36,650 bases of DNA, taken from positions 1 to 36,650 of the forward strand of contig JAFGSG010000013.1 in the NCBI GenBank assembly GCA_016934735.1, in the 5' to 3' direction. Both the position numbers and the translations under genes were made by a program. The notes below the pieces were generated by a model, which was not told the origin of the DNA, did not search any database, and saw only the letters and a list, made by a program, of their open reading frames with translations. Shown in pieces: positions 1 through 36,650 of the stretch. Source of the stretch: Spirochaetota bacterium (GTDB taxonomy: Bacteria > Spirochaetota > UBA4802 > JAFGDQ01). How positions within the stretch are numbered: the stretch's first letter is position 1; each line of letters begins with the position of its first letter.

Positions 1-117
1 ATACTAAGCCGAGAAAATCCTTTGGATGGATATCCTCTGAGCAATTATTTTTAAATGATATTGTTGCACTTGATACTTGAATTCAGACGTAAATCCATAA
101 AAAACCTAAAAAAGCTA

Positions 118-146
118 TTGACAAATACATTTCTGTAGAGTACATT
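118..146 (+). promoter_or_regulatory. Sigma70-type promoter for the 211-738 gene
   Basis: TTGACA at 118-123 and TACATT at 141-146 are separated by exactly 17 bp. The hexamers match the housekeeping consensus 6/6 and 5/6. The predicted start lies about 60 bp before the ATG at 211. Confidence 0.7.
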
Positions 147-210
147 AAACGATTTCCGTTTTTTTTGGTAAAAAATGAAAATCAAATCTAACAACAAACG
201 GAGGAAGGCA

Positions 211-738
211 ATGGGTGAATATTTCGAACAGCTGCCTGTTACAATTAAAGAGCATATACAGGAAATTACAAAAACGTCCGGGCTTGAGTACAATGAAGAG
301 TCCTTTGAAAAAATGTCTCAGGGATGGGTGGAGAAAAAAAATGCCTTTGAGGAAAATATCGCCTCCTTATTTATGGAAGAACTTAATTCTTTCAGCAAGG
401 ATGATGAACGGGGCGTACTGATCATGACCTATTCCGGTTCGCTTCTAACAGCCGGCCCGATTCAGGGAGATTCCCGGACTATAGAATATATCAGCATAGG
501 AATACGCTCTGACGTTCCAAAAAGTGTCACAGGAAACGGTAGTTTTGCAGAAGATATTGAAACAGATAAAGAAGTAAAATTTAATTCCGGTCCGATAAAA
601 AGCACGTCAGCTGTATATAAAATCGCTGTATGTAAAGAAAATATCAGTGTCGAAGAACAGCAGGAAACATTGAACAATGCCACTGTCGCTCTGGAAGAAG
701 AGTTTACAAATATTAATAAAACTATTATTCTGGAATAA
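211..738 (+). CDS. Hypothetical cytoplasmic protein, 175 aa
   Basis: I do not recognise this protein family. It is acidic and soluble, with no signal peptide, membrane segment or cysteine-rich motif. The N-terminal third looks helical (EYFEQLPVTIKEHIQEI), the middle looks like beta strands (VLIMTYSGSLL, TIEYISIGI), and the C-terminus is a helix rich in Glu, Gln and Asn. The ATG at 211 is preferred over the in-frame ATG at 175 because a strong ribosome binding site (GGAGG, 200-204) sits just before it, and nothing comparable precedes 175. The gene is transcribed alone, between a consensus promoter (118-146) and a strong terminator hairpin (774-808). That argues for a genuine, well-expressed gene. 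No function can be assigned from sequence alone. Confidence 0.8.
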   Translation: MGEYFEQLPVTIKEHIQEITKTSGLEYNEESFEKMSQGWVEKKNAFEENIASLFMEELNSFSKDDERGVLIMTYSGSLLTAGPIQGDSRTIEYISIGIRSDVPKSVTGNGSFAEDIETDKEVKFNSGPIKSTSAVYKIAVCKENISVEEQQETLNNATVALEEEFTNINKTIILE

Positions 739-773
739 ACATTTTTACAAAACAACAATTTTCAATTTTGTAG

Positions 774-820
774 ACGCGGATTTATGTGCTTAAAGCATAA
801 TTCCGCGTTTATACATTTTT
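774..820 (+). terminator. Rho-independent terminator after the 211-738 gene
   Basis: The arms ACGCGGA (774-780) and TCCGCGT (802-808) pair perfectly, and an inner TTATG/CATAA stem extends the hairpin. A T-rich tail follows (ttatacattttt, up to 820). It lies 36 bp past the stop codon. Confidence 0.7.
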
Positions 821-879
821 ATATCTTCTCATTTTTTCTTGACCTCTTATTTTTGATTATTAAAATAAAGTAATTGTGA

Positions 880-888
880 TGGTATAAT
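880..888 (+). promoter_or_regulatory. Extended -10 promoter of the phosphoesterase/kinase operon
   Basis: TGGTATAAT combines an extended -10 TG with a perfect TATAAT at 883-888. There is no good -35 hexamer at 17 bp, which is typical of extended -10 promoters. It lies 55 bp before the ATG at 943 and probably drives all five genes to 7248. Confidence 0.5.
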
Positions 889-942
889 CTATGCAGTCTT
901 ATAATATAATACTAAAATTATGTATAAATAACAGGAAGAATA

Positions 943-1983
943 ATGTATTCGCAGGCACAGTATAACAATCTTAAAACCAGGCTTGTTGAAATTTACCAAA
1001 GAGAACAACCGCCAAAACCGGATGATTATTTAAAAGTATTAATAAATATTAATTCGGTTTTACTGCATGAAGACCAGCAGGTAAGGCCTTATGATTCATC
1101 CGGACTGCCGGGGGGAATAATATATTTGAAGAAAAATATACCCACAATCATTGTGCCTGACATTCATGCCAGAATGGATTTTTTTCTGAATATTATTTTC
1201 GGTGAAGATATAAACGATGAAACAAATTTACAGAAAATAGCTTCAGATGCTTTGCAGATAATTTGTGTCGGCGACGGTGTGCACGGGGAAAAAAGAGCAG
1301 CAAAGAGATGGGCTAAAGCATATAAAGAATTTGAAGGAGATTATGCAGTTCATGATAACATGGATGAAGAAATAAGAGAGAGCCTTGGTCTCATGGAGAT
1401 GGTAATGGAAGTGAAGTCTAATTACCCTGCGAATTTTCATTTTATTAAAGGAAATCATGAGAATATTAAAAACGAAGACGGCGGAGGTAATTATCCTTTT
1501 GTGAAATTTTCATATGAAGGTCCAATGATGGCTTATTATATAAAGAAATTTTATGGTGAAGATTTTTTAGAGCAATATTATCAATTCGAAAAAAATCTGC
1601 CTCTTTTTGCCGTGGGAAAGAATTTTCTTGTTTCGCATGCGGAACCTTTCTCTTTTTACAATAAAGAAGATATATTGGAATACAGAATGAATCCTGAAGT
1701 GATCGAAGGGCTTACATGGACGGCCGATGATTCGGCAAATGACGGAAGCGTTCAGGAGATGTTGGAATATTATATCGACAGTGAAGAAGACAGGGAAAAA
1801 AGCTATTATTTCGGCGGTCACAGGCCTGTAAAGAATTTATATAATCCGAGAGCTGAAGGACGATTTATTCAGATACATAATCCCGATAAATTTATTATAG
1901 CGAAAATCGGAGAAAACAATATTGATTTAGATAGAGATATTTTTGAAATCGAAAATAGGATTGATGAAATAATAAAAAAATAA
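943..1983 (+). CDS. Calcineurin-like metallophosphoesterase
   Basis: This is a predicted dinuclear-metal phosphoesterase of the calcineurin/PPP superfamily. All the blocks are present in order: Asp-x-His (D73, H75 in PDIHARMDF), GDGVH (D111), GNHE (N171, H172), a metal His (H232 in SHAEP) and GGH (H293 in GGHRP). There is no signal peptide, so it should act in the cytoplasm. A helical insert of about 55 residues separates the GD and GNHE blocks. At 346 aa it is longer than minimal PPP phosphatases. It is the first gene of an operon, 12 bp before a Ser/Thr kinase gene, so it may be the phosphatase opposing that kinase. That role is inferred from context. A nucleotide or other phosphoester substrate is equally possible. 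Confidence 0.85.
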   Translation: MYSQAQYNNLKTRLVEIYQREQPPKPDDYLKVLININSVLLHEDQQVRPYDSSGLPGGIIYLKKNIPTIIVPDIHARMDFFLNIIFGEDINDETNLQKIASDALQIICVGDGVHGEKRAAKRWAKAYKEFEGDYAVHDNMDEEIRESLGLMEMVMEVKSNYPANFHFIKGNHENIKNEDGGGNYPFVKFSYEGPMMAYYIKKFYGEDFLEQYYQFEKNLPLFAVGKNFLVSHAEPFSFYNKEDILEYRMNPEVIEGLTWTADDSANDGSVQEMLEYYIDSEEDREKSYYFGGHRPVKNLYNPRAEGRFIQIHNPDKFIIAKIGENNIDLDRDIFEIENRIDEIIKK

Positions 1984-1995
1984 TGAGGGGGATTT

Positions 1996-3948
1996 ATGAG
2001 TCCGGAAACAAACATGGTAGGGAAATATTTAATCACTGCAAAGATCGCAGAAGGGGGAATGGGCGCGATCTATAAGGCTAAACATCCTACTCTTAATAGA
2101 ACAGTTATATTAAAACGGCTTACTTTGAAAAAAAATGCTGCCATTACTGAACGTTTTAAAAGAGAAGCAGAGTTAATGATGGATTTTCGAAATGATAATA
2201 TCGTTCAGGTCTATGACCATTTTAAAGAAGGCAATTCATACTATATTGCGATGGAATATGTTGATGGTGTAAGCCTTGGAGATTTGATAGATAAAAAAAG
2301 ATATATTCCAAATGAAATTGCTGTGCTCATATTCCGCGAAATATGCAAGGCATTGAAATATGCGCATGATAAAACCGTAATACACAGAGACATAAAGCCG
2401 GAGAATGTTTTAATTTCAAAAGAAGGCGAGATAAAACTGACGGACTTCGGTATTGCAACATCCAAAGATACTGAAGATGACGGACTTACATCTGCAGGAA
2501 TGACGCTGGGTACACCGGCTTATATGTCTCCGGAACAAATATCTGATACAAAAGCGGTGGATAACAGAGCTGATATTTATTCTATGGGCGTAGTACTTTA
2601 TAAAATGGTTACAGGCAAAACGCCTTTTCCGAGCAATTTTACCCCGGATGCCATTGCCCAGATAAACAGAGGCGAATATACTTTTCCGCGAAAAATAAAT
2701 CCGAGAGTCAGCCCGTTATTGCAGAAAATTATTAAAAAAGCAATGCATCATAAGGTTAAAAAGAGATATAAGGATCTACAGCATATAATCGATATTTTCT
2801 CAAAGGAATTAAAAAAGAAATACAAAGAACAGGAAACAATAAACAATACAATTAAAGCATATTTGCTGGGCAAAGATGTTGAAACTATTGTGAAAGTAAA
2901 GACCTCCCGGACAATGGGTAAAACAGTAAAAACTGCAGCAACTGCCGTATCATCAAACATTTTTAAAATTATTATTACAGTGATTATTGTTGCTTTAGTG
3001 CTTGCCGGATGCACATTTTTTGCTTATTATAAAGGAATGCATTACGAATATTTAAAAGCAAATGAATACGGCGCGCTTACTGTTGCAGTTAAAATAAGAG
3101 AAAAAGAAAAAAATCCTGAGAATAATTATGTTAGTGCCTTCTTATACGAGTCAGCCGGTAAAGGATACAAACAAGTGGATAACATTTCGTTCGATTTCCA
3201 GGCTGAAAATGAAAATGGTAGTAAATTTATTATTTTAAAATCGAAAAAATTATATTTAAAGACATCCGGTTATCTTCTGCATGTTAATTACGGAAATGTG
3301 AATTTTCAGAAGGATTTTTATTTGAGTCCCAGACAAGTGCAGAAAGCGAATAAGGATATGGTTGATTCGGAAAAAATTGAATTTTTTTACAGGACTATTC
3401 CCCGTCTACCGCTTACTGTTTATTATAAGGTTATAGATAGTTCCAGTAAAAGCGATATTTCAAATGATATCGATTTTTCAATTTATGTGTATAAAAAATG
3501 GATGTCATGGAAGGATTTTATAAAACATAAAAATTATAATGATATTCTTGTTACTGGGACTACGCATAGATTCCTGTTTAAGAAAGACGGATATTATTCG
3601 AGCTTTCGCAAGGTTTACGTCGAACCGGATCATCCTGTACTCACGATGGAGGTTGATCTGACTCCGATACCAGGTGAATTGATTGTACGTTCAAATTATA
3701 TCAGCCCGGAAGTGCTGTTGAATAATTCTCCGTATTATTTATCAGGCGGGAATTACAGAAAATATATAAAGATCGAGCCGAGAAAAAACGAACATAGAAT
3801 GCTGCTGTCACCTGGGGATTATTTTCTAACAGTAAAAAAATCCGGACTTACAAAAACTATTAAAACATCTGTGGAGACAAACAAATCCGCCCGTATATTG
3901 ATTAATTATAATAAAACTAATAATTCTCTGGATTTAGAATTACAATAA
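1996..3948 (+). CDS. Transmembrane Ser/Thr protein kinase (Hanks type)
   Basis: This is a eukaryotic-like kinase of 650 aa. The cytoplasmic catalytic domain (about 8-275) has a glycine-rich loop (AEGGMGAIYKA, 18-28), catalytic Lys40, a complete HRDIKPEN catalytic loop (D132, N137), DFG (150-152) and GTPAYMSPE in the activation segment, so it should be active. A Lys/Thr-rich juxtamembrane stretch leads into one membrane helix (about 322-345). About 300 residues are then predicted outside the cytoplasm. The last part (GELIVRSNYISP and LLSPGDYFLTVKKSG) resembles PEGA-type surface repeats. There are no PASTA repeats. The start follows a GAGGGGG ribosome site. It is cotranscribed with the phosphoesterase upstream and the FHA genes downstream, which are plausible phospho-Thr readers of its output. 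Confidence 0.92.
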   Translation: MSPETNMVGKYLITAKIAEGGMGAIYKAKHPTLNRTVILKRLTLKKNAAITERFKREAELMMDFRNDNIVQVYDHFKEGNSYYIAMEYVDGVSLGDLIDKKRYIPNEIAVLIFREICKALKYAHDKTVIHRDIKPENVLISKEGEIKLTDFGIATSKDTEDDGLTSAGMTLGTPAYMSPEQISDTKAVDNRADIYSMGVVLYKMVTGKTPFPSNFTPDAIAQINRGEYTFPRKINPRVSPLLQKIIKKAMHHKVKKRYKDLQHIIDIFSKELKKKYKEQETINNTIKAYLLGKDVETIVKVKTSRTMGKTVKTAATAVSSNIFKIIITVIIVALVLAGCTFFAYYKGMHYEYLKANEYGALTVAVKIREKEKNPENNYVSAFLYESAGKGYKQVDNISFDFQAENENGSKFIILKSKKLYLKTSGYLLHVNYGNVNFQKDFYLSPRQVQKANKDMVDSEKIEFFYRTIPRLPLTVYYKVIDSSSKSDISNDIDFSIYVYKKWMSWKDFIKHKNYNDILVTGTTHRFLFKKDGYYSSFRKVYVEPDHPVLTMEVDLTPIPGELIVRSNYISPEVLLNNSPYYLSGGNYRKYIKIEPRKNEHRMLLSPGDYFLTVKKSGLTKTIKTSVETNKSARILINYNKTNNSLDLELQ

Positions 3949-3980
3949 TGATTAAAAATAAGAATATTTAGGAGAAACAT

Positions 3981-4871
3981 ATGTCAACCTTAATGAGAAG
4001 AATTTTTCTTTGCATAATAGGCATGCTTGCCGGTTTGGCTGCGTGGCCGTTCGCGGAAACCACTCTGCTTTTTCAGGCAGGGTTCCCGTCTTATCTGGTC
4101 TTCAGCGTTTTTCTGGGAATAATATTCGGCCTTATTATGGGAGGATTTTTCGGCACAAGCGATGGTATTATTATGTCGGTTAAGTCCAATATTATAAGTG
4201 GTGCGGTTTTTGGGATTCTGGTTGGCATTGTCGGTGGTGCAATAGGGTTTTTAATCGGCCAGGCCGCGTTATTTATTATTGGAGATATGCTTATTCATTC
4301 TGCAAAAAGTTTTAACACTATCGGGTTTCCAATATCGAGAGCTGTAGGCTGGGCATTTCTGGGTGTATTCATCGGCATGATTGACGGGGTGCGATCGAGA
4401 TCACTCGATAAGATCAAGGTCGGAATAATCGGCGGTATTATAGGAGGATTTCTGGGAGGGCTGGCCCTTGAGTATTCGAGACTGGTAATTCCAGGAATGC
4501 TGTTCGCCCGTCTGATCGGCCTTCTTGTATTCGGATTATTGATAGGATTTGCTTATGGTTTTGTGGAAAACCGTCTATCCTTCGGTGTTCTCAGGCTTTT
4601 AAACGGTAAATATAAAGGTACTGAATTTTTAATTAACCAGAAAAAGATGAAAATCGGATCATCGGAAAAAAATTCAATTGTATTACTGGGCTATGATAAA
4701 ATATCTGACACTCATGCAGAGCTTGCTATAAAAGGTGATAATGTTGTGATAAAAAAAGCCAGCCCAAAAACCATCATTTCTGTAAACGATGATAAGGTTG
4801 ATGAACATGAGTTGATTATGGATGATGTTGTTGAGATCGGGAATGCCAAGTTTTTATATAAATTCAAATAG
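3981..4871 (+). CDS. Polytopic membrane protein with C-terminal FHA domain
   Basis: The first 200 residues of this 296-aa protein form a Gly/Ile/Phe-rich block of about six membrane helices. The GxxxG-like repeats (IIGGIIGGFLGG near 149-160) suggest tight helix packing. The C-terminal 85 residues form a forkhead-associated domain, with MKIGSSEKNSIVL at 223-235 (phosphopeptide-loop region) and the SDTHAEL block at 242-248 (conserved His245). The usual FHA Arg after the first Gly is replaced, so phospho-Thr binding may be weakened. The FHA domain presumably faces the cytoplasm. The gene lies 32 bp after the kinase gene and 11 bp before the VWA/FHA gene. I infer that it recruits phosphorylated partners to the membrane. 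I do not recognise the membrane block as a named family. Confidence 0.8.
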   Translation: MSTLMRRIFLCIIGMLAGLAAWPFAETTLLFQAGFPSYLVFSVFLGIIFGLIMGGFFGTSDGIIMSVKSNIISGAVFGILVGIVGGAIGFLIGQAALFIIGDMLIHSAKSFNTIGFPISRAVGWAFLGVFIGMIDGVRSRSLDKIKVGIIGGIIGGFLGGLALEYSRLVIPGMLFARLIGLLVFGLLIGFAYGFVENRLSFGVLRLLNGKYKGTEFLINQKKMKIGSSEKNSIVLLGYDKISDTHAELAIKGDNVVIKKASPKTIISVNDDKVDEHELIMDDVVEIGNAKFLYKFK

Positions 4872-4882
4872 GGAGACTAACC

Positions 4883-6322
4883 ATGATAAAATATATTTTT
4901 AATAAAATTATATTTTTAATAATTATATCCGGTTTCAGTTCAGCATCTCTTTTTGCGGATTATGTACGCATATCACAGATTGATTCATCCAGGCTGCTTT
5001 TGAGCCAGGAAGTCAAGGTGTATGTAAGCGTCACTAATGTAGAAGGAGAGCCTGTCGGCAAATTAATGCAGGATGCATTTACTCTTTATGAATCGCCGGA
5101 TTCCAGAAATTTTACAAAAATTCCAGATATAACCGGATTTCAGAGCATGGCGAATTACGAATCCGGAATTAATTTTTTACTTCTTATCGATAATTCCGGG
5201 AGCATGTATAGAAACATGAAGGGTGCAAGGACTAAAAACGAAAGCGATAAAAGAATTTCTCATGCTAAAAAAGCTCTAATTACATTTTTAAAAAGCATCA
5301 GTAATCCGAAGGATACGGTAGGATTAGCGGTATATAATTCTTATTATACATTATTCTCCGGATTGACAGGCGATAAAGCAAAGATAGAAGATTATCTTGA
5401 TAAGATAATGCAGCCCAATCCTGATGAAGCTTTTACTGAAATATATTCAAGCATTTATACTGCTGTTGACGAGTTCAGTTCAGTTAAAGGAAGAAAAGCA
5501 ATAATAGTATTATCCGACGGCCGGAATCAGCCGTATTACAAATACACACGCAAAGCGCATAAAACATTAGGAACAAAGATATTTGAATACGCAGAGCCGG
5601 CTAAATATTGTCAGGAAGAGGGCGTTTCAGTTTACGCGATTAATTTCGGCCCTAAGAGCGAGAGAAAAGATCAGGGGCTGAGCAAAATAGCTTTGCAGAC
5701 AGGCGGGTCTGTTTTTGATGCCTTTGATCCCAGACAGCTCAACGATGTTTATAATAAAATAGTGAATCAGATATTGGGCGAGTATCTTATCTCTTATCCT
5801 GCGACAATGGAGCCGGCTGACAAAAAATATGTTAAAGTAGAATGCAATACTGCAACAGGTTTGGCTTCTGCTGTAAGATTTTATTTCTCAAGTACTGTAT
5901 TCGGTCTTCCGCTGACAAAATTTAATTTTCTTCTTGTAATCCCGTTCCTGCTGGCAGTTGCATTATTATGGCTGTTATCCAATATTAAATTCGAAAAAAA
6001 GAGATCCGATCCGAGTATAGAGGTTTTAAATCCCGGATCTGCAAAGGCATCAACAAATTTCTTTACACTGGATAAAAATAAAAAAACTATTATCGGGGGT
6101 GATCCTTCGGCAGATATGACTCTTTCCGGAGGTGCAACTAAAATAAAGGAAAAACACGCTACTGTAGCATTTGATAAAGTAAAAAAACAGTACACAATAG
6201 TGGCAGATGGCAATTTGACAGTTAACAATAAGCCAGTAAAAACCAAGCTTCTTGAGCCTGGAGATGTAATAAATGTCGGTGGAACTACTATTGTGTTTGA
6301 TGATGGAGAGGTCGATAAATAA
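4883..6322 (+). CDS. VWA domain protein with signal peptide, TM helix and FHA domain
   Basis: The domain order is: a signal peptide or anchor (about 1-25); a short beta region; a von Willebrand A domain (about 95-300) with an intact MIDAS motif D103-x-S105-x-S107 plus T185 and D212 (SDGRN); a membrane helix (about 347-367); and a C-terminal FHA domain (about 400-475, with IKEKHATV as the conserved block). The VWA domain should sit outside the cytoplasm and bind metal-dependent ligands. The FHA domain should sit inside, where the neighbouring kinase could act. The canonical FHA Arg is absent (IIGGDP). The protein looks like a two-faced adaptor linking an envelope interaction to phosphorylation. 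That role is inferred from architecture and operon position. Confidence 0.85.
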   Translation: MIKYIFNKIIFLIIISGFSSASLFADYVRISQIDSSRLLLSQEVKVYVSVTNVEGEPVGKLMQDAFTLYESPDSRNFTKIPDITGFQSMANYESGINFLLLIDNSGSMYRNMKGARTKNESDKRISHAKKALITFLKSISNPKDTVGLAVYNSYYTLFSGLTGDKAKIEDYLDKIMQPNPDEAFTEIYSSIYTAVDEFSSVKGRKAIIVLSDGRNQPYYKYTRKAHKTLGTKIFEYAEPAKYCQEEGVSVYAINFGPKSERKDQGLSKIALQTGGSVFDAFDPRQLNDVYNKIVNQILGEYLISYPATMEPADKKYVKVECNTATGLASAVRFYFSSTVFGLPLTKFNFLLVIPFLLAVALLWLLSNIKFEKKRSDPSIEVLNPGSAKASTNFFTLDKNKKTIIGGDPSADMTLSGGATKIKEKHATVAFDKVKKQYTIVADGNLTVNNKPVKTKLLEPGDVINVGGTTIVFDDGEVDK

Positions 6323-6348
6323 TATAAGAAACAGTTAGGAGTTCTTAT

Positions 6349-7248
6349 ATGCCTATCGATAATCAAAATATAGAAAAAAAGATCGAGATCAAAGATATAC
6401 CTGTTATGCCGCAGGTAGCAACAAAAGTCTTGCAGTTGCAGGAAGATAATCTGGATATTAGTTTTAAAGAACTGGAAAAGATAATACTTCTGGATCCTGC
6501 TATAACAGCCAGAATTTTAAAGGTTGCCAATTCAGCTCTTTACGCGCGACAGCGGGAAATAAAAAACGTCCAGCAGGCAATTACCCTGCTCGGTTTTAAA
6601 ATGATAAAGAGTATGATTCTGCTCGTTTGCGCCTCTAATATTTATGGCAAAAACAAGAAAAAATATAAAGATATTCCCGAAACAATTATCACCAAGTCCT
6701 CAGCTATGGATCTATGGCGTCATCTTGTTTTAACTGCTTTTATAGCAAGGCATATAGCGGTTAAATTAAAGTTAGATGATAAGAAAGAAGACATTTTTGT
6801 CTGCGGTTTGCTTCATGATATTGGAAGAGTAGTGCTAATGGTCAATCAAACTGATCTTTACGGGGAATTTTTAAAAGAAATGGCGAACAACCCGAACGCA
6901 GATGTTCTGATGATTGAAGAAAATTATTTTGGATATAATCACCTGGAGGTTGGGAAAATTGTTCTTGGGAAATGGAACTTTCCTGAAGAATTAATTGATG
7001 TCGTGTTTCAGCATCATTCAAAAAATGCAGATTCGCCCTATAAAAAAAGCATCAATATTGTGGCACTTGCCAATCTCTATGCGCGCATTTTAGTCAACGA
7101 ACAGTTATCCGTGGCAGATGCTGAAAATAGAGACGGTTATGTTAGGACTTTAGCGCTTTCTGAGAGCGATAATGAGTATTATTCTGCGGAATTTTTACAG
7201 GATATTCAGAATGAAGATTTATATAATATCAGCACTGAATTAGAATAA
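6349..7248 (+). CDS. HDOD domain protein
   Basis: This is a 299-aa HDOD (HD-related output domain) protein, a family found in bacterial signalling, often next to two-component, c-di-GMP or motility genes. The hallmark N-terminal block is clear (IPVMPQVATKVLQL, then LLDPAITARILKVANSALY and the NVQQAITLLG stretch). Unusually for HDOD proteins, several HD-phosphohydrolase-like residues remain: H125, H156-D157 (GLLHDIGR), H198 and the H222-H223 pair. Residual metal binding or phosphodiesterase activity therefore cannot be excluded. It has no receiver or GGDEF domain. It is the last gene of the kinase/FHA operon (26 bp gap) and its 3' end overlaps the convergent aminotransferase gene by 9 bp. Confidence 0.88.
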   Translation: MPIDNQNIEKKIEIKDIPVMPQVATKVLQLQEDNLDISFKELEKIILLDPAITARILKVANSALYARQREIKNVQQAITLLGFKMIKSMILLVCASNIYGKNKKKYKDIPETIITKSSAMDLWRHLVLTAFIARHIAVKLKLDDKKEDIFVCGLLHDIGRVVLMVNQTDLYGEFLKEMANNPNADVLMIEENYFGYNHLEVGKIVLGKWNFPEELIDVVFQHHSKNADSPYKKSINIVALANLYARILVNEQLSVADAENRDGYVRTLALSESDNEYYSAEFLQDIQNEDLYNISTELE

Positions 7249-8451
7249 TTTTTCAACAGCCTCTTTTATCCTTTCAATGCCCTTCTTTATATTTTCATCA
7301 GATGTGGCAAACGAGAGCCTTATGTTGTTATCTGCGCCGAATTCCACGCCGGGCACTACCGCAACCTTGGCCTCCTCAAGCAGATATGAACTGAGGGCTG
7401 AAGAATTGTTTTTATTGTTATATTTTTTTATTACAGACTGCCATCCTTTGGATCGGAAAATACCTGAGATATTCGGGAATGCGTAAAATGCACCGCCGGG
7501 TAATTTACAGCTTATTCCTTTAATGCCGTTCAGCTTTTCTACTATCAGATTTCTTCGTCTTTCAAAAATTTTTGCCATGTCATGAACAACAGACTGGTCA
7601 CCAGTCAAAGCCTCCAGAGCTGCCCATTGGGATATTGAAGTCGGATTTGAAGTTGACTGGCTTTGGAGAATATCTACTTTTTTTATGATGCTTTCATCTC
7701 CGGCCATATATCCTATCCTCCATCCTGTCATTGAATAAGGTTTGGATACGCCGTTAAGTACAATCGTTTTTTTCTTTATTTCTTCTCCCATGTTCGCTAT
7801 ATTATAAAATCTGGTATTATCATAAATAAGGGCCTCGTATATATCGTCTGAAATAACAAGAATGTCGTATTGTACTATTAAACCGGCAAGATCTTTAAGT
7901 TCTTCTTTAGTATATGCGGCGCCGGTTGGATTGGATGGGGAATTTATCACTATAGCGCGGGTTTTGTTCGTTACAACCTTTTTGATGTCGTCCGGAGTGA
8001 TTTTAAATCCGTTGTTTTCACTTGCTTCAATAATCACCGGCTTTCCGCCTGCAAGCATGACCATGGGCGGGTACGATACCCAATACGGAGCCGGAATAAT
8101 AACTTCATCGTCGTTATTCAGCAAGACCTGCATAAGATTGTAAAACGAATGTTTGCCTCCGCAATTTACAATGACATTTGCTTTAGCGTATTCAAGATTG
8201 TTATCCTTTTTAAACTTATTTACTATTGCTTCTTTAAGTTCATCAATTCCGCCTGCCGGGGTGTATTTTGTCTTGCCGGATTCAATTGCTCTTATGCCGG
8301 CTTTTTTAATGGAATCCGGCGTATCAAAATCCGGTTCTCCCGCACCGAATCCTATAATATCGTATCCTTTGGCTTTTAAAGAATTGGCAAGGGCATTAAT
8401 CTCAAGAGTAGCGGAAGGTTTAATCTGAAGTATTCTTTCGGAAAATATCAT
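7240..8451 (-). CDS. PLP-dependent class I aminotransferase (aspartate aminotransferase type)
   Basis: This is a fold-type I aminotransferase of 403 aa, of the AspB/AspC subgroup I-gamma type that transfers amino groups between Asp or similar amino acids and 2-oxoglutarate. Visible motifs are GAGEPDFDTP (37-46), Y124 in PAPYW, N174 in SPSNPTG, the D-x-Y segment (SDDIYEALIY), the PLP Schiff-base lysine K237 in SKPYSMTGWRIGY, and the carboxylate-binding Arg near the C-terminus (IRLSF). Length and motif spacing are normal for the family. The exact substrate cannot be read from sequence. It appears to be transcribed alone from a consensus promoter at 8495-8535 that is overlapped by a long palindrome. 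Confidence 0.9.
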   Translation of the reverse strand: MIFSERILQIKPSATLEINALANSLKAKGYDIIGFGAGEPDFDTPDSIKKAGIRAIESGKTKYTPAGGIDELKEAIVNKFKKDNNLEYAKANVIVNCGGKHSFYNLMQVLLNNDDEVIIPAPYWVSYPPMVMLAGGKPVIIEASENNGFKITPDDIKKVVTNKTRAIVINSPSNPTGAAYTKEELKDLAGLIVQYDILVISDDIYEALIYDNTRFYNIANMGEEIKKKTIVLNGVSKPYSMTGWRIGYMAGDESIIKKVDILQSQSTSNPTSISQWAALEALTGDQSVVHDMAKIFERRRNLIVEKLNGIKGISCKLPGGAFYAFPNISGIFRSKGWQSVIKKYNNKNNSSALSSYLLEEAKVAVVPGVEFGADNNIRLSFATSDENIKKGIERIKEAVEKLF

Positions 8452-8493
8452 AATTACAGCACCGTATTTTTGTTGTTAGAGCGCATTCATTTA

Positions 8494-8535
8494 ATTAAAG
8501 TTACGAAATATTATATTTCGTAACTTTAGTGTCAA
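8494..8535 (-). promoter_or_regulatory. Aminotransferase promoter overlapped by a 33-37 bp palindrome
   Basis: On the minus strand TTGACA (plus positions 8530-8535) is followed after about 16 bp by TAATAT, a good sigma70 promoter about 50 bp upstream of the ATG at 8451. The spacer and -10 lie inside a near-perfect palindrome: arms AAAGTTACGAAATA (8497-8510) and TATTTCGTAACTTT (8514-8527) around a 3-nt centre, extended by one more pair (8496/8528). Its position suggests a repressor operator. The same sequence could instead form the terminator hairpin of the MBL-fold gene ending at 8561, although no clean T-tract follows. Confidence 0.55.
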
Positions 8536-8560
8536 CTTTATTTTTTAAAGTAATAGTTCT

Positions 8561-9556
8561 TTATAACGGTAGAGTCTTCATCCTTAAATAAAGATCATCT
8601 CTTTTCATTTTCGCTTCTATTATGCCCGATTTGTTCAATCTTGCAAGATAGCCTAAAGCTGATCCGCAATGAATAAGGCTTTTGCTGTTATTTCCGTATA
8701 CTTTTGCAGTAAGATTTTTCAATGACATTTCGTTTGTGCCTTTAAGCACTTTTAAAAAAATATGCGATCGTCTGTCTTTCTTTTTAATTTCCTGTTCCAA
8801 TTTTTTGTACGGATCAGTGACAGGATCTCCATGGCTTGGGAGTATGACCTCAAGATCAAGTGATTGGAGCTTTTGAAGCGATTCAATGTATAAGGATAAA
8901 TTATCCGGTTCCATATATTTAACATTAAATACATCGACAATTCTTTGCGTGGCAATTTCTCTGTAATCGTAGCCTACAAATGTGGAGCCTTTTGAAATGA
9001 TATGATCACCCGTGAAAAGAGCTTTCCGTTCCTCGCTGTAAAGGCATATATGGCCCAGGGTATGACCCGGCGTATAAATAACGCGTAGTCTGACGCTTCC
9101 TGTGTCTATAATATCTCTGTCTTCTAAAAGCGTATCAACTTTCGATTCTTCGATCTTTAAATCATAATCAATCGAATAATTAAGTTCATCGGCAAGCTCC
9201 GGCTCAAAATGCTTTAAATAATTTTTTAAATTCCGGTTTATTTTCTGGGAATTTTCAATTATCGGACCCGCTATAGTTGAGGCGGCTACTGATGCCCCTG
9301 AAATTTCCCGCAGCTTTCTGTCACCGCCGAAATGTTCAATATGTTCGTGTGTATTGACAATTGTTGAAATATTATTAATTGTTTTACCGATCTTTTTTAA
9401 TTTTGAAGAGATGAGTTCTATAGATTGTAAATCACCTAAACCTGAATCTATCAGCACCGGTTCAGTTCCGTCTATATAATAAATATTTAATTTAGGCGTG
9501 GTAGAGAACGGGAGCGGCAGAGTAAGTGAATATATATCATCAAAATTCTTTTTCAA
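8561..9556 (-). CDS. MBL-fold metallo-hydrolase
   Basis: This 331-aa protein belongs to the metallo-beta-lactamase superfamily, with no signal peptide. The metal-binding signature is H70-E71-H72-I73-E74-H75, so Glu replaces the usual Asp of HxHxDH. Later ligands follow in YTPGHTLGH, FTGDHI and LPSHGDP. The last 80 residues (TNEMSLKNLTAKVYG, then LGYLARLNKSGIIEAK) look like a winged-helix-type tail, as seen in LACTB2-like members of this superfamily. The start is TTG, chosen because GGAG lies 7 nt upstream and no ATG fits. It follows the HU gene on the same strand, but the HU terminator separates them. Substrate is unknown; a thioester or phosphodiester is possible. Confidence 0.85.
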   Translation of the reverse strand: MKKNFDDIYSLTLPLPFSTTPKLNIYYIDGTEPVLIDSGLGDLQSIELISSKLKKIGKTINNISTIVNTHEHIEHFGGDRKLREISGASVAASTIAGPIIENSQKINRNLKNYLKHFEPELADELNYSIDYDLKIEESKVDTLLEDRDIIDTGSVRLRVIYTPGHTLGHICLYSEERKALFTGDHIISKGSTFVGYDYREIATQRIVDVFNVKYMEPDNLSLYIESLQKLQSLDLEVILPSHGDPVTDPYKKLEQEIKKKDRRSHIFLKVLKGTNEMSLKNLTAKVYGNNSKSLIHCGSALGYLARLNKSGIIEAKMKRDDLYLRMKTLPL

Positions 9557-9609
9557 GATTTGTCTCCGGAACTCGGGAATAGATGATCCATAAAGTATAA
9601 TAAAAATAA

Positions 9610-9639
9610 TATTACCTCCCCGTTATATGGGCGGGGAGG
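9610..9639 (-). terminator. Terminator after the HU gene
   Basis: The perfect 8-bp stem CCTCCCCG (9615-9622) / CGGGGAGG (9632-9639) has a 9-nt loop. On the minus strand it is followed by a U-rich stretch (AATATTATTTTTATT). It ends the HU transcript just past its stop codon. Confidence 0.7.
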
Positions 9640-9649
9640 CAGTCAAACA

Positions 9650-10030
9650 TTATTTTATTTTTACTTTTGCACCAAGAGAAGCTTCTTTAAAAGCTTTGTT
9701 AAAAACGAATTTAGGAACTTTTGTTGCTTTTTTCGGCGGGATTTTAATTTCCTCCCCGGTTATAGGATTTCTTCCGATTCTTGCTTTTGTAGCAGGCTTT
9801 ACTCTGACATATAATTTGCCGAAGGTGCCTACGGGTACACGCTCGCCGTTTATGGCGCCTGCGCGGATTACATCAAATAAATCTTCAATGATTTCTTTTG
9901 CCTGTTTCTTTGAAATATCATTTTTTTCTGAAACATATTGAATTATTGCAGATGCTGTGCATTTTTCAGGATATTTTACCTTTTTTTTTGCTGTATCCTT
10001 TGCTGCGTTCTTTGATAAATTTTTCGACAT
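9650..10030 (-). CDS. HU/IHF family DNA-binding protein with Lys-rich N-terminal extension
   Basis: This is a histone-like DNA-bending protein of the bacterial HU/IHF family. The core (about residues 26-126) has the dimerisation helices, GTFGKLYVR, and the DNA-binding arm containing the signature RNPITGEEIKIP with its intercalating Pro. HU proteins are usually about 90 aa. This one is 126 aa because of a lysine- and alanine-rich head (AAKDTAKKKVK), which resembles eukaryotic-style basic tails and probably adds non-specific DNA contacts. The start has an excellent AAGGAG site 6 nt upstream. It is transcribed singly, divergent from lexA, with a strong terminator. Expression is presumably high. 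Confidence 0.92.
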   Translation of the reverse strand: MSKNLSKNAAKDTAKKKVKYPEKCTASAIIQYVSEKNDISKKQAKEIIEDLFDVIRAGAINGERVPVGTFGKLYVRVKPATKARIGRNPITGEEIKIPPKKATKVPKFVFNKAFKEASLGAKVKIK

Positions 10031-10080
10031 TGTATCTCCTTGTTGATTGCAGTAGTTTTATTCCAAAACATGGATCGACC

Positions 10081-10109
10081 TCTTTTAATCGATAGCTCAT
10101 ATTTGTCAA
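10081..10109 (-). promoter_or_regulatory. Possible HU promoter
   Basis: A perfect TTGACA lies at plus 10104-10109 read on the minus strand, about 75 bp upstream of the HU start. The -10 region 15-17 bp downstream (TTAAAA/TAAAAG) is weak, so only the -35 is convincing. Confidence 0.35.
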
Positions 10110-10167
10110 GTTCCTTATGCGGATTATGCCTCATAAATATTTTATTGTTATATTAATTAAAAAAATC

Positions 10168-10195
10168 TTGACTTTCAGTAAACTTTCAGTATATT
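10168..10195 (+). promoter_or_regulatory. lexA promoter with direct-repeat putative operator
   Basis: TTGACT (10168-10173) and TATATT (10190-10195) are separated by 16 bp. Between and over the hexamers lie two identical copies of ACTTTCAGTA (10171-10180 and 10182-10191), spaced 11 bp apart, i.e. about one helical turn. LexA normally represses its own gene, so this direct repeat is the obvious SOS-box candidate. It matches neither the E. coli CTG-N10-CAG box nor the B. subtilis GAAC-N4-GTTC box. Confidence 0.55.
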
Positions 10196-10237
10196 GGAAA
10201 TAGGAGTATTTTTGAATTTTAGATTCTGGATGCGGTT

Positions 10238-10840
10238 ATGCATTTAACTGAAAAGCAGGAACGGGTTTATAAATTTATCAAAACTTATATTGAGGATAAT
10301 GACAGGCCGCCGAGTTATACCGAGATATGCGGGCATTTCGGGTTCAGTTCGCTTAATGCAGTATACGAACATCTCGATAATCTTGTCAGGAAGGGTTTCA
10401 TAAAGAAGGGGCTTCCTAATCAGAAGAGAAGCATTACGATTGCTGACCAGAAAAGACGGGCTGTTTCTATTCCGCTTCTGGGGCTCGTGCGCGCAGGAGA
10501 GCCTATCGACGTATGCGAGACTGTCGATTACGTTGACGTGCCGGAGGAGATGCTCGCCAGAGGCGAAAACGTGGCGCTCCGGGTTACCGGCAATTCCATG
10601 ATAGACGGGAACATATGCGACGGCGATATTATCATAGTGAAAAGGCAGACCACAGCCGAGAACGGGCAGGTAGTGGTCGCGCTAATAAATGATCAGGCAA
10701 CGGTTAAAGAGATTCATTTTCATAAAGACAAGATAGAACTAAGGCCGCGCAATCCTGAAGTAAAATCCATATTCGTAGGCAAAGGCGAGAGTTTCCAGAT
10801 CTACGGCATACTGGTTGGGATGTACCGGAAGTATAAGTAA
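10238..10840 (+). CDS. lexA: LexA repressor
   Basis: This is the SOS-response repressor and self-cleaving S24-family protein, 200 aa as expected. The N-terminal winged helix-turn-helix (about 1-70) contains RPPSYTEICGHFGF and the recognition helix SLNAVYEHLDNL. The C-terminal domain has the cleavage site A86-G87 (VRAGEP), the nucleophile S120 (GNSMID) and the general-base K157 (ATVKEI). All catalytic parts are intact, so it should be cleaved when RecA is activated. The recognition helix differs from E. coli LexA, in line with the unusual direct-repeat operator at 10171-10191. It sits upstream of the translesion polymerase pair on the same strand, separated by about 180 bp of hairpin-rich sequence. 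Confidence 0.95.
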   Translation: MHLTEKQERVYKFIKTYIEDNDRPPSYTEICGHFGFSSLNAVYEHLDNLVRKGFIKKGLPNQKRSITIADQKRRAVSIPLLGLVRAGEPIDVCETVDYVDVPEEMLARGENVALRVTGNSMIDGNICDGDIIIVKRQTTAENGQVVVALINDQATVKEIHFHKDKIELRPRNPEVKSIFVGKGESFQIYGILVGMYRKYK

Positions 10841-11002
10841 GACCTCATCCCCCTATCCCCCTTCTCATTTTGCTGATTTCTTTGTTCTTAGGTCCCCCTG
10901 CGGGGAATTTAGGGGGCTAAAGGCAAAATAGACAGACAATTGCTCTAATTTTTTATTACGTAAAAAATACGGGCAGAGGTCAGCTCATTTTAGAGAAGGG
11001 GG
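10841..11002. repeat. Hairpin-rich intergenic element between lexA and the imuB-like gene
   Basis: The outer inverted pairs are GACCTC (10841-10846) / GAGGTC (10976-10981) and CCCCCTTCTC (10857-10866) / GAGAAGGGGG (10993-11002). Inside are CCCCCT (10894-10899) / AGGGGG (10911-10916) and ATTTTTTA (10948-10955) / TAAAAAAT (10961-10968). The C-run/G-run style resembles dispersed intergenic repeats seen in many genomes. It may also attenuate read-through from lexA. Confidence 0.45.
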
Positions 11003-11023
11003 TAAAGTGGTAAGATTTATAAG

Positions 11024-12196
11024 GTGAGAAATATTTCTAAAATGAAAAAGCATGCTAAAAAAATAATCTTTATTTATATTCCGCATATCTTTGTTGAAGG
11101 CGAAAGATTGCGCCGTAAATGGGATAGTGATTCTTTATGCGCGGTTGCCAGTGGGGACTCTCCGGCAAGTATGGTAATTGACCTTACTAAAAATTTAGCA
11201 GCACTCAGGGTCAGGAAGGGAATGTTTTTAAAAAGTCTGAGGCATCTGGGAAAAGATATAAACTTAATTACGGCAGATCACGAATACATGAAAGAAATAA
11301 ACGATATGATCATAACATATCTTAAAGACTATTCTGTGATTGTTGAAAGTAATGCCTTTGGAGAGTTCTATATTGATCTGACCGGAACCGAGAGGCTTTT
11401 TGGCCGGGTTATGGACACATGCCTTACGGTTGTTTCACATCTGAATGAAGCATACGGCTTTAATGCGAGAGCAGGAATCGGAACCAACAAGCTGATTGCG
11501 CATCTGGCTGCAAAGGTGACTACGGGCAGGGCGGTATACGAAGTATGCGCTTCTTCGGAGACTGTCTTTCTGGGGCCGGCAAAGATCGCGTATATCCCGG
11601 ATATACGTTCAGAGGTAAAGGCTGAGCTTTCGTCGGGCTATAATATACGGACTGTAAACGAACTGCTCGGATTTTCGGAGTCGGATATGCAGGCAATGTT
11701 TAAAAGAGACGGCAGTCTTTTGTACTCTTACTCGAGGAACATGGCTCCCGATTTTTTATGCGCTGACGGGGAAGGCAGAGTGCTCGAGAAAACCCTGGTG
11801 CTTAGTGATGAAGCAAACGATGATGCGGTTATCCGCAGAAGGTTTTTTAATCTTGTGCTTGAAATGTGCTCCGATATGCGCAGAGAAAATATCTTTCCCA
11901 TGTATTTTGATTTAAAAATAATTTATAAGGATAATTACAGATACGCGAAAAGCAGAAAGTTATCCGTACCCACGTTTGTTGATAAAAGGCTTTATGCCGT
12001 GCTTCTGCCTTATCTTAACGAGGCTCTTAACAGAAGGACATGCATAAAGAAGATAGTCTTAACTTTTTCCGGCTTTATTCCTGCAGTTATACAGGAAAGC
12101 CTGTTCGATAATGACGACAAAGATTTAAAGCTCTGTCGTGCTTTTGACTCTATACGCGGCAAGTACGGTAAAAGAGCGATAGATTATTTTTGTTAG
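11024..12196 (+). CDS. imuB: ImuB-like inactive Y-family DNA polymerase
   Basis: This 390-aa Y-family (DinB/UmuC-like) protein has lost catalytic residues. Where Pol IV has the first metal Asp, this has FIYIPHIF. Where Pol IV has Asp-Glu before the YLDLT motif, this has G113-E114 in FGEFYIDLTG. The palm/fingers fold is still visible (TERLFG, NARAGIGTNKLIAHLAAK), as is the helix-hairpin-helix region (PAKIAYIPDI). This is what is known of ImuB, the adaptor that brings DnaE2 to damaged DNA through the sliding clamp. The start is uncertain: GTG at 11024 lacks a good ribosome site, and ATG at 11042 has AAGGTGAG upstream. No imuA-like gene is adjacent. The product should act in SOS-induced translesion synthesis with the next gene. 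Confidence 0.78.
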   Translation: MRNISKMKKHAKKIIFIYIPHIFVEGERLRRKWDSDSLCAVASGDSPASMVIDLTKNLAALRVRKGMFLKSLRHLGKDINLITADHEYMKEINDMIITYLKDYSVIVESNAFGEFYIDLTGTERLFGRVMDTCLTVVSHLNEAYGFNARAGIGTNKLIAHLAAKVTTGRAVYEVCASSETVFLGPAKIAYIPDIRSEVKAELSSGYNIRTVNELLGFSESDMQAMFKRDGSLLYSYSRNMAPDFLCADGEGRVLEKTLVLSDEANDDAVIRRRFFNLVLEMCSDMRRENIFPMYFDLKIIYKDNYRYAKSRKLSVPTFVDKRLYAVLLPYLNEALNRRTCIKKIVLTFSGFIPAVIQESLFDNDDKDLKLCRAFDSIRGKYGKRAIDYFC

Positions 12197-12252
12197 GAGT
12201 GAGCAGCCGGCTTTCAAAAATGGAGTATTGGAATGCAGTTCAGGACAGAATT

Positions 12253-15213
12253 ATGGACAACTTTGTGTTTCTCGAAAATCATTCTGTATATTCGCTCTGC
12301 GAAGGCACAATATTCGTGAGTGAGCTTGTTTCTTACGCAAAGAAGAACGGATTCCGCTATCTTTCTATCTGCGACACGAACGGGTTTTACGGCATAGTAA
12401 GATTTATCGAAGCGTGCAGGGAAGAGGGGCTGGCACCGGTAATATCATCCAGAATAAAAAGCGGATTCTTTAACGGCATACTGGTAGCGCGGACAATGCG
12501 GGGCTACGCGAAGATATGCAACTTTATTTCGCAGGTACGCATAAACAGCGAATATGATTTGAGAGACGTTCTGAGAATAATAGATAGCGATTACTATGTT
12601 ATTACTGACAACACGAATGTTCTCGAAATAGGGAATGCAAATCTTTATGCTGAGATAAATATCTTAAACAGGGATTACTTCGATATATACAGATACGCGA
12701 AGAAACGAAAAATAAAGACTGTGCTTATATATCCTGTATATTTTAAAGATGATGCAGGCCTCAAGCTGCATACTCTATTAAGGGCAATCCACGGCAATAA
12801 AAAGCTGTCTGCATTAAATGCGGACGAGGTTCAGCGCCCGGATGCGCGTTTTGTTCCATGCGAGGATGTAGCCGCGCGCTTTTCATACATGACGGACGCG
12901 ATTGCGAATACACACGAGATAGCAGAAAACTCGCAGTTTGATTTTCGTATGGGGAGCGCCATTTTTCCTAAATACACTGACAACGGCTTTTTTGTCTTAA
13001 AAGATATGTGCTACGCAAACATAGAGAAAAGATACCCTGCTGCATCCGGGGATGAGCGAGGGCGGATCATCGCGAGGCTGGAGAAAGAGCTGGCTGTTAT
13101 AAAACGGAAAGGATTTGCTGATTATTTTCTTGTAGTACAGGACATAGTCAGGCAGACAATGTATACATGCGGCCGCGGGTCTGCGGCATCCTCGATAGTA
13201 TCGTACCTGCTTTTCATAACGCATGTTGACCCTGTAAAGCATAATCTTTTTTTCGAAAGATTCATTAACGACGGCAGGGCTGATCCTCCGGACATAGACG
13301 TGGATTTCCCGTGGGACACGCGGGATGACATACTGGCGTATATTTTTAACAGGTATTCGACGGATAATGTCGCCATGGTTTCGAATCATATAACATTTTC
13401 CGTGCGGTCATCAGTAAGGGAGGTCGCCAAGGTATACGGCATTCCCGAGAATGAGATAAAAAAGATCACAAAGAATATAGGATTTTATTATAACAGGGAA
13501 AGCGACGAGATAAAAAATTATTCAAAGAATGCCGGAACTGCCGGGGAATGGAGAAGCATTTACGAGCAGGCTGTGGGCATAAGCGGCATGGTGCGCCACA
13601 TGTCAGTGCATTGCGGAGGAGTTGTGATCACGCCTAAGCCGGTAAGGTATTATATCCCGGTCGAGAAGGCTGCGAAGGGAGTGAATATAATACAGCTTGA
13701 AAAGGACCAGGCTGAGGATTTCGGTTTTATCAAGATCGATATTCTTGGCAACAGAAGCCTTGCTGTTGTGCGCGACGTACTCGCTCTTGTTAAAGATCAT
13801 TACGGGAAAGAGATCAAATATGAAGAGTTTAACCCGCTTGATGACGCAAAGACGATCTCTATGCTCGCTGCCGGCGAAAGCATGGGTGTATTTTACGTGG
13901 AGTCCCCGGCAATGCGCCAGCTTCAGAAAAAATCCCGAAAAGGCGATTACGAGCACCTTGTCATTCACTCGTCAATAATCCGGCCTGCGGCAAACACATG
14001 GATAAACGAATACCTGGAAAGACTGAGAGGGAAGCCGTTTAACGCGCTCATAGCTGGCATGGAGAAAATTCTGGAAGAGACATACGGAATTATGTGCTAC
14101 CAGGAGGACATTACAAAGATCGCGATGGAAATCGCGGATTTCAGTTTGAGCGAAGGCGAGGAACTCCGCAAAGTAGTATCAAAGAAGAGCAGACAGAAAC
14201 GCAAGATGGAACTTCGAGATAAAATGTATGAAAATTTGCGGAAAAAACATATTGAGGATAGAGTCATTGCTGAATTGTGGGACATGATAGAATCGTTCTC
14301 GGGATACAGTTTCTGCAAGGCGCACAGCGCGTCATACGCGCTTCTATCTTTTAAGTCATGCTTTCTTAAGGCACATTATCCTGCAGAATTCATGGGCGCA
14401 GTAATGAAGAACAAAGGCGGGTTTTATACTACGCTTGCATATATCTCTGAAGCAAGACGCATGGGACTGAAAATTGTCCCGCCGGATATTAACGAAAGCG
14501 AATACGAATTTTTCGGCTGCAGAGACAGTGTGTACATAGGCTTTATGCAGATTAAAGAGGTATCGCATAGAGGCATTATGAGTATTATTCGCGAAAGGAA
14601 TGCGAACGGAAAATACAAAAGCCTGTCGGATTTTCTACGAAGAACTGATGCCGGGCCGTCTGACACCGGGATACTTATAAAAGCAGGCTGTTTCGACAAG
14701 ATCGAAAAATACAATCAGCCGCAGCTTTTGTTTATAGCCAGGAAATTTTTCCACACAAAGAGAAGACTCGTTAATGAGGAATTATTCAGCGGGGTAAAGT
14801 ATGAAGAAATATTCCCGCCTCCTTTACGGGATATAACATACGATCAGAAGCTGAAGCAGGAACTGTATCTGTACGATTCTTTTATATCGATCCATCCTAT
14901 GATGTATTACAGAAATAGCATTAAAGAAAACGGTATTATATTCGCAAAAGAGCTTGAGGAATATATCGGGAAACGCGTGAAGGTTGCCGGGATTCTGATC
15001 ACTTCCAAGACAGTTATGACAAAAGATGATAAGCTTATGAAGTTCATAAGCTTCGAGGACGAGACAGCGATCTTTGAAAGCGTATTTTTTCCGAAAGCAT
15101 ACAAGAAGTTTGCCTTAATGCTCTCATATCAGCGTCCGTATATCTTAACAGGTAAAGTCGATGTTGAATTCGATACCATTATTTTTAATGCGATGGATAT
15201 CAGGTATGTGTGA
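12253..15213 (+). CDS. dnaE2: Error-prone DNA polymerase III alpha subunit (DnaE2/ImuC)
   Basis: This C-family polymerase of about 990 aa is the usual DnaE2 size and shorter than replicative DnaE. An N-terminal PHP domain begins with HSVYSL and is partly degenerate. The palm follows with GRGSAASSIVSYL, the metal site PDIDVDF, and the third acidic residue in IKIDILGN. Further on are a GYSFCKAHSASYA block, a helix-hairpin-helix region and an OB-fold (KRVKVAGILITSKTVMTKDD). I place the start at ATG 12253, since AGGA lies 7 nt upstream and the PHP motif then falls at the usual distance from the N-terminus. In-frame TTG 12190, GTG 12199 and ATG 12220 are alternatives. It is cotranscribed with the ImuB-like gene, and its base composition is visibly more GC-rich than most neighbours. 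Confidence 0.9.
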   Translation: MDNFVFLENHSVYSLCEGTIFVSELVSYAKKNGFRYLSICDTNGFYGIVRFIEACREEGLAPVISSRIKSGFFNGILVARTMRGYAKICNFISQVRINSEYDLRDVLRIIDSDYYVITDNTNVLEIGNANLYAEINILNRDYFDIYRYAKKRKIKTVLIYPVYFKDDAGLKLHTLLRAIHGNKKLSALNADEVQRPDARFVPCEDVAARFSYMTDAIANTHEIAENSQFDFRMGSAIFPKYTDNGFFVLKDMCYANIEKRYPAASGDERGRIIARLEKELAVIKRKGFADYFLVVQDIVRQTMYTCGRGSAASSIVSYLLFITHVDPVKHNLFFERFINDGRADPPDIDVDFPWDTRDDILAYIFNRYSTDNVAMVSNHITFSVRSSVREVAKVYGIPENEIKKITKNIGFYYNRESDEIKNYSKNAGTAGEWRSIYEQAVGISGMVRHMSVHCGGVVITPKPVRYYIPVEKAAKGVNIIQLEKDQAEDFGFIKIDILGNRSLAVVRDVLALVKDHYGKEIKYEEFNPLDDAKTISMLAAGESMGVFYVESPAMRQLQKKSRKGDYEHLVIHSSIIRPAANTWINEYLERLRGKPFNALIAGMEKILEETYGIMCYQEDITKIAMEIADFSLSEGEELRKVVSKKSRQKRKMELRDKMYENLRKKHIEDRVIAELWDMIESFSGYSFCKAHSASYALLSFKSCFLKAHYPAEFMGAVMKNKGGFYTTLAYISEARRMGLKIVPPDINESEYEFFGCRDSVYIGFMQIKEVSHRGIMSIIRERNANGKYKSLSDFLRRTDAGPSDTGILIKAGCFDKIEKYNQPQLLFIARKFFHTKRRLVNEELFSGVKYEEIFPPPLRDITYDQKLKQELYLYDSFISIHPMMYYRNSIKENGIIFAKELEEYIGKRVKVAGILITSKTVMTKDDKLMKFISFEDETAIFESVFFPKAYKKFALMLSYQRPYILTGKVDVEFDTIIFNAMDIRYV

Positions 15214-15260
15214 ACGAGATTGTTTTTTTTAATTTGTTATAGACTATTTAATATTATTAC

Positions 15261-15290
15261 TTGATTATTATTAAAATAGAATTTTAAAAT
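15261..15290 (+). promoter_or_regulatory. Possible promoter of the flavin-reductase/SRAP operon
   Basis: TTGATT (15261-15266) and TAAAAT (15285-15290) are 18 bp apart and lie 55 bp before the ATG at 15346. The region is very AT-rich, so chance matches are likely. Confidence 0.35.
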
Positions 15291-15345
15291 GGAACATCAT
15301 ATTATGCTATTATGGTATTTATAAATTTATATTTAGGCAATAATA

Positions 15346-15927
15346 ATGACAAAAGTAGTATGGAAGCCGGGCACAATGCTTTATCCGGTGCCGGCAGTAC
15401 TTGTAACTTCAGCTTATGGAAAAGCAATGAACGTGTTAACTGTTTCGTGGGCCGGAACTGTATGCACTGATCCGCCAATGCTGTCTGTGTCAATAAGGCC
15501 GGAACGGTATTCGTATGATCTCATAAAAAAGTCGGGCGAGTTTGTCGTTAATCTGCCAGGACAGGACATTGCGTTTGTTGTGGATTTCTGCGGGGTCAAA
15601 TCCGGGAGGGATGTTGATAAGTTCGAAAAGCTTAATCTGCATACCGAACATGGCTCAATTGTAAAAGCTCCTATTATAAAAGAATGCCCTGTTGCAATTG
15701 AAGCGAGAGTTAAGTCTGTAAAAGAACTTGGTAGCCATCATATGTTCCTGGCAAAAGTTGTTGCTGTTAATGTAGAAGAAAGACTGATCGATAAAAATGG
15801 CAGGCTGCATCTTGAAAGGGCCGGCCTCTTATGTTATAATCACGGATATTATTATTCAATATCAAAGTCTTTTGGGAAATTCGGTTTCTCGGTACAGAAG
15901 AAGAAAGATAAACGGAGATTAAGATAA
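15346..15927 (+). CDS. Flavin reductase-like (flavoredoxin family) protein
   Basis: This 193-aa FMN-binding split-barrel protein is of the flavin reductase/flavoredoxin type. Recognisable blocks are the N-terminal KPGTMLYPVPAVLVTS, the flavin-contact strand NVLTVSWAGTVCTDPPMLSVSI, EFVVNLPG, and FCGVKSGRDVDKF followed by the variable helix. Family members bind FMN and pass electrons from NAD(P)H to flavin or a partner protein, in the cytoplasm. The substrate is not predictable. The SRAP gene follows after only 3 nt, so the two should be cotranscribed. A functional link between a flavin protein and SRAP is not established and may be incidental. Confidence 0.88.
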   Translation: MTKVVWKPGTMLYPVPAVLVTSAYGKAMNVLTVSWAGTVCTDPPMLSVSIRPERYSYDLIKKSGEFVVNLPGQDIAFVVDFCGVKSGRDVDKFEKLNLHTEHGSIVKAPIIKECPVAIEARVKSVKELGSHHMFLAKVVAVNVEERLIDKNGRLHLERAGLLCYNHGYYYSISKSFGKFGFSVQKKKDKRRLR

Positions 15928-15930
15928 AAT

Positions 15931-16605
15931 ATGTGCGGAAGATTCACACAAAAAAGCGAAAGGCCGGACATTCAGCTTGAGTTTTATATTCAGGAATGGC
16001 AGGTTGAGCCTGCTGTGAGTTATAATATTGCGCCTTCGCAAAAGGCAGGCGTTGTGATTAATGACGGCCAAAAGAATATTTATGCTGCTTATCAATGGGG
16101 CCTTATTCCCCACTGGGCAAAAGATCCAAAGATCGGATATAATATGATAAACGCAAAAGCTGAGACAATTGATCAAAAGCCCAGTTTTAAAGGCCCGTTT
16201 AAAAGCAAGCGCTGCCTGATCCCCGCTGAAGGATTTTATGAGTGGAAGAAGACAGAAAGTAAAAAAATACCGTATTATATTTTTTTAATAGATGATCCTG
16301 TTTTCAGTATGGCAGGACTTTACGATGAATGGTCTTCATCCGAAAATGAGAAGCTCTGCACTTTCACAATAATTACTACTGAAGCAAATGAACTTATTGC
16401 AGAGATTCATGATAAAAAAAGAATGCCGGTCATTATACAAAAAAAAGACCGGGAAAGGTGGCTTAACAACGGCAGATACAATAAAACAGATATGCTGAAT
16501 CTTCTGAAGCCGTATGAGTCGGACTTTATGGATGCATACGAAGTTTCAGCTTTAGTGAATTCACCGAAAAATAACAATGCGCAGTGCATTGAACGGGTTG
16601 TTTAA
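15931..16605 (+). CDS. SRAP family protein (YedK/HMCES, abasic-site DNA-protein crosslinker)
   Basis: This is an SOS-response-associated peptidase (SRAP) family protein of 224 aa, a full-length single domain. Known members form a thiazolidine crosslink through Cys2 to abasic sites in single-stranded DNA. The residues needed are all here: Cys2 exposed after Met removal (MCGRFT), N74 (MINAKAE), E100 (IPAEGFYEW) and H160 (EIHDKKRMPVII). The usual NARAE is NAKAE. It follows the flavin-reductase-like gene by 3 nt. It lies about 0.7 kb past the lexA/imuB/dnaE2 cassette, which fits its genome-wide association with DNA-damage genes. Confidence 0.95.
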   Translation: MCGRFTQKSERPDIQLEFYIQEWQVEPAVSYNIAPSQKAGVVINDGQKNIYAAYQWGLIPHWAKDPKIGYNMINAKAETIDQKPSFKGPFKSKRCLIPAEGFYEWKKTESKKIPYYIFLIDDPVFSMAGLYDEWSSSENEKLCTFTIITTEANELIAEIHDKKRMPVIIQKKDRERWLNNGRYNKTDMLNLLKPYESDFMDAYEVSALVNSPKNNNAQCIERVV

Positions 16606-16640
16606 TATAGTATTATATTATTAATTACGAGGGATTTTTT

Positions 16641-17441
16641 ATGCATATAATTCGATTTCTTGATGAACAAAACAATATTTGTTTAGGGCATAGTTATGAA
16701 AAGGATAATGCTGTATTGCTCTCAGGCGGGCTTTTTAGTGAAGAAATGGATACAGGGAAAAAAGTACGTGTTATAAAACTTCTCGCTCCTGTTGTACCTC
16801 CGGCAATACTTTGCATCGGGTTGAATTACAAAGAGCATGCCGGTGAGACAGGTTTTAAGCTACCGGAATATCCTGTGCTTTTCATGAAAAATCCGGCCGC
16901 AGTTGCTAACCCGAATGATCCGATTATCATCCCTCGCGTGTGTGCGAATGCCCCCGAAGTCGATTACGAAATCGAACTCGCTGTAGTTATCGGAAGAACG
17001 GCAAAGAATGTCAGTGCTGCTAATGCTCTTGATTACGTGTTTGGGTATACGATCGGGAACGATGTGTCAGCAAGGCGCTGGCAGATGCATGCCGGCTCAG
17101 GGCAGTGGGTGCGGGGCAAGAGTTTCGATACATTCTGTCCCCTGGGGCCTGTACTCGCAACAAGCGATGAGATACCCGATCCGCAGTCACTCGAGCTTAC
17201 ATGCTGTCTTAACGGCAACGTTATGCAGAAGGCTAATACATCCGATATGATTTTCACGATCGCCGAACTTGTGGCATATTTATCCGAGGACACGACATTG
17301 CTCCCTGGCACTGTAATAATGAGCGGGACTCCGGGCGGTGTCGGATACGCGCGAAAGCCGCCGGTTTATCTAAAGCCGGGGGATAAACTCGAGCTGAAGA
17401 TAAACAATATTGGAACGCTTGTAAATACGGTCAGCGAATAA
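16641..17441 (+). CDS. Fumarylacetoacetate hydrolase (FAH) family protein
   Basis: This FAH-fold enzyme of 266 aa uses a divalent metal to hydrolyse or decarboxylate beta-diketo acids. Acylpyruvase and 2-hydroxyhepta-diene-dioate isomerase are in the family. Its metal ligands are visible as E110 and E112 (VDYEIELAV) and D141 (GNDVSARRWQ). H66 (NYKEHA) is the likely catalytic His, and SGTPGGVG is the C-terminal signature loop. The N-terminal 45 residues form the small domain typical of YcgM/FAHD1-like members. It lies 35 bp after the SRAP gene and converges on the M48 protease gene with an 11-bp overlap. Its true substrate is unknown; oxaloacetate or an acylpyruvate is plausible. Confidence 0.9.
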   Translation: MHIIRFLDEQNNICLGHSYEKDNAVLLSGGLFSEEMDTGKKVRVIKLLAPVVPPAILCIGLNYKEHAGETGFKLPEYPVLFMKNPAAVANPNDPIIIPRVCANAPEVDYEIELAVVIGRTAKNVSAANALDYVFGYTIGNDVSARRWQMHAGSGQWVRGKSFDTFCPLGPVLATSDEIPDPQSLELTCCLNGNVMQKANTSDMIFTIAELVAYLSEDTTLLPGTVIMSGTPGGVGYARKPPVYLKPGDKLELKINNIGTLVNTVSE

Positions 17442-18669
17442 TCTTACGAATTCTTTCAATCCGTTTTAAAACCGGCGGGTGGGTGTACTTAAGGAAGACC
17501 ATCAGAGGATGCGGAGTAAGATTTGAAAGATTATCAGCGCTGAGGTTTTTTAACGCGGAAATCAAAGCTTCCGGATCGCTGCCCGTATTCACAGCAAATG
17601 CATCTGCTTCGTATTCATGCTTTCTTGAAAGACAGTTTCCATACAATGAAATAATCTCCATGACCGGAGTGTAGAGAAATCCGAAAAATACAAGGCTTGC
17701 GTAGATTGAGGTATTTTGCATTTTAAATGCTTCGAAAAGGCCGGGATTATTTATAAAAAGCGATAAAAGAAAAAACAAAAATCCTGTTGTAATTATTCCT
17801 ATTATCATTGTTTTATAAATATGTTTTTTCTTAAAATGACCCATTTCATGAGCGAGAATAGAAACAAGTTCATCAACGGTATGTTTTTCTATTAAAGTAT
17901 CGAAGAGTACGATTCTTCTGAATTTGCCGAAACCTGTAAAATATGCATTTGATTTTGTTGAGCGTTTGGAGCCGTCCATTTTGAATAAGCCTTTCATCTT
18001 AAAATTTTGGGAACGTGCGTAATTCTCTACAGCATTTTTTAATTCGCCTTCCTGTAAAGGTATAAATTTATTAAATATTGGCATAATTACTACCGGAGCT
18101 ATAAAATTTAAAAAAAGCTGAAAAATCATAAGTGCTGCCCAGCAGAAAAACCATGCCCATGTTTCAAATTTTCCAAAGAACCATAATATGCATGTATAAA
18201 TAATTCCTCCTAAGATTATACCCAGTACTATTCCTTTAATAAGATCCAGAATGTAGGTTTTTACAGTAGTTTTATTAAAGCCGTATTTATTTTCAATCAC
18301 GAAGGTATCATAAATATCGAACGGGAGTTCAAGTATTTGGAACGCAAGAACAAGGATTCCTGTGAAAATAAGCCCTGTTGCAATATCTCCGAAGCCGAAT
18401 CCGCGCGCAATTTGGTCAATGAAATTAAATCCCCCATTCAGCATAAACATTAGTACAATTATTGTGAAAAATGTTTTATTAATAAGACCGGCTATGGTGT
18501 TTTCACGCAGATATAATTGGGATTTTTTATATCTGTCATCATCATATGTGCCCTTGAATTCATCAGGAAGTTGTGGTGAGATGTTTTTTAAATTTAGAAT
18601 TTCAATAATTAAATCTAAAATGTAACTGACAATAATTACTGCCAGAATAAATATCAAATATCCATTCAT
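17431..18669 (-). CDS. M48 family metalloprotease, Ste24/CAAX-protease-1 type
   Basis: This 412-aa integral membrane zinc protease has the full-length layout of Ste24p-type enzymes: multiple helices across about 1-200, then a catalytic domain. The zinc site is H274-E275-x-x-H278 (SILAHEMGHF), with a downstream EYEAD motif (352-356) supplying the third ligand. Further membrane segments lie at about 285-306 and 322-345. The N-terminal extension and PFDIYDTFVIENKYGFNKTT are typical of the Ste24 branch rather than the shorter HtpX. In bacteria, such enzymes probably remove misfolded or translocon-clogging proteins. It is transcribed alone from the promoter at 18708-18736. Confidence 0.93.
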   Translation of the reverse strand: MNGYLIFILAVIIVSYILDLIIEILNLKNISPQLPDEFKGTYDDDRYKKSQLYLRENTIAGLINKTFFTIIVLMFMLNGGFNFIDQIARGFGFGDIATGLIFTGILVLAFQILELPFDIYDTFVIENKYGFNKTTVKTYILDLIKGIVLGIILGGIIYTCILWFFGKFETWAWFFCWAALMIFQLFLNFIAPVVIMPIFNKFIPLQEGELKNAVENYARSQNFKMKGLFKMDGSKRSTKSNAYFTGFGKFRRIVLFDTLIEKHTVDELVSILAHEMGHFKKKHIYKTMIIGIITTGFLFFLLSLFINNPGLFEAFKMQNTSIYASLVFFGFLYTPVMEIISLYGNCLSRKHEYEADAFAVNTGSDPEALISALKNLSADNLSNLTPHPLMVFLKYTHPPVLKRIERIRKIIR

Positions 18670-18707
18670 TAGTTCATCCTGTGTTTGTGCTGATATGCTG
18701 TGGTATT

Positions 18708-18736
18708 ATTTTACTATAGGCAAGTGAAATAATCAA
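18708..18736 (-). promoter_or_regulatory. Promoter of the M48 protease gene
   Basis: Read on the minus strand, TTGATT (18731-18736) and TAAAAT (18708-18713) are 17 bp apart. They lie about 40 bp upstream of the ATG at 18669. Confidence 0.5.
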
Positions 18737-18898
18737 TTATTATAATATTCGAAGATTAACCAGTGTTATATGCAATGGAATAATAATTATAAATTAATCA
18801 ATTTAAAATTTATCAATTACCAGATGCATGATAAAGAAGAAATAGTACAGGGATTTAGTCAATAAAAATAATGAATAAAATCAGGAATATATATTTTA

Positions 18899-18927
18899 TT
18901 GACATTTATTTCCATGGCCGGTTTAAT
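18899..18927 (+). promoter_or_regulatory. Promoter of the acylphosphatase-like gene
   Basis: TTGACA (18899-18904) and TTTAAT (18922-18927) have an exact 17-bp spacer, 40 bp before the ATG at 18967. This is one of the best sigma70 matches in the window. Confidence 0.6.
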
Positions 18928-18966
18928 TAAATGCGTATTTATTCTGGTATGTTTTAAGGAAAATCC

Positions 18967-19242
18967 ATGGCAAAGGCATTGATCTTAAGCGGCAGAGTGC
19001 AGGGAGTTTTCTGCAGAAAATATTGCAGTAACTATGCGAAAAATTTCGGGTTCAAAGGTTCAGCGAGCAATCTTAGCAGCGGTAAAGTACGCGTTATCCT
19101 TGAGTCCGATGATGAACAGAAGATAAATAAATATATTCAGGCATTGAAGCAAAATCCCTATGGTTTTCAATTCTACGGCAGAATAGATGATGTCAGTATA
19201 TCGGATCACACCGGTTCTATCCGGGGAGATTATTTATTTTAA
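18967..19242 (+). CDS. Acylphosphatase-like protein
   Basis: This small (91 aa) alpha/beta protein has the acylphosphatase signature GRVQGVFCRK (9-18), with phosphate-binding R17, and the second block GSASNLSSGKVRV, with N35 in the position of the catalytic Asn. Standard enzymes read GxVQGVGFR and RNxxDG. Here CR replaces FR context and SNLSSG replaces RNxxDG, so activity is likely but not certain. Acylphosphatases hydrolyse carboxyl-phosphate bonds such as acetyl phosphate or 1,3-bisphosphoglycerate. It has its own promoter and ends 6 bp from the convergent metallopeptidase gene. Length is normal for the family. Confidence 0.85.
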   Translation: MAKALILSGRVQGVFCRKYCSNYAKNFGFKGSASNLSSGKVRVILESDDEQKINKYIQALKQNPYGFQFYGRIDDVSISDHTGSIRGDYLF

Positions 19243-19248
19243 ATGTAA

Positions 19249-19842
19249 TTAATTGGCCGGTTGAACGATAACAGGCTTCGGGATCTTCATCCTTCGGGCA
19301 TAAACGCGATAATTATTTTGCAATGATTTGCTGTCCATATTAAGGAAATCGATGTAAGCAGTACCGGAGATATATTCGTAAAAGAGTTTTACTTCTTTTT
19401 CGAAATTTGAATCGAACCGTTTCTTTGAAGATCCATGCGCTTTTTTAACATTACCCATTCTTCTTATATCCCCGTTAAATTCCGGGCTTATATGATAAAG
19501 CTCATGAAATATCACATTAAGTTTTTCTTCTGCTGAAAGATTAAAGAATTTGGGGATATAAAAATATACTGCATAGAGCTGAGGTACACCGTTGTTTATG
19601 ATCTCCGGTATTGTGTAATATCTTCCTCTGAAAGTTAAAACTTCAGAACCGTGCTGAAATTTAAGGGGCACAAGCTTACCGTATATTGCGCCGCGTCCGT
19701 TTTTTTTATTTGAGCCGAGACAGACCACCACTTTATCCGGATCGATGTGTGAAAAAAATTGCGATCGTGCTGAAATTTCTCTTATCAAATCACTTATAAT
19801 ATCTGTTAAATTTATTTTCTGCCGTATCAAAATAGAACTCAA
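19249..19842 (-). CDS. Putative HExxH zinc metallopeptidase (phage-metallopeptidase-like)
   Basis: The 197-aa protein carries a clear zinc-protease motif H113-E114-L-Y-H117, followed by ISPEFNGDIRR and a further His (H136 in KAHGSS). This pattern (HELYHI-P-F-G-R) matches what I recall of the 'putative phage metallopeptidase' group, where a distal His supplies the third ligand. There is no signal peptide or membrane helix, so it should be cytoplasmic. It lies 11 bp after recN in the nadK-recN operon. It is not recognisably a phage gene here. Its substrate is unknown. A DNA-damage-related proteolytic role is suggested only by the operon. Confidence 0.65.
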   Translation of the reverse strand: MSSILIRQKINLTDIISDLIREISARSQFFSHIDPDKVVVCLGSNKKNGRGAIYGKLVPLKFQHGSEVLTFRGRYYTIPEIINNGVPQLYAVYFYIPKFFNLSAEEKLNVIFHELYHISPEFNGDIRRMGNVKKAHGSSKKRFDSNFEKEVKLFYEYISGTAYIDFLNMDSKSLQNNYRVYARRMKIPKPVIVQPAN

Positions 19843-19853
19843 CTATCTTCCAG

Positions 19854-21560
19854 CTACTTTTTTTCCGAAAGTGCTACCATTTCCTGCGCGTGCTTAAGCG
19901 AAATCTCGGTAATTTTTTCGCCGGCTAACATTCGGGCGATTTCTTTTATTTTTTCCGTTTTGTTCAGGTTTTTAACTAAGGTGGTAACTCTTTCGTTTAT
20001 TTTTTCTTTGGATACAGTATAATGATTATCGGACATTGCTGCGATCTGAGCAAGATGCGTAATTACTAGCACCTGTCTGTTGCCTGCAAGCGATTTGAGT
20101 TTGCGGCCTACTATTTCAGCTGTTTTGCCTCCGATGCCTGCGTCAACTTCATCGAAGATAAGAGTATCTACAATGTCTGCTGAGAGAATAACTTTTTTCA
20201 GTGCGAGCATAATCCTTGACATCTCACCGCCGGATGCCACTTTTTTCAGCTGTTTTAAATCTTCTCCTTCGTTAGCTGATATAAGAAATTCAATTCTATC
20301 AAGTCCATGCGGATAAAGTACATAAGTCTTATTGTCCTTTTCGATCTTACCATCAGGGCTGAAATCTCTTTGTATAGAAATTCTAAAAACGGTACCTTCC
20401 ATTCCGAGATCTTTTAATTCCATGATCACTTTATCTTCAAGTTCTTTTGCCGCCTGTTTTCTTCTATCGGAAAGATCGAACGCAACAAGTTTTGTCTCTT
20501 TTACAGCAGCTTTATATTCTTCAGTAAGCCTGCCGATCTCTTCATCGCCGGTGGAAATAGTCTTTAGTTCATCTCTCGATTTTTTTAGATACTCAATGAT
20601 TTCATCTATTGTACTTCCGTATTTCTTTTTTAATCCAGAAATAAGCGAAAGCCTTGATTCAACTTCGTTGATGCGTTGGGGTGAAAAATCCATATTTTTT
20701 TCGTAACTTCTTAAAAACTCAGCAGCGTCTTCAAGCGGATATAGAGCGCTTCTTATAGAGTCCAGAGTATTGGATATCGCCGGATCATATTCGGAAATCG
20801 ATAGAAGTGAACGTTCAACTTTCTTCAGATTGTGGATTATTCCTTCGTCGTCTTTTAGGAGTCCGGATGAATTATTTATTTCTTCGAATAATTTTTCAGC
20901 GTTTGACAGAATTGCTGATTCTGTTTCAAGCGTTTGTTCTTCGCCAGGCACTAATTTTGCGGATTCTATTTCATTTATCGCGAATGTCAGATATTCAATC
21001 CTTCTGGCTTTTTCTCTTTCATCTATTTTAAACGAATCAATTTTTTCCTGAAGATTGTTCAGCTTGTTATAAAGCTCATTTACATGTCGTACCTTGTCTT
21101 CAAGTTTGCCGAAGCTGTCCAGGAGTTCCCTGTGTCTTGCTGCCTTTACAATGCTCTGATGTTCGTTCTGTCCATGAATGTCCACGAGGTACTCGGATAT
21201 CTCTTTAAGCTTAACGATAGGTATCTGCGTCAAGTTTACGAAACAGCGTCCTTTGCCGCTTGAGTAAAGCTCTCGCCTCTGCACCAGAATGTTGTTGTCG
21301 TAATCAATGCCCGATTCATCAAGAAGCGCCCTGACCTGCGGAAGATTTGTTATGTCGAACACGCCTTCGAGTATAGCACGCTCATTTCCTGTACGTATCA
21401 TATCCGTAGTCATTTTTTCCCCGAGTACACCGGATAATGCATCTATCAGTATTGATTTACCGGTTCCGGTTTCACCGGTAAGGATATTCAAACCATGATC
21501 GAATTTCAGCTTAAGGTCTTCTATTAAAATAAAATTATTGATCTTTAATTCGAGAAGCAT
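19854..21560 (-). CDS. recN: DNA repair protein RecN
   Basis: This SMC-like ATPase of double-strand-break repair is 568 aa, the usual size. The N-terminal half has Walker A GETGTGKS (29-36). A long coiled-coil middle follows, and the C-terminal half has the ABC signature ASGGEMSRIMLAL and Walker B/D-loop LIFDEVDAGIGG near residue 470, followed by VITHLAQIAA. RecN gathers broken DNA ends and supports RecA loading. It is cotranscribed with nadK upstream (7 bp gap) and the metallopeptidase gene downstream (11 bp gap). The ribosome site TAGGTAG overlaps the nadK stop region. The nadK-recN pairing is common in bacteria. No separate SOS box was found at this operon. Confidence 0.96.
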   Translation of the reverse strand: MLLELKINNFILIEDLKLKFDHGLNILTGETGTGKSILIDALSGVLGEKMTTDMIRTGNERAILEGVFDITNLPQVRALLDESGIDYDNNILVQRRELYSSGKGRCFVNLTQIPIVKLKEISEYLVDIHGQNEHQSIVKAARHRELLDSFGKLEDKVRHVNELYNKLNNLQEKIDSFKIDEREKARRIEYLTFAINEIESAKLVPGEEQTLETESAILSNAEKLFEEINNSSGLLKDDEGIIHNLKKVERSLLSISEYDPAISNTLDSIRSALYPLEDAAEFLRSYEKNMDFSPQRINEVESRLSLISGLKKKYGSTIDEIIEYLKKSRDELKTISTGDEEIGRLTEEYKAAVKETKLVAFDLSDRRKQAAKELEDKVIMELKDLGMEGTVFRISIQRDFSPDGKIEKDNKTYVLYPHGLDRIEFLISANEGEDLKQLKKVASGGEMSRIMLALKKVILSADIVDTLIFDEVDAGIGGKTAEIVGRKLKSLAGNRQVLVITHLAQIAAMSDNHYTVSKEKINERVTTLVKNLNKTEKIKEIARMLAGEKITEISLKHAQEMVALSEKK

Positions 21561-21567
21561 TTTCTAC

Positions 21568-22443
21568 CTATGCAAAGGCATTTGAGCCCCAGTTAAATTT
21601 TTGTTTTAATATCTCATAAAAATTTTTATGCGGGTGTGCGATTAATATGGCTTTTTTATCTGTTTCGGAAAAATATATTTCATCATCTCCGGTAATATTA
21701 ATGGATTCATGGCCATCTATCGTCATAATGGTATTCCCGAATTTAGATCCGATGGTTACCTTCAGTTTCGAGCTTCCGGGTATAATCAACGGCCTTGTAG
21801 CAAGAGTGTGTGGACAAATAGGCATAATTAACAATATATCTTTTATTGTTGGAGTAATTATGGGACCCCCTGCAGACAGAGAATATGCTGTTGAACCGGT
21901 AGAAGTAGCAATGATTAGCCCGTCTCCCGAAAATGAATTTAAATATTTTCCGTCAATTTCCAAATGAATAACGATAGGGCGTGAAAATGTTCCTCTTGAT
22001 ATCGCGACATCGTTTAACAAAGAAATTCTTGCAATCTCTTTCTTATCTCTGATCTGTATCAGCTCGAGCATATCACGTTCAGTTTTTTCATAATTTTTCC
22101 TGATAATAATATCAAGATATCCAATTGCTTCTTCCGGCATAAATTCAGTCAGAAACCCTAGCCTGCCTTTGTTTATCCCGAAAATAGGCTTTCCTGTTCC
22201 TGCAAAAAGACGCGCAGTATGAAGCAGAGTGCCGTCCCCACCGATTGAAAAAATAATGTCCGGTTGTGCAACAAATGTATGCTGATCAGCTATATAATGA
22301 GAGAGATCCGCTTCTTTTAGAACTGTATATTCGGGAAGTAAAACCGTAAGACCTTTATCAATGAGCAGTTGAATGATTTTTTTAATATATTCAATTGACT
22401 CTTTGTCTTCAGGCCTTATGTTTATCGCACAGATTTTATGCAT
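21568..22443 (-). CDS. nadK: NAD kinase
   Basis: This enzyme phosphorylates NAD to NADP, in the cytoplasm. Its 291-aa length is typical. The diagnostic motifs are GGDGT (68-72), the NKGRLGFL loop (91-98), the NDVA motif (144-147) and the substrate loop STGSTAYSLSAGGP (181-194). The C-terminal beta-sandwich is complete, with VTIGSKFGNTIMTIDGHE. It is the first gene of the nadK-recN-metallopeptidase operon. Its product supplies NADPH-dependent metabolism and is not specific to DNA repair. Transcription probably starts from the extended -10 element TGTTATAAT about 45 nt upstream. Confidence 0.96.
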   Translation of the reverse strand: MHKICAINIRPEDKESIEYIKKIIQLLIDKGLTVLLPEYTVLKEADLSHYIADQHTFVAQPDIIFSIGGDGTLLHTARLFAGTGKPIFGINKGRLGFLTEFMPEEAIGYLDIIIRKNYEKTERDMLELIQIRDKKEIARISLLNDVAISRGTFSRPIVIHLEIDGKYLNSFSGDGLIIATSTGSTAYSLSAGGPIITPTIKDILLIMPICPHTLATRPLIIPGSSKLKVTIGSKFGNTIMTIDGHESINITGDDEIYFSETDKKAILIAHPHKNFYEILKQKFNWGSNAFA

Positions 22444-22485
22444 TTTAAATAATTTTACTGTTTTATTTTTAAGAGATGGACTAAA

Positions 22486-22494
22486 ATTATAACA
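22486..22494 (-). promoter_or_regulatory. Extended -10 element upstream of nadK
   Basis: On the minus strand this reads TGTTATAAT, an extended -10 with a perfect TATAAT (plus 22486-22491), about 45 bp upstream of the nadK ATG. No clear -35 hexamer lies 17 bp away. Confidence 0.45.
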
Positions 22495-22648
22495 GTGTAA
22501 TTACTATTATTAATAAATTATTGAGTCAATTAAAATAATGGTTATGTCCGATTAAATTATTGATAATATTTTAACTTTTATCTTGATTTTTTTATTGTTT
22601 AATTATTTTTTTAAAAATTTATTTTTAATTGTATTATGCGAGGATCTA

Positions 22649-23158
22649 ATGAAAGAAAAATCAAAAATTGGGAAAAAGAAAAAGCCGGCAGACAAATCGA
22701 ATAAAAAAAGTCTCATTAAACAACTAACCACTCTACTGAAAGATGTTGATGAGGACGGAATATCTTTTTTAATCAGGCAGGCACAGGTGTTTATCTATAA
22801 TAAAAAAGTCGATGAACACAATGCAGTGATTCAAAAAGGCGTAAAGATCACGGTCAAGAAACCTCCCTTTTCCGATAAAGTCAGCATGGAAATCAAAGAG
22901 GCAGATGACGGAAGCTCATTCATCTTTGTAATAAACAGTGCGCGGAAATTTTTCACTCTTCAGGAAATGAGAATAATTGTCAATATGTGCAATATTGCGA
23001 CTGAAGAAAGAGACGCCTCGCGAAGGTTGTTTACATGGTTCAAGAATAACCGGGGGGATGTACTTAATGATATAGGGATTGAGTCGTCTATGGATCCGTC
23101 ATTGGCTACGATCTATAATTACGTATCAAAACGGTATAAATTGAAAAATAGTAAATAG
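22649..23158 (+). CDS. Hypothetical protein with Lys-rich N-terminus, 169 aa
   Basis: I do not recognise this family. The ATG at 22649 is preferred because GAGG lies 5 nt upstream; an in-frame ATG at 22583 would add 22 hydrophobic residues read through very AT-rich leader sequence and lacks a ribosome site. The first 25 residues are strongly basic (KIGKKKKPADKSNKKS). The rest alternates beta segments (FLIRQAQVFIYNK, SFIFVINSA) with an amphipathic helix (LQEMRIIVNMCNIATEER) and a basic C-terminus (YVSKRYKLKNSK). There are no membrane segments or catalytic motifs. The basic ends suggest nucleic-acid or membrane-surface binding, which is speculation. It is divergent from nadK and followed by the gene-poor region. 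Confidence 0.75.
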   Translation: MKEKSKIGKKKKPADKSNKKSLIKQLTTLLKDVDEDGISFLIRQAQVFIYNKKVDEHNAVIQKGVKITVKKPPFSDKVSMEIKEADDGSSFIFVINSARKFFTLQEMRIIVNMCNIATEERDASRRLFTWFKNNRGDVLNDIGIESSMDPSLATIYNYVSKRYKLKNSK

Positions 23159-23293
23159 TATTTGCCGGTTTTATACTATTAACTGTGATAAGAAAAGTAC
23201 TGAAATTACCAACGATATCCACAATATTATTCTGAAAATTTCCATTGCCATTATACTTCCAAAAAAAATTTTAAAGCTTTCCTGAAAATAATT

Positions 23294-23341
23294 TTCGCAG
23301 TATAATTTAACTTAACAAAAATTATCAAATTATACTGCGAA
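23294..23341. repeat. Perfect 15-bp inverted repeat, 18-bp loop
   Basis: TTCGCAGTATAATTT (23294-23308) is the exact reverse complement of AAATTATACTGCGAA (23327-23341). It is not followed by a T-tract on either strand, so it is not an obvious terminator. TATAAT lies within the left arm. It precedes a ribosome site and PIN-like fragment by about 20 bp and could be an operator of a decayed toxin-antitoxin locus. Confidence 0.75.
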
Positions 23342-23357
23342 CATAAATTACATAATT

Positions 23358-23450
23358 AAGGAGGCAACTCTTATCAAAATACTTATTGATGTCAATATAC
23401 TAATAATAAAAAATTATACTAAAAATTTATATTTGTCAATTGGGATGTAA
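23358..23450 (+). pseudogene. Possible remnant of a PIN-domain (VapC-like) gene start
   Basis: A consensus ribosome site AAGGAGG (23358-23364) is followed, in frame but with CTT where a start codon should be (23370-23372), by codons for IKILIDVNIL. This closely resembles the first strand of PIN-domain nucleases, whose first catalytic Asp sits in MKILIDxNVLL. After about ten residues the similarity stops, and the frame ends at TAA 23448-23450, inside the first 14-bp repeat. I read this as the broken end of a toxin gene, cut near the repeat block. The match is short and could be chance. Confidence 0.3.
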
Positions 23451-23502
23451 TGAACGCTACTTTTAAGGTAATGAATGCTACGTAGTGCGTAATGAACGCT
23501 AC
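23447..23502. repeat. Three 14-bp repeats at exact 21-bp period
   Basis: GTAATGAACGCTAC (23447-23460), GTAATGAATGCTAC (23468-23481) and GTAATGAACGCTAC (23489-23502) are separated by unrelated 7-bp spacers. The 21-bp period is two helical turns, so all copies face one side of the DNA. The arrangement resembles the multiple terminal repeats of IS21-type insertion sequences or an array of protein-binding iterons. No transposase gene is nearby. Confidence 0.8.
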
Positions 23503-23612
23503 ATGGATGGTGAATTAAAATATAGAATTCATCTTTAAAATTATGTAATGTATTTCAGTTTATTTAGAAATAAAACATATTTTAAGATAACTTGTAATAA
23601 AAATAAAACTTG

Positions 23613-23774
23613 TTAAGCTCTGATATCGATGAAATTGCCTTTTTCTTTTTCCGGATTAACAATATTTTCCTGCGGTTCCTGTTTTTCTGTATTTACATTT
23701 TCATTTAATATTCTTGAATTAACATTCAGACCCTGGGAAACGATATCGGATCCGCTGATATTCTGAACATCCAT
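23613..23774 (-). CDS. Small acidic hypothetical protein, 53 aa
   Basis: This short reading frame starts with ATG at plus 23774-23772, behind an excellent ribosome site (GGGGAGG, 7 nt upstream), and ends at TAA 23613. The product starts MDVQNISGSDIVS and ends GNFIDIRA. It is polar and Asn/Glu-rich in the middle, with no membrane segment and no Cys. A short, low-complexity middle between a conserved-looking head and a hydrophobic '-IDIRA' tail is the kind of layout seen in small flagellar or motility-associated proteins, but I cannot name a family. It lies alone on the minus strand in a gene-poor region. The ribosome site is the main evidence that it is real. Confidence 0.55.
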   Translation of the reverse strand: MDVQNISGSDIVSQGLNVNSRILNENVNTEKQEPQENIVNPEKEKGNFIDIRA

Positions 23775-24360
23775 AAAATTCCTCCCCTTGTAAAGATTCT
23801 CACATTAATTAAATACTTTTTAAGCTAAAAGGCAAGAAAAATAAATAAAAATTAGCCGGGTTTCCCTGACATTTAAAATGAAATAATGTTTTCTTTTAAT
23901 AACAGGTCGATTATATCTCAGATGAAATCACTTTTTGGAAAAGAAGAGATTGAGGAAAAAAATAAGCAAGCTGGAAAAAAGCATTGTATTATCTTCACAG
24001 CCTGTTTTATTGATTAGTTGATATAGTGATTTTAATTAGACATTGCAAAGTAATATCTAATTATAATTTATTTTTTGATATAAAATTATATTAGATTTTT
24101 CTATTTACAGCACATCTTGAAACCTGTATTTACAGAACGCTGTCTGAAACAATAAATACTAGATTTCAATTTTTCTGCTGCAAATAATCTATTATTATTT
24201 TTTAAGGTTCACGAAGGCATTTGTGCTGTCTTAAAATGATATTTATTCTTTCGGAGAAATGCAGCCATTGATTTTAAAATGTACTTTCTTTCTATATCAT
24301 GATATTTTATTCGTATAAAAACTAATAGGACAATTATTTTTTTAAATTCATCCTTAAAAA
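23775..24360. other. Gene-free AT-rich stretch upstream of the LptF/G gene
   Basis: Over these 586 bp I see no gene, RNA or strong hairpin. A 31-codon frame at 23922-24017 has no ribosome site and is probably chance. The promoter of the permease gene must lie here but no single hexamer pair stands out in the AT-rich sequence. Confidence 0.5.
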
Positions 24361-25464
24361 ATGAAAAAGATCACGAAGTATATAACAAAAGAACAGCTTT
24401 ATCCATTCTTAACAGGATTTATTTTTTTTACATTTATATTAATGCTTCAGCATTTTTTTTCGTTAGCTGATTTATTGATAAATAAGGATGTGAATGTCTT
24501 TCTTGTTTTAAAGCTATTTTTGATACTGCTTCCCATCACAATGTCTTTGACAATACCGATGTCTCTTTTGTTCTCTTCAATAATGGCTCTTGCCAGGCTT
24601 TCGGGTGATTCTGAAGTAACCGCGCTGAGGGCATCGGGCGTTTCCATTTATCGGATCATAAAACCTATCATTATGTCAGGCATAATGATCTTTGTATTGA
24701 TGTTAATATTTACTGAAACAGTGCTTGTTTATTGTAACAAAAATTATAATAAAATTTTTGTTACAATAATGAAAAGCAGCCCGACTGCAATGCTTGAAGA
24801 CGGAATTTTTATCAGCATTGGAGATAAAACCATATGGGTGGAAAAAATCAATAAAAAAAACGGCCGGTTAAATAATATAATGATTTATAATAAAAATAAT
24901 AATATCGGATGGGATATTATCAAGGCCAAGTACGGGAATTTGAAACAAAATGAAGACGGCAGTAAAACGCTGAAACTTAATTCCGGTAAATTATTTTCGA
25001 GTGATCTTACTGTGAATTCCTTTTCAGTCATTGATTTCAGCAACGGAAACCTTGAGCTATTACTTTCTGAGAGTAAAATTGAATATAATGTTGCAGATAG
25101 GACGAATCCTTCAGAAATGAACAGCATAGAATTATACCGGATGTTGAAATCCTCTAAAGTGAATAAAAATGAAAGGAAAGTTGCGTTATTCTGGGTAGAA
25201 TTGTTTAAAAAAATTTCAATACCTTTCAGTTGCCTTGTGTTTGTATTCATCGGCGCTCCGGTCGGAATATCATATAGAAGAAGCGCAAGAGGCATTGGAT
25301 TCGGTATAAGTATTATTATATTTTTTGTTTATTATATATTTTCAATGCTAGGACAGTCATTGGCGATAAAAGGAGCAGTAAGTCCTTTTTTAGGTGTCTG
25401 GTATCCGAATTTTATTCTTCTGATAGCAGGAATAATATTAATTTTCTTTAAAGAAAAAGCATGA
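24361..25464 (+). CDS. LptF/LptG family permease
   Basis: This 367-aa inner-membrane permease of the YjgP/YjgQ family is one half of the ABC exporter that lifts lipopolysaccharide out of the inner membrane with LptB and LptC. Three N-terminal helices (about 15-35, 50-80, 100-125) enclose the family motif SGDSEVTALRASGVS. A periplasmic beta-jellyroll domain (about 130-270) follows, then three C-terminal helices (from about 280). SIPFSCLVFVFIGAPVGISYRR is the conserved block before the fifth helix. It cannot be assigned to LptF or LptG from this alone, and no second copy is adjacent. It implies an LPS-bearing or similar diderm envelope. The start codon has no strong ribosome site. Confidence 0.9.
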   Translation: MKKITKYITKEQLYPFLTGFIFFTFILMLQHFFSLADLLINKDVNVFLVLKLFLILLPITMSLTIPMSLLFSSIMALARLSGDSEVTALRASGVSIYRIIKPIIMSGIMIFVLMLIFTETVLVYCNKNYNKIFVTIMKSSPTAMLEDGIFISIGDKTIWVEKINKKNGRLNNIMIYNKNNNIGWDIIKAKYGNLKQNEDGSKTLKLNSGKLFSSDLTVNSFSVIDFSNGNLELLLSESKIEYNVADRTNPSEMNSIELYRMLKSSKVNKNERKVALFWVELFKKISIPFSCLVFVFIGAPVGISYRRSARGIGFGISIIIFFVYYIFSMLGQSLAIKGAVSPFLGVWYPNFILLIAGIILIFFKEKA

Positions 25465-25831
25465 TGTAGTTATTATTCTCCGGTGCAGGAAATTTTTATA
25501 TTTTTTTAAACTGCGTCCAGAAATTTTTTTAAAAGCAATTTATAAGTATTCAGGATATGTCCTGAGATCGTTAATCTGCAAAAGCGGATTTTAGAACATA
25601 CTATAAGTATTGATATATATTAGACTTGTTGCGAAACTAAGATTTTTTAAGAATAATTCTCCCCGCCACAGGCGGGGGAGGATTATTTTGTAACCGCTTT
25701 TACATAAAATTGAGTTATACAACAACTCTATTTAATGGAAAAGAAAAGTAACACTGTTAAAAAGAACTTGAAAAATATATTGAACTATATTTATTTGTGA
25801 AACTGCGATTAATAGAAAATGGGATATTTTA
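25465..25831. other. Intergenic stretch with bidirectional terminator
   Basis: These 367 bp hold a strong hairpin (25652-25689), described separately. The rest is AT-rich with no reading frame worth reporting. The promoter for the 25832 gene should lie after the hairpin, but no clean hexamer pair is visible. Confidence 0.5.
25652..25689 (+). terminator. Terminator after the LptF/G gene
   Basis: CCCCGCC (25661-25667) pairs with GGCGGGG (25671-25677) around ACA. The stem extends outward through CT/AG and AATAAT (25652-25657) / ATTATT (25682-25687), followed by TT. It could work in both directions. Its CTCCCCG core resembles the HU terminator. Confidence 0.65.
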
Positions 25832-26731
25832 ATGGAAAGCGTTTATATTTGGTATTTAACAGATAATGATACGGGACTGGAAATTTCAAACAGAATTAAG
25901 AATATTGGCCTCAATGTTAAATTAATAAATACTAAAACGCTTAAAGGTGTCCTTGAGAAGGAAATAATAGCTGAATCCTGTATTAATATTTTAATTTTTG
26001 ATTTTGAGAATCTTGACTTTTCCGAAATTCTATCTATCATAAGGAATGATCAAAGACTCCAAAATTATCAAAAATTCATTATTTTAAACAAAACTAAAAT
26101 TAAAGAAGCTTTAAATACAACGGTTAGCTACATGCATATGGAATTTTTATCAAGGCCTCTTAATAAAAGAGAATTTATTCTTCTTCTTGAAAAATCCGTT
26201 ATTGTCGAAAGATACAGGGAGGTTATGAAATATATTTCCAAGGAAGCTGAAGCAAGAATCGGGACATATGAAAATCTGATGGATATCAACAGAAGAGAAT
26301 TATTTGTAACGGATGAAGAAAAAGAAGATTTTAAAAATATTCTTAATTACGAAAAAAATTTATTAAAAAAACAGAATGATTTGAACAGTGCCATTAAAGA
26401 ATATACTTTATTAAGACAGAAAGAAATATTTCATAATAAAAACAGAATTAAAGCGGAGGAATTGCTGGGGGAATTACGGCGCCAGGAGTTGTTGGATGCC
26501 AACATGGTTATAAAAGCCCAGGAGAATGTAATTGACTTTTCATCAAACAAGCTTATTGAAGCTAACCAAATTATTAATGCTAAGGATACAGTTGAAGAGA
26601 TGGGCAGGCAGGAAGCTGTTAAATTACATAAAGAGATAAATAAGTTGCTCAATCAGAATGAAAAACAAACTGCTGAAATAACCGATTTAAGAAAAAAACT
26701 GGCAGCTTCTAAAGCTGATAAATCAAACTAA
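25832..26731 (+). CDS. Receiver-like domain protein with C-terminal coiled coil
   Basis: The 299-aa protein starts with a roughly 125-residue alpha/beta domain that looks like a degenerate response-regulator receiver. It has a YIWYLTDND strand with acidic residues, D57 in ILIFDFENLD at the phosphorylation position, and R108-P109 (LSRPLNKREFILLLEKS) in place of the conserved Lys-Pro. The second half (about 135-299) is highly charged and helical, rich in Glu, Lys, Gln and Asn, with heptad-like spacing. It should be a long coiled coil. Phosphorylation is doubtful because the Lys is replaced. It is likely a scaffold or regulatory adaptor. It is followed 18 bp later by a 90-aa gene on the same strand. 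A GGGA site precedes the ATG. Confidence 0.7.
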   Translation: MESVYIWYLTDNDTGLEISNRIKNIGLNVKLINTKTLKGVLEKEIIAESCINILIFDFENLDFSEILSIIRNDQRLQNYQKFIILNKTKIKEALNTTVSYMHMEFLSRPLNKREFILLLEKSVIVERYREVMKYISKEAEARIGTYENLMDINRRELFVTDEEKEDFKNILNYEKNLLKKQNDLNSAIKEYTLLRQKEIFHNKNRIKAEELLGELRRQELLDANMVIKAQENVIDFSSNKLIEANQIINAKDTVEEMGRQEAVKLHKEINKLLNQNEKQTAEITDLRKKLAASKADKSN

Positions 26732-26749
26732 GGAATACGTTTAATATTA

Positions 26750-27022
26750 ATGGAATGGGATAGTGTTTTACAGGATGTTGTTCAGGACGGTACAATCAGA
26801 GAACTGTATCTAAAAAAAATTCCTGTATTGATAACCTGCGATAATTGGAAAAAAGTTGAGCCGATAGGCTGGATAGACCATAAGACCAATCTGGCATATT
26901 ATAAGGGCGGAATAGTGAGGCTTAAAGGAAGAATGTATTTTGTTTCGGATAAAACGATCGACGCTCTGGCTGAATTTTTAAGTTTAAAGTTTAAAAGTAA
27001 AATAAATGTAATAATTGATTAA
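26750..27022 (+). CDS. Hypothetical 90-aa protein
   Basis: I do not recognise this family. It is a small, mostly beta protein: helical start (DSVLQDVVQDGTIRELYL), then strands PVLITCD, EPIGWID, LAYYKGGIVRLKG and MYFVSD, and a C-terminal helix (IDALAEFLSLKF). It has no signal peptide, membrane helix or metal motif. The layout could suit a small barrel or adaptor domain. It lies 18 bp after the receiver-like/coiled-coil gene, so the two are probably cotranscribed. It overlaps the convergent 27019-28917 gene by 4 bp. The ribosome site (AAGGA) is somewhat far upstream. Confidence 0.7.
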   Translation: MEWDSVLQDVVQDGTIRELYLKKIPVLITCDNWKKVEPIGWIDHKTNLAYYKGGIVRLKGRMYFVSDKTIDALAEFLSLKFKSKINVIID

Positions 27023-28917
27023 TCAAAGCCCGCATCTTCATCAAACAGATTTATAACCGCGTCATTTTCTTTTGCCATCTTAATGATTTTATCCATAAAT
27101 TTTCTGTCTATTACGGCATAATTAGCAGAAATTCTTTTTAATATGCTGCTTTTTATTTTACTGTGAGCAATTTTATCTATGAAAGAATGCTGATTTGCAT
27201 AAAGAATCGCAGCGTTGAATATTTTCAGCCTGATTGTCTGGCTTACCCATTCGGAAATCAGGAAGTTAAGGTTATCCGGTATTTCAGTCTTTAAGTATTT
27301 TTTCAAGACATAAAAAAACATATCATTTGTCATGCCTCTTTTAAGCGATGTTAAGATTGAATCTCTGCTGATTTGTGTATGTAAAATAACATCGTCAATT
27401 ACAATATCCGTATGTGTCAGAATATGAAATAATGCATCCGAAGGTATTTCTTTTTTAGGTGTAATCAGAGTGAAATTTGAATCCAGATAAATTTTCTTTA
27501 TATCTTTTTGATCTTTATCTGATGTTCCTTCTAAAAGATTTATATTTTTAATATGAAGTTTTTCAGCAATCCTTAATCCGATATCGGATAATTTAATACT
27601 ATTGCCGGCGATTTCGATAATACCGGAAATACACATAAATCTTATGCAGATTTGAAAATTTTTTTTAATTCTCTGTCTAATTTGATTAATATTGATGAAA
27701 TGACCGCCGGATAGCTGGGAAATAATTTTTACGAAATATACGGATTCGATAAACTTATAAATATTATTTGGATTTCTGTGTATCAAATCGATGATAAGGA
27801 TCAAATCGTTATATGCCGGCATTTCAAACGGTGATTCCAGCAGAGAATTGTCTTTTGTCAGATCGTGAAGCAGTTTGATAATATTTAAAAGCCATTCGAG
27901 TGGATTATCTAAATACCGTTCAATATTTTTAAAAGATATTATTACAGAATCATCTTTGATTATAATACAGCTTTGAATGTAAAGAAGATATAATGACAGC
28001 TGGGTAAGTTTTCCTGTTTCAAATTCGGTGCCGTCAATATCATATAATTTTATCATTGATTCATCAAGATGTTTAATATCGATCTTACGGAATTCTTTTT
28101 GCTTTGTTAAAAATAATCCGTAAGTGGAAACAATATCATAGGACTTTAAAAGATTTAGGAGTAAATAATACCTGTTATGAACATTAATAATTTTTTTTGA
28201 CGCATTTACTGTATCAGTTATAAATGCGATAAATATTTTTTTATTTAAGATTATAAATGTTTTACCTGATTCTATTAAATCATGATAGATGTGTATATAT
28301 CTGTTATGAATAAGGTCGGAAAGAATATTTTTGGCATTTTGCGCGCGGTGAGCGTGCACGAACTCGTCGAATTCTTCAAGGCCTATTATACCGCCGGCAT
28401 TATAAATATATTCTATATACTCTATTAATGATTTTTTCAGCCCCCGCGCTGCGGTTTTACATTTAGAGAAATCCTTTGATTCAATAATAGTATTAATATC
28501 TTTGAAGTAATTATAAATGAGGCTATTGTCTATGGGATTTAAAAAGCTGTGGATCTCAGGAATTAAATATATTTTATCTAATTTATTATTTATTTTTTGC
28601 CTGTTCTTTACAACCGATATCAATAAAATACGGGCCAGATGGTTCGTATATTTTTCAATTTTTTCTGTGTTCAAATTAGATCTTTTTTCAAGTTCTGAAA
28701 AAGTGATTCCGTTTTTTTCAGTATAGGCGGCATCCAATATTTTCATTTCATCCGGGCTGAGGCTGCCGATTACAAGAGCCATTCCCTGGTATGAAAGCAG
28801 GGATGCGGATATTACTTGCGGAATATTCTTTGTGGATGCTTTTATGTTAAGTATCTTAAGTATTTCCTCAAGATTCCGGACAGTCGTATTTTTTAATATA
28901 TCGGATAAATTTTTCAT
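27019..28917 (-). CDS. Helicase-associated (Helicase_C_3-type) domain protein
   Basis: This 632-aa protein resembles the non-helicase domain (Helicase_C_3) found beside XPB/Ssl2-type helicases. The C-terminal part (about 485-615) shows the family pattern: a strand LDSNFTLITPKKEIPSDALFHIL, then DDVILHTQISRDSILTSLKRGMT, YLKTEIPDNLNFLISEW, and the closing IKSSILKRISANYAVIDRKF. The N-terminal 480 residues are helical, with winged-helix-like segments (ITFSELEKRSNLNTEKIEKYTNH is one). No Walker motifs exist, so it is not itself a helicase. No XPB-like helicase gene lies in the window. It probably binds DNA or partners a helicase encoded elsewhere. It is divergent from lepB and convergent with the 90-aa gene. 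Confidence 0.7.
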   Translation of the reverse strand: MKNLSDILKNTTVRNLEEILKILNIKASTKNIPQVISASLLSYQGMALVIGSLSPDEMKILDAAYTEKNGITFSELEKRSNLNTEKIEKYTNHLARILLISVVKNRQKINNKLDKIYLIPEIHSFLNPIDNSLIYNYFKDINTIIESKDFSKCKTAARGLKKSLIEYIEYIYNAGGIIGLEEFDEFVHAHRAQNAKNILSDLIHNRYIHIYHDLIESGKTFIILNKKIFIAFITDTVNASKKIINVHNRYYLLLNLLKSYDIVSTYGLFLTKQKEFRKIDIKHLDESMIKLYDIDGTEFETGKLTQLSLYLLYIQSCIIIKDDSVIISFKNIERYLDNPLEWLLNIIKLLHDLTKDNSLLESPFEMPAYNDLILIIDLIHRNPNNIYKFIESVYFVKIISQLSGGHFININQIRQRIKKNFQICIRFMCISGIIEIAGNSIKLSDIGLRIAEKLHIKNINLLEGTSDKDQKDIKKIYLDSNFTLITPKKEIPSDALFHILTHTDIVIDDVILHTQISRDSILTSLKRGMTNDMFFYVLKKYLKTEIPDNLNFLISEWVSQTIRLKIFNAAILYANQHSFIDKIAHSKIKSSILKRISANYAVIDRKFMDKIIKMAKENDAVINLFDEDAGFD

Positions 28918-29094
28918 TATAAAAAAGTTGTGGACAGTATGAAAAGCGTATTTTATTTAATGTCAGTTTAATAAAATTGCAGTTATTTCTGCAATCAGTT
29001 TTATAAAATAAATAAGAAAATTATGTAACGTGATATTATGACTTTTCGTCCTTTCATCAGGAAGTTACAGGATTTCATCAGGAGTTAACGTATA

Positions 29095-30183
29095 ATGCTG
29101 CAATTTTTAAAGTTTGATAAAAACCGTGTAGAAGAAGCAGAGTTTTCGATAATAACCGGTGTAGAAAGCTTGAAATTTTTTACTAAGAGATTCGGGTATA
29201 TCGTATTTTTTCTGTATTCGACCATTTTTGTGGCTGCGATTGATCCTTTTGTTAATTCATCGATGGAAAAGTATGTCTTTTTTATTGGCGGATTTATTAC
29301 AAGTATTATAATTATCCGGGTTTGCAATCATGTTCTAAAATATATAAATTTTTCCGGTGGTAAACTTAGCCTTAAATCAAATCGAATTACCGTTCATGGT
29401 AACAAGGAGGAAATTGAAATCCTCTCTGATAATTTAATTAATATTGAAATAAATCCCCTCGGCAACATAGTCTTTCATGAAAAAAACAAAGCAACTGTTT
29501 TTCCGCTTATGCTTATAAGCGATGCTGACAAAGAGAAGTTAGTTAATTCTTTCAGCGATACTGCCGCAAACAGAACACATCTCATCAAAAAAGTTTATGA
29601 TTTTATTGATGCACTGCTTGTTGCTTTTATTCTCGCTATGCATATACGTGAATATATTATACAGGCATATTTCATTCCTTCCGGCTCAATGGAAGATACT
29701 CTCCTTATAGGTGATCATCTGCTGGTGGAAAAAATTACATACGGCCCCGTTATTCCGAAAATGATGGGAATGGAAAAGGAAATTCATTTGAAATTTTTAG
29801 GTATCAGGGATATTGAAAGAAATGATATTGTGATATTCAAACCGCCTGATGAGATAGAAAGAGATTTTATAAAGAGATGCATAGCTCTTCCGGGTGATGA
29901 CCTTCAGATAAAAAATAATGCTGTTTATGTTAACGATAAAAAACTCGATGAATCTTTTACTAAAGGATTCACGAATTACGACGGATTCGGCTTAAAAAGG
30001 ATTGATGGCATTGTGCCGGAAGGGATGATAGTAGTATTCGGAGATAACCGCGAGAACTCGTCGGATAGCAGGGCGTTCGGTTATCTTCCGATCGAAAGAG
30101 TAAAGGGAAAAGCGTTTATTCTTTACTGGAACACTCAGCATATTAAAAATTTGGATTTCTCCAGAATCGGATTGATAAGATAA
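29095..30183 (+). CDS. lepB: Signal peptidase I with N-terminal two-helix/beta domain
   Basis: This type I signal peptidase of 362 aa removes signal peptides from exported proteins. The catalytic Ser-Lys pair is S198 (IPSGSMEDTL) and K260 (DFIKRCIALPGD), and the late box GDNRENSSDSR is complete. The membrane anchor is at about 168-188. It has about 165 unusual residues in front: two membrane helices (about 33-50 and 60-82), then a roughly 75-residue beta-rich stretch (GKLSLKSNRITVHG, NLINIEINPLG, KATVFPLMLIS) resembling a bacterial PH-like domain. The ATG follows AGGAG. The next gene is a PBP 217 bp later, probably in a separate or loosely linked unit. Confidence 0.93.
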   Translation: MLQFLKFDKNRVEEAEFSIITGVESLKFFTKRFGYIVFFLYSTIFVAAIDPFVNSSMEKYVFFIGGFITSIIIIRVCNHVLKYINFSGGKLSLKSNRITVHGNKEEIEILSDNLINIEINPLGNIVFHEKNKATVFPLMLISDADKEKLVNSFSDTAANRTHLIKKVYDFIDALLVAFILAMHIREYIIQAYFIPSGSMEDTLLIGDHLLVEKITYGPVIPKMMGMEKEIHLKFLGIRDIERNDIVIFKPPDEIERDFIKRCIALPGDDLQIKNNAVYVNDKKLDESFTKGFTNYDGFGLKRIDGIVPEGMIVVFGDNRENSSDSRAFGYLPIERVKGKAFILYWNTQHIKNLDFSRIGLIR

Positions 30184-30217
30184 AGAACATTTTTTAACTT
30201 TTCTTCCACCTCCTGAA

Positions 30218-30231
30218 CCCTCTATAGAGGG
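30218..30231. repeat. 14-bp perfect palindrome in a C/G-run intergenic element
   Basis: CCCTCTATAGAGGG is self-complementary. It lies in a C-rich then G-rich stretch (about 30205-30282, with CTCCT ... AGGAG ends) similar in style to the element after lexA. It may act as a terminator for lepB or be a dispersed repeat. Confidence 0.45.
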
Positions 30232-30399
30232 ACCTTGTATAATTGTAATCCCGTTAAAGAGATTGAGGGGAGGGCTAGGAGTATAAACGCTTCCATAAAT
30301 TAATAATGCTGCCGTGAAGGGGGAAACCATACACTTTTTACTGGTAAAGAAGATTTGTTCACCGGAAATTAATCAGTCAATAACATTATAAATATCATA

Positions 30400-32250
30400 A
30401 TGAACCAAAAGGTTTTCAAAAGAAGAGTAATAGTAACAGGCATATTCATAATGGGTATAGCCTGTTTTTTTATTTATCGACTAGCAGATCTCCACTTTTC
30501 CGATAAAATATCCATCTCCCCAAAAGATACTTTTGAATCAAAACGCGGTTATATAAAGGACAAAAACGGCAATATCTTAGCCGTTAGTGTTGAAAAGAAT
30601 TCGCTTTTTGTTAACCCTAAAGAAATCAATAATCCGGCTGATCTATCAAAAAATCTTTCCCGGATAACCGGACTTTCGGAAAAATATATTCAAAGCAGGA
30701 TCAATAAAAACAGACGGTTTGTCTGGATCAAACGGAAAATCGAAGATAATGAATATGTAAGGATTAAAAATCTTAATCTGAAGGGAGTTCATTTTATTAA
30801 AGAATATCACCGTGTATATCCGCATGGGGAACTTGCGGCTAATATTGTTGGATTTACAGGAATAGATAATAATGGACTTGAAGGCATTGAATATAAATTC
30901 AATGATGTATTATTGCCGAGGGAAAAGCCGGGTTTTTTTGCAGGTGAGGGAAAAACCAGATTTAAAAGCAATATAATATTAACAATCGATAAATATATAC
31001 AGTATGTTTCCGAGAAAGAAATTAAACAGGCTGTCATAAACAGCAGTGCCGTACAGGGCGCCGCGCTTGTACTTGAAGTAAAAACAGGTAAAATACTTGC
31101 CTTTGCAAAATATCCGACTTTTGATCCGAATTATTACTATAAATATTCAAATGAAGACAGGGGAAATTATACAATCGTAAATTCATTTGAACCTGGTTCA
31201 ACATTGAAAATATTAGCCCTCGCTGCTGTTCTTGAGAAAAATTCTGCTGCTATACACAGGGAATATGAATGTCCGGGCAGTATGGTCATTGGAGATACGA
31301 CAATTAAATGCACAAAAGTGCATGGCAGAGTGAATATGACAGATATAATAAAATATTCATGTAATGTAGGAATGATGCAGGCTATAAAAGGAATTACTAA
31401 AGAGGATTTCCATGATATTTTAAAAAGATTCGGATTAGGCGAGGCAACTGATGTTGAACTGCCGGGCGAATCGGCAGGCATCCTGAGGCCTGTTAAAGAA
31501 TGGTCGGGGTTATCAAAATATTCCATTTCTATAGGACAGGAGGTATCAGTAACATCTGTGCAGATGGCAGCAGCGTTCGGGGCTATTGCTAATGGAGGTG
31601 TATATAATTTTCCGACAATTATTGAAAGAATCGAGCTCGGAGATGGAACCATTATGCAGAATTATTCCCTGCGTACAAAAGGAAAAATTATAAACAGCAA
31701 TAATGCGACTAAAATTATTCAAATGATGAGAACTGTTGTCGAAGGAGGTACGGGCGAGCTGGCTGATTTCGAATATTACAGCCCGGCAGGTAAAACCGGC
31801 ACAGGACAGAAATCCATTAAGGGCTTCTATTCTGCTGATAAACATACTTCATCTTTTATCGGCATAGCGCCTTTACGTAATCCCGATATCTGTGTGTTTG
31901 TGATAGTAGATGAACCGAAAAAATCAGTTTCAGGAGGCGAGGCAGCTGCACCGGCTTTTGCCCGTATTGCAAAAAAAACCCTGGTTTATCGTGGAGAGAG
32001 AGTGAGTAAGATCACGGCAACAGACCCGATAAATATCCGGGAGAAAGAAAGAAAATTTGATGGAGCTTCAATGCCTGATTTCAGCGGTCTTTCAATGGCA
32101 GAGTGTATTGAACTGCTAATAAAGATACAGAACAGACACAACGTTAAATATAATATTTCAGGCACCGGAAAAGTATATAAGCAGAATCCCGTTGCAGGTG
32201 CCAAATTAACCGGAAAAACGGAGATAACTCTTTATTTACGAGCATTATAA
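30400..32250 (+). CDS. Class B penicillin-binding protein (FtsI/PBP2 type) with PASTA domain
   Basis: This peptidoglycan transpeptidase of 616 aa has an N-terminal membrane anchor (about 9-28), a dimerisation domain that begins with the KRGYIKDKNGNILA block, and the transpeptidase domain. The active-site motifs are S267-x-x-K270 (EPGSTLKI), S320-C-N322 (YSCNVGM) and K465-T-G467 (PAGKTGTGQ). A C-terminal PASTA domain (about 556-616, starting MPDFSGLSMAECIELL) makes it like SpoVD/PBP2x-type FtsI, which work in septal wall synthesis. It lies outside the usual mra/mur cluster. Its stop overlaps the start of the DUF115 gene (TAATG), indicating translational coupling. It lacks a clear ribosome site of its own. 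Confidence 0.93.
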   Translation: MNQKVFKRRVIVTGIFIMGIACFFIYRLADLHFSDKISISPKDTFESKRGYIKDKNGNILAVSVEKNSLFVNPKEINNPADLSKNLSRITGLSEKYIQSRINKNRRFVWIKRKIEDNEYVRIKNLNLKGVHFIKEYHRVYPHGELAANIVGFTGIDNNGLEGIEYKFNDVLLPREKPGFFAGEGKTRFKSNIILTIDKYIQYVSEKEIKQAVINSSAVQGAALVLEVKTGKILAFAKYPTFDPNYYYKYSNEDRGNYTIVNSFEPGSTLKILALAAVLEKNSAAIHREYECPGSMVIGDTTIKCTKVHGRVNMTDIIKYSCNVGMMQAIKGITKEDFHDILKRFGLGEATDVELPGESAGILRPVKEWSGLSKYSISIGQEVSVTSVQMAAAFGAIANGGVYNFPTIIERIELGDGTIMQNYSLRTKGKIINSNNATKIIQMMRTVVEGGTGELADFEYYSPAGKTGTGQKSIKGFYSADKHTSSFIGIAPLRNPDICVFVIVDEPKKSVSGGEAAAPAFARIAKKTLVYRGERVSKITATDPINIREKERKFDGASMPDFSGLSMAECIELLIKIQNRHNVKYNISGTGKVYKQNPVAGAKLTGKTEITLYLRAL

Positions 32251-34112
32251 TGAAATCCTTCTTTGAAGAATCTATCCTGAAAATAAAAAATAATAATCCT
32301 GTTTTGTTTTCAATTTTACAGAAGGCAGGTGAAAGCGATAAGGTCACAGCTATCGATTCAAAAACCGGTGATAAGATCCCTCTTCTAGAGATCGATAATA
32401 AAAAAATATTAATACACAGCAGATTCGATCCAGCTAAAGAAGCTGCGCGTTTAATTGCAGAAACAAACCTTTTAAATATTGATCTTTTTATTGTTTTTGG
32501 ATTCGGCTTTGCTTATCATATTGAAGAGCTGACGAAAAAGATCGGGCCGGATTCAACAGTGCTCGTGCTTGAAAAAGACCCTGCCATAATTAGAGAAGCA
32601 ATATCATCAAGAAACCTCACGGCTTTGTTGAGCGATGAACGGATAAAAATCATCGCAGATCCTGATGAAGAAAAGATAGCAGAAATGATGAAAGGCAGGT
32701 CATCGCATCGTGTTTCCATGGTAATTCAAAGAGGTTCATTTCAGCTTGATCCTGCTTATTACAGTAACCTTAACAGGATAATAAAGTCGTATCTCTCAAC
32801 GAAAGAAGTAAATATTGCCACTCTGTCCAGGTTTGAAAAAACATGGGCATCGAATATCGCAAGAAATATTCCGGAGTTTATCCGGCATCCGGGCGCAAAT
32901 ATATTTTACGATAGATTTAAAGATATACCCGCGATTGTTGCAGGCGCCGGGCCGTCTTTAACCAGCAGCATCGACTTCATTAAAAGCAATATTGACAAAG
33001 CAGTAATTATCTGCGTGGATACGTCGTACAGGATTTTAAGATGGCATGGGATTGTTCCTCATTTCTGCATTACTGTTGATCCGCAGGTGATCAACGCGAG
33101 ATATTTTGAAGGGGATGTGAAATCTGAAACTGTTTATATCACAGATCCCACGGTGCACCCTTCTTCGTTCCGTTTGATTAAAGGCGATATTGCTTCCGTA
33201 GGAATGGTATTCGACATGATGAAGTGGATAGAAAAAATCGCCGGAGAAAAAGGCGAACTTGCCTACGGCGGCTCAGTAATGACAAATGCATACGACTTTG
33301 CTAAAAGGATTGGCTCTTCTCCTGTTGTGCTCGTAGGCCAGGACCTTGCGTTTACAGGCGGCCTTGCGCATGCGAGGGGCGCGTATCTTGACGAGGAGGT
33401 GTTCCTGTACTCAAACAGGTTCTATAACGCGCAGATGAAGAACAGGCTTCAGCTCTCCGCGCTTCCTAAGATTAGGGTAAACGGCATACGCGCACAGGAA
33501 GCATATACCAATCAGAAGCTGATGATCTTTCTTTCATGGTTCGAGAAAAGAAACGATCCTGACCTGGTTAACGCAAGTTTTAACGGAGCATACATTAAAG
33601 GCGTTAAACACAGCTCTTCTGAAGAATTAATATTTAAGCAAGCTGAAAAGGATATTTTTAAACTGATACACGAAGTTTACAGCGCGAATGAGATCAAACC
33701 GGAGGTCTCGGCTGCGATCGGGAAATCTTTGCTCGCAAAATGCGCTGTGATGAGAGACGAACTTAATTCGCTCTCGGAAACCGTTAAGCGGGCTGTGGCG
33801 TTATCCGGCGAGCTTGTCGAGCTTGTTAAGAAAAACAACAAAAACAGTAAACTCGATTATATACTGAAAAAACTTTCTGAAACTGATAAAATTCTAAATT
33901 CGAAAACCGGAATTAAAGAAATGATAGGCTTTACTGTACAGCGCGTTATACATACAATAACTGAAGGATACGAGATTGACTCTGAAGATGATACAATAAG
34001 CAAAGAGGAGCTTGTTGCGAAAAGATCCCGTTTTCTTTACGAAGGAATACTCGAGGGTACTGAATTCAATAGAAAGATTGTCGATAAAATGATTAAACTT
34101 CTGGAATTTTAG
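32250..34112 (+). CDS. DUF115 / motility-associated factor (Maf-type) protein
   Basis: This 620-aa protein is of the MAF_flag10/DUF115 group, known for glycosylating flagellin with pseudaminic or legionaminic acids in some bacteria. The N-terminal part (about 1-200) holds a Rossmann-like region (VFGFGFAYHIEELTKK, VLVLEKDPAI). The conserved core starts near residue 230, with AIVAGAGPSL, then ICVDTSYRILRWHGIVPHFCITVDPQ, and later AYGGSVMTNAYDFAKR plus VVLVGQDLAFTGGLAHARG. The C-terminal 150 residues are helical and charged. It is translationally coupled to the PBP gene (1-bp TAATG overlap), which is unusual for a flagellin modifier. It could instead act on another surface glycan. No flagellar genes are in view. 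Confidence 0.85.
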   Translation: MKSFFEESILKIKNNNPVLFSILQKAGESDKVTAIDSKTGDKIPLLEIDNKKILIHSRFDPAKEAARLIAETNLLNIDLFIVFGFGFAYHIEELTKKIGPDSTVLVLEKDPAIIREAISSRNLTALLSDERIKIIADPDEEKIAEMMKGRSSHRVSMVIQRGSFQLDPAYYSNLNRIIKSYLSTKEVNIATLSRFEKTWASNIARNIPEFIRHPGANIFYDRFKDIPAIVAGAGPSLTSSIDFIKSNIDKAVIICVDTSYRILRWHGIVPHFCITVDPQVINARYFEGDVKSETVYITDPTVHPSSFRLIKGDIASVGMVFDMMKWIEKIAGEKGELAYGGSVMTNAYDFAKRIGSSPVVLVGQDLAFTGGLAHARGAYLDEEVFLYSNRFYNAQMKNRLQLSALPKIRVNGIRAQEAYTNQKLMIFLSWFEKRNDPDLVNASFNGAYIKGVKHSSSEELIFKQAEKDIFKLIHEVYSANEIKPEVSAAIGKSLLAKCAVMRDELNSLSETVKRAVALSGELVELVKKNNKNSKLDYILKKLSETDKILNSKTGIKEMIGFTVQRVIHTITEGYEIDSEDDTISKEELVAKRSRFLYEGILEGTEFNRKIVDKMIKLLEF

Positions 34113-34223
34113 AAGCGAGATCTTTAGAAAAATTAAATTGAAATAAATTGTTTTTATTTTTTAAAATTTCTTCGATATTTGTACCCGCCAGTTTGGCTGG
34201 GTGGATTGCTAAGCAACAAAGCC

Positions 34224-34260
34224 CCGGGAGCAGCTGAAAAATAATATTTAATGTTCCCGG
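34224..34260. terminator. Possible bidirectional hairpin between convergent genes
   Basis: CCGGGA (34224-34229) pairs with TCCCGG (34255-34260) around an AT-rich loop, with GC-rich flanks. It lies between the convergent DUF115 and radical SAM genes. No clean T-tract follows, so support is weak. A separate small hairpin, GCCA-gttt-TGGC, lies near 34185. Confidence 0.35.
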
Positions 34261-34296
34261 CTGCATTCAATAAGCTGCAGGTTTTGCGATGTGCTC

Positions 34297-36063
34297 TTAA
34301 TTATTATCTTCACTTTTATTCTGTAGAGAAAGTTTGTCCTTCCACTGGGAAATAATTGAATCGCAATATAAATCAAATTTATTAAGACGTTCGTTTAAAT
34401 ATACCTGCATATTGTAATTCATCCGTTTATATCTTTTGCCGGTTTTATGTTTTAAATCAGTTTTATATTCTTCCATCTTTGACGCGATCAAAGCATTTCC
34501 TTTAGCCATAATTTCAGATATTTCATTCATTAAATGTTCCATGTAAACATCGAGCATTGTAGAAAATGCTTCTGCCTGAAGTATCTCTTCGGTGATTTTA
34601 AAGAAATGATATCCTTTAACAGCCTGAATAACTGCCGGCACAAAAAAGGAAGGCTTTTTAAATAAAACCTTTAACAGGAATTTTAAGTAAATAAATCCAT
34701 ATTTGCTGAAACTCTGTTTGAAAAGAGAAAGGAAAAAAGCTTTTATAAAGATAAGTTCAATGCGCTTGTTAAGAGTTTTTTTCTTCGGCAATCTGGAGAT
34801 CAGGGTCCAGCATCTTTCAAAATAATTTTTCGGTTTATAGATTTCGGATATTATTTGTTTGTATCCGTTTACCAGCTTATCAGCAGGCATTTTAGGTATA
34901 AAATTCAGTTCAAAATTGTGTGTGTTGTTCCCGCTGGATGCGCCTAAAATCCTTCCTTCTGCCTCAAGCCTTCTGTAAAGCTGAGTATTGGATATTGCGG
35001 TTAGAAGGCCGATCATGGCCAGTGGAATCCCTGCTTCCTGGATAAATCTTATCTGTCTTTCAAAAATATCCTCAGGATCGGTATCAAATCCTACAATGAA
35101 TCCCCCGAGCACTTCGAGGCCGCGGGACTGGATTTTTATTACGTTCTCAAGAATATCTTCTTTTAGATTCTGTTTCTTCTGCATCGAAGCTAGAGTGTTA
35201 GTATCGGGTGTTTCAATGCCCACGAACACATATCTGAATCCTGCTTTAACCATTAAGTCGAGCAGTTCATCATCCTGTGCAAGATTTATACTTGCTTCTG
35301 TAAAAATATTAAAGGGGAATTTATTTTTATTCTGCCACCTGATTATTTCACGCAGAAGTTCTTTAACTTTAGCTTTATTGCCGATAAAGTTATCATCTAC
35401 AATAAATAAAGAGCCTCTGAATCCGGTATTGTATAAATGTTCCATTTCTTCTATAAATTGCCCGGGAGTCTTTGTGCGCGGGGTCCGTCCAAACATTTCA
35501 ATAATATCACAGAATTCGCAGTTAAAGGGGCATCCGCGTGAATACTGCAGTGCCATTGATCCATAATCCGCCATATTTTCTAATAGATCGAACCTGGGGA
35601 CGGGTGTTTCCGCCAGGTCCGGTTTTATATCGCTTGTATAAATTTTTTTAGCAGTTCCGTTATCATAATCCTTTATAAATTCCGGCAAAGTTATCTCAGC
35701 TTCGTTCAGAATAAAATAGTCAACTCCTTCTATATCTTTATAAGAAGATGTAGGATAAGGCCCGCCGGCTGCTAAAGGCGTACCGCATTCCATGCACATA
35801 TTTATAACCTTACGCATCGAATCTTTTTGTACGAGCATGGCCGATGCGAAAACGATGTCCGCGTTTTCTATAGCTTCTCTGGTGAGATCTGTCACATTCA
35901 TGTCCAGAAGTTTAAGCTCATAATGTTCCGGCATGAGAGCTGCAACTGTTAAAAGGCCCAGCGGAGGCATTGATGACTTTTTGTTTAAAAATGACAGGCT
36001 GTATTTAAAACTCCAGTATGTAGTCGGTATTTCCGGATATACGAGGAGTACTTTTGTTTTCAT
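34297..36063 (-). CDS. B12-binding-type radical SAM protein
   Basis: This 588-aa radical SAM enzyme is of the cobalamin-binding-domain class (BchE/HpnR-like). The N-terminal B12-like Rossmann domain (about 1-140) lacks the DxHxxG cobalamin His motif. The radical SAM core follows, with C178-x3-C182-x2-C185 (SRGCPFNCEFCDIIEMFGR) for the 4Fe-4S cluster, and FIVDDNFIGNKAKVKEL. The C-terminal 200 residues are helical, basic and partly hydrophobic, resembling the DUF4070 tail common in this group. Members methylate or rearrange lipids, hopanoids and other substrates, which cannot be deduced here. The ATG has AAGGA upstream. It appears monocistronic, convergent with the DUF115 gene. Confidence 0.9.
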   Translation of the reverse strand: MKTKVLLVYPEIPTTYWSFKYSLSFLNKKSSMPPLGLLTVAALMPEHYELKLLDMNVTDLTREAIENADIVFASAMLVQKDSMRKVINMCMECGTPLAAGGPYPTSSYKDIEGVDYFILNEAEITLPEFIKDYDNGTAKKIYTSDIKPDLAETPVPRFDLLENMADYGSMALQYSRGCPFNCEFCDIIEMFGRTPRTKTPGQFIEEMEHLYNTGFRGSLFIVDDNFIGNKAKVKELLREIIRWQNKNKFPFNIFTEASINLAQDDELLDLMVKAGFRYVFVGIETPDTNTLASMQKKQNLKEDILENVIKIQSRGLEVLGGFIVGFDTDPEDIFERQIRFIQEAGIPLAMIGLLTAISNTQLYRRLEAEGRILGASSGNNTHNFELNFIPKMPADKLVNGYKQIISEIYKPKNYFERCWTLISRLPKKKTLNKRIELIFIKAFFLSLFKQSFSKYGFIYLKFLLKVLFKKPSFFVPAVIQAVKGYHFFKITEEILQAEAFSTMLDVYMEHLMNEISEIMAKGNALIASKMEEYKTDLKHKTGKRYKRMNYNMQVYLNERLNKFDLYCDSIISQWKDKLSLQNKSEDNN

Positions 36064-36174
36064 AATGTGATTCCTTATATTTTATTGATTACGGTCCTGA
36101 TTATTAATAAGCATCCGGTCCCCTGTTCGGGGAGAGTTTTTTCTCAGAAGTTGGTTAAATGCATATAAAAGCAA

Positions 36175-36203
36175 AAAAAGACGGTATGTGATACCGTCTT
36201 TTT
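36175..36203. terminator. Strong bidirectional terminator hairpin
   Basis: AAAAAGACGGTAT (36175-36187) and ATACCGTCTTTTT (36191-36203) pair perfectly over 13 bp around GTG, with A-runs and T-runs at the ends, so it can terminate transcription from either side. No gene that it would terminate lies beside it on the plus strand. Confidence 0.75.
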
Positions 36204-36588
36204 CAAGACCGTATATTATATCTAAAATATTATGTTGTTCTGATTATATATTATTCTAATTTAATCATATTGTCGTATGCTTTCTGCCTTTTTATAATAA
36301 TTAGATTAAAATGCAATCACTATTTGGCAAATAATGAAGGTTAAATCAGCAGTAAGCTTGCTGCAGCAATGATGGAAATATTTGATAAAGTGTTACGCGA
36401 ATGTATTCCGCAATAACTGCTTTAATTCTTTCCATATCTACTCTTTACGCTTTTTTTATAAAATCGGTAAATTAATTTGCCGATCGGGATAATCCTTAAT
36501 AACTTAACATGATATGTAAAAAAACATGCGGATATTGATCAAAATATAAATATATTTTCTTAATTACTCATCTTGACTGACTTTTTCA

Positions 36589-36628
36589 GGCTGCGACAAG
36601 CAGCCGAGATAGTTCCTTGAAAACTGAA
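36589..36628 (+). promoter_or_regulatory. Hairpin and boxA-like leader element
   Basis: GGCTGC (36589-36594) and GCAGCC (36600-36605) form a hairpin with a GACAA loop. It is followed by AGTTCCTTGAAAACTGAA (36611-36628), which resembles the boxA/leader sequence just before rRNA genes in many bacteria. A TTGACT (36573-36578) lies just before the hairpin. It may be the leader of an rRNA or tRNA operon beyond the window end. Confidence 0.35.
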
Positions 36629-36650
36629 TTTCCATTTGGCAATTTCTTAA

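Follow-up and report, generated by a model that had tools for sequence, protein, structure and literature searches.

A conserved spirochaete gene cassette pairing a membrane Ser/Thr kinase with a PPP-like phosphoesterase and FHA-fold membrane proteins

Five closely spaced genes on a spirochaete contig (JAFGSG010000013.1; we refer to the whole 36,650-nucleotide stretch analysed as the window) were described in an earlier note as a phospho-signalling operon, in which a transmembrane Ser/Thr kinase would phosphorylate partners read by two membrane FHA proteins. Is this gene set a conserved unit, and which protein reads the phosphate? The five open reading frames, from PPE to the HDOD gene, were confirmed as lying on one strand with gaps of 12, 32, 11 and 26 bp. 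Together with the upstream region, the locus comprises the following features:

211–738, plus strand: up187, a small soluble protein, the conserved first gene of the module
769–813, plus strand: hairpin with a stem of 12 + 6 bp, between up187 and PPE
860–888, plus strand: promoter-like site TTAAAA-17-TATAAT, its second hexamer preceded by TG
943–1983, plus strand: PPE, a PPP-like metallophosphoesterase of 346 aa (PF00149)
1996–3948, plus strand: STK, a Hanks Ser/Thr kinase (PF00069) with a transmembrane segment at about 313–348 and an ectodomain of about 300 aa
3981–4871, plus strand: mFHA, several Gly-rich transmembrane segments (hydropathy) and then a C-terminal FHA-fold domain (PF16697, PF00498)
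4883–6322, plus strand: VWA-FHA, with an N-terminal signal-like segment, a VWA domain (PF00092), a transmembrane segment at about 338–371 and a C-terminal FHA-like domain
6349–7248, plus strand: HDOD protein (HDOD, 6e-50), a neighbour outside the conserved module

Gene order and composition of the module

Genome contigs were searched with the phosphoesterase profile. The order shared among 101 non-redundant spirochaete loci was up187–PPE–STK–mFHA–VWA-FHA. STK lay directly after PPE in 85 of 94 testable loci, and up187 directly before PPE on the same strand in 67 of 88; mFHA and VWA-FHA were linked within the module order in 57 of 81 and 51 of 73 testable loci, respectively. Complete five-gene sets were found at 53 loci, with median gaps of 3, 9, 12 and 21 bp, and the gene set recurred in unchanged order in dozens of genera, far beyond chance. 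These observations support a phospho-signalling cassette whose transmembrane kinase, PPP-like phosphoesterase and envelope VWA protein are inherited together. As far as sampled, the five-gene cassette is restricted to spirochaetes and is common to many of them. The unit first proposed thus holds for PPE, STK, mFHA and VWA-FHA, which recur together in relatives, but not for the HDOD gene, which was rejected as a member: of 59 testable loci it follows the module in just two, those of the window and of a same-family relative, G087.

The earlier note had also overlooked up187 at the 5′ end. Although its reading frame is open from 175, the ATG at 211, which follows GGAGG, is the conserved start, and orthologue alignments all begin with MGEYF. 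Among 198 genomes, up187 was present in all 24 that carry mFHA, and up187, mFHA and VWA-FHA travel together across loci and genomes. No Pfam family matched up187, scattered single-member matches (WipA_Phos, Rtt106_N, ACD) being taken as chance, and a PDB search with its predicted structure (AF2 pLDDT 86.5) gave no fold match at E<=0.001. Many modules are flanked by a divergently oriented gene for a second up187 copy, which is joined to an HU DNA-binding domain.

The hairpin between up187 and PPE is strong (−23.5 kcal/mol, z = −6.5 versus dinucleotide shuffles); it was not listed by a terminator scan and the T tract after its stem is weak, and it is possibly a terminator or a processing site. 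Together with the 204-bp gap, it suggests that up187 is separately transcribed in the window. The extended −10 promoter proposed ahead of PPE exists as a site (TATAAT ending at 888, preceded by TG), but promoter-like matches in the region were no more common than in shuffles (32 versus 28.6 ± 5.5).

The kinase and the phosphoesterase

Both enzymes had been described as having intact active sites, and orthologue alignments bear this out for the catalytic residues of the kinase and the metal ligands of the phosphoesterase. STK has the features of a Hanks kinase (Pkinase, 4e-57; VAIK Lys, HRD, DFG and APE-region Glu), with K40, H130-R131-D132, D150-F151-G152 and E180 invariant in 21 orthologues. 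It shares the kinase–transmembrane–ectodomain layout of the PASTA kinases (PknB/PrkC/Stk1), and the NF033483 model aligns over its kinase and transmembrane region. Identity as a PASTA kinase was nevertheless rejected, as the NF033483 score of 281.8 bits falls below the cut-off of 450 and the ectodomain has no PASTA match in Pfam. The predicted ectodomain (AF2 pLDDT 90.9) consists largely of beta strands and instead gave Ig-like, beta-sandwich and TIE-protein fold matches at low TM-score; the fold search returned no ligand family. Assignment to a known defence system was likewise set aside, the PADLOC matches of STK (PD-T4-6, mad6) being generic to the kinase domain; PADLOC models did not match the other four proteins except for weak HD matches on HDOD.

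PPE matched Metallophos (PF00149) at 4.6e-5, and its metal ligands (DxH, GD, GNH and two distal His; D73, H75, D111, N171, H232 and H293) were invariant in 33 orthologues, as was H172. The PPP signature GDxxDRG is replaced by GDGVHGE in the window and by GDGxHxE/R in aligned orthologues, and PPE is therefore only a putative protein phosphatase, because the arginine of DRG is absent. This substitution also favours a different role, in which PPE would be an ApaH-like phosphoesterase of nucleotides or other small molecules and the cassette would feed a nucleotide signal into the kinase; PF00149 covers a wide superfamily, and the profile similarity to eukaryotic PP1 is weak and limited to the region around GNHE. 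Against this, PP1 and PP5 are the nearest solved sequences, and PPE is tightly paired with a Ser/Thr kinase throughout the phylum. We regard a small-molecule role as unlikely, though a serious alternative.

Membrane FHA folds and a soluble candidate reader

The absence of the canonical FHA arginine from both membrane proteins, which had seemed odd for phosphothreonine (pThr) readers, is real and family-wide. The mFHA domain matched Yop-YscD_cpl (PF16697, 1e-11) and FHA (PF00498, 4.5e-6). VWA-FHA matched VWA (PF00092, 2e-14) and, below the cut-off, PF16697 (2.7e-4), and was unmatched by PF00498. Of the pThr-pocket residues, mFHA orthologues retain Arg in 8 of 65, Ser in 13 and Asn in 5, and VWA-FHA orthologues retain Arg in 2 of 61, Ser in 3 and Asn in none; all three occur together in 0 of 65 and 0 of 61. 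The MIDAS of VWA-FHA is intact (D103, S105, S107 and D212 in 61 of 61; T185 in 60 of 61), in keeping with the envelope VWA protein originally proposed. Other spirochaete VWA–TM–FHA proteins of about 500 aa (for example, on contig C87 of the window genome and at locus L004) have the same architecture, and the C87 paralogue retains GRS and SxxH-type FHA residues that the module protein has lost.

These residue counts weigh on the original proposal that both membrane FHA domains read the products of STK in a pThr-dependent way, usual or non-canonical, with HDOD as a further member. The FHA fold is real by Pfam, the His of SxxH is kept in 53 of 65 mFHA proteins, the VN[DN] motif is invariant and eight mFHA orthologues still have the Arg. 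However, the full residue set never occurs, in contrast to 12 of 12 in the soluble protein described below, and HDOD is rarely linked. Judged from their residues, mFHA and VWA-FHA are unlikely to be pThr readers, and we consider the proposal as a whole improbable. A precedent exists in type III secretion, where pThr binding by the FHA-fold domains of PrgH/YscD was judged unlikely (PMC3635987). The inner-membrane ring proteins SctD/YscD/PrgH likewise have a cytoplasmic domain of FHA fold without pThr residues, and PF16697 matches mFHA; however, mFHA is polytopic, VWA-FHA bears a VWA domain, the match is limited to the FHA-like domain and the type III SctD model TIGR02500 (NCBIfam) scored 12.8 bits, far below its cut-off of 86. 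The cassette is a clear case of FHA domains in a kinase operon that kept the fold and have probably lost phosphate reading, and it warns that an FHA annotation alone is insufficient ground for inferring pThr signalling.

The real phosphate reader is probably sFHA_B, a separate small soluble protein in the same genomes, if its pocket residues are a guide. The co-occurrence of this canonical FHA protein with the kinase and phosphoesterase across the phylum had been missed. In its alignment, Arg43, Ser58, Asn80 and Thr4 are invariant, and an N-terminal Thr-[Ile/Val] (motif D-x-T-[IV]) is present in 36 of 36 distinct proteins. Full-length sFHA_B (at least 118 bits; next class at most 85 bits) was found in 30 of 198 genomes, 28 of which have PPE, the other two (G023 and G074) having STK and mFHA. 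Co-occurrence with PPE was strong (Fisher 5e-24, a value uncorrected for kinship), and within one family of 17 genomes (f3) the three sFHA_B-positive genomes were all among the four PPE-positive ones (p = 0.006). sFHA_B lies directly upstream of PPE–STK in all 10 loci of the Treponema-type family f24 and in Brucepastera parasyntrophica; in the window genome it is on a separate contig, C99, unlinked to the module. Of 37 PPE-positive genomes, 9 gave no sFHA_B match, including one with 99% completeness on a single contig (G130), and this protein would therefore not be the only output of the cassette.

Treponema-type loci contain sFHA_B–PPE–STK alone, without up187, mFHA and VWA-FHA, and in families f8 and f21 five loci had PPE, with STK next in four, and mFHA and VWA-FHA were absent from the stretches read. 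The putative membrane scaffold is therefore optional, and a phosphorylation core can exist without it. That core, which sFHA_B tracks in its occurrence, argues against the cassette being mainly an envelope-assembly or mechanosensing machine in which mFHA and VWA-FHA are structural, the kinase only tunes and sFHA_B belongs to another pathway. A Gly-rich polytopic mFHA, pseudo-FHA domains and a MIDAS-bearing periplasmic VWA do look structural, and up187, mFHA and VWA-FHA travel together, but we think it rather unlikely that this is the main function.

Proposed mechanism and relation to known systems

Our best explanation, in which we place about even confidence, is that up187–PPE–STK–mFHA–VWA-FHA is an envelope phospho-signalling cassette with a GarA-like soluble FHA output, and we infer its biochemistry as follows. 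The periplasmic Ig-like ectodomain of STK and the VWA domain would sense or dock to something in the periplasm. STK would phosphorylate the N-terminal Thr of sFHA_B, which may then fold back onto its own FHA domain or switch partner, as do actinobacterial GarA and OdhI, and PPE would take the phosphate off. mFHA and VWA-FHA would form a membrane scaffold, their FHA-fold domains possibly serving as phospho-independent assembly modules like those of type III SctD/YscD. up187 could be a soluble adaptor, perhaps chromatin-linked, because its second copy beside many modules is fused to an HU domain.

Solved structures matching sFHA_B include those of GarA and OdhI. The GarA/OdhI switch has been described as unique to Actinobacteria, and the N-terminal ETTS motif of GarA contains its two threonines (PMC12321487). 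The sFHA_B motif has TI or TV in place of ETTS, and, compared with the GarA/OdhI system with PknB/PknG, the spirochaete phosphatase is PPP-like and, in Treponema, the kinase is co-encoded.

The type VI secretion Thr-phosphorylation pathway (PpkA–PppA–Fha) also combines a kinase, a phosphatase, FHA and a VWA domain, the last being carried by PpkA (PMC1262709). In the cassette, however, the VWA domain belongs to a membrane protein distinct from the kinase, the phosphatase is PPP-like rather than PP2C, and the membrane FHA domains are degenerate. The sheath gene VipB/TssC (PF05943), found in an E. coli control, is absent from the window genome (91% complete), and none of the neighbours that recur around the module is a secretion gene. 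The link was rejected for lack of a sheath gene, and a variant of this pathway is strongly disfavoured and very improbable.

More speculatively, and with less confidence than in the cassette mechanism itself, spirochaetes may have evolved their own complete eukaryote-like relay, comprising an envelope kinase and PPP phosphatase, a GarA-like FHA switch, a pseudo-FHA/VWA scaffold and the new-fold up187, perhaps tying envelope state to the nucleoid through the HU fusion. In the freely readable papers searched, we found no description of a spirochaete or Treponema FHA–kinase system and no named system with this gene set, as the earlier note had also stated. A 2005 survey detected Ser/Thr kinases of this kind in neither Borrelia burgdorferi nor Treponema pallidum (PMC1262709). 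Descriptions of spirochaete Ser/Thr phosphorylation are few, and the cassette represents a phylum-wide system defined gene by gene; its proposed kinase, phosphatase and substrate form a triad that occurs in Treponema-family genomes and lends itself to testing.

Some metagenome-assembled genomes with the cassette bear other phylum names (‘Deferribacteres’, L110; ‘Neomarinimicrobiota’, L128; ‘Deltaproteobacteria’, L182), which may reflect misnaming or transfer.

A conserved five-gene module

The earlier note had described an operon of five genes for a phosphoesterase, a kinase, two membrane FHA proteins and an HDOD protein; its open reading frames, gaps and domains were confirmed when we re-examined the window. 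The genes concerned are as follows.

211-738: up187, a small soluble protein; first module member, conserved upstream of PPE
943-1983: PPE, a PPP-like metallophosphoesterase
1996-3948: STK, a transmembrane Hanks Ser/Thr kinase
3981-4871: mFHA, a polytopic membrane FHA protein
4883-6322: VWA-FHA, a VWA-TM-FHA protein
6349-7248: HDOD, a neighbouring gene

We searched 198 Spirochaetota genomes, many of them draft assemblies, with mFHA and PPE (genes 3 and 1 of the proposed operon), retrieved 40 neighbourhoods and supplemented them with 79 named loci taken from the genomes of GTDB species. Profile searches across all open reading frames of these loci established a fixed order, up187–PPE–STK–mFHA–VWA-FHA, with median intergenic gaps of 3, 9, 12 and 21 bp along the module. 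Among 101 non-redundant phosphoesterase loci, 53 contain the complete set; because PPE served as the bait, modules without it are under-counted. Where a position could be tested, STK follows PPE in 85 of 94 loci, up187 precedes PPE in 67 of 88, and mFHA and VWA-FHA are present in 57 of 81 and 51 of 73, respectively. HDOD follows the module in only 2 of 59 testable loci, namely the window and one genome of the same family. Given these counts (2/59 against 67/88), HDOD is a passenger and up187 a first member that had been overlooked, so that four genes of the original list stand. In one locus (L074, genome G023), up187, STK and mFHA are present with a gap of 1.5 kb between STK and mFHA, and profile searches over its open reading frames did not detect a phosphoesterase in the module.

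The active sites of both enzymes had been called intact. Catalytic residues are indeed conserved in the kinase and the metallophosphoesterase, although the latter lacks the 'DRG' of the PPP family. For the STK ectodomain, a confident structure prediction gives a succession of beta-strands, with matches to Ig-like folds at low TM-score. In another locus, a second kinase gene lies directly 3' of the module (L072:8814-10028) and encodes a kinase, a zinc ribbon and an FHA domain in one 405-aa protein.

FHA domains of the membrane proteins

The two membrane FHA proteins had been proposed to read phospho-Thr, a role that the residues of their pThr pockets do not support. The pocket Arg is found in 8 of 65 mFHA and 2 of 61 VWA-FHA orthologues, the Ser in 13 of 65 and 3 of 61, and the Asn in 5 of 65 and 0 of 61, and the three never occur together (0/65 and 0/61). 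By contrast, the structural 'VN' is kept wherever its column aligned (62/62 mFHA and 59/59 VWA-FHA). As this motif is invariant and the pocket residues are not, the fold has been kept while the phospho-reading residues have been lost. The metal site of the VWA domain, unlike the pThr pocket, is nearly invariant in VWA-FHA.

PrgH/YscD of type III secretion likewise have an FHA fold without phospho-reading residues; mutating the equivalent residues of PrgH left secretion unaffected, and the authors of that study judged PrgH unlikely to bind pThr proteins (PMC3635987). We infer a scaffold or assembly role for the FHA domains of mFHA and VWA-FHA. The window genome also encodes a 505-aa VWA-TM-FHA paralogue (G000:C87, L004), whose FHA domain, unlike that of the module copy, retains GRS and SxxH-type residues.

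Soluble FHA proteins and a possible signalling route

A better candidate phospho-reader than the membrane FHA proteins is sFHA_B, a short (about 113 aa) soluble FHA protein that retains Arg, Ser and Asn. Its gene lies immediately 5' of PPE-STK in all ten loci of the Treponema-type family (f24) and also in Brucepastera parasyntrophica; L178, a named Treponema MAG, departs from this arrangement. In several further families the gene is located close to the module. A profile search cleanly separates sFHA_B (118-169 bits, full length) from other FHA proteins (at most 85 bits, in most cases with only the FHA domain aligned). Among the 198 genomes, 30 carry sFHA_B, 28 with PPE and the other two with STK-mFHA, counts that, like our other co-occurrence statistics, ignore phylogeny except for a check within one family. 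In that family (f3, 17 genomes with a patchy module), the association with PPE holds as well: the three genomes with sFHA_B all fall within the four that have PPE.

Solved structures related to sFHA_B include GarA and OdhI. Phosphorylation of an ETTS motif at its N-terminus regulates GarA (PMC12321487), whereas sFHA_B has an N-terminal Thr-[Ile/Val], present in 36 of 36 distinct sequences. In the window genome, sFHA_B is encoded on contig C99; contig C42 carries the gene for another soluble FHA protein, sFHA_A, whose orthologues also adjoin the module in other genomes. Full-length Hanks kinases number just two in the window genome, so that few candidates are left for the enzyme acting upstream of sFHA_B.

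The sets of genes, the lost residues and the pattern of co-occurrence were observed; each biochemical step of the possible route is inferred. The kinase ectodomain and the VWA domain would receive periplasmic input, STK would phosphorylate and PPE reverse the modification, sFHA_B would provide the output through a GarA-like N-terminal switch, and mFHA and VWA-FHA would form a phospho-independent membrane scaffold. We put the chances of this reading being correct as a whole at about even.

up187 and other features of the window

up187 was found in 28 of the 198 genomes, among them all 24 with mFHA. Its structure is predicted confidently (pLDDT 86.5), and a PDB fold search with the model returned no neighbours at E<=0.001. 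In the window genome, up187 is separated from PPE by 204 bp containing a strong hairpin (z -6.5). The promoter-like site reported for the operon is present, but its site class is not enriched over shuffled sequences.

In 27 of 75 testable loci (for example, L070:11830-12795 and L084:3340-4212), a second copy of up187, fused to an HU domain (PF00216), is encoded in divergent orientation upstream of the module; this fusion is absent from the window genome. An HU-family DNA-binding protein (PF00216, 2.6e-22) is encoded near the module at window 9650-10030 on the reverse strand. Genes for a LexA-like repressor, an ImuB-like Y-family polymerase (PF00817) and a DnaE2-like polymerase III alpha subunit (PF07733) are consecutive on the forward strand at window 10238-15213, an arrangement resembling a LexA-ImuB-DnaE2 SOS mutagenesis cassette.
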